Shown here: positions 1 through 27,727 of the stretch, in pieces
How the letters are laid out: each line of letters opens with the position of its first letter
Position numbering within the stretch: position 1 is the stretch's first letter
Virus record (IMG/VR): IMGVR_UViG_3300042914_000971
Span: 1-27,727 of that record
Direction: 5' to 3' (one strand)
Source: a virus
Length of the DNA stretch: 27,727 bases
Notes under the pieces: model-generated
The model's database searches: none
Seen by the model: the letters and a program-made list of their open reading frames with translations, nothing else
What the model was told of the DNA's origin: nothing
Translations under genes and position numbers: made by a program

Positions 1-200
1 TGCTCGTGCAGCAGGTGCTCGATGAATGGCTCATCGACGTGTTGCGTTTCCTCGGTACTTGCATCAAAGCACCTAGGTTCTGTCGCCGGCTGCGACACTT
101 CATACCACTCCTCATGCGGCTTGCCTGCCGCTTGGTTCTCACGGCGGATCTGCACAGCAGAACGCAGCAACTCGTTGGCGTCTTCAATCGTGGTCGTCAT
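1..200 (-). CDS. Partial hypothetical protein, running off the left edge
   Basis: An open frame starts with ATG at 200 on the minus strand and stays open to base 1, giving 66 residues and no stop inside the window. An AAGGGA ribosome binding site lies about 6 bases before the ATG. The start overlaps the end of the phosphoesterase gene by 17 bases, which fits the tight packing elsewhere. The visible part begins MTTTIEDANELLRSAVQIRR and is rich in Glu and His, with no motif I recognise. Function unknown; the start is fairly secure and the product is incomplete. Confidence 0.7.
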   Translation of the reverse strand, partial: MTTTIEDANELLRSAVQIRRENQAAGKPHEEWYEVSQPATEPRCFDASTEETQHVDEPFIEHLLHE

Positions 201-1089
201 TGTCGTCCCTTGGTGAATCGTGGAATGATGCCCGCAACTCCGTATGGTCTACATTCCACCGCAAGAGCATCCACCAACCGCCAAGCGGGCGCGAGCTCAT
301 GCCCTTCTCGACGGCCCAGCCATCGGTCAGGCTCTCCTGCTTGTAGGCCGCACTTCGCACGAGGTGGATAGGCCGCACCCGCACAAGCCCCGTAGGCGAG
401 AGCCGTTGCCGGCTGGCCTCAACCATGGTGCGTTGATGAACGTGCCCTGCGTGGATGCAGTCCGCATCAACGTCCACCAAGTACCGCGAGTAATCGATAA
501 TTCCGCGTGTTATAGGTCCCCCGCCACCATAACCGTGGTGATACCAAAGCCGGTACAGGGCCGTGCTCGTCTTTCCGGCCTTGGCCCGAAACATCACCCA
601 GCCCGAGTAGCCAGCGGCCCTGCACTTGCTACCACGCACCCGCAGTTGCTCGACGAGCCGCGTGGTCAAGCACGTCTCCATGCGTTTCCGCACAGCCGTC
701 TCGTGGTTGCCCGGCGTTATCAGCGCCATCTGCTCGCGGTACGGCTCTAGGTACTCGGCGCACTGGGTAACAATGTCGTCGTAGTAGTTGCCGCGTTGGA
801 ACTCTGGCCTTACGTCCCACTTGCCATTGGAGCGGGGATCGTACTTGCCGCCCATCGCATCGAAGTGGTCGCCAATGGAAAGCACTGCGGCGTTGAGCTC
901 ACGGGCTTTCGTGAGATCCGCCGTGAGCTTCTCGCGGTCGCACTTCACTGAGTCCCAGTGCCAGTCCGAAGAGAGCAGCACCCATAGGCGGGTGTTGAAA
1001 TCAATGCGCGTGACGCTGCCATCAAGGCTTGTGACGTTCCACGGGTCTGATGCGTTCTTCCTGCGGAATGTGCCAGCGCTACGGCCCAT
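184..1089 (-). CDS. Calcineurin-like metallophosphoesterase
   Basis: The 301-residue protein carries the ordered metal-binding motifs of calcineurin-like phosphoesterases: SDWHWDS (Asp42, His44), GDHFD (Asp74), GNHE (Asn128, His129), a His pair at 184-185 and HAGHVH (His213, His216, His218). Family members hydrolyse phosphomono- or diesters with two metal ions; phage members have been linked to nucleic-acid or nucleotide processing, but the substrate here is not known. An AGGTG ribosome binding site precedes the ATG. It overlaps the upstream peptidase gene by 11 bases, so the two are probably cotranslated. The last residues are Asp-rich. Family assignment is strong, role in the phage is not. 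Confidence 0.9.
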   Translation of the reverse strand: MGRSAGTFRRKNASDPWNVTSLDGSVTRIDFNTRLWVLLSSDWHWDSVKCDREKLTADLTKARELNAAVLSIGDHFDAMGGKYDPRSNGKWDVRPEFQRGNYYDDIVTQCAEYLEPYREQMALITPGNHETAVRKRMETCLTTRLVEQLRVRGSKCRAAGYSGWVMFRAKAGKTSTALYRLWYHHGYGGGGPITRGIIDYSRYLVDVDADCIHAGHVHQRTMVEASRQRLSPTGLVRVRPIHLVRSAAYKQESLTDGWAVEKGMSSRPLGGWWMLLRWNVDHTELRASFHDSPRDDNDDHD

Positions 1090-1366
1090 CGCTCACCTCG
1101 CGGTATCCAAGACTCCAGAGCACGCGGGCAATATCCTTGCCCTGCTGCTCGACGTGCTCCTCAGACTGCGTTGGATTCAAGGCGTGCAGAAGTTCATGCA
1201 CTAACACCTCGAGCTTCTTGCGGCCACGCATGCGAGCGTCAAGGATGATCCGTGGGTGCTTCGCCTTCTGGCTGAACGTGTACCCGTAGGCAGCACCCTT
1301 GAGCGTGGTAAAACGCAGCAGCCAACGCTCGTCGCCGTTCAGCGTGAAAACGTGATCGTCTGCCAC
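1079..1366 (-). CDS. SprT-like / HExxH zinc metallopeptidase (small)
   Basis: The 95-residue product contains VHELLHALN followed by SEEHVE, that is an HExxH zinc site with a downstream Glu/His cluster, in the style of SprT-like or other minimal gluzincin-like peptidases. I chose the GTG start at 1366 because AAAGG sits about 8 bases upstream and the alternative start at 1459 would run far into the next gene. It is about half the size of bacterial SprT and lacks an obvious C-terminal zinc ribbon. Substrate unknown; such small proteins are common in phage genomes. It precedes the phosphoesterase gene with an 11-base overlap. Confidence 0.7.
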   Translation of the reverse strand: MADDHVFTLNGDERWLLRFTTLKGAAYGYTFSQKAKHPRIILDARMRGRKKLEVLVHELLHALNPTQSEEHVEQQGKDIARVLWSLGYREVSDGP

Positions 1367-1401
1367 GGCTCGCCCTTTCAAGCACCACCGTAGCGGGGGC
1401 G

Positions 1402-1692
1402 TCAACCGATGCCGATCTTGCGGCCCAGTTCGTTGAGCGCCGCCTGCCTCTTGGCACACCCGCAGTCACCGCCAGCCAGTTTGCTGACCCGCTCTTTGGT
1501 AATGCCGACCGCAGACAGCCCGGCAGCCACCATGTCGCCTAGGCCGGGCCTCGCTCGCGGGTACGCGGGGTGCGTCTCATCCACAGTGATGGTGTCGCCG
1601 TCCTGGCTGACGATGCAAGCCCGCACCTCCTCAAGCGTGTAGCCACGCTCGCGGCAGCGTTTATCAAGGTGGCCGAGGCGGCAGGAGATCAT
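1402..1692 (-). CDS. Small protein with CGC motif, unknown function
   Basis: A 96-residue protein starting at ATG 1692, overlapping the stop of the upstream Cys-rich gene by four bases (ATGA). The N-terminal half (MISCRLGHLDKRCRERGYT) is Cys/Arg rich and the C-terminal end has GDCGCAKRQAALNELG. Short proteins ending in a CGCxxRxxxLN-type motif are frequent near tail genes of phages, where their role is not known. The four cysteines could bind a metal, but this is inference. The Arg/Lys content suggests nucleic-acid contact is possible. No function is claimed. Confidence 0.65.
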   Translation of the reverse strand: MISCRLGHLDKRCRERGYTLEEVRACIVSQDGDTITVDETHPAYPRARPGLGDMVAAGLSAVGITKERVSKLAGGDCGCAKRQAALNELGRKIGIG

Positions 1693-2438
1693 GGGAGTGG
1701 GTTGCACGAGTCCTGCAAACTAATAGTTCCAGTTAAAGGGCTTGCATCAATGTCGGCTGCGATTGAGTTCGCAATGCCTTCGACATAAGCAAACTGCGTC
1801 GGATAGCTTGATTTCCCGATAACACTTATTTCGGTCCATGCGGTAGTCATTGCTGGAAAAGTGCCAGACTCAGTCAAATACCTCCTGCAATCAGCCGATT
1901 GCTCAAGCACGCACGCCCGATCGCCCATACGCTCACAAGACGCCGAAACAGAAAACGATTCAACTTTTTGTATAGCGTAGATGCAAATAGAACTGATGGT
2001 GTTTATGCGGGTGTCCTTGTAGCTCACTTGTACATCCCTTACCCTGGTTAGTGTGTAAGCGCCATCTAAGCACCGCAACGTGGCTTGGTCACTTGCTGAG
2101 CACCCGAGTGTTTCAAGTTCACCAAACGTCGGCACTCTATTGTAAGTTCCGCTAGTTGACCCCGCAGACTGGGCGCTTGAGGATGACCTATTAGCCGTAG
2201 CAGTAAGGCGAGTCTCCTTACTGCTTGGGCTGCCCCACCCAGATATAAGGCTGTCGTAGGCAAAAGCAGCACTAGTTTTCAGGGTTTGCTTAAAAGACGA
2301 ATTGCAATCGCATTGGCCGGAACTTGCTGACAACCCTTCAAAAGATGCCTCAACTGTGTACGCGCAAAAGTCTGGACAGGCACAAGCATCTTGACTGCAC
2401 TCGCTATCGCAACACTCACACCCCGGCAGTAGCACCAT
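1689..2438 (-). CDS. Cys-rich putative tail-tip or structural protein
   Basis: This 249-residue protein starts at an ATG (2438) that shares one base with the stop of the previous gene (TGATG). The first 25 residues hold seven cysteines (positions 7, 9, 10, 14, 19, 21, 25), and a CDC follows near 43-45. The rest is Ser/Thr rich with scattered Cys, as in extracellular or virion-surface proteins. Its DNA is visibly AT-richer than its neighbours, suggesting module exchange. By position, after the tape measure and other tail genes, it could be a tail-tip or receptor-contact protein, but there is no recognised domain. A metal- or disulfide-bound N-terminal knot is inference. Confidence 0.65.
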   Translation of the reverse strand: MVLLPGCECCDSECSQDACACPDFCAYTVEASFEGLSASSGQCDCNSSFKQTLKTSAAFAYDSLISGWGSPSSKETRLTATANRSSSSAQSAGSTSGTYNRVPTFGELETLGCSASDQATLRCLDGAYTLTRVRDVQVSYKDTRINTISSICIYAIQKVESFSVSASCERMGDRACVLEQSADCRRYLTESGTFPAMTTAWTEISVIGKSSYPTQFAYVEGIANSIAADIDASPLTGTISLQDSCNPLP

Positions 2439-2824
2439 CACGAGCACTCCGCAGCGATCAAGTACCACGCCGTGCCGTCCTTTGCGATCGCGCAGTTTTT
2501 GGTTGTCGCTGTTGCGGTAGTTCCGGTGATCGCCACAAAGATGTTTTGGGCGACCGCAGTATTGGGCGTTGATGTTACCCCGCGAAATGTCACGACCTTG
2601 GCAGAGTTCTTGCTCCACGTACCCGTAAACGTGCAGACGCGAAAGACTTTGCCCGCCACGCCGCCCGGCATTGGGTGGTCAAACGTCAGCCCCGGTTGGT
2701 TCCGGTCGCCGGCCTCGACGGTGCGAACCGCCTTAGCGATCCGCTGCGCCGCCGGGCGAGAGAACGACACAAACGACTTGCCAGCCGCCTGCCCTGCTCC
2801 GTTGCTTGCACCCTGCTCAGCCAC
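2438..2824 (-). CDS. Hypothetical tail-region protein
   Basis: A 128-residue protein beginning with GTG at 2824; the GTG lies 2 bases after the stop of the previous gene, with a GAGGGC-like ribosome binding site. The N-terminal part is Ala/Gly rich and basic (SRPAAQRIAKAVRTVE), then a beta-rich segment with VFRVCTFTGTWSKNS, and a C-terminal stretch rich in Thr/Ala ending in Cys. The composition resembles small virion proteins. Position between the tape measure and the left-end genes suggests a tail component. No family recognised. Confidence 0.6.
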   Translation of the reverse strand: MAEQGASNGAGQAAGKSFVSFSRPAAQRIAKAVRTVEAGDRNQPGLTFDHPMPGGVAGKVFRVCTFTGTWSKNSAKVVTFRGVTSTPNTAVAQNIFVAITGTTATATTKNCAIAKDGTAWYLIAAECS

Positions 2825-2826
2825 GC

Positions 2827-3204
2827 TCAGCCCTCAACGATACTGACCACCAGCTGCGTGCCGGTTAGGTTGGACTGGGCTGCGTAGTTGCCAGCCGCCA
2901 GACGGCCTACGGCAGCCTCGCCGCCCTTTAGCGACACGCAAGGCACGAGAGCCCCTGCGGACAGCTGCCCGAAAGAAACTGCCGCTGTGGCCACCGTGGA
3001 CAGGTTGCGAGCGAAGAACAGGCCAACGCTAGACATCGTGGCGGTCGTGATTGCCACAGTGCCGGCAGCGTTTGTCCCAGGGGTGAGCGTCAGCGTGTTG
3101 ATACCGCTGGCACTGCAATCGGCAGTGACCCCAGACGCCACTAGGGCTTGGTTAAGATTGCCACGGGTAACTTGGGCGTTAATGTTCCACGTTAAGTCTG
3201 GCAT
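2827..3204 (-). CDS. Hypothetical structural (tail) protein, 125 aa
   Basis: Starts at ATG 3204, eight bases after the stop of the preceding gene. The product is rich in Ala, Gly, Thr, Ser and Val with alternating hydrophobic residues, which points to a beta-sandwich virion protein. The opening MPDLTWNINAQVTRGNLNQ has the look of phage structural proteins that lack a signal peptide. It contains no catalytic motif. Given its place in the tail module, a minor tail or decoration role is plausible but unproven. Confidence 0.6.
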   Translation of the reverse strand: MPDLTWNINAQVTRGNLNQALVASGVTADCSASGINTLTLTPGTNAAGTVAITTATMSSVGLFFARNLSTVATAAVSFGQLSAGALVPCVSLKGGEAAVGRLAAGNYAAQSNLTGTQLVVSIVEG

Positions 3205-3212
3205 GGCTGCTC

Positions 3213-4091
3213 CTACTGCTGTGTGGGTGTTCCGAAATACTGCTGGAAGTTCACGGCCTTATGCACGCGGCGAACTAAGACCGTGGGGGCACCCGTGGAC
3301 AACGCGCCGGCTGACGTGAGCGGCTGCGGATTGCTTGCTGGCACTTGCTCAATGGGTTGACCGCTGCCTGGATCGTATGCCACCGTCACCCGTTTCTTGG
3401 TGCCGCCGTCCAGGTAGTTCCACCCGACGTTGGGCAGCTGGAGCGGCCACCCGTCAGGGCGATACTCCAGCGTGACCTCGACTTGCCAGTAGCGAATCTC
3501 CGATTCATTCACGACTTCGACGGCAGGCGTCGCAGCAATGCCGCTGCACTTCCATGTGTACTGGGCACCGCCAAGGTAGGCAGAAGAGTTGATTGCGTTG
3601 GTCACCGTCGTGGCCAGCCCGTAGTCGAACGTGGCACGGTTGCCGCTAATGGACGCCTGGAGCGTCGAAATATCTGTCTGCACGCCCTCAAAAAAGTCTT
3701 GGGCGGAGTTTTGCAGCGGCGTGAGAACGTCGCCACTCTCGTAGTAGTAGAGCGCCGGCACTTGCAGGCCCCCGGTGCTCCACTTCCAGATGTCTGCTCG
3801 AGCCAGCGGGTTGGGGTCTACGTTCTGCTGCTTCGGCAGTTCATAGTCCCACGTCACCTCGTAGTGCCAGCGTGAGCCGTTGTAGTTGGCTACGCTGACG
3901 TTCATAGCCTTGCAGTACGACGCCTCCGGGTGAGCCTGCAAGAACACCACGCCAGGGTAGTTGGCAATGTCGGTCTGCTTCGTCGTCGGGTCATCAACCT
4001 CAACAACGAACTTGCGCTGAAATACGGGCGGCTCGCCAAACTTCCGAGAAGCGGCAACGGTGGCAAGCTCGGTATAGGAAAGAATGGCCAT
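3213..4091 (-). CDS. Putative tail protein downstream of tape measure
   Basis: The 292-residue protein directly follows the tape measure gene, sharing one base (TGATG). In siphophages this place is usually held by the distal tail protein or another baseplate-hub protein, so a tail-tip role is likely from synteny alone. The sequence is aromatic-rich (Trp, Tyr) with beta-type alternation, for example YNGSRWHYEVTWDYEL and RYWQVEVTLEYRPDGW, and ends in a Pro/Gln/Thr-rich tail. I see no Dit-specific motif, so the exact identity is open. Confidence 0.65.
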   Translation of the reverse strand: MAILSYTELATVAASRKFGEPPVFQRKFVVEVDDPTTKQTDIANYPGVVFLQAHPEASYCKAMNVSVANYNGSRWHYEVTWDYELPKQQNVDPNPLARADIWKWSTGGLQVPALYYYESGDVLTPLQNSAQDFFEGVQTDISTLQASISGNRATFDYGLATTVTNAINSSAYLGGAQYTWKCSGIAATPAVEVVNESEIRYWQVEVTLEYRPDGWPLQLPNVGWNYLDGGTKKRVTVAYDPGSGQPIEQVPASNPQPLTSAGALSTGAPTVLVRRVHKAVNFQQYFGTPTQQ

Positions 4092-5971
4092 CAGGCTGCA
4101 GCCCCCAAGATGTCCACCTTTTCCTGCTGCAACGCTCGAAGCTCAGCACGGATTTCGTCCAGTTTCTGCGTCTGCTTGCGATACTCGGCAATGGCAGGAT
4201 CTTCTCGCCCCGACGCCAAGGCCAGGAACTGCGCCATGCCCTCGCTTGAGCGAACGTCTCCGGCCTTCAAGGCTTCGTTGGACTTGCCGCCGAGAGCGGA
4301 CTGACGTTCAGCAACTACCTTGTCGATGTCTTCCTGCTTGGCGGCCATCTTCTCGTCAACCTTGGCAGCGTCCTCGGCTCGCTTGCGGTCTGCTTCAATC
4401 AGTTTCTGCTCGTTCTCCCTTCGGGCGGCGAGCATATTCATTTCAAAGTCAAACTTTTCTTTTTCTTCTTTCCTTTGTGCGTCAGCAATTGCTTCTTCGT
4501 TGGCCCGCCGGGCTTCAAAGATTTGCTGCTCTTGATTCGCGCGTTCCTGGGAAGACTTTTTGTCTGCATCGGCAATCGCCTGCTCGTTTGCGAGCCTTGC
4601 CTGATAAATCTGTAGATCTAGATCAAGGGTGTCTTTTGCTTCAGTTGGCCCTTGAGCCGCTGCCGCGTCTGCCGCAGCGCCGGCGGCAGGATTCTGGCCG
4701 CTTGCAAATGCCCGGCCAATGATTGGCACCTTCGACATAAAGGTGTAGAAATCCTTGATCTTCTGGCTGGCCCAATCAATCTGCTCGCCTATGTAGCCAA
4801 AGGCAGCATTCATGCCGCTGCGGATGGCTTCTACGACGTTCGTGAGCCCGACGATAAACGGAGAGAGGAAGGTTTGGACAACAGCCCCAGCGACTTTGAG
4901 CACAATGCCAAGGGTTTCGCCAAGCACGCCAACAAGCTTCAACACGCCTTCCACGACCGTCCCAAGCAGCGTGGCCACTGGTGCAAATGCTTGAGCGATT
5001 GGCGACACAATCGACGTGACGCCTTCAACTACGCCGCTGATGCCGTCCGTAAAGCCAGCAAGTCCAGACTGAACGGCCGCAAAGGCTCCAATGAACGGCG
5101 TCACGAACACGTCGGCCAGCCCAGCAAATGCACTCTCGGAACGCTCGCCGGCAGCAGTCGCCTCTTCCATGGCAAAAGCTAGGTTGTCCACCTGCTGGGC
5201 CTGCACCTGGCCAAGCTCAGCGTTTAGCGATTCCAGCGCGACGGTTCCGGCAGTGATTCCGGCTGCCATCTCAAAGGCTCGGTCCTTTGCGTTCAGAAAC
5301 GCCTTGCCGAGATTGATCGCCAGCAAGGCACCGCCGATGAGCGGATTGCTCAGCCCCAGCACTGCAGCTGCCGTAGTTCCGGCGGCACCGCCACTGATGG
5401 CCAGGCCGATGCCAAGAGCCTTGGCGGCCAGAATCATCGTGCGGGCAGCCATGGCCCCCTTAAGAGCACCAACGGCAAAGTCCTTCAGCCCTGCTGGGTT
5501 GCGAATGGCGCTAAAGAGTTTCCACTGCAAGTACGTGTAGGCAATGTCTTTGCCAAATGCGATGACGCTAATGCCAGCATCGGCCACGCTCTTGGTGGCA
5601 TCGCCAATCCCGCCGATCGCGCCGCTGAGCCCGTTCACGATCCGCTCAGTGACGCTGGCGGCTCTCGCCATATCGTCCACACTCGAGGTGGCCGCCTTCA
5701 GTTCTGCGTCGGCCTTGGCAACGGCCCTGCCGTAGACTTCTTGCGACAGAATGCCCTTCTGCATCATCGCGTCGAGCTTGCCGATAGTGTCGGCGTACTT
5801 CTCAGTCGGCGTCCGCAGTTCCGCCGTAATCTTTGCCGCCTGGCGAAACTCAGCAGCCGTGGCCTTTGCGCTGGCTCCAACCTTGGACAACTCGCGGTCT
5901 GCCTGCGCAACGCCAGCTGCTACGCCATCGGCGTTCGCGCTCAGCTGAAAGGCTAGGTCAAGTTTGGCCAT
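4091..5971 (-). CDS. Tail tape measure protein
   Basis: At 626 residues this is the longest gene in the window and it sits straight after the frameshifted chaperone pair, the usual place of the tape measure gene. The N-terminal half is Ala-rich and helical, with long hydrophobic Gly/Ala stretches around residues 115-225 that suit membrane insertion during DNA ejection. The C-terminal part is a highly charged coiled coil with three 29-residue repeats (residues 454-540). With about 1.5 angstrom of tail per residue, a tail of roughly 90-100 nm is expected. The ATG overlaps the chaperone extension by 14 bases and no good ribosome binding site is seen, suggesting translational coupling. Confidence 0.9.
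   Translation of the reverse strand: MAKLDLAFQLSANADGVAAGVAQADRELSKVGASAKATAAEFRQAAKITAELRTPTEKYADTIGKLDAMMQKGILSQEVYGRAVAKADAELKAATSSVDDMARAASVTERIVNGLSGAIGGIGDATKSVADAGISVIAFGKDIAYTYLQWKLFSAIRNPAGLKDFAVGALKGAMAARTMILAAKALGIGLAISGGAAGTTAAAVLGLSNPLIGGALLAINLGKAFLNAKDRAFEMAAGITAGTVALESLNAELGQVQAQQVDNLAFAMEEATAAGERSESAFAGLADVFVTPFIGAFAAVQSGLAGFTDGISGVVEGVTSIVSPIAQAFAPVATLLGTVVEGVLKLVGVLGETLGIVLKVAGAVVQTFLSPFIVGLTNVVEAIRSGMNAAFGYIGEQIDWASQKIKDFYTFMSKVPIIGRAFASGQNPAAGAAADAAAAQGPTEAKDTLDLDLQIYQARLANEQAIADADKKSSQERANQEQQIFEARRANEEAIADAQRKEEKEKFDFEMNMLAARRENEQKLIEADRKRAEDAAKVDEKMAAKQEDIDKVVAERQSALGGKSNEALKAGDVRSSEGMAQFLALASGREDPAIAEYRKQTQKLDEIRAELRALQQEKVDILGAAA
4352..4612 (-). repeat. Three tandem 29-residue coiled-coil repeats in the tape measure gene
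   Basis: Translated on the minus strand, three consecutive 29-residue units align. They begin QIYQARLANEQAIADADKK, QIFEARRANEEAIADAQRK and NMLAARRENEQKLIEADRK. They cover residues 454-540 of the tape measure protein. Internal duplication of helical units is a known way for tape measure length to change. The units are diverged at DNA level, so the duplication is not recent. Confidence 0.8.
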
Positions 5972-6610
5972 GGGTGGGCGGTTTCAGTTTTGAAAGTTCT
6001 GCGGCTATCTCTTCACCAGACATCGGCGGCCGACGTATCGGCATGAAGTCTTCGGGCTTTGGCGTCCTGCCTTTGACGTGCGGGGCTATCGTGAGCGCCG
6101 CAAGCGTTCCGATCTGCTGCCACTCCCTGCCAAACGGCTCCACGTACCTATCAAACGCCATCCACTCTCTCAGCAACGTCACCGGCATTGCGTTGACGTA
6201 TTCCCAACTCCAGCCAGTCGCTAACGCCAAACGAAACAAGAAGGCCCGGTCTGGCCGGGCTCTCAGTTTTTTGCCAGTTCCTCAATCGACTCATCCGAAA
6301 GGTTGTTGTGTTCCATAGCGGCCTGCCAAACACGGTTAACAACCTTGGCAGACTTTGCCGCCAGCTTTGCAACGTCGCCGTTGTCAAAGAGCCGGTTGCC
6401 CTTCTCGTCCACAAGGCACCGCACCAGAAACTTGGAGCGGAAATCGTCAACGCCTGTGTCTTTCTTTCGCATCCACTCGTTTTCGTAGGCGTCACGCTCT
6501 CCCACGCTCATCACTCGCACATAAACATCACCGCCCCACTCTGGCACGGTGAGCTTGAGCATTCCGAGATCGTCTGCGGCAAGAATCTGATCTTTGGTAA
6601 GGGCCGGCAT
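5958..6610 (-). CDS. Tail assembly chaperone long form (gpGT-like), made by -1 frameshift
   Basis: If ribosomes slip back one base on the AAAAAAC heptamer at 6272-6266, the 115-residue short chaperone continues for 102 more residues to the stop at 5958, giving a 217-residue fusion like lambda gpG-T. The extension begins LRARPDRAFLFRLALATGWSWEYVNAMP and ends in a Pro/Gln-rich tail. The extension has no convincing start of its own: only a TTG at 6239 without a ribosome binding site. In lambda the long form brings the tape measure and tail tube protein together and is absent from the virion. Gene order (tube, chaperone, tape measure) agrees fully. Confidence 0.88.
6244..6272 (-). promoter_or_regulatory. 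Programmed -1 ribosomal frameshift signal (slippery AAAAAAC plus hairpin)
   Basis: In the chaperone reading frame the codons GCA AAA AAC TGA place a perfect X_XXY_YYZ heptamer (A AAA AAC) at 6272-6266, directly before the zero-frame stop. Five bases later a hairpin GCCCGG-CCAGA-CCGGGC spans 6260-6244. Heptamer, spacing and hairpin are all as expected for -1 frameshifting in long-tailed phages. Confidence 0.9.
6263..6610 (-). CDS. Tail assembly chaperone short form (gpG-like)
   Basis: A 115-residue acidic protein (MPALTKDQILAADDLGMLKL at the start, EELAKN at the end) whose stop lies right after the slippery heptamer. The start shares one base with the stop of the tail-tube-like gene before it (TAATG). 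Proteins of this place and size bind the tape measure during tail assembly. The N-terminal pattern, an ILAADD segment followed by an EWGG-type loop and a VGERDAYE helix, is typical of small phage chaperones of the gp13/gpG class. The function rests on synteny plus the frameshift signal. Confidence 0.85.
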   Translation of the reverse strand: MPALTKDQILAADDLGMLKLTVPEWGGDVYVRVMSVGERDAYENEWMRKKDTGVDDFRSKFLVRCLVDEKGNRLFDNGDVAKLAAKSAKVVNRVWQAAMEHNNLSDESIEELAKN

Positions 6611-6990
6611 TACGTTGTCGCTCCTAGTTTGAATGCCACAGAGTATTCCTGTAGCTCTCCTACACTAGCCCGCCATGCAAGCGATTGGATAATTGCAACG
6701 CCGTTCCAGTACTGCTCCCCGCCTAACCCAAACTTGTACACAATAAGGTCACAAGTCTGCCCGACTAGGGAATCAGTAATCTGACTGCGTGAGCGCATGA
6801 CGAAAGACGCGGTGCCGTCGTCCGTGTCTGCTGGCCGAAACTTCTTCTTGCGGACAGTAGACGTGCGAGGAGTGACCTCAACGGTGTCAGCTTGCACGCC
6901 GTCAATAGACGCACTTGTGACTTCCTCGAAGTCAATGTCTCCGAAGTCGCCACTGATAGTGACGCCGATGCCCTGCGAACTAGTTGCCAC
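6610..6990 (-). CDS. Tail tube-like protein 2
   Basis: A 126-residue protein starting with GTG at 6990 behind a GGGAGG ribosome binding site. It is related to the gene just upstream: both open MAT.SQG...T.SG and both end with SVGEL followed by an alternating S.(S/A)FK segment. This tail-tube fold is common in small siphophage tube proteins. The gene directly precedes the chaperones, the usual place of the major tail protein. Either this one or its neighbour is the main tube subunit; the other may be a tube variant, terminator or decoration. Confidence 0.7.
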   Translation of the reverse strand: MATSSQGIGVTISGDFGDIDFEEVTSASIDGVQADTVEVTPRTSTVRKKKFRPADTDDGTASFVMRSRSQITDSLVGQTCDLIVYKFGLGGEQYWNGVAIIQSLAWRASVGELQEYSVAFKLGATT

Positions 6991-7005
6991 GACGGCCTCC
7001 CGTCG

Positions 7006-7329
7006 TTACGCGACCTTGAACGAGAGCGACTGCTTGACGAGTTCGCCCACGCTGTAGGCCACGCTGGAGCTCGAAACGGTTGCCGTGTACGTCACCGAAG
7101 CAAACGTGAGTGCGCCGGCTGTCCCAATTTGAACAATGGCCGTCCCGAAAGCCTCAACAGAGATTTCATTGTCCTTAAGCGCGGGTGCCTGAAAGAGCCG
7201 ATTGGCACCGCTGGTCTGCCCTAGATGCGACTGATCAAGCAAATCGCCGCCAGGCGTGACAGTGACGCTAGTGACGGTGTACGTGCTGCCGCTGAAGGTG
7301 AACGTATTGCCCTGCGAATCAGTCGCCAT
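7006..7329 (-). CDS. Tail tube-like protein 1
   Basis: A 107-residue beta-rich protein (MATDSQGNTFTFSGSTYTVT at the N-terminus) with an ATG start behind AGGAG. The C-terminal YSVGELVKQSLSFKVA matches the end of the following gene, so the two look like an old tandem duplication. The N-terminal half describes strand-turn-strand elements as in tail tube proteins. It is shorter than most major tail proteins. Which of the two copies forms the tube cannot be told from sequence alone. Confidence 0.7.
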   Translation of the reverse strand: MATDSQGNTFTFSGSTYTVTSVTVTPGGDLLDQSHLGQTSGANRLFQAPALKDNEISVEAFGTAIVQIGTAGALTFASVTYTATVSSSSVAYSVGELVKQSLSFKVA

Positions 7330-7404
7330 CGTGGCCTCTCCTAGTGAGTTATGGGCGGCAAAGCCCTATCCACAAACTAGGCGATGCCGTGGCAACCCTT
7401 GCAG

Positions 7405-7857
7405 TTACTCAACGCCGTCAATGGCGTTCTGCATGACGGCTTCAAGGTTGGCTTGCAGGGTTTCCTTCATGGCTGCCTTGTTCTGAAAATAGGCCAGCCA
7501 CGCGAACCGGCGGGCCACAACTTTTCCACGGCCCGCACGCGGGGGCGTGCCGAGCTCCAGATACGGGCTGTGCGGGGCCACGCCCGACTTGTAGCCAACC
7601 AGCCCCACGACCGTCAGCCGTGACTTGCCACCATATTTTCGCACAACAGTGCCGGGCGACGCACGAAGCCTGCCAGTGCGGACCTTGGCTCCTAAGACGT
7701 TCTTTCGCAGTGCCCACAGGGCAGGCTGCAGTGCGTGATCGACGGCTTCCACAACCTCAGACGGCTCAACCTGAAAGGCTTCCGCCAATGCCTTTTCCTT
7801 GAGCCAGCGGGCATCTTTGGCCGTCGTGTTGATTTTGAACGTGACTTCTCGTGCCAT
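7405..7857 (-). CDS. HK97 gp10-like head-tail/tail completion protein
   Basis: The 150-residue product has the HK97 gp10-like layout: an N-terminal helix-rich region (QVEPSEVVEAVDHALQPAL), then KVRTGRLRASPGT, a beta segment (RLTVVGLVGYKSGVAPHSPYLELGT) and a C-terminal helix (MKETLQANLEAVMQNAI). The Y-x-E-x-G-T element with a preceding RTGRL is characteristic. Such proteins complete the head-tail junction or the tail end. The ATG at 7857 shares a base with the upstream stop (TGATG); a GTG one codon earlier is possible. Confidence 0.8.
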   Translation of the reverse strand: MAREVTFKINTTAKDARWLKEKALAEAFQVEPSEVVEAVDHALQPALWALRKNVLGAKVRTGRLRASPGTVVRKYGGKSRLTVVGLVGYKSGVAPHSPYLELGTPPRAGRGKVVARRFAWLAYFQNKAAMKETLQANLEAVMQNAIDGVE

Positions 7858-8279
7858 CACGTTGCCTCATTGATTCGGAAGTCAAACGTCTGCACTACTG
7901 AGTAGTACGGCAGCATCTGGTCATCGGCTGGCAAGTCCACACCGTCAGCTTCAGTCTGTAGCGTGCTGCGTTGGATCGTCACGCCGGCCGTCGTGCCAGT
8001 CCAGCCATCCACCGCCAGGCGTACCGCTCGAGCAATCGACTTCACGCTCGTGTACGAAGTTCCGTACGTGGTCAGCTGCAGCGTCACCACGGGATTGCCG
8101 ACGTTGCCGGCGAGCGACTGGGGACGCTCCACCGCAGTCCGTTGATACACAATCAGCGGCAGCGGCGCGCCCTGTGGGGCAATCAGCGGGTATACCCGCG
8201 TGCTGATGAGCGAAGAGACGGCCGTGCGGCTCGTCAGGCGTGCGTACAGAAATGCTTCTGGGGCTTCGGGCAGGCTCAT
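7857..8279 (-). CDS. Tail completion/terminator protein (DUF3168-like)
   Basis: A 140-residue protein with ATG at 8279 behind AAGGAA. The opening (ALYARLTS-type: EAFLYARLTSRTAVSSLIST) followed by RVYPLIAPQGAPLPLIVYQR is the classic start of the DUF3168 / HK97 gp11-like tail terminator family. A later segment with V.SIARAVRLAVDGWTG and a final DFRI strand also fit. The protein caps the tail tube and joins it to the head. Gene order (adaptor, this, gp10-like, tube) is close to usual, with gp10-like and terminator swapped compared with some phages. Confidence 0.82.
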   Translation of the reverse strand: MSLPEAPEAFLYARLTSRTAVSSLISTRVYPLIAPQGAPLPLIVYQRTAVERPQSLAGNVGNPVVTLQLTTYGTSYTSVKSIARAVRLAVDGWTGTTAGVTIQRSTLQTEADGVDLPADDQMLPYYSVVQTFDFRINEAT

Positions 8280-8289
8280 GGCGTGTTCC

Positions 8290-8880
8290 TTATGCCACCG
8301 TTACCGGATCTGAAAGCGGTCCATCCCCAACGGCGTTCACGGCGCGGACTTGCATCACGGAACCGACTACATACGTGTCCGAACTAGATTCGGTCCACGG
8401 TGCGTCGCCGCCGTCAGGCTCCACTAGCTCACCGTTTCTGTAGAGCTTGTACCCCGTGAGAGCAGAACCGCCGTCACTGGGAGTTGTCCACTGAATGGGA
8501 TCGACATCCCTAGCGGTATAAATCACAGGAGCGGAAGGAACAGTGGGCACGAAAGATGCGTCTCTTTTTTCAGTGCAGACGATTTCCTGATAATCCAACC
8601 TGTCGTGTTCCGTTATTTGGCCGATCTCCAGAACCCTGTTTCGGTACACAATCCGCATGGCTGACGTGAGACCGTTGAGGTAACGAATCCGCACCTTGTG
8701 GCTCATGAATCCAACGGCTTCGGCGTACCGCTCAGTTTCTCGAGCCGACAGCGGCTGCACGTCGGCCCACACGGTGGCAAAGGTGGACCACGTTAGCACC
8801 GGCTCGCCAACTTCGTTCGCCGTTGGAGACGGTTGCTGAATCGTCACACGGGTCCACATTTTTCCAGCCGGAAGCATCAT
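8290..8880 (-). CDS. Head-tail adaptor (stopper) fused to a fibronectin type III domain
   Basis: The first ~110 residues match the head-tail joining/stopper family (SPP1 gp16 type): RVTIQQPSPTANEVGEPVLTW.TFATVWADVQPLSARE, then FMSHKVRIRYL and RVLEIGQITEHDR. The last ~85 residues form a fibronectin type III unit: PSAPVI, a Trp strand (IQWTTPSDGGSALTGYKLYR), and a closing VRAVNAVGDGPLSDPVTV. Adding an Ig-like or FN3 surface domain to a virion protein is known in phages and is thought to aid contact with surfaces or glycans. The ATG at 8880 shares its A with the previous stop (TGATG); a GGGGGAG site lies upstream. Confidence 0.83.
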   Translation of the reverse strand: MMLPAGKMWTRVTIQQPSPTANEVGEPVLTWSTFATVWADVQPLSARETERYAEAVGFMSHKVRIRYLNGLTSAMRIVYRNRVLEIGQITEHDRLDYQEIVCTEKRDASFVPTVPSAPVIYTARDVDPIQWTTPSDGGSALTGYKLYRNGELVEPDGGDAPWTESSSDTYVVGSVMQVRAVNAVGDGPLSDPVTVA

Positions 8881-9560
8881 CAGCAATAACTCCCCCACCG
8901 CAGCGTGTTGAGCATCGCTTTGACGCCAAACGGAACCTCATTCAAGGCCGCCTCTTGGGCTGCGTCACGGTTGCTCCACAGTTGCGAGACGATCAGGAGA
9001 ATGGCGGACTTCACCGGGGCCGGCACGCTCGTGCCATCAGATGAGTAGCCAGCCCACCACGTCACCGTGACGCTGTTCTGATCAACAAGGTGCGAGGGCC
9101 ACGTCTGGCCGTACAGCGGGCGGCAAACCCCCGGCGTGGCCTGGCGGTCCACTCGGTACGCAGTGGCGTCCAACGTAGCCGTGGTGCCGCTCACAGCGGG
9201 CGTGTACGTGATCGTGATGGCCGTGGCCGTTCCGGCCGTCACCATCGGCGGGCGTGGCAACTCCAAGTCCAACTGCGGCACGGTGCCTTGGCGGCCGTCA
9301 ATGTTGTTGCCGTCCGCCTTCAAGCCAAACTGCACCGGCGAGCCGATGGCCCCGTAGAACGAGTCCACGCGCATCTGCCACCGCGTATTACAAAACGTCC
9401 GGTCGCAATAATCCTCAGCCCAACGGGTAGCCGCCGTGATAAGGTTGCCAATCAGGGCATCGTCGTCTGTGTTGTCGATGCGCAGGTGCAGCTTGGCCTC
9501 TGCTAGCGTTACGGGGTTGCTGGCGGGTTCCGTACTGCGAATAAGGCTGCGGTATCTCAT
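8880..9560 (-). CDS. Head-tail connector protein (gp6-like)
   Basis: A 226-residue protein with the gp6/YqbG-like opening PVTLAEAKLHLRIDN.DDDALIGNLITAATRWAEDYCDRTF, followed by a beta insert and a C-terminal helix pair (PVKSAILLIVSQLWSNRDAA, then VPFGVKAMLNTLRW). Such proteins form the ring below the portal. ATG at 9560 overlaps the preceding stop by four bases. It is about twice the usual length of HK97 gp6 because of the Thr-rich beta insert (residues ~60-170), as in the longer connectors of other phages. Confidence 0.88.
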   Translation of the reverse strand: MRYRSLIRSTEPASNPVTLAEAKLHLRIDNTDDDALIGNLITAATRWAEDYCDRTFCNTRWQMRVDSFYGAIGSPVQFGLKADGNNIDGRQGTVPQLDLELPRPPMVTAGTATAITITYTPAVSGTTATLDATAYRVDRQATPGVCRPLYGQTWPSHLVDQNSVTVTWWAGYSSDGTSVPAPVKSAILLIVSQLWSNRDAAQEAALNEVPFGVKAMLNTLRWGSYC

Positions 9561-9772
9561 CGGCGCTTTCTCCTGCGCGGTGCGTCTGCGGTTTCCACGT
9601 CGCGGCGCTCAACGGTCGCCACCTCGAGCAGGGGCTGCTCCTCGACGTGATTGACGGCGTAGCCATGCAGCACAAGGCTCTTGGCTGGCCCCTTGTCCAT
9701 CACGATCACGTCACCGCGTCTGTACGCTTGGTAGGGCCGAACGAAACGGATACGGGATTGGTCATCTCTCAT
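9557..9772 (-). CDS. Small basic hypothetical protein
   Basis: A 71-residue protein between the glycosyltransferase-like gene and the connector, with four-base overlaps (ATGA) on both sides, so it is translated as part of the chain. It holds a short beta core (RIRFVRPYQAYRRGDVIVMD, with GPAKSLVLHGYA) and a very basic end (RRRKRR). The core resembles small phage proteins placed next to connectors that contain a YRRGD-type strand. Function unknown. Confidence 0.7.
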   Translation of the reverse strand: MRDDQSRIRFVRPYQAYRRGDVIVMDKGPAKSLVLHGYAVNHVEEQPLLEVATVERRDVETADAPRRRKRR

Positions 9773-10530
9773 GCGTTCATCTCCCCGTGTTCAATGCTGC
9801 CCCACGCCTCGGGCGGCCTGCGGCCACCCTTGTTCCAGTAGTCGCTGGGGCTCTGGTAGACGGGTTTGAGGTCTCTTCCCGGCCACGTAAATTTCAACTC
9901 TGCGTGGCCGATCGCCACCTGCGGGGCAATGCCCAGCGTGTTGCCAGCGGCCTTGAACTGACGCCAGAAGTGAATGTCAGGGTCCGTCCTTGTCACCTCG
10001 CCGGCAGGGGCGTCACCCCAATGGCCATCTGGCCTGGGCGTGCCCAGGAACCACGGCGTTGCCGTCCGCTTGAGTGCTGACGAGCGAATGAGCGTGCAGC
10101 CAAAGTGGGCAGTTTCGACGGGCTGAATCACCGCCTCAAACCATGCGTTGGGCAGCTGAACCATGCCAATGGTGCCGTCGTGCCCCTCGGGCGTGAACAT
10201 AGGCACGCCCTCGTCACGCTTCGTCTGCAGCGGGGCCACAGCGTCGTACCCGCTGATCAGCGCCGCCGTCATCAGCCGTTGGATGGTGTCGGCCTCGTAC
10301 ACGCTGTCGAAATCGACAACTAGAACCCAGTCAGTCCGTTCAATCATGTCCAGCAGGACACGATCTAGGCACTGTTCCCAGAATGCCCCCGTGAACTTGG
10401 TAGGGCGAATGTTCAGCGGCAGCAGGCTCTGCATCGTGCAGAAGAAGTTGTCTTGAAAGCCCAAGCGGGGCACAGAGAACGCCGCTTCGACGCGCAGATC
10501 GTGCTCGATGTTGCCTACGCGAAACTTCAC
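9769..10530 (-). CDS. Glycosyltransferase-like protein in the head-tail gene block
   Basis: A 253-residue protein of GT-A type, with GTG start behind AAGGAG (6 bases). It has a hydrophobic strand leading to an acidic metal site (WVLVVDFDSVYEADTIQRL, DFDS at about residues 73-76), a GYDAVAP strand, HFGCTLIRSSALK, and DPDIHFWRQFKAAGN near the end, an order typical of family 2-like glycosyltransferases of phages. The donor and acceptor are unknown. It lies just after the terminator behind the decoration gene and before the connector, so sugar addition to a capsid or connector protein is a reasonable inference. Confidence 0.75.
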   Translation of the reverse strand: MKFRVGNIEHDLRVEAAFSVPRLGFQDNFFCTMQSLLPLNIRPTKFTGAFWEQCLDRVLLDMIERTDWVLVVDFDSVYEADTIQRLMTAALISGYDAVAPLQTKRDEGVPMFTPEGHDGTIGMVQLPNAWFEAVIQPVETAHFGCTLIRSSALKRTATPWFLGTPRPDGHWGDAPAGEVTRTDPDIHFWRQFKAAGNTLGIAPQVAIGHAELKFTWPGRDLKPVYQSPSDYWNKGGRRPPEAWGSIEHGEMNA

Positions 10531-10544
10531 GAGTGCTCCTTGGT

Positions 10545-10596
10545 AAACGCCAAACGGGCGGCCGGGCGAACCCAGCCGCCCGCTGTTGGGCGTTTT
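10545..10596 (-). terminator. Strong hairpin terminator after the decoration gene
   Basis: In the 83-base gap between the decoration gene and the glycosyltransferase-like gene, an AAACGCC...GGGCGTTTT frame encloses a second stem (CGGGCGGC with GCCGCCCG) closed by GGG-TTCG-CCC on the minus strand. T runs follow the stem on both strands (three T on minus, four on plus), so it could end transcription either way. Partial read-through would lower expression of connector and tail genes relative to the capsid. Confidence 0.75.
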
Positions 10597-10613
10597 ATCA
10601 AGCGTGTCCAGCG

Positions 10614-11045
10614 TCAGAGGCTGGCGTAGTTGTTCACGCCAGCCGTGGTGGCGTCAGTCGAGAACGATTCGGCCTTGCTAAGCCGGGCATTGGTGACAAC
10701 CGCCACCGTGTTGCCGGGGCTCGTCACCACCGTCAGGTAACGCTTGCGGCCACGCAGGTCGATATTGAAACGAGCCACAGCCCCGACGTTCGCGCCGGTC
10801 GTGCTGCCGGCACCAGCCGTCACCGAAAGGCCGGACACGTCCGCTTGGCCGGAGCCACTGGCGTCCGACTCCTGCACCTTCAGCACGCTGGCGTAGGACG
10901 AGGTGGCCGCCGTGAACGGCGAGAACACCACATCAATGGCCGCATACTTGAAACCGAGCGTGTCGATCTCGTGCGAGTGCGTGGCCGAAGCCGCAACGCT
11001 CGCCGCAGCCTTCGTCACGCTCTTATTGCCGCTGGCATGGTTCAT
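10614..11045 (-). CDS. Putative head decoration protein
   Basis: A 143-residue protein following the major capsid gene and preceding a strong terminator, the usual place and expression context of a capsid decoration or accessory head protein. It is rich in Ala, Ser, Thr and Val, with a beta-type C-terminal half (RGRKRYLTVVTSPGNTVAVV) and no catalytic motif. The composition (GRKRYLTV with NTVAVVTNARLSKAES) recurs in small proteins that follow HK97-type capsid genes. AGGAG lies upstream of the ATG, at a rather long 11-base spacing. Confidence 0.65.
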   Translation of the reverse strand: MNHASGNKSVTKAAASVAASATHSHEIDTLGFKYAAIDVVFSPFTAATSSYASVLKVQESDASGSGQADVSGLSVTAGAGSTTGANVGAVARFNIDLRGRKRYLTVVTSPGNTVAVVTNARLSKAESFSTDATTAGVNNYASL

Positions 11046-11079
11046 GGTTCAAAGTTCTCCTGGGAAGGGTGAGTCAGGT

Positions 11080-12477
11080 TCAGGCAAGCTTAAGAGCCAC
11101 GACCGGGCCAGCTTCGGTGGTTGAGCCGAGCGAGTGCACGTTGATGTCGAGCCGCTGGATGGCACGGAAGGCAGTCTGGTCCGCCTCGAAGTAGCGATCA
11201 GTGCTGGACGCAACCTGCATGTCGGACTTCACCGCCATGATTCCAGCCAGCGACAGGTCGCCAACGTAGGCAGCGATCGTGCCTGTGGTGGGGGCCGCAG
11301 TCATCTTGAGAACCCACACGACTGGCAGGCCAAGGAACGTGTTGGGCGTGCCCTGAGCGAGGTTCGCAGCCGTGTTGCCGCCCGACAGAGCACCGATGGT
11401 GCCGCTGCCAGCCGTGCCGCTCGACAGCATCATGCGCTGCACGCTGTTGTGATAGACGCTGGGGTGCATGTACCAGGCCGAGGTGCCGATGGCGTAGCGG
11501 GGAAGCTTCGCCAGAGCACCGAGGTAGTCGTCAATGTCCAGGGCCGCAATCGACGTGTTGCCGGTGGCTGCCGTTGCAATCGACGCGGTGTGCGTGCCGT
11601 CATCAATCTGCACGAGGCCACGGATACCGCCGTAGGTGCTGGTGCCGGTGCCGTTGAACGCGGCATCGTCAATCGCACCCGAAAGCGAGGTGGCGTATTC
11701 CTGTGCCAGCCACGACGCAACCGAGATGGCATTGTCGGCCAGGAGCTCGTTGCTGACCTTGGTGGCACAGGCCAGCTTCTTGGCCACCAGCTGCACCATC
11801 GTTGCGGTCGGGTCGCTCGTCGTGATGGTGCTGTTCTCGCCCAGCCAGTACGAGGTCACGCCGGTCAGGCGGCGAGGTACCAGAAGGGTATCGCTCGACA
11901 TGGTGACGTTTTGGAACACGTTCATTGCCACGCCGAACTTTTCAACAAGGCGAATGATGGTGTTGCTGAAGTCCTCAAACACGAGAGCACCGCCGAGGCT
12001 GTTCACCTGGCCGCCCATGTCGCGGTACTCAGCGCCGAGGTGGTCCGAGCACCACTGCCGGGCGTTCCGGTCACCGAAGTGGGCCTTGAGCCACTGGCCG
12101 CAGCGGTGGGCCATTTCGGGCGACTCAAAAATGCCGGGCTTGTAGCCACGGGTCGAAATGGGCTCAATGCGGGTCTTCACGTCGGTTGTCTCCACGGGTG
12201 CAGCGCGGTGCAGAACCTTGAGCAGTTCAGCCTTGCGGGCCTCAGCGGCCTCGCTCTTGGCAATCGCGGCCTTGATCCGCTCAGCCTTGGCGAGCAGGGC
12301 GTCGTACTTGGCCTGTCGGGCCTCAATGGCCTCAACGGCGGATCGCTCGCCCTCGACGGGCATGGCGTCGGCGTTCTCAACAGCCTCGTCAGCAGCAACC
12401 TCTTCATCGAGCATGCCGAGCTCAGCGAGAGTGGCGGCGAGTTCGTCGAGAAGTTCCTTAACCTTGCTGGCGGCCAT
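11080..12477 (-). CDS. Major capsid protein (HK97 fold)
   Basis: The 465-residue product has a helical, charged N-terminal region (about residues 1-95; KELLDELAATLAELG and AEAIEARQAKYDALLAKAE-type helices) like the HK97 delta scaffold domain, then the capsid domain: MGGQVNSLGGALVFEDFSNTIIR, VPRRLTG...WLGENSTI, FNGTGTSTYGGIRGL and AYVGDLSLAGIMAVKSDMQV. It ends with RAIQRLDINVHS. In HK97 the delta domain is cut off by the head protease encoded just upstream; a similar cut near residues 95-110 is likely. The ATG at 12477 has AGGAG upstream; a GTG at 12519 is less likely. Confidence 0.93.
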   Translation of the reverse strand: MAASKVKELLDELAATLAELGMLDEEVAADEAVENADAMPVEGERSAVEAIEARQAKYDALLAKAERIKAAIAKSEAAEARKAELLKVLHRAAPVETTDVKTRIEPISTRGYKPGIFESPEMAHRCGQWLKAHFGDRNARQWCSDHLGAEYRDMGGQVNSLGGALVFEDFSNTIIRLVEKFGVAMNVFQNVTMSSDTLLVPRRLTGVTSYWLGENSTITTSDPTATMVQLVAKKLACATKVSNELLADNAISVASWLAQEYATSLSGAIDDAAFNGTGTSTYGGIRGLVQIDDGTHTASIATAATGNTSIAALDIDDYLGALAKLPRYAIGTSAWYMHPSVYHNSVQRMMLSSGTAGSGTIGALSGGNTAANLAQGTPNTFLGLPVVWVLKMTAAPTTGTIAAYVGDLSLAGIMAVKSDMQVASSTDRYFEADQTAFRAIQRLDINVHSLGSTTEAGPVVALKLA

Positions 12478-12565
12478 GTGTGTGGCTCCTGTGTGCGGTA
12501 GGTGGTGACCTATTCGCACGGTAGAGCCTTGGCTGGCACTCCTTGCAGAATGCGTGCTGCGAGTA

Positions 12566-12583
12566 GTTACCTAGTTAGGTAAC
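12566..12583. promoter_or_regulatory. Perfect 8+8 palindrome before the capsid gene
   Basis: The sequence GTTACCTAGTTAGGTAAC is an exact inverted repeat of 8 bases around a 2-base centre. It overlaps the stop codon of the zinc-ribbon gene and lies about 90 bases before the capsid ATG. Length and symmetry suit a protein-binding operator better than a transcription terminator: the stem is AT-rich and no T run follows. Which protein, if any, binds here is unknown. Confidence 0.5.
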
Positions 12584-12747
12584 GAGCGCCGGCGAATCTC
12601 GCACGACTTCACGCACTGCTTCGCAGTGTGCCGGCAGTTCGGGCACCGCAGATACCTCGTGCAGACGTTCGCCTTTTCCACAGACGCATACACGCCAAGA
12701 CGTGCAGAGCGGCAGTGGCCGCAGACATCACCCGACTTTGTGGCCAT
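12571..12747 (-). CDS. Small zinc-ribbon protein (58 aa)
   Basis: This short frame begins at ATG 12747, inside the end of the protease gene (20-base overlap), with a GAGG element before it, and ends with TAG at 12571. The protein has a CGHC pair (Cys9, Cys12), a CPNC pair (Cys35, Cys38), additional Cys29, Cys45 and Cys49, and a basic tail. Paired CxxC knuckles spaced this way make a zinc ribbon, often binding nucleic acid (as in Com- or Ogr-like phage regulators). It lies between protease and capsid genes, where late-gene control would be logical, but this is inference. Confidence 0.7.
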   Translation of the reverse strand: MATKSGDVCGHCRSARLGVYASVEKANVCTRYLRCPNCRHTAKQCVKSCEIRRRSLPN

Positions 12748-13708
12748 GCTGCCTCAGAAACCTACGAATCGCCTTCTCAGACTTCGCATCCCGTCGAAGT
12801 TCCGGCAGCTTCAGCGCCGGTCGGTGCGATTGTAGAAACCGCTCATAACTGCGAACTGCTACGCCCGTGGTGGCCTGCTCATACGCTGGCGTCAGGACTG
12901 GGCTAACGTCATAGACGCCCTCCACCTCATGCACGCTGCGGATTGCCGTGCCGTCTTCGTCTTTGTCCCACGACTCCTGGCCAATGACGAAAGCGAAGCT
13001 TGAGCCCCACACGTCACCTCGAGCGATGAGCGTGGAAAGATCCCGGCCCAGCTGCGTGTCAGGCACCTCAACGCTGTACCGCATGCCCTCGTCATCGGTG
13101 TCCACCGTCAACGTGCCGCTGCGGGTTGATCCCAGCACGTAGTTGGGGTCGTGGTTCCACAGGGCAACGACGGGGTGCGCCTGCTCTTTGAGGGCACGAG
13201 TAAACGCCCCCGGCATAATCTGCTCGCGGAACGTGCCCAGCATCGTGCTGCGTACGTTGTACTTGGCCGCATAGCCCCCGATATACGCCTTGCCGGCTTC
13301 TCGGGTTTCGAGCGTCAGCGGAAGAGCCACGCAGCGGCGTTCCATTTCGATGTTCATGTTTCGGCCCTCGTTGTCTGCGGCATCCATCTGCCGAGTGAGT
13401 TTGTTTGCCCATGCCTGGCCGGGATCGCCGCCCCACAGAGCCCAGGCGATACGCCCAGCACTGGGAAACCCGTCTTGGCTTGGCTGGAATCCTTGGCCCT
13501 TCTTGTCCACCTCATGACGAGCGAAATACGACGCCATGCGGCGTGCAGTGTCGGGGCTGATATTCGTGCCGTTGGACAAGTCACGAGCACGGGCCACGCC
13601 AATGCCTGTTCCGCCACGGTTGAACTCGTCGCGCCATGCCAGCCCTCTGGCGGCCTCCTTGCGGACACCATCAGGTGGCGTGAAGTCGATGTTGTCGTAC
13701 TTAGCCAT
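12728..13708 (-). CDS. HK97-type prohead protease with extra N-terminal domain
   Basis: Residues ~120-290 carry the U35 prohead protease pattern: YIGGYAAKYNVRS, LGTFREQIMPGAFTRAL, WNHDPNYVLGST (His186 as catalytic candidate), DVWGSSFAF (Ser236/237) and DVSPVLTPAYEQA. Residues 1-108 form a separate, highly conserved-looking module (VRKEAARGLAWRDEFNRGG, VARARDLSNGTNISPDTARR, FPSAGRIAWALWGGDPGQAW) that I know as an N-terminal addition in other phage proteases and portal-region proteins; its role is not known. An internal ATG at 13357 (Met118) has GAGGG 8 bases upstream and could make protease without this domain. The gene overlaps the portal end by 8 bases. Confidence 0.88.
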   Translation of the reverse strand: MAKYDNIDFTPPDGVRKEAARGLAWRDEFNRGGTGIGVARARDLSNGTNISPDTARRMASYFARHEVDKKGQGFQPSQDGFPSAGRIAWALWGGDPGQAWANKLTRQMDAADNEGRNMNIEMERRCVALPLTLETREAGKAYIGGYAAKYNVRSTMLGTFREQIMPGAFTRALKEQAHPVVALWNHDPNYVLGSTRSGTLTVDTDDEGMRYSVEVPDTQLGRDLSTLIARGDVWGSSFAFVIGQESWDKDEDGTAIRSVHEVEGVYDVSPVLTPAYEQATTGVAVRSYERFLQSHRPALKLPELRRDAKSEKAIRRFLRQHGHKVG

Positions 13709-15059
13709 TTGGCTTCTTGCGGGGCTTGCGAGAGCGTGGCATTGGGCTAACAGGCTTAACGGAACCTTCCGGCGGCGTCGTGCCGTTCAACAAATCGTCC
13801 GTGTACGACTGGGGCAGGTTGTCGGCCGGGGCGGGCTCGCCAGCGTTGCCCACGCTGGCATCTGCCGCGATGCCCTGCATCGTGGTCAAGTTCATCTGCA
13901 TGTACCGCTGATCGCCTTCTGGGCCGATCGGGTTCATGTTCAAAACCTCGCGGCACTCGTTGACGCTGTAGATGCCGGTGGTGAGCATCGTCTGCAGCCA
14001 CGCACCTTGGGCGGCCAAGTCGCCACGCAGCAGGCCACGGGTATCGAACTCAGCGAAGTACACCTCGTCCTGCGTCACCAAGTCGCGTGTGATGGCGGAT
14101 TCCCAACGGCGAAACCACGGCAACAGCGTCTGCTGCACCAAGTCGATGGCGGCCTGCTCCTGGCTCGCGTATCCCACTTTGGTTTTGTCTTGGACATACG
14201 ACGGGTCAACGCGGTAGGCCCGGCATATCTCAACCGTCTGATACGCCCGCGTCTCAAGGAACTGGCTCGCCTCGTTGCTTGCTTGCACGTCCTTCCAGTG
14301 AACACCCTGCGGCAGCACTGCCGTTCTATGAGCCCGGTCAGCGCCCCTGTGAATTCTCTCAAACTGCTCACGCAAACGCTCGGCAGTCTCAACCGTGATC
14401 GGGTTGTCGCTTTCCATCAGCCCCGACAGCCGGCAGGCGTTGCCGAAGTACGATCCGCCGTGAGCCTCAAGGGCTTGGGCCAGGGCGATAGCGTCACGCG
14501 AGAGCGTGATGGGCAGCATTCCAGTCACGCCGTCTTGGCTCAGCCACCGCAGGTGGAAAATCTGATCCTGCCGGTAGTACGACTCGGTGCCGTTCTGCTC
14601 TCGGTAGCAGTACCGCAGCGTGCCGTCCTCCAGCTGCTTCACCGTCATGCGGCTGGGGTGCAGCGGCCAGAGCTCAGTGACAGCCCCGGCGGAACCGCTG
14701 CGGATCTCAGCGTAGGCGTTGCCGTACAGCAGGCAGTGAGCCGTCAGCATCTCGCGGAACTCAAACGACGTTTGCCAGCCGTTGGGTGCCTGCGAAAGAA
14801 TCCGATACAGCGGCAGATCGCGGGCACGCTCTTTGCCGCCCTCTTGCAGACGACGATACAGGTGCAGCGGAATCGTGGCCACGTTTTCGGCAATCAGCCG
14901 CACGCAGGCCAGCACCGCCGAGCACATCAGCGCCGTTTCAGGCGTGATGCGAACCCCGGCCGGGCCTCGAGCAGGTGACTCGCTCCACCCGTCGCCGTAC
15001 GAGCCACGCAGATCAATGATGCGGTACGACTTCTCGGGCGTCTCGGCGTTGGCAATCAT
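13701..15059 (-). CDS. Portal protein (HK97 family)
   Basis: The 452-residue protein matches HK97-type portals in size and order of motifs: ALMCSAVLACVRLIAENVATIPLHLYRR at the start, then FREMLTAHCLLYGNAYAEI, WPLHPSRM, the IFHLRWLSQDG region, and QEQAAIDLVQQTLLPWFRRWE followed by a C-terminal NECREVLNMNPIGPEGD segment. Twelve copies form the ring at one capsid vertex through which DNA enters and leaves. The start overlaps the terminase stop by four bases (ATGA). The last ~60 residues are Pro/basic-rich. Confidence 0.94.
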   Translation of the reverse strand: MIANAETPEKSYRIIDLRGSYGDGWSESPARGPAGVRITPETALMCSAVLACVRLIAENVATIPLHLYRRLQEGGKERARDLPLYRILSQAPNGWQTSFEFREMLTAHCLLYGNAYAEIRSGSAGAVTELWPLHPSRMTVKQLEDGTLRYCYREQNGTESYYRQDQIFHLRWLSQDGVTGMLPITLSRDAIALAQALEAHGGSYFGNACRLSGLMESDNPITVETAERLREQFERIHRGADRAHRTAVLPQGVHWKDVQASNEASQFLETRAYQTVEICRAYRVDPSYVQDKTKVGYASQEQAAIDLVQQTLLPWFRRWESAITRDLVTQDEVYFAEFDTRGLLRGDLAAQGAWLQTMLTTGIYSVNECREVLNMNPIGPEGDQRYMQMNLTTMQGIAADASVGNAGEPAPADNLPQSYTDDLLNGTTPPEGSVKPVSPMPRSRKPRKKPNG

Positions 15060-16675
15060 ATCGTGTGGATTTCCCAGGTTTGTTCTGGCTTCGGTGCCGT
15101 CGCCTTCTGCCAGAGGCCAACGGCCTCAACGAGCCCAACCATGCCGTCGATGCGTTCCGTGCTCTTGCTTTTGCTTGGCTTGATGTCGCCTGCGTGGTTC
15201 ATTTCGATGGCAACTGAACTGGCCATCCACGACAGCAGCGGGTTATTGGCGTGCCGCAGCTTTCCCGAAAGCACCAGCGTCTCCAGAAACTTGGCAGGGC
15301 TCGACATTGAGCCGAAACCCTGCCTGAACTCTACGATTTCAAACCCGTCTCCTTGCAGTTGCTGCGAGATGTGCTGAGCGTTCCACGGGTCAATGCCCAT
15401 CTGCCGAATCACGAAACGCTTGCTGATTTCGTTGATGTCTCGACGCACGGTGTCGTAGTCGGTGGCGTTGCCGTCCGTGAGCCGCAGCAGCGGCCCGTAC
15501 TCGTTGCGTTCCTTGGCCCAGTCAAGATAGGGCACCTTATCCCGGTGTGCCCGGCCTTGGGCGTTCTCGGAAGCGGCCCAGAAGAATGGCAGCACGTCAA
15601 AGGTGCCGTCCTCGTCGGGAAAGAGATACACGGCGCACGTCAGGTCCGTGGTGCTTGACAAGTCCAGCCCAACGTACGCCTGGCGGCCGTCGAGTGGTCG
15701 CAACTCGCCGCCGCACGCAGCCCACTTGTCTGGCAGGATCCACCGCACGTCTGACGCCGTGGCCACGTCCAGCCGGTAACGCAGGAACGAGTTGAGTTTG
15801 CTGGGGCTGTTCTTGGCTTCTAGTGCGTCTGCCGCGAATGACTCCAGCGTGATGGTGTGCCCCAGCGACGGGTTAGCCTTATGCCACGTCGCCTCTGCAA
15901 ACGGGTCATCCGCCTCATCGGCCTTGAATACGCAGCCGAAGAAAGCCGGGTCTAGCTTTGGATCTGCGGCACACCGCTCGGCATAAGTTCTCTGCTCCCA
16001 CCAAAGCGCTTTTCGGTCCAACTCCCCGGCCGTGGTGATGGACAGTAGCAGCGGTTGCCGGCGGGAAGCACCGCCGTACCTGAGCGCGTCCCACAGGCGG
16101 CGATCGCGTTGGGCGTGGAGCTCGTCAAAGAGCAGGGCGTGAATGTTCAGCCCTTCGGCACGGAAGGCGTCGGCGCTCAACACCCGGTAGAACGAGTTGC
16201 TTGCCCGGTGAATGATCGTCTTCCGCGAGTCCACCACCTCGAGCACCTTAGAAAGTGCAGGTGACGCCCGCACCATGGCAGCGGCTTCGCGGTAGATGAT
16301 GCCAGCGGATTCACGGTCAGTGCATGCCCCATAGACTTCGGCTCCTGGCTCCTCGTCAGCTAGGAGCATGTACAGGGCAATGCCTGCAAGCAGCGTACTT
16401 TTGCCGTTCTTCTTTGGCACCTCAATGTAGGCCACCCGGTGCTGCCGCATGCCATCGGGCTTCAGCCTGCCGAACAGCTCGCGGAAGATGTCGTGCTGCC
16501 ACGGCAAGAGCTTGAAGTGCTCGCCGGAATGCTGGCCCTTTGAGTGACGCAGCACGCCTTCAAAGAACCGCACCACTCGCCGGTATTTAGCCTCGCCAGC
16601 CGGCGAAAGCTTAGGCACCTTCGGAGGCGAAGAACGCTTCAAGATCGTCTTTGGGCGTTTCGGCTTTCGTCCCAA
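15056..16675 (-). CDS. terL: Terminase large subunit
   Basis: The protein carries a terminase ATPase (Walker A VPKKNGKST, residues 86-94; Walker B LLFDE, 181-185; coupling motif LSITTAG, 211-217) and a RNase H-like nuclease (VGLDLSSTTDLTCAVY with Asp338; later acidic residues near GNATDYD). This is the Terminase_1 (HK97 gp2 type) family, which cuts and packages DNA. The start is uncertain: the TTG at 16675 overlaps the small subunit by 65 bases, while a GTG at 16618 overlaps it by 8 and would fit the compact style better. The coordinates give the longer form. Confidence 0.93.
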   Translation of the reverse strand: MGRKPKRPKTILKRSSPPKVPKLSPAGEAKYRRVVRFFEGVLRHSKGQHSGEHFKLLPWQHDIFRELFGRLKPDGMRQHRVAYIEVPKKNGKSTLLAGIALYMLLADEEPGAEVYGACTDRESAGIIYREAAAMVRASPALSKVLEVVDSRKTIIHRASNSFYRVLSADAFRAEGLNIHALLFDELHAQRDRRLWDALRYGGASRRQPLLLSITTAGELDRKALWWEQRTYAERCAADPKLDPAFFGCVFKADEADDPFAEATWHKANPSLGHTITLESFAADALEAKNSPSKLNSFLRYRLDVATASDVRWILPDKWAACGGELRPLDGRQAYVGLDLSSTTDLTCAVYLFPDEDGTFDVLPFFWAASENAQGRAHRDKVPYLDWAKERNEYGPLLRLTDGNATDYDTVRRDINEISKRFVIRQMGIDPWNAQHISQQLQGDGFEIVEFRQGFGSMSSPAKFLETLVLSGKLRHANNPLLSWMASSVAIEMNHAGDIKPSKSKSTERIDGMVGLVEAVGLWQKATAPKPEQTWEIHTI

Positions 16676-17072
16676 GTCGCACCCTGCTGCTCGGTGTCAG
16701 TCCGAAGTCACCCATCAGGCTGGACTGCAACACGACGAGCCCGCGATACAGACTGCCAGCGGGATTCGGTTTCACGCCACCGAGATCCGTTTTGATTGTT
16801 GGGCCGCTGGCCCTGAGCTCGAGCAGGCAGGCTTGAGCAGCTGCGTGGACTTCGCACAGCGTGGCCAGTGCTTCGCCGTCACCCGTGGTCAGCACGCCCA
16901 TACTGGCAAGGATGTCAACAAGTTCGTGCCACTTGGCAACCGCAATCGGCTCAACGGCCAGGCGTTCCGGCATCGGCGGCGTGCCGGGCGGCGCGGACGG
17001 TTCGCGTTTGGCCGGGCCGCGTTGGGTGCCCTCAAGAATCTTGATGGCGGTCGGCTTTGGTTTTCGGCCCAT
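16611..17072 (-). CDS. terS: Terminase small subunit (P27 family)
   Basis: The 153-residue protein has the family opening MGRKPKPTAIKILEGTQRG, followed by a Pro-rich segment (SAPPGTPPMPERL), the helical core AVAKWHELVDILASMGVLTTGDGEALATLC, and the FGLTPSSRVRLG motif near the end, all typical of P27-type small terminases. It recognises the packaging site and feeds DNA to the large subunit. ATG at 17072 follows the HNH gene after 77 bases. The C-terminus is acidic (PKDDLEAFFASEGA). Confidence 0.92.
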   Translation of the reverse strand: MGRKPKPTAIKILEGTQRGPAKREPSAPPGTPPMPERLAVEPIAVAKWHELVDILASMGVLTTGDGEALATLCEVHAAAQACLLELRASGPTIKTDLGGVKPNPAGSLYRGLVVLQSSLMGDFGLTPSSRVRLGTKAETPKDDLEAFFASEGA

Positions 17073-17136
17073 CGCGTTCGGCTTTCAAAAACGGCGTCGG
17101 ATTTCTGCCGCACGCACGCAGAGGGATACCACGGGG

Positions 17137-17156
17137 TTTTATAGGGGGCTCACCCC
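17137..17156 (-). promoter_or_regulatory. Possible promoter element and small hairpin before the terminase genes
   Basis: In the 77-base gap before the small terminase gene, TATAAAA (17143-17137) stands out from GC-rich surroundings and could be a -10 box; the matching -35 region is poor (TCGGAA at 17-base spacing). Just upstream a perfect GGGG-TGAG-CCCC hairpin holds the HNH stop codon in its loop. Evidence is weak. Confidence 0.3.
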
Positions 17157-17485
17157 ATACTTCCGACCCGCCCCCGGTCGCCGCGTTCTCGTAGCGTCTT
17201 GCGTGCGTGGCACGCGATACATAGGCATTGGCCGTTGCCTACGTCGTACCTCTCGCCCCCTTGGCTAATGGGCGTTACGTGGTCAGCCTGGGCCTCCTTG
17301 GGCCCACCGCAAACACGACCACAATCCCTGCACGTCCAGGCGTCTCGCGTGAGCACAGCCTGCCGCCACGCTCGGTGGGCTTTATCGCAGTACCCACGGG
17401 CTGCCGCGTTTGGCCTGTTGGACTCGTCACGCTTTCGGCGTGCGACCAACCGCAGCGGCCTGTGGATTGGAATACGGTTTGGCAC
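17150..17485 (-). CDS. HNH endonuclease next to the terminase genes
   Basis: A 111-residue protein with a CRDC knuckle, QADHVTPISQGGERYDVGNGQCLCIACHARKT at the C-terminal side, giving the DH...N...CxxCH layout of zinc-bound HNH nucleases. HNH proteins coded beside terminases of HK97-type phages help terminase cut at the packaging site, which fits the position. The start is GTG at 17485, immediately after the stop of the preceding gene, with no strong ribosome binding site, suggesting coupled translation. The N-terminal 45 residues are very basic. Confidence 0.9.
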   Translation of the reverse strand: MPNRIPIHRPLRLVARRKRDESNRPNAAARGYCDKAHRAWRQAVLTRDAWTCRDCGRVCGGPKEAQADHVTPISQGGERYDVGNGQCLCIACHARKTLRERGDRGRVGSMG

Positions 17486-17839
17486 TTAGGACTTCATCAC
17501 GACCGATACGGTGGCCGTGGCGTTGGTGTTGGCTGCCACCAGCTTGACGTACGGGAACGCATAGGACGCATCAGGCAGAGCGTACGCCGTGCGGTTCACA
17601 GTGCTCGGGGCCAGCGTGATAGACGCCACTGAGCCGTCAGAGCCGTACAACTGGCAGAACGATCCAGTGTCGGTGTCGTTGCCCCATACGTTGATAGTCG
17701 CCGCGTTGGTGGTGATGGTGGGGAGCTCGACAATGGCACCCGCCATATCCTCCATTCGCAGCGTCGTGCAGGTGCTCGTGGCCGTCGTGACGGTGGCCGT
17801 GACTACCCGAAAGTTCCGCTTGATCTTCACTTGGCTCAT
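17486..17839 (-). CDS. Hypothetical beta-rich small protein
   Basis: A 117-residue protein with ATG at 17839 behind AAGGAG. It is rich in Thr, Val, Ala and Ser with alternating strands (FRVVTATVTTATSTCTTLRM, FPYVKLVAANTNATATVSVV), resembling small virion decoration or neck proteins and similar in feel to the protein at 10614-11045. It lies between the lectin-type gene cluster and the packaging genes. A structural role is only inferred from composition. Confidence 0.6.
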   Translation of the reverse strand: MSQVKIKRNFRVVTATVTTATSTCTTLRMEDMAGAIVELPTITTNAATINVWGNDTDTGSFCQLYGSDGSVASITLAPSTVNRTAYALPDASYAFPYVKLVAANTNATATVSVVMKS

Positions 17840-17922
17840 GATCGCTCCTTAGTGTTTGGCTCGGGTCATGCCCGAATCGTGGCCTGCCGTCAACGTACGC
17901 TAAGGCGTAGCGGTTCTTGCAG

Positions 17923-18285
17923 TTAGGGTTTGTCTTTCCAGCCTTGATTCCTGCTAACGTCCGTACCGCAATCAATGCACTTCGTCCACGTCACGCCGTC
18001 AATGACTGTCTCCAGCGTCATTATCCAGCCGTCAGGCTTGCCGTAATTGTCGATTTTCATGCGGCTTCGCATTGTCGGCGGAAGCCCTTGAAATGACGCC
18101 GCTGGCTGGTCCGTTGGCCGCTGCGAAAGGTTGTCAGGAGCAGACGGCGAAGACGGTGGCTGCTTATGAGTCCACATCAACTGATAGTAGACGCCGTGAG
18201 CAGCAAAATATGAGTCCTGCTGTGCAGCAACTCCTTGCCACAAAGCGTTCACGACAGCGTCAATAGAATCAGTTGTCTGGCTCAT
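17923..18285 (-). CDS. Hypothetical protein, 120 aa
   Basis: The start codon overlaps the stop of the LamG gene by four bases. The N-terminal 40 residues are helical (SIDAVVNALWQGVAAQQDSY), the middle is a Pro/Ser/Gln-rich linker (QPPSSPSAPDN...RPTDQPAAS), and the C-terminal 45 residues have beta character with a CIDC pair (Cys-x-x-Cys). No family recognised. Its coupling to the lectin gene suggests a shared role. An 83-base gap with no clear signal follows. Confidence 0.6.
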   Translation of the reverse strand: MSQTTDSIDAVVNALWQGVAAQQDSYFAAHGVYYQLMWTHKQPPSSPSAPDNLSQRPTDQPAASFQGLPPTMRSRMKIDNYGKPDGWIMTLETVIDGVTWTKCIDCGTDVSRNQGWKDKP

Positions 18286-19019
18286 GATCGCAAGTCAATA
18301 CCAGCGCCTGAGTTGTAGATCGTGTCGAGCTCCGCATCAGAAACAGCGCGACTCCATTTGCAAAACTCGTCTATGTATCCCGTGAAATAGGACGAGTTAT
18401 CCAGCCGAGCACCAATGCGAAACCCGGCTGGCGTTCCAGGGCATCCCAAAGACTTGCCGGTTGACTGAGTCGCTGACGTTACAGATGAGTTCCATCGCAA
18501 CGTCAGGGCCGTTCCAGACTTTCTTACAGCGCACCAATTCCATGTGTCGGCGGTTGTTGTTCCAGCTGTGCCAAAGTTCAGCGGCCCCTGCTCGGTGTTG
18601 TCAGTCATTCGCAACCAAGCCACCGGGCGACCGCCAGACGTGTTGATTACCAAATGAGAATCTCTTGCGGCACCGTCAGAACTAATAATGTGCGATCCCG
18701 TGTTGGTTGCACCAGACGGAATCAGATACCAAAAGGTCAACGTGAAATCCGCCTCCTGCCATTTCAAATCGTTGGTGTACGAGCACGACAAGAACTGTGT
18801 GTTGGCACCTACAAACGTCCTTGCGTTGCCAACCCTTCCGGCAACGGAAAGCACGGTGTTGTTGGAGGTGAAACTATTACCGCGCCGTGTCCAATCGTCG
18901 GCCGTCACGTTTCCCGACGTGGCCGTTTCGTTCATTGGGACGTATGCCACCAATCCAACACGCAAAGCAGAATACTTGCCAGTTGCTCGTGGCCGCAGCA
19001 GTCTTGGACTCATCGCCAT
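18282..19019 (-). CDS. LamG / concanavalin A-like lectin domain protein
   Basis: The 245-residue protein is nearly all one jelly-roll lectin domain. It has LVAYVPMNETATSGNVTADD at the start, GRVGNARTFVGANTQFLS, FTLTFWYLIPSGA, WNWCAVRKSGTALTLRWN, FRIGARLDNSSYFTGYIDEFCKWSRAVSDAELDTIYN, the classic LamG_3 ending (Y.DEF.IW.RALS..E...LY). Such domains bind carbohydrates and occur in phage tail or capsid decoration proteins. No signal peptide is seen, so a virion protein is more likely than a secreted one. The DNA is AT-richer than the packaging genes. It precedes the terminase block rather than following the tail genes. Confidence 0.85.
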   Translation of the reverse strand: MAMSPRLLRPRATGKYSALRVGLVAYVPMNETATSGNVTADDWTRRGNSFTSNNTVLSVAGRVGNARTFVGANTQFLSCSYTNDLKWQEADFTLTFWYLIPSGATNTGSHIISSDGAARDSHLVINTSGGRPVAWLRMTDNTEQGPLNFGTAGTTTADTWNWCAVRKSGTALTLRWNSSVTSATQSTGKSLGCPGTPAGFRIGARLDNSSYFTGYIDEFCKWSRAVSDAELDTIYNSGAGIDLRS

Positions 19020-19022
19020 GCG

Positions 19023-19265
19023 TCAATTCTCCTGCTGTTCCGTTGCTCGAGGCTGTAGGGCATACAACAGCCGCGTCTGCTCGCTCACTGCCTTGCTGAT
19101 CTCACGCTGCGTCTCGCTCAATGACTTCACAAAGGCCCTGTGCTCCTCAACAAGAGGTAGCAAAACATCGGCGCGAAGCACCCAACCGCAGGCAATGGCT
19201 ACCAAAGTGGGAAATCCCCACCGCTCCATAATGCTGTAAAGCGTTTCCTTTGCTTGGTCGGTCAC
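19023..19265 (-). CDS. Small membrane protein with coiled-coil tail (holin candidate)
   Basis: An 80-residue product starting with GTG at 19265 (GTGA overlap with the previous stop). One membrane helix lies at about residues 17-34 (FPTLVAIACGWVLRADVLL) and the rest is a charged helix (EEHRAFVKSLSETQREISKAV). One helix followed by a coiled coil is the layout of several small holin-like or hemolysin-like (XhlA) phage proteins. It belongs to a run of membrane and exported proteins, so a lysis role is a fair guess, not a demonstrated one. Confidence 0.62.
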   Translation of the reverse strand: MTDQAKETLYSIMERWGFPTLVAIACGWVLRADVLLPLVEEHRAFVKSLSETQREISKAVSEQTRLLYALQPRATEQQEN

Positions 19266-19579
19266 TGCATCGCCTCCAGCATCTCGCCACGATTATCCAG
19301 CCACCGCTGCACGATTTTCTTGACGATCTCGCTGATGATGGCCGCCAAAATGATGCTGGCCAGAAACCCCATGCCGTACTCACGCTCCTGGCGTTCCAGT
19401 CGCCGGGCGAAGTGCTTGGCCACGATTTGCGTCTGCCCGGCATCGCACTGGTACAGCACCGGAATGGGCCACTCCCTTAAGGCTCGCTCGACAATGCGGC
19501 CAACACGCTCGCGGCCGAGCAGATGCTTACGCATCGGCAGCGAGTCCCACACGTCAGCGATGAGTTCTTCGCGGGTCAT
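19262..19579 (-). CDS. Hypothetical membrane-anchored protein
   Basis: A 105-residue protein with ATG at 19579 overlapping the lipoprotein stop by four bases. The first 70 residues are soluble and helical (MTREELIADVWDSLPMRKHL), and one membrane helix lies near the C-terminus (MGFLASIILAAIISEIVKKI), followed by a basic tail. It overlaps the following holin-like gene by four bases as well. Tail-anchored topology is likely. A part in lysis or membrane remodelling is possible from context only. Confidence 0.6.
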   Translation of the reverse strand: MTREELIADVWDSLPMRKHLLGRERVGRIVERALREWPIPVLYQCDAGQTQIVAKHFARRLERQEREYGMGFLASIILAAIISEIVKKIVQRWLDNRGEMLEAMQ

Positions 19580-19851
19580 TTGGGGCAGCCCTTGCAGACG
19601 CTCTTCATCTTCTTGCCAGTGCCTTTGCAGGCCGGGCACTCAAGCACAATACGGCCGTCGCCTATCTTTCCGGTGCCGTTGCAGTTGTCGCATTGATCGC
19701 TGCTTGGTGTCGGCGTGGGGTGAATCTGCTCCCGCATCTGCACAACCACTCGCGCCGTCTCGCAGGCCAAGTCGGCGGATACGCCGTGGTCATCAGGCAG
19801 CGTGGCAACGCAGCCGATCAGCACGACAACAAAAGGCAATACCCAACGCAT
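19576..19851 (-). CDS. Putative lipoprotein with DnaJ-type zinc motifs
   Basis: The 91-residue protein starts at ATG 19851, sharing bases with the protease stop (TAATG). Residues 1-14 are a lipoprotein signal (MRWVLPFVVVLIGC, lipobox LIGC with Cys14). A Pro/Thr linker leads to two CxxCxGxG motifs (CDNCNGTG and CPACKGTG) and a final CKGC, as in the zinc domain of DnaJ chaperones. An exported lipid-anchored zinc module is unusual; DnaJ motifs bind unfolded proteins in the cytosol. It might be a spanin-like outer envelope component or a chaperone for envelope proteins; both are speculation. Confidence 0.68.
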   Translation of the reverse strand: MRWVLPFVVVLIGCVATLPDDHGVSADLACETARVVVQMREQIHPTPTPSSDQCDNCNGTGKIGDGRIVLECPACKGTGKKMKSVCKGCPK

Positions 19852-20780
19852 TACAGCACCCCATCTAGCCAGTTCTCGGGCATCAAAGACGGGCGGAACC
19901 CGTTGAATCCAGCGACGGCGTATGAGTCGCCGCCAGCACACATTGAATCGATTACAGACGCATCCACCCAGCCGCTCGTGCGTTGAAATGCTGGCGGTGC
20001 CTTCTCATCCACAGGCCCGCCATAGCAGTCGGACCACGAGTTCGGAACACGCAAGGCTGGGCGATCCCACCGCAAATCGCAACCCATCAGGCAGTGGGCC
20101 CATGTCCCCATAGGCGCGAGCCAGCCCCCGCCGTGCTTGGCGTCCTTCTTGAACGTCATCGAGAAGCCACGCATGGAGCACAAAAACACCGGGTAGCCGT
20201 TGCTGATGGCCTTGGCACAGTCCTCGAAGTTCCGCACAAGGGTGACTTCAGCCACCTTGTGTTGAGCGGCATGAGGCTCAAGGCTGTTTGGCAGCCCGTC
20301 ACGGCCAAGCGTTCGCTCTTCCGTGCCGCTTAGTTGCTTATCCCAACGCTTGCCACCGTAGTCCTGGCCATAGTGCAGCGTGCCGAAGTCTCGGATGGCC
20401 TTGGCCGCATGAAAGCCCGTGCTGCCATCGCCGCCGCCGTTGCGGGTCTGGCCTCGTGCCTCAACTCGAGACAGGCCGTACACCACGCCTTCAATGCACC
20501 GGCCGCCCCAGACTTCCGTTTCTTTCCGCAGCCAGATGTCGCACGCGGCCAGAATGTCCACGGCCATCGCCGTCCCCCAGCCAACGCACGAGCCGATTGG
20601 CTGAGAGCCACGCTTCCACCCCGGCATGCTCTTAAGCAGCAGCTGCGACAGGCTCACGTCATGCTTAGCCGTCTGGAGCTCAGGGCCAGCCTCCGCCAGC
20701 GTCGGGCGTGGCAGTGATGCCACGAACGCCTCTGAGCCTGCGGGGTCTGGGGTGTATCCAAAGAGCGGCACGAAAGCCAT
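19851..20780 (-). CDS. Papain-like (C1-type) cysteine protease
   Basis: The 309-residue protein has the papain triad in order: Gln60 and Cys65 in QPIGSCVGWGTAMAVDI, His229 in WAHCLMGCDLR and Asn247 in VPNSWSDCYGG, matching the QGxCGSCWAF, HAV and NSWG elements of C1 peptidases. No signal peptide is present. A GGAGG site precedes the ATG at 20780, 2 bases after the previous stop. It sits among membrane and lipoprotein genes and no amidase, muramidase or transglycosylase is seen in the window, so it may attack a host envelope or processed virion protein. Substrate unknown. The long region between Cys and His is as expected. Confidence 0.8.
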   Translation of the reverse strand: MAFVPLFGYTPDPAGSEAFVASLPRPTLAEAGPELQTAKHDVSLSQLLLKSMPGWKRGSQPIGSCVGWGTAMAVDILAACDIWLRKETEVWGGRCIEGVVYGLSRVEARGQTRNGGGDGSTGFHAAKAIRDFGTLHYGQDYGGKRWDKQLSGTEERTLGRDGLPNSLEPHAAQHKVAEVTLVRNFEDCAKAISNGYPVFLCSMRGFSMTFKKDAKHGGGWLAPMGTWAHCLMGCDLRWDRPALRVPNSWSDCYGGPVDEKAPPAFQRTSGWVDASVIDSMCAGGDSYAVAGFNGFRPSLMPENWLDGVL

Positions 20781-20782
20781 GA

Positions 20783-21391
20783 CTAGCCTCCGTTCATGCC
20801 GGCCCAGGCGACAGCCTTGGCGAAGTCGCAAAACCGCTGCCGCACTGCCGCATCAACCGGCACAACGTCACGGCCAGTAGCGGTGTTGTACGCCTCTTCC
20901 ACAGCGTCACGCAGGCCAGGGATCTCGCCGGGCTGATGCTGCCCGATACGACGCCATGCGATGTCTAGAGCCAAGCTCGTAAACATGCGCAGCGAGCGGG
21001 TGTCCGAAAACACCACTTCGGTGGTCACGGCATCGCCGGCCACGACGGTGGCGGCTTTGTTCCACGTTTGAGCCCATAGCATGCGGTCGCCCATTGGCAG
21101 CGCCTTAAGGGACTCGGTCACTGGCCGCACCAGCTGCTGCATCTCCACGCTCGGAGTCTCCACGTCCACAGTGACGGCAGGAGCCGCCGGAAGTTTTGGC
21201 ATCGGGATCTGGCCCCATGCCGCCGCAATGATCAGCAACGCCGCTGCGATTCTTCCAAGGCTGGAGCGTTCGGCGTAGCAGGCTTCGGCGGCCTGAGAGA
21301 GCCAGCCGGCGATGGTTTCCCGGTACGGGGCGGCCAGCAAAGCAACCGCCGCCACCACGGCAGCAAGGCGAATGATTGAATCATCACTCAA
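20783..21391 (-). CDS. Two-helix membrane protein, unknown function
   Basis: A 202-residue protein. I chose the TTG at 21391, which overlaps the preceding stop (TTGA) and has GGAG about 8 bases upstream; a second TTG at 21421 would add 10 residues. Two hydrophobic helices (IIRLAAVVAAVALLAAPYRE and RIAAALLIIAAAWGQIPM) lie in the first 70 residues, followed by a soluble ~130-residue domain. The soluble part contains a Trp/Arg-rich segment (ALDIAWRRIGQHQ) and no known motif. It heads the run of membrane and protease genes, but its function is unknown. Confidence 0.6.
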   Translation of the reverse strand: MSDDSIIRLAAVVAAVALLAAPYRETIAGWLSQAAEACYAERSSLGRIAAALLIIAAAWGQIPMPKLPAAPAVTVDVETPSVEMQQLVRPVTESLKALPMGDRMLWAQTWNKAATVVAGDAVTTEVVFSDTRSLRMFTSLALDIAWRRIGQHQPGEIPGLRDAVEEAYNTATGRDVVPVDAAVRQRFCDFAKAVAWAGMNGG

Positions 21392-21690
21392 CGGACGGTC
21401 TCCACTTGGAGCAGAGCCCAACGCACCACAGCCTCGCCTTGCGGCGTGCGAATGATGTCACCTAAGAGCCTGACCAGCTGATCGTCAGCCTTGGCGTCGG
21501 TCTTACTTGCCAGCCATTCGGCGGCCTCGGCCACAATGATGGACTTCCTGTACGGGTCTGACTCGTTGACGAGTCGTTGGCCGTAGCCAATGAGCGGCGA
21601 CCACGCCTGCAAAAGGGCAATTTGTTGCCAAATGTTCAGGCCGGCACCGTACTGCTCGAGCTCGGCGGGCGTTGCTTCGTATGCGGGCAT
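21388..21690 (-). CDS. Hypothetical protein, 100 aa
   Basis: ATG at 21690 lies three bases after the stop of the acidic protein. The product is helical with an aromatic core (LNIWQQIALLQAWSPLIGYG) and an Ala/Glu-rich middle (IIVAEAAEWLASKTDAK). It overlaps the following membrane protein gene by four bases (TTGA). No family recognised. The compact helical style would suit a small adaptor or regulator, but there is no direct hint. Confidence 0.6.
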   Translation of the reverse strand: MPAYEATPAELEQYGAGLNIWQQIALLQAWSPLIGYGQRLVNESDPYRKSIIVAEAAEWLASKTDAKADDQLVRLLGDIIRTPQGEAVVRWALLQVETVR

Positions 21691-21693
21691 TGC

Positions 21694-21957
21694 TCAGTCC
21701 TCCTCGTCTGATTCTGCCTCCTCCTCGTCGCTACTTGCAGTTGAGTGCAGCACCGTGTCCTGCAGTTCCTGATAGAGAAACTGCCAAATGTCTTTGGCTT
21801 CTTCGTGTGCGTCTTTGGCGTCCAGTCGAAAGGGCTGCTGCCATACTTCTTCCTCTAGCACTTTGGCGTTGCCGTCCGTGTAATACGCATAGACGTACAG
21901 CCGCCCATATTCCACGACGATGCGGCGAACGATTGCGTCTTTCTCTTTTGCCATCAT
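21694..21957 (-). CDS. Small acidic-tailed protein
   Basis: An 87-residue protein whose ATG overlaps the helix-turn-helix stop by four bases. The N-terminal half has beta strands rich in Tyr (RRIVVEYGRLYVYAYYTDG), then a helix, and the last 14 residues are nearly all Asp, Glu and Ser (SSDEEEAESDEED). Such acidic tails are found in DNA-mimic or protein-binding phage proteins, but the rest of the chain gives no clue. Function unknown. Confidence 0.6.
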   Translation of the reverse strand: MMAKEKDAIVRRIVVEYGRLYVYAYYTDGNAKVLEEEVWQQPFRLDAKDAHEEAKDIWQFLYQELQDTVLHSTASSDEEEAESDEED

Positions 21958-22343
21958 TCGCCCCTCATGCCGTCAATCAGGCCCTCAATCGGATCGTCAC
22001 CACGTTCCTGCGGTGCGTCGAACCGGAAACGTATAAAGTCGTTTTCGGTCTTGCGATAAGCCTTGTCGGCGGGCTCGGCTAACCTGTCGGCCAGGTGCTT
22101 GGCCCTGATAGCGGCGCACTGCTGGCGAATCTCAGCCGGCGTCGGGTCGCCGTGCCGTGGCCCCTTCTTTCGCTTGCTGCGGTCCAGCCGTAGCGGCAGG
22201 TGCAGCCGGTCGCGTAGCCGAATGATTTGATCTCGGCTCACGCCAAGAAACGAAGTCATCTCGGCGTATGTGGAGCCAGATGCCCACACGTTCGCCAGCA
22301 ACGACTGGAAGGACTTACACGCCGTTGAGACTGTTCGCCGCAT
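21954..22343 (-). CDS. Helix-turn-helix protein (GcrA-like DNA-binding type)
   Basis: The 129-residue protein has a helix-turn-helix of the Hin/homeodomain-like or GcrA-like type near the N-terminus (SLLANVWASGSTYAEMTSFL, GVSRDQIIRLRDRLHLP), a basic linker (RLDRSKRKKGPRHG) and a helical end with RAKHLADRL. It resembles the protein at 26954-27328 in order and motifs, so the two are probably paralogues. A TGGAG element precedes the ATG at 22343, which overlaps the preceding glycosyltransferase gene by 29 bases. Likely a transcription regulator, perhaps of early or late genes. Confidence 0.68.
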   Translation of the reverse strand: MRRTVSTACKSFQSLLANVWASGSTYAEMTSFLGVSRDQIIRLRDRLHLPLRLDRSKRKKGPRHGDPTPAEIRQQCAAIRAKHLADRLAEPADKAYRKTENDFIRFRFDAPQERGDDPIEGLIDGMRGE

Positions 22344-23205
22344 TGGCAGTCTCCATCCAACTCATGATCATTCGCTGCGACGGGTTCAGGTAAAGGTGCT
22401 GGCCCGTGGCTCTCGCAATGCTCTGATGAAACGGAACGTGCTCGCAGTCTCTCACGCCGTCATACGTTCCCTTCAGATAGGCATCGGTGCGGTAAATGCA
22501 CATGCCCCCAAACGCAGACGAGACGAGCACGGGCGGCGAGCCAACCGGTGGAAGCCATGTGTAACCAAACCCGCCGTACCCATTTTGGTACGTGTCGAAA
22601 TAGCACTCGGTTTGCCCAACGCCGCGCAAGGCCCACAAGTCATAGTGGTGCCACGACGGCCCGTGGCCGAAGTCGTACTGAAAGAGCGACGTGCTGGCCA
22701 TGCCGTACGCACCTGGCAACTCAACGAGCCATCCAAAGCCATTCAGCACGCCTTGGTGGTTCCACCCGCCCCACGCATCCCAGTCAATCACGCACACGTA
22801 GTCGGCGTCAGGCGAGCACGCACGCACCCACCGCTGGCATGAGTCGCGGTATTCCGCCAAGGCGATCGTGCGGCGGCCGGCAAACTCTGAACTATGCTGC
22901 TCGCGCCCAAGAATCTGGTAGTGAAAAGTCGCCTGCGGCTTCTCGCGGCAGTAGTCGTGCAGCACTTCTAGCGTGGCATCCTCGCAGTCGTTGCTCTCAA
23001 TGTGCAGCGACCACGAGCCGCACAGATCCTGCAGCTGCTCGAGCAGGCCAAGGTTTTGGGCGAGTCGCACGGCGCAGTTTCGGGCAAGCCCAACGAAAGC
23101 CACCTTTGAGTTTCGCAGCCGGGCCGCGCCATCTTCGGCACGCTGGGCGTAGTCCTGCGTGAAGGGCTTGTGCGGCTGCCACAGATTAGATGGCATCTCA
23201 GGCAT
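22315..23205 (-). CDS. Glycosyltransferase-like protein (GT-A, DxD)
   Basis: The 296-residue form from ATG 23205 (8-base overlap with the previous gene) fits best; a Met three codons later is possible. It opens with KVAFVGLARNCAVRLAQNLG, has SWSLHIESNDCEDATLEVL (acidic donor-binding region) and a metal site DWDAW (residues 141-145) after YVCVI, then FGGMCIYRTDAYL and DCEHVPFHQ. The order is like GT-A enzymes of the GT69/mannosyltransferase type. Donor and acceptor unknown. Clustered with another glycosyltransferase and a methyltransferase, it may decorate DNA, virion proteins or host polysaccharide. Confidence 0.7.
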   Translation of the reverse strand: MPEMPSNLWQPHKPFTQDYAQRAEDGAARLRNSKVAFVGLARNCAVRLAQNLGLLEQLQDLCGSWSLHIESNDCEDATLEVLHDYCREKPQATFHYQILGREQHSSEFAGRRTIALAEYRDSCQRWVRACSPDADYVCVIDWDAWGGWNHQGVLNGFGWLVELPGAYGMASTSLFQYDFGHGPSWHHYDLWALRGVGQTECYFDTYQNGYGGFGYTWLPPVGSPPVLVSSAFGGMCIYRTDAYLKGTYDGVRDCEHVPFHQSIARATGQHLYLNPSQRMIMSWMETANAANSLNGV

Positions 23206-23962
23206 GGACGCCTCGCTTTCTGCACAGGGCTGCCGCTGCGTCACCTGGGACGCCAGACGATGCCAGAAAAGAAACGCACTCAGCCATGTAGCGAATCGAA
23301 TCTGCGCTGTTTCGGTTCGTGGCACCGTAACCGTGATCGTCCTGCGTGAACGTCGCGCCGGCACCGGGCACAAACACGCAGCCCCACAACGCGGCTACTG
23401 CGGCAAACCCGATGGCGTCAGACCACGGGCCCATGCGCCAGAACTGCTTGGCCTCTAGCCATCGCAGGCAATCAAGACGCATGCCACTGCCAATGCCGGT
23501 TTCTGTTGGGTACGGGTATTTCACCAGCCTGCTGCAAACCTGCGCCGAGCTCATGTGAGTCACCGACTCAAAGCCGTTCGAGACGGCACCGATTTGCGTG
23601 CCATCAGTGTTGGCAACCCAGTAGTCGTGGAACACTACAGCGGCATTGGGGTGACGGTTGACGCTATCCACAACGCCATTGGCCAGCCAATCGTCCGCGC
23701 CCATTTGGATGACGTGCGAGCCCTGGAGCGTGCGATAGAAACCAGCCATGGCCTCCTGCCAATCGGCGGCCTTGGACCCATAACGCTCGTACCTAATGCA
23801 CGGGTACACGCCAAGCAGCTGCTCAACGATGCCGGGCGTGTCATCAGTGCTGGCGTCATCCACGACGAGCACCTCGAACGGGTTCTGCGAAGCAGCCGAG
23901 ACAATGGCACGGCTGAGCGTTGCCGCCCTGTTGCGGGTGGGAATGACAACGGACACGCTCAT
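23198..23962 (-). CDS. Family 2 glycosyltransferase
   Basis: A 254-residue GT2 enzyme: MSVSVVIPTRNRAATLSRAI at the start, the nucleotide-sugar Asp motif VLVVDDASTDDT (residues 31-42), the DxD-like site GADDW (88-92), and the acceptor-side motif near FTQDDHGY. I chose ATG 23962, which overlaps the methyltransferase stop (ATGA), over an upstream start. No membrane helix is seen, so it works in the cytosol. Overlaps on both sides indicate coordinated synthesis with the methyltransferase and the second glycosyltransferase. Confidence 0.88.
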   Translation of the reverse strand: MSVSVVIPTRNRAATLSRAIVSAASQNPFEVLVVDDASTDDTPGIVEQLLGVYPCIRYERYGSKAADWQEAMAGFYRTLQGSHVIQMGADDWLANGVVDSVNRHPNAAVVFHDYWVANTDGTQIGAVSNGFESVTHMSSAQVCSRLVKYPYPTETGIGSGMRLDCLRWLEAKQFWRMGPWSDAIGFAAVAALWGCVFVPGAGATFTQDDHGYGATNRNSADSIRYMAECVSFLASSGVPGDAAAALCRKRGVHA

Positions 23963-24627
23963 AGTTTGGCCCCAGTGCAGATGGCTAGCCGGTAGTGACA
24001 CATCGGGCCAAAGCCGGTGTGCAACGTCTCGTCGTTCATCCCGAACACAAACACGTTTCGCCAGTAGCGTTTTAGCGTGGCCCTAAACTCGCCTTCGGTC
24101 TTGCAGTTCACATGCCCAGCCTTGCTGAGATCTGACGCATGCGGCTGAGACTCAAGCGACGGCATGCCGCAGATAAACGTGCCGTGTTGCCCGATGCTCA
24201 GGGCCACGTTGCCGAGAAATGAGCCCTCGTGCTCCTGGCGTATGTGCTCAAGCACGTCGAGAGCGTAGGCGGCATCAAACACGACTGGCAGGCGATCAGG
24301 CACGTAGCGTGGTGCAGCTACCATGTCGTGCTGCATTAGCATCACGTTGTCGGGCTGCTGCCGGGATCGGGCCTCTTCAATGAACGCGGCATCGAAGTCC
24401 GTTGCGATTACGCGGCCAACGGACTGAGCCACGATCCGTGTGGCAAACGCATCGCCGCAGCCCGCCTCAAGCACCCAATCGCAGCCAGCGAGAACACGGG
24501 CAACAAACTTGTACCGGGCAAGCGTGAACCCCAGCCGCTTCGAGTCCACCTCGTAGGTGTGCGAACTCATCAGCCCAAGCGAATGCCTCTGGTATTCAGC
24601 AAGAACGTCGTATTGCTGTTCGTTCAC
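23959..24627 (-). CDS. Class I SAM-dependent methyltransferase
   Basis: The 222-residue protein has the Rossmann-type motifs: VLEAGCGDAFATRIVA (motif I, residues 52-67), an acidic residue at the end of strand 2 (VIATDFDA), then LMQHDMVAA and AYALDVLEHI (motif IV-like, with the EHI seen in small-molecule or sugar methyltransferases). The lack of a DNA-methyltransferase DPPY motif argues against base methylation. With glycosyltransferases on its 3-prime side it more likely acts on a sugar or glycan. ATG at 24627 overlaps the RusA stop by four bases. Confidence 0.88.
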   Translation of the reverse strand: MNEQQYDVLAEYQRHSLGLMSSHTYEVDSKRLGFTLARYKFVARVLAGCDWVLEAGCGDAFATRIVAQSVGRVIATDFDAAFIEEARSRQQPDNVMLMQHDMVAAPRYVPDRLPVVFDAAYALDVLEHIRQEHEGSFLGNVALSIGQHGTFICGMPSLESQPHASDLSKAGHVNCKTEGEFRATLKRYWRNVFVFGMNDETLHTGFGPMCHYRLAICTGAKL

Positions 24628-25022
24628 GACACACGCACGGTAGTCCGTGCCTCCTGGCCGTATGACTTTTCCACCACCAATCGCCCCACCAGCGAGTCAT
24701 CGCCCATCACGTCCTGCAGTGCGTCAAGCACCGCCTTGGCGATGTTGTCCACGTCGGGCCTGGGCAGCTTCGGTGCATCGGGTTTCACGCCGGCCTTTCG
24801 TAGGTGGGACTTGGGACGCTCAAACACTGCATCAATCACCACGTTGAGCGGCTCGCCGGTTGTCGTAAGCCCGGCACCTCGAGCAGCTGCTGCGATGGCC
24901 GAGCGGTACGCATGCACTGGGTGCTTCCCTGGCACGTACGCACGGGCGAACCCGCCCGCAGTCGAGACTCGCGGCCTCGGCTGTGGGACGGGCTGCCCTG
25001 CGACTGAGAACGTGACGGCCAA
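24624..25022 (-). CDS. rusA: Holliday junction resolvase RusA
   Basis: The 132-residue protein has the RusA signatures: GQPVPQPRPRV near the start, ERPKSH in the middle, and PRPDVDNIAKAVLDALQDVMGDD with Asp90, Asp92, Lys96 and Asp108/109 standing for the known catalytic Asp70, Asp72, Lys76 and Asp91 of the E. coli enzyme. RusA cuts four-way DNA junctions formed in recombination or replication. The start is TTG at 25022, four bases after the stop of the preceding gene. A phage needs it to resolve branched DNA before packaging. Confidence 0.92.
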   Translation of the reverse strand: MAVTFSVAGQPVPQPRPRVSTAGGFARAYVPGKHPVHAYRSAIAAAARGAGLTTTGEPLNVVIDAVFERPKSHLRKAGVKPDAPKLPRPDVDNIAKAVLDALQDVMGDDSLVGRLVVEKSYGQEARTTVRVS

Positions 25023-25025
25023 GGC

Positions 25026-25337
25026 TCACCGGTAGCGGATGACTGCGAACCAGCGACGGGCCACGGGCGAGTAGGCCACGCCCTCATCGACAATGACGCG
25101 GCGGCCTGCCATGGCATCCTTGAAGAAACAACACGACTGACGTGCTGCAGATGGACTGGGCCCGCTTCCGATACCTTCCATCTGCCCGCAGCTGCTGTGA
25201 ACCAGCGAGCCACGACGAGCGATCACGACGGCATGATCCTGGGCAGTTACCACAGAGCCACGACGAGCCACCACGGTGGTGTCAGCGTTGGCAAACGAAG
25301 CGAACGCCAGGGCGGCGAGAAGCAAAACGAAACGCAT
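25026..25337 (-). CDS. Small secreted protein with CC motif
   Basis: The 103-residue protein has a signal peptide (MRFVLLLAALAFASFANA, cut likely after Ala18), a repeated ARRGS element (VVARRGSVV and VIARRGSLV), and a C-terminal unit SSCGQMEGIGSG...CCFF...DEGVAYSPVARRWFAVIRYR. The pattern CG...EG(I/V)G...CCxx...GVA..W(Y/F)A...Y recurs in my memory of small exported proteins, but I cannot name a family. Strong ribosome binding site AGGAGG at 7 bases before ATG. The 282-base region before it probably holds its promoter. Confidence 0.7.
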   Translation of the reverse strand: MRFVLLLAALAFASFANADTTVVARRGSVVTAQDHAVVIARRGSLVHSSCGQMEGIGSGPSPSAARQSCCFFKDAMAGRRVIVDEGVAYSPVARRWFAVIRYR

Positions 25338-25619
25338 AGCAGTCCTCCTGTGACTGGGAACAAATCCACAGCCAGGAGGATGGCAAACGTGTCAAGGAAT
25401 CAGGGCCGCCCCACTTGTATGCAAAAGTGTTCGCTTTTCGTTGCTTTTGACATACGTCAAGTTTTCTTGTCGCGGAACGTGACACGACTGCGAGATATGC
25501 GGCAGATAATCCGCGTTAGCGCGGCAAGCCTGCGGCTAGCGGCTGCACGGCGCTGACGGCTTGGGGATATACGGCCAGAAAAGTGAATACACGGGTCCGC
25601 ATACTCACTGGTTCGCCGA
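25338..25619. other. Gene-free stretch with small palindromes
   Basis: No frame here has coding features on either strand. The stretch is AT-richer than its surroundings in its middle part. It holds the inverted repeat at 25447-25460, a small hairpin CCGCG-CTAA-CGCGG read on the minus strand (near 25511-25525, poor T tract after it) and a TTGACA-like hexamer on the minus strand without a convincing -10 box. It likely carries the control region for the secreted protein and RusA operon. Confidence 0.5.
25447..25460. promoter_or_regulatory. Inverted repeat TTGAC-ATAC-GTCAA (operator candidate)
   Basis: TTGACATACGTCAA is an exact 5+5 inverted repeat with a 4-base centre, in the gene-free stretch between the ribbon-helix-helix gene and the secreted protein gene. 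Ribbon-helix-helix dimers bind short inverted repeats, and one is coded just upstream, so it may be an operator. No direct proof. Confidence 0.4.
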
Positions 25620-25838
25620 CTACTTGCGGCCCCTTCGTTTCTTCCACCGCGCAGCCGCCCCCGCCTCTGCCTGCTCGCCGATGTCCGGGTTGCCGGGCGT
25701 CATCTCCGGTGCGTCCACCCGCAGTAGACGCGACACGGCCAGGCGGATTGCGTCGCTGGGCGTGGTGCCGTGCTTCTCGCAGTAAGCCGCCAACGGCCCC
25801 GCGAGCGGGCCGAGGCGGAAGGTGATGCGGTCGCTCAC
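25620..25838 (-). CDS. Ribbon-helix-helix (CopG/Arc-like) DNA-binding protein
   Basis: The 72-residue protein starts with GTG at 25838, overlapping the preceding stop (GTGA). A short strand (DRITFRL), helix (GPLAGPLAAYCEKHG) and second helix (TTPSDAIRLAVSRLL) give the ribbon-helix-helix fold, followed by a tail ending in KKRRGRK. Such proteins repress nearby promoters as dimers. A longer frame up to 25976 exists but would overlap the preceding gene wholly and adds non-homologous sequence. The operator candidate lies 160 bases downstream. Confidence 0.8.
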   Translation of the reverse strand: MSDRITFRLGPLAGPLAAYCEKHGTTPSDAIRLAVSRLLRVDAPEMTPGNPDIGEQAEAGAAARWKKRRGRK

Positions 25839-26020
25839 TGGCCCTGCCTCCAAGCGTTTTCGCAGCGGAGGCTGGCAGCCTCCGCTGCCTTCTTCGACTT
25901 CCAGCCAAGCTTGTTGTTTGCCGGCAGATTGCACCCAGGGTGACCATTCGCGATGTAGTACCGGACGATATCGCACACCTTGATTTCCACCACGCGGTCG
26001 TTGTTGAGCAGAGCGTTCAT
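25835..26020 (-). CDS. Small hypothetical protein, first gene behind a promoter
   Basis: A 61-residue protein with ATG at 26020 and GGAGA about 8 bases upstream. It begins MNALLNNDRVVEIKVCDIVR and includes NGHPGCNLPANNKLGWKSKKA; two further Cys lie at 30 and 53. It is the first gene behind the promoter at 26071-26098 and overlaps the ribbon-helix-helix gene by four bases. A partner or antitoxin-like role of the pair is possible; no family is recognised. Confidence 0.65.
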   Translation of the reverse strand: MNALLNNDRVVEIKVCDIVRYYIANGHPGCNLPANNKLGWKSKKAAEAASLRCENAWRQGQ

Positions 26021-26070
26021 TTCTTTGTCTCCCGTTTGAGGCTTGCGGCTCGTTGCCGCGTCATGCCCTA

Positions 26071-26098
26071 AGTATACCTAGTGTCGGACGGAAGGCAA
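26071..26098 (-). promoter_or_regulatory. Sigma70-type promoter
   Basis: On the minus strand TTGCCT (26098-26093) and TATACT (26076-26071) are 16 bases apart, with five of six -10 matches. A start near 26064 would leave about 44 bases of leader before the ATG at 26020. It is the best promoter by eye in the window and follows the end of the repeat-flanked island, so it restarts transcription there. Confidence 0.6.
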
Positions 26099-26174
26099 GC
26101 CCCGCTCCAAGATTTTTTTGACCCCCCGTATTTCCCGGGGAAAAGCAGGGTTCCGGCCCCGGCTGGGCGTCGGC

Positions 26175-26227
26175 GAACCAGGCGCTGGAGCGGACGGCCA
26201 GGGGCCGCCGCTCAGCTTCCGTGTTCT
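26175..26227 (-). repeat. 53-bp repeat, copy 1, attC-like imperfect palindrome
   Basis: It is identical over 53 bases to the copy at 26900-26952. The plus strand folds as GAAC/GTTC at the ends, an unpaired internal loop, then a stem with one extra G and one extra A six paired bases apart, and a 3-base loop. That is the plan of integron attC sites (R box pairing, unpaired central spacer, L box with extrahelical bases). The R box sequence departs from the consensus. The stop codon of the small membrane protein shares its last base with the repeat. Confidence 0.8.
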
Positions 26228-26427
26228 CACTGCCTGCGAATCACCAAAATAGCCACCGCCAGAGCGAGAGCCGAAGCAGCCGCCCCTGTTCTTGAGCCGT
26301 TGGCCCATGCTGCGGCTGGGATGATCCATCCAGCAAAGCACCAGCATCGCCAAAGCGTGTTCCAGAATGCCGTCCAGAATGGCCCCCAGCCGAAATCGTT
26401 GAATGGCGATGTGTCGATCAGTCGCAT
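26227..26427 (-). CDS. Small membrane protein in the repeat-flanked island
   Basis: A 66-residue protein from ATG 26427, with AGGAG about 8 bases upstream. It is rich in Trp, Phe and Ala (FNDFGWGPFWTAFWNTLWRC, then CFAGWIIPAAA and ASALALAVAILVIRR), giving two likely membrane helices. Its stop touches the 53-bp repeat. A longer frame to 26631 overlaps the next gene and lacks a signal. Small hydrophobic proteins are common in integron cassettes. Function unknown. Confidence 0.6.
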   Translation of the reverse strand: MRLIDTSPFNDFGWGPFWTAFWNTLWRCWCFAGWIIPAAAWANGSRTGAAASALALAVAILVIRRQ

Positions 26428-26491
26428 GTTCAGACTCCTGTTCCGTGAGAACCAAGCGATGCAGCGGACGAGCCGCTGATCGCAGCCGTTC

Positions 26492-26863
26492 TCAGGCAAA
26501 CCGCTCCCGCCCCTTGGCGATCCCACGTTCGACTGCCGCTCGGATTGCGGCCTCGGCTTCGTCGCCGTCCTTGAGTTCAAAGTAGGACGCAATGACGTTC
26601 TCCAGCGATCCCCGTGGAGTGACGCTGCCACCGCCGCCCAACTCGCAGTTCACCATCTCGTCATGGGTTGCGTACACGCATGGGGCTTCGTCTTCGTTGT
26701 CTCCAAATCCGCCATCGATCTCGACCTGCTTACGGAGTTCCGAAAACCTGCAAATGAACCACTTGTCCCAAAGTTCGGTCCACCGCTCGACGGTGTTCAC
26801 CTGCGAGGCATCATTCCAATCAGCAAGAAACAAATCGCCCTCATCCTTCGCTTTGGTCGTCAT
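26492..26863 (-). CDS. Acidic hypothetical protein in the repeat-flanked island
   Basis: A 123-residue acidic protein from ATG 26863 with a perfect AAGGAGG ribosome binding site six bases upstream, only 37 bases after the end of repeat copy 2. It holds ADWNDASQVNTVERWTELWD, a Trp/Phe core (KWFICRFSELRKQV), an acidic loop and a C-terminal helix (EAEAAIRAAVERGIAKGRER). No family recognised. Having its own strong ribosome binding site between two repeats fits a self-contained mobile cassette. Confidence 0.68.
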   Translation of the reverse strand: MTTKAKDEGDLFLADWNDASQVNTVERWTELWDKWFICRFSELRKQVEIDGGFGDNEDEAPCVYATHDEMVNCELGGGGSVTPRGSLENVIASYFELKDGDEAEAAIRAAVERGIAKGRERFA

Positions 26864-26899
26864 AAATCCCTCCTTTTCGGTTTGAAGAATCATACCTGA

Positions 26900-26952
26900 G
26901 AACCAGGCGCTGGAGCGGACGGCCAGGGGCCGCCGCTCAGCTTCCGTGTTCT
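26900..26952 (-). repeat. 53-bp repeat, copy 2, attC-like imperfect palindrome
   Basis: A perfect second copy of the repeat at 26175-26227, 725 bases away. Read on the minus strand it begins one base after the stop codon of the helix-turn-helix gene, so both copies follow a gene end at once, as attC sites follow cassette genes. Bases outside the 53 are unrelated. No T run follows the stem on the coding strand, so a plain terminator is less likely. Confidence 0.8.
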
Positions 26953-26953
26953 G

Positions 26954-27328
26954 TCACGCCACACCTCTCGGCTGGCAGATCCCGTGACGCCACTTGCTGA
27001 CTTTGCTTTGCGTGTTGCAAGGCTCCTCTCGCCGTCTGCTGTCGTAGTGCTTTTCCCTCACCACCTTTGCCCGCTCCTCAACCCACGGCGACAACGCCAG
27101 TCCGTCTAGCGATGCGGCATCGTCCTCAGGTGTCGGTGCCTCAGGTTCGTCAGCTGGGTGCAGCGTCCTGCGTGGCAACTTGTACCGCTGTGCCCACTTT
27201 GTGACTGTGGAATAGGCCACGCCAAACCGCTTGGCAATCTCTGACGAGGTAACGCCTTCCGCCCACAGTTGGTGGAGCAGCACGAGATCAGCCCGAGAGT
27301 GGTTGCGTGATGCTTCGCTGGCTTTCAT
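26954..27328 (-). CDS. Helix-turn-helix protein (GcrA-like DNA-binding type)
   Basis: The 124-residue protein starts at ATG 27328, overlapping the clamp stop by four bases. It begins MKASEASRNHSRADLVLLHQ and holds a helix-turn-helix (LWAEGVTSSEIAKRFGVAYS, TVTKWAQRYKLPRR) of the GcrA/Hin style, an acidic Pro-rich linker, and RAKVVREKHYDSRR near the end, parallel to RAKHLADRL of the protein at 21954-22343. A regulator or small-terminase-like DNA-binder is likely. The C-terminal end carries Cys and His (EPCNTQ, HGICQ). Confidence 0.7.
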   Translation of the reverse strand: MKASEASRNHSRADLVLLHQLWAEGVTSSEIAKRFGVAYSTVTKWAQRYKLPRRTLHPADEPEAPTPEDDAASLDGLALSPWVEERAKVVREKHYDSRRREEPCNTQSKVSKWRHGICQPRGVA

Positions 27329-27727
27329 GCGTCCTCCGCCAGAGGCATGATGACGCCCGTGTACGAATCTCCAACCTTCATCACCGTCTTGCCATCTGGC
27401 TTGCAGATATGAATGGCAACGCACGGTTCGTCGTCCTGGCCAAAAGGCTTGAGAAAATGATGCACGTACTTCGGATCAAGCTTGACGGTGGCGGGATCCG
27501 CAGGCGATTCAACGTGGCACTCAACCTCTGACTGCCCAGCCTCTGAGCTCTTTGCAGTAAGAGTCAACGTGTCGCCTGAGAAAGCGAACCGCACGCCCTT
27601 TGATGACTCTGTGGCCACAACCGCTGCACAACTCACGGCGTGAGCTAGGTCGCTCCGAGACACTGAATGAGCCTGTGGCAGCTCTTGCCCAAGCACGTCG
27701 CGCCACCTTGGAAATCGCCCTTCAATC
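27325..27727 (-). CDS. dnaN: DNA polymerase III sliding clamp (beta subunit), partial
   Basis: The frame is open to the right edge and ends with TGA at 27325, giving 133 visible residues. It starts IEGRFPRWRDVL, the hallmark EGRFPDYRRVLP-type segment at about residue 240 of bacterial clamps, and ends VGDSYTGVIMPLAEDA, the clamp end (YVVMPM). KYVHHFLKPFG matches the clamp segment where YL.D.L is usual. The clamp tethers polymerase to DNA; a phage copy points to its own replication set beyond the edge. Only the C-terminal third is here. A GTG at 27696 is inside the domain and not a true start. Confidence 0.85.
   Translation of the reverse strand, partial: IEGRFPRWRDVLGQELPQAHSVSRSDLAHAVSCAAVVATESSKGVRFAFSGDTLTLTAKSSEAGQSEVECHVESPADPATVKLDPKYVHHFLKPFGQDDEPCVAIHICKPDGKTVMKVGDSYTGVIMPLAEDA

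What the first reader, a model, noticed from the sequence alone, without database searches (positions are those of the whole stretch)
6244..6610. Textbook -1 frameshift site joins the two tail chaperone frames
Codons GCA AAA AAC TGA give an in-frame A_AAA_AAC heptamer right at the stop, with a 6-bp GC hairpin five bases on. The -1 frame runs 102 codons to 5958 and has no believable start of its own. Predicted products are 115 and 217 residues. An automatic annotation would list two genes and miss the fusion.
Basis: partly seen in the sequence, partly recalled or inferred. Interest (0 to 1): 0.6.

Follow-up and report, generated by a model that had tools for sequence, protein, structure and literature searches.

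The report
Frameshift joining two phage tail chaperones
A bacterial virus carries the well-known slip signal that makes some ribosomes change reading frame to fuse two tail-assembly chaperone parts; relatives keep the slip site and usually an RNA stem after it, so this is a new member of a known kind with a few unreported twists.

Summary
On the minus strand a 115-residue tail chaperone gene (G) ends GCA AAA AAC TGA. The heptamer A_AAA_AAC is followed after five bases by a 6-bp GC hairpin, and the -1 frame (T) continues for 102 codons, giving a 217-residue G-T fusion. G matches PHROG 344 and the HK97 chaperone fold. T matches Pfam PF06223, the phage lambda T domain.

The -1 frameshift is strongly supported. 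A canonical in-phase heptamer occurs in 103 of 109 unique relatives and in 144 of 145 fresh ones, although all three stop codons follow it.

Three refinements. (1) The 6-bp hairpin belongs to this lineage and some neighbours. Most relatives instead carry a longer stem (median 11 bp, spacer 6 nt, loop 15 nt) with strong covariation (arm-swap z -7.3; -6.6 on fresh sequences). That is a putative slip motif reported from many actinophage chaperone genes, and the long stem is kept, so it looks like a swap, not a loss. (3) An AUGA overlap there leaves re-initiation open for that lineage.

No frameshifting was measured. New member of a known kind.

The parts
6263..6610 (-). gene G: tail assembly chaperone, 115 aa, ATG to TGA
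   Evidence: translation; PHROG 344 tail assembly chaperone E 1.1e-27; Foldseek best PDB hit 2OB9, HK97 tail assembly chaperone, E 2.3e-3
6266..6272 (-). slippery heptamer A_AAA_AAC, in phase, directly before the stop
   Evidence: conservation
6263..6265 (-). zero-frame stop TGA (TAA or TAG in many relatives)
6244..6260 (-). hairpin S1: GCCCGG / loop CCAGA / CCGGGC, 5-nt spacer; likely stimulator in this lineage
   Evidence: -12.1 kcal/mol; synonymous null p 0.048; five third positions invariant in 12 unique sequences
6226..6255 (-). remnant or alternative longer stem S2: GCCAGAC (6255-6249) with GTTTGGC (6232-6226), 7 bp, spacer 10 nt; it overlaps S1
   Evidence: -8.6 kcal/mol; p 0.405 against synonymous recoding in the window itself; family-wide S2
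5958..6266 (-). -1 frame (T domain): CTG AGA GCC ... to stop, 102 sense codons; the fusion with G is 217 aa
   Evidence: PF06223 Phage_tail_T 34.4 bits, cut-off 25.9; 29 of 29 aligned members match
4091..5971 (-). tape measure protein, 626 aa, its ATG overlapping the end of T
   Evidence: weak PHROG 3336 tape-measure match E 0.0012; position directly after the chaperones

Best explanation
The site is a -1 programmed ribosomal frameshift of the lambda G/GT type. Most ribosomes stop at TGA and release the 115-aa chaperone G. A minority slip back one base while AAA and AAC are being decoded on A_AAA_AAC (both tRNAs re-pair in the -1 frame), helped by the RNA structure just downstream, and make the 217-aa G-T fusion. 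As in lambda, the G part would coat the tape measure protein and the T part would recruit the major tail protein; the slip rate sets the G to G-T ratio. Shown here: the reading frames, heptamer, homologies, conservation, and covariation of the downstream stem in relatives. Inferred: that slipping happens, its rate, that the 6-bp hairpin is the stimulator in this lineage, and the roles of G and G-T in this phage.
For: Observation exact. G is a tail assembly chaperone with HK97 chaperone (2OB9) as best PDB fold hit. T is a PF06223 domain. Of 109 unique G genes (window included) 100 carry a canonical heptamer in the last 60 nt, three more further up the frame overlap, five GGGGGAA and one none. 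Of 145 fresh unique G genes, 144 carry a canonical heptamer. Stops after the abutting heptamer vary freely: 34 TGA, 24 TAA, 13 TAG of 71; 48, 39, 33 of 120 fresh. T-frame differences beyond codon 15 fall mostly at third positions: 257 of 403. Downstream stem covariation: 22 reps under 80% identity, native -17.7 against -13.0 kcal/mol with swapped arms, z -7.3, 0 of 5000; z -7.5 at this offset against mean -0.1, sd 1.0, minimum -3.3 at 64 other positions; fresh set n 19, z -6.55, 0 of 3000. Named phages Dubu, Jflix2 and phiSASD1 with homologous G have a two-piece joined CDS, with GGGAAAC before TGA in Dubu and phiSASD1. Two genes of an HK97-like chaperone cluster gave 6% and 7% frameshifting in a published test (PMC3711429, passage).
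Against: No measurement in this phage or host. In the window itself overall folding is no better than synonymous recoding (MFE p 0.605), and the family-wide stem is weak (p 0.405). Six close relatives lack this heptamer, one fresh relative has GCAAAAATC (L468), and L138 has none found. Pfam TAC matches to G are below their gathering scores in the window's protein. A_AAA_AAC is less slippery than A_AAA_AAG in E. coli (PMC5009743, passage); the host is unknown.
Confidence: 0.95

Rival explanations
1. T is made as a separate protein by re-initiation or internal initiation after G's stop, without a fusion.
For: In the GGGGGAA lineage the T frame begins with ATG overlapping the stop (GAATGA) in all five unique sequences.
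Against: In the window the first start codons of T lie behind the conserved RPDRAF stretch and lack a Shine-Dalgarno. T residues close to the slip point are among the invariant or nearly invariant ones (L1, R4, P5, F9, L13, A14). Stops TAA/TAG make the codon at the junction CTA (37 of 71 and 72 of 120). Only 11 of 71 abutting-heptamer genes have any ATG/GTG/TTG in the first nine T codons.
Confidence: 0.03
2. The two frames are one gene split by a sequencing or assembly indel, or a decayed gene.
For: Split genes in metagenome contigs can be errors (general knowledge).
Against: The same break at the same heptamer recurs in hundreds of contigs and in isolate or MAG genomes, and a homologous break in finished phage genomes. 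Both frames show third-position-biased change.
Confidence: 0.01
3. The 6-bp hairpin is not a frameshift stimulator; it is a by-product of the codons for RARPDRA or a weak transcription terminator, and slipping relies on the heptamer alone.
For: Modest shuffle score (15 of 200). The terminator scan finds it but expects 1.3 such sites by chance (two found). S1 shows no covariation in fresh relatives (z about 0). L133 and L198 have neither a strong S1 nor a strong S2.
Against: Five T third positions in S1 are invariant in 12 unique sequences while 62 of 97 vary overall (p 0.005). S1 beats synonymous recoding in L001, L124, L119 and L114 (p 0.005 to 0.048). A family-wide structure in the same place covaries strongly.
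Confidence: 0.3

Closest known systems
Phage lambda gpG / gpGT (-1 frameshift, PF06223 T domain)
   Same: Gene order G, -1 frame T, tape measure; T-domain family (PF06223, above cut-off); slip close before the stop of G
   Different: Slip site here is A_AAA_AAC (lambda's is recalled as G_GGA_AAG); G has no Pfam match above cut-off; no measured ratio
HK97 tail assembly chaperone (PDB 2OB9) and its frameshifted cluster tested in PMC3711429
   Same: Best fold match of the G model; a fusion type measured at 6-7% in that cluster
   Different: 17-20% sequence identity on a moderate model (pLDDT 69); the stem structure here was not compared with HK97's
Streptomyces phages Dubu and phiSASD1, Rhodococcus phage Jflix2 chaperones
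   Same: Homologous G (38-41% identity), joined two-piece CDS annotated; T of Dubu and phiSASD1 with RPERxFYFRLA
   Different: Heptamers GGGAAAC (Dubu, phiSASD1) and, in Jflix2, GGGTTTC 40 nt before the stop; actinobacterial hosts
PRFect 'fivetwo' motif GGGGGAA in SEA-PHAGES chaperone genes (PMC10885494)
   Same: Identical heptamer in the sister lineage (L028, L031-L033, L044, L045), at the same position
   Different: Not the window's own heptamer; in those relatives it coincides with an AUGA overlap

Membership tests
lambda G/GT-type tail assembly chaperone pair | G-like chaperone upstream of the tape measure protein | tested here: met
   PHROG 344 E 1.1e-27 and tape-measure match E 0.0012; best PDB fold hit HK97 chaperone E 2.3e-3, TM 0.52-0.55; Pfam TAC models below gathering score for the window's G
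lambda G/GT-type tail assembly chaperone pair | T domain in another frame | tested here: met
   PF06223 34.4 bits against cut-off 25.9; 29 of 29 members of A5; BFVD fold search of T weak, best E 0.27, one hit named minor tail T
lambda G/GT-type tail assembly chaperone pair | Fusion and short form both made, in a fixed ratio, and needed for tail assembly | not testable with these tools
   Needs protein or reporter data
-1 programmed ribosomal frameshift (XXXYYYZ) | Heptamer in phase within the overlap of both frames | tested here: met
-1 programmed ribosomal frameshift (XXXYYYZ) | Heptamer conserved in relatives beyond protein need | tested here: met
   exceptions GGGGGAA lineage, L468, L138
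-1 programmed ribosomal frameshift (XXXYYYZ) | Downstream structure 5-9 nt away (spacing recalled), supported by covariation | tested here: inconclusive
   Met for the family (long stem); for the window's own 6-bp hairpin only conservation and p 0.048
-1 programmed ribosomal frameshift (XXXYYYZ) | Measured frameshift product | not testable with these tools
   none available

The most novel reading that the evidence does not exclude
In this phage group the recoding signal turns over while frameshifting is kept: an ancestral 11-bp covarying stem behind A_AAA_AAC gave way to a compact 6-bp hairpin in the window's lineage, while a sister lineage replaced the heptamer by G_GGG_GAA (creating an AUGA overlap) but kept the long stem. 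That would be natural evidence that GGGGGAA works as a -1 slip site outside actinophages, or that frameshift and re-initiation can replace one another.
Probability: 0.55. Interest if true: 0.45.

Novelty: new member of a known kind. Interest (0 to 1): 0.27.

Why it matters
Tail-chaperone frameshifting is textbook, so the site itself adds one uncultivated lineage. The comparative set is more useful: a covarying stem across a large phage group, and near relatives that differ mainly at the slip cassette, give ready-made natural variants for asking which heptamers and stems set the G to G-T ratio, and whether GGGGGAA really slips. It also shows that conservation of one hairpin seen in one genome should not be assumed for its relatives.

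Tried and rejected
RNAalifold on 28 ungapped representatives gave no consensus; the stem's register differs by about one base between lineages by hand count, so I used an arm-swap test instead. A pseudoknot in the window (loop CCAGA with downstream TTTGG) was considered and not adopted: within the window's lineage S1 is invariant, while the S2 pairing falls to -9 and -7 kcal/mol in L098 and L092 (row names). An upstream Shine-Dalgarno-like GAGG as a second stimulator was considered: 58 of 71 A_AAA_AAC genes have such a run within 20 nt, but so do 5 of 5 GGGGGAA genes, so it does not discriminate, and its spacing (5-6 nt) is short of dnaX's (recalled); left open. More GGGGGAA relatives were sought by DNA pattern: of 7 matches 6 were the known contigs and L253 was unrelated. 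Nucleotide search in phages: no match. Solved-structure sequence search with G: none. BFVD fold search with T: uninformative. Wheelbite and Madraxi junctions were not clearly comparable (Madraxi has no heptamer in the overlap; its record lists two separate chaperone genes). The duplex energies treat the two arms as free strands and so overstate hairpin stability; they are used only for comparison. The search for related loci returns only the best 80 per scan, so the counts describe those loci, not the whole collection; many loci are repeats of one contig and were collapsed by sequence.

Full report
WHAT IS THERE. The window is a 27,727-base virus record with a siphovirus-like head and tail module on the minus strand: terminase small and large subunits, portal, protease, major head protein, adaptor, head closure, tail terminator, neck protein, then G, T and a 626-aa tape measure protein. 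G runs from 6610 to 6263 and ends GCA AAA AAC TGA. The in-phase heptamer A_AAA_AAC occupies 6272-6266. A hairpin GCCCGG-CCAGA-CCGGGC lies at 6260-6244, five bases after the heptamer. The -1 frame continues for 102 codons to the stop at 5960-5958, giving a 217-aa fusion. Every number in the finding checks out.

WHAT THE TWO HALVES ARE. G matches PHROG 344 (tail assembly chaperone, E 1.1e-27). Its predicted fold (29 sequences, pLDDT 69) has the HK97 tail assembly chaperone 2OB9 as first PDB hit, E 2.3e-3, TM 0.52-0.55. Pfam chaperone models hit the window's G below their curated cut-off. T matches PF06223 'Minor tail protein T' above the cut-off (34.4 bits against 25.9), and all 29 aligned T frames match that family. 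This is the lambda G/T arrangement. According to passages of a review (PMC5009743), lambda makes G and GT at about 30:1, G and the G part of GT bind the tape measure, and T binds the tail tube protein.

IS THE SLIP SITE CONSERVED. Scans of viral and genome contigs gave 246 loci including the window's own, 243 with G, and 109 unique G genes with enough downstream sequence. Of these 109, 100 have a canonical in-phase heptamer in the last 60 nt (84 A_AAA_AAC). Of the other nine, five have GGGGGAA, three have a canonical heptamer further up the overlap and one (L138) none. Three further scans gave 238 loci and 145 unique G genes not in the first set: 120 A_AAA_AAC directly at the stop, 23 G_GGA_AAA, one A_AAA_AAC 37 nt up, one without (L468, GCAAAAATC) (2 cut loci were skipped there). 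All three stop codons follow the abutting A_AAA_AAC (34 TGA, 24 TAA, 13 TAG of 71; 48, 39, 33 of 120), so the conserved thing is the heptamer and not a start codon at the junction. The codons GCA and AAA are the less used ones elsewhere in these genes (16% of Ala, 24% of Lys).

In most relatives the codons for R-P-x and for F-R-L-A pair with one another into a long stem. In 44 representatives under 85% identity the best duplex between the two arms has a median 11 bp, starts a median 6 nt after the heptamer and encloses about 15 nt; 38 of 44 have at least 10 bp. Arm-swap test (native partner against partners from other sequences): 22 representatives under 80% identity, native -17.7, swapped -13.0 kcal/mol, z -7.3, 0 of 5000 permutations. 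The same test slid along 200 nt upstream and 250 nt downstream gave z -0.1 +/- 1.0 (minimum -3.3) at 64 other positions and -7.5 here. On fresh sequences only: 19 representatives, z -6.55, 0 of 3000; restricted to those under 80% identity to the first set, n 11, z -4.05, 0 of 3000. Against synonymous recoding the long stem is better at p 0.05 or less in 18 of 28 representatives, the short hairpin in 6 of 28. Results against: L133, L198, L237 and L136 show little of either by that test (p 0.055 to 0.46 for the long stem), and phiSASD1 has a weak stem.

THE WINDOW'S OWN LINEAGE. Here the long stem is reduced to 7 bp (GCCAGAC/GTTTGGC) with a 10-nt spacer, -8.6 kcal/mol, against -12.1 for the 6-bp hairpin; they overlap and exclude each other as simple stems. 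Five third codon positions of T in the short hairpin are unchanged in 12 unique near relatives (p 0.005), whereas the long-stem pairing erodes to -9 and -7 kcal/mol in L098 and L092. I therefore take the 6-bp hairpin as the likely stimulator in this lineage, with moderate confidence. L124, L119, L170, L114 and L134 can form both.

A LINEAGE WITH ANOTHER HEPTAMER. Six contigs 87-93% identical in G (L028, L031, L032, L033, L044, L045; five unique) read GCG GGG GAA TGA. On the G tree they need a single change (support 79/87) inside the A_AAA_AAC group. Nucleotide identity to the window falls to about 33-61% around the junction while mostly about 65-90% on both near sides, so the cassette was exchanged or changed fast. 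Their long stem is strong (L087 p 0.015, L147 p 0.003; whole-fold z -3.3 and -4.2). A paper on predicting frameshifts (PMC10885494, passages read) reports GGGGGAA as the only form of its 'fivetwo' motif, about a thousand sites in SEA-PHAGES data, and argues that G:U pairing lets the second tRNA re-pair; this is annotation-based, not a test. It is met to the letter, but the replacement is another putative slip site with its stem in place. The change also creates ATG overlapping the stop (GAATGA), so re-initiation cannot be excluded for that lineage; no relative seen separates the two.

KNOWN OR NEW. Named phages with homologous G carry a two-piece joined CDS (Dubu, Jflix2, phiSASD1), and 6% and 7% frameshifting was measured for two genes of an HK97-like chaperone cluster (PMC3711429, passage). 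The site is a new member of a known kind. I found no description of the covarying stem for this phage group in the listings of six answered literature searches, of which I opened passages of three papers; subscription papers, including the 2004 survey by Xu and colleagues (seen only in the reference list, not read), are mostly outside that library.

WHAT IS SHOWN AND WHAT IS INFERRED. Shown: sequence features, homology, conservation, covariation. Inferred: that ribosomes slip here, how often, which structure matters in this lineage, and the roles of the products in this phage.

Noticed in passing
L034-L038, L046-L049, L496 junctions: A_AAA_AAC kept but the zero-frame stop lies ten codons further on, so both frames are coding over the hairpin.
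   Followed up: partly
window 6283-6278 and relatives: The Glu-Glu pair before the slip is written GAG GAA in 56 of 64 cases, giving a GAGGA Shine-Dalgarno-like run 5-6 nt before the heptamer; other Glu-Glu pairs in these genes rarely use it.
   Followed up: partly
L468 junction: A lone relative reads GCAAAAATC TAG: the heptamer is altered while the T frame stays open; sequencing error or real loss unknown.
   Followed up: no
L138: G homologue with no canonical or GGGGGAA heptamer found in the frame overlap.
   Followed up: no
window 23198-24001, 23959-24627, 24624-25022, 184-1089 (minus strand): Weak GtrB-like match, weak methyltransferase match, RusA-like resolvase, and a DNA repair exonuclease match.
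   Followed up: no
window 6610-6990 and 7006-7329 (minus strand): Two small proteins where a major tail protein is expected, with no PHROG match at E 0.1.
   Followed up: no

Follow-up and report, generated by a model that had tools for sequence, protein, structure and literature searches.

A probable integrase-less integron with reversed gene cassettes in an HK97-type phage related to planctomycete prophages

The phage and the question raised by its repeats

What kind of element places identical hairpin-forming repeats around small genes of a phage? The window analyzed here is the whole of IMG/VR record IMGVR_UViG_3300042914_000971 (27,727 bp), a contig that is a linear fragment and that carries HK97-type capsid, portal and terminase genes. 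A first-pass annotation had proposed that two 53-bp repeats bounded an integron-type gene cassette inside this phage. Our analyses upheld the class of element, and based on the sequence comparisons below we consider it highly probable that the window holds an integrase-less integron in an HK97-type relative of planctomycete prophages, whose cassettes are mobilized in trans by the integron integrase (IntI) of the host.

Relatives of the window terminase occurred in planctomycete genomes (62 of 398 genomes at E<=1e-20), the best at 50-60% identity, and for this reason the hosts of these phages are probably Planctomycetota. No similar sequence was found among 50,697 deposited phage records, in which the relatives of the terminase were all below 60% identity. 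The prophage regions around the terminase relatives were mostly without arrays. In one complete planctomycete chromosome (G318, locus L277), positions 5185-6400 contain an attC (E=2.4e-5) and, about 1.1 kb from it on that strand, a weak attI-like match (E=0.065); a terminase relative is approximately 13 kb away.

The features of the array region are given below; all window genes around the array are on the minus strand. R2 is a covariance model built from planctomycete chromosomal attC alone, whose E-values are rough as its calibration was shortened.

24624-25022: RusA-like resolvase gene, flanking the array region
25545-25614, plus strand: attI-like leader (70 bp), with its G^TT crossover falling between 25611 and 25612
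25612-26223, minus strand: cassette 0 (612 bp; own attC is site A), with genes for an RHH-like protein (25620-25838) and a small ORF (25835-26020), both minus; BLAST matches in many other phages
26172-26229, plus strand: attC site A (short type), R2 41.0 bits, E=1.3e-9
26224-26488, minus strand: cassette 1 (265 bp; attC B), with a 66-aa membrane-like protein gene (26227-26427)
26446-26494, plus strand: attC site B, R2 54.7 bits, E=2.1e-13
26489-26948, minus strand: cassette 2 (460 bp; attC C), with a 123-aa protein gene (26492-26863) that has its own SD
26897-26954, plus strand: attC site C, R2 43.6 bits, E=2.6e-10, identical to A over 53 bp
26949-27365, minus strand: phage HTH gene and part of a clamp-like gene, the right flank of the array, matched at 92.3% in sister phage L027
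27325-27696: gene whose product has a DNA polymerase clamp C-terminal domain, flanking the array region

Three attC sites in the window

The two 53-nt copies (26175-26227 and 26900-26952) were 100% identical, as the first-pass annotation had reported, and both genes that it had placed between them were present, one coding for 123 aa behind a strong ribosome-binding site and the other for a 66-aa membrane-like protein. The motif GAACCARGCGNTG occurred three times in the window, on the plus strand only, versus 0.02 occurrences expected by chance. The third match, at 26449, is part of site B, which differs from A and C. As this third attC sits between the two copies, the supposed single cassette is in fact two. 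In addition, the array is wider than the island between the copies, extending through 25612-26223 to the attI-like leader at 25545-25611.

Refolding of copy A reproduced the attC plan that had been described for it: its GAAC and GTTC ends pair, and the fold has a spacer, a 3-nt AGG loop and two extrahelical bases, G and A, six base pairs apart. The stem was confirmed on both strands of sites A, B and C; copy A had fold z-scores of -2.6 (plus) and -3.7 (minus), and site B scored about -5 on either strand. A search of the window with R2 up to E = 10 returned three matches, which were sites A, B and C, all on the plus strand. The sites therefore have the features by which attC are recognized: extrahelical bases, a spacer that is unpaired, and an imperfect inverted repeat with R and L boxes. 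The textbook R box consensus is GTTR and that of the window is GTTC; relative to the R' core G^TTRRRY, the GTT is kept and is followed by CTC or CTG in the window, while chromosomal planctomycete sites have GTTCGGC. This departure, which had been counted against an integron origin, stays on the contrary side, although planctomycete arrays use the GTTC form. The stop codons observed to abut the copies are explained by the TGA being part of the TGAGAAC box. With three attC and no intI, the window fits the definition of a CALIN (at least two attC, no intI), from the plain form of which it is set apart by its attI-like leader; intI, which a complete integron has on the same element, is absent from this record, and as the record is a linear fragment an integrase may lie elsewhere on the genome.

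Cassettes appear to move as units between phages

The crossovers in the window (G25611^, G26223^, G26488^ and G26948^) delimit cassettes of 612, 265 and 460 bp, and units with such G^TT junctions were found to be mobile. Cassette 1 recurs in phage contig L043 (98.5% over 261 bp), where homology stops at the crossovers and the only further similarity to the window consists of attC copies. Cassette 2 recurs in L029 at 96.7% over 458 bp, the phage genes shared with L029 being about 66-77% identical in the longer matches. In both L043 and L029 the sequence switches exactly at G^TT, with no common left flank. Matches to cassette 0 in many other phages start at 25611 or stop at 26225-26231, and in those phages the cassette is preceded by unrelated attC sites. 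For the 123-aa and 66-aa proteins, neither Pfam nor PHROG gave a match at E<=0.01.

A relative without 26175-26899, of the kind whose discovery would bear on the proposed gain of this segment, was found in sister phage L027. Its left match to the window ends at 25614, with 91-95% identity near the junction, and its right match covers 26948-27365. As judged from these alignments, L027 is an allelic array swap, with other cassettes between the same two G^TT crossover points. Neighboring phages likewise had differing cassette sets between identical G^TT points, and single cassettes in unrelated contexts. The earlier suggestion that the perfect identity of the repeats implied a recent gain was not retained, as many phages conserve this attC type.

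The ends of the cassettes were also informative. In 146 phage cassettes, the bases past the crossover paired with R'' of the cassette's own attC over a mean of 3.95 bp beyond GAAC/GTTC, as an excised circle needs, versus 1.89 bp with the preceding attC (shuffled mean 1.58, maximum 1.91).

An attI-like leader shared with planctomycete integrons

The leader is kept in 16 aligned phages, while the cassettes behind it vary. R1, a sequence profile of the leader built from phages alone, matched 25 phage contigs, and in 25 of 25 the match lay upstream of the array and shared the strand of the first attC (the pairing of R1 and attC hits was read by eye, and three further weak partial hits are excluded from the 25). 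In planctomycete genomes, R1 matched G050:C166, G052:C1084, G053:C75 and G388:C1, at 188, 126, 248 and 220 bp, respectively, 3' of an intI on the same strand, which was intact in G053 and G388. In G050 and G052, where intI was broken or partial, an attC followed about 1 kb further on. R1 matches in G057, G071, G078, G080, G283 and G446 had no listed intI adjoining. Because a profile made only from phages finds its match 3' of planctomycete intI, the phage leader is, by sequence homology, an attI homologue. The leader motif is repeated in part (GAGATATGCGGCAG; E=0.13) at 25480-25505, upstream of the attI-like site, in a direct-repeat-like arrangement.

Chromosomal arrays and the phage sample

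A scan of 84,980 species genomes with a 20-base motif showed that Planctomycetota, mostly Gemmataceae and Pirellula-like MAGs, carry the same element in long arrays. TIGR02249, the integron integrase model, was above cut-off in 16 of 33 planctomycete-type genomes, and the window repeat matched chromosomal arrays in genomes that carry IntI. When 25 chromosomal sites were aligned, 91.8% of positions in 19 base pairs were paired and 11 of the 19 pairs had compensatory changes, with none of 500 shuffles as high. Integron integrase genes that are split or contain stops were seen in several genomes with attC arrays (G050:C166, G055:C168 and G075:C623).

R2 identified about 200 sites in 55 contigs and never both strands within one contig. 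The phage site statistics are based on this covariance model, which replaced regex-based detection. Compensatory changes were present in 14 of 19 pairs of the phage sites, in an alignment that was fitted to R2 and is thus biased towards structure. The median cassette length over all contigs was approximately 360 bp; some contigs are duplicates (e.g., L012/L035/L049 and L052/L055). The array was long in L008 (247-5056), L028 (6019-10449) and L038 (2330-5502), with attC numbering from 8 to 15 or more.

Reversed genes and their cargo

The first-pass annotation had considered that the extrahelical bases lay on the wrong strand for the genes of an integron cassette. Their strand is canonical relative to attC; what is reversed, systematically and throughout the phage pool, is the orientation of the cassette genes. 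Among 115 non-redundant phage cassettes, the bottom strand of attC held the longer ORF in 70 of 72 clear cases, whereas in chromosomal arrays, whose cassettes were delimited with a different site finder, the clearly longer ORF was on the top strand in 40 of 42. The phage sample was picked by attC motif, which biases site type and leaves gene strand unbiased. In 91 of 96 short phage cassettes with a bottom-strand ORF, the stop codon was located no more than 12 nt from the crossover. This reversed orientation looks to be a new feature. Since the array and surrounding genes are all on the minus strand, read-through from the right flank would express the cassette genes. We propose that transcription of the phage operon starts at the right end and crosses the array in the direction of attI, such that only reversed genes would be co-transcribed, and this would be why the cassette genes oppose attC.

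The cargo would consist mostly of small phage accessory genes. Of 95 cassette proteins, 15 matched DUF551, and there were single matches to the Mom, HNH endonuclease and phosphoesterase families. The Mom cargo suggests a role in counter-defense. DUF551-type proteins (WIPVTERLP..., e.g., L008:1151-1477) were the commonest cargo, and the products of L047:929-1426 and L052:4072-4659 are, from their sequences, probably Mom-like DNA-modification and phosphoesterase proteins. Many cassettes have their first ~50 bp in common, which probably code for a conserved C-terminus.

Probable translation starts inside attC

In 57 non-redundant phage cassettes the ORF started within the attC, comprising 49 of 59 with long sites and 8 of 37 with short sites. 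R'' was crossed in the same frame (GGT TCx) by 46 of these 57 ORFs, and an SD-like 4-mer was upstream in 43 of the 47 that had an in-frame ATG inside the site. N-termini such as MSDETTPQDSAAMSPASAGS or MTKEVDEMSAASRGS were found on differing gene bodies. Conversely, near-identical gene bodies had different attC types, with the break at or near GAACCA in L028/L021, L033/L039 and L028/L018, and further in than GAACCA in L028/L017. Both cassettes 1 and 2 of the window have the short attC type, and their genes start downstream of the site. From these sequences, long attC would usually carry the ribosome-binding site, start codon and N-terminus of the gene, which also looks to be new. We lean, with less assurance than for the integron itself, towards a fuller model, namely a phage-dedicated integron that borrows host IntI and draws on a reversed pool, with attC serving as a start module and a Gly-Ser frame (GGT TCx) at R'' permitting in-frame swaps of modules and bodies.

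How are the cassettes moved?

Integron integrase (TIGR02249) was above cut-off in none of 50 phage records, the sole weak match being an ordinary phage integrase locus, and from this we infer that IntI of the host acts in trans. It would fold the attC strand, cut at G^TT to release cassettes as circles, and insert these at the attI of the phage or at attC sites. Could the phages instead move the arrays with a tyrosine recombinase of their own? A phrog_1 or XerC/XerD-like integrase was above cut-off in 19 of 42 larger phage records, but in its scores this protein is like any ordinary phage integrase and falls below the integron-integrase model, and where located it was several to tens of kb from the array. 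As the attC and attI sites of the phages also look like those beside chromosomal intI, we regard a phage-encoded recombinase as unlikely.

We give slightly less credence still to the sites being inert relics, with cassettes that came from a chromosomal integron in a single acquisition and that homologous recombination between repeats now shuffles. Phages are mosaic, repeats of 40-50 bp are able to recombine by homology, and certain breaks do fall inside conserved attC segments. Against this, the G^TT breaks join attC of different type without left homology, cassettes have kept the complementarity of their ends with their own attC, compensatory changes maintain pairing, and gene orientation is opposite to that of the chromosomal pool. 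That the repeats are simply terminators or REP-like hairpins between phage genes, as stable intergenic hairpins adjoining stop codons might be, has a negligible probability in our estimation: the window repeats had no Rfam match at E<=1, and against it stand the unpaired spacer, the two fixed bulges with six base pairs between them, the covariation, the mobility of the cassettes and the precise homology of the sites to chromosomal attC arrays. On the grounds given for each, terminators or REP elements and pure homologous recombination were rejected as explanations. With host IntI as the favored agent, these phages appear to trade small genes via the integron machinery of their hosts.

Relationship to known integrons

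The phage arrays resemble the chromosomal integrons of Planctomycetota in their attC family (GAACCARGCG...GTTC, with G and A bulges six pairs apart), the attI motif that in the chromosomes is 3' of intI, and the attI-to-attC polarity. They differ in being without intI, in having genes on the opposite attC strand and in the 57 starts inside attC. With class 1 integron cassettes (aadA7-type attC; PMC9892861) they share single-gene cassettes, the G^TT crossover and a folded attC with extrahelical bases, but the phage R box is GTTCNNN, not GTTRRRY, the gene is reversed and the sites are very short. Integrons and CALINs were described by Qi et al. 2023 (PMC9892861) from 21 phages, temperate as well as virulent, whose hosts are diverse; the arrays there are mostly canonical in orientation, and IntI1 was shown to be active on phage attC sites. 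The conserved attI-like site, the allelic array swaps among related phages and the reversed pool go beyond that report. A search of the full text of open-access papers, with matches judged by title and abstract, gave no report of reversed phage cassettes, of a phage attI common with planctomycetes, or of translation starts in attC.

Together, these data suggest that a group of phages parasitizes the integron system of its hosts as a standing gene-exchange platform, the parts of which are a landing site, a common cassette pool and reversed cassettes suited to phage transcription. If the starts inside attC are true translation starts, a recombination site would have gained a new role as a translation-initiation and N-terminal module.
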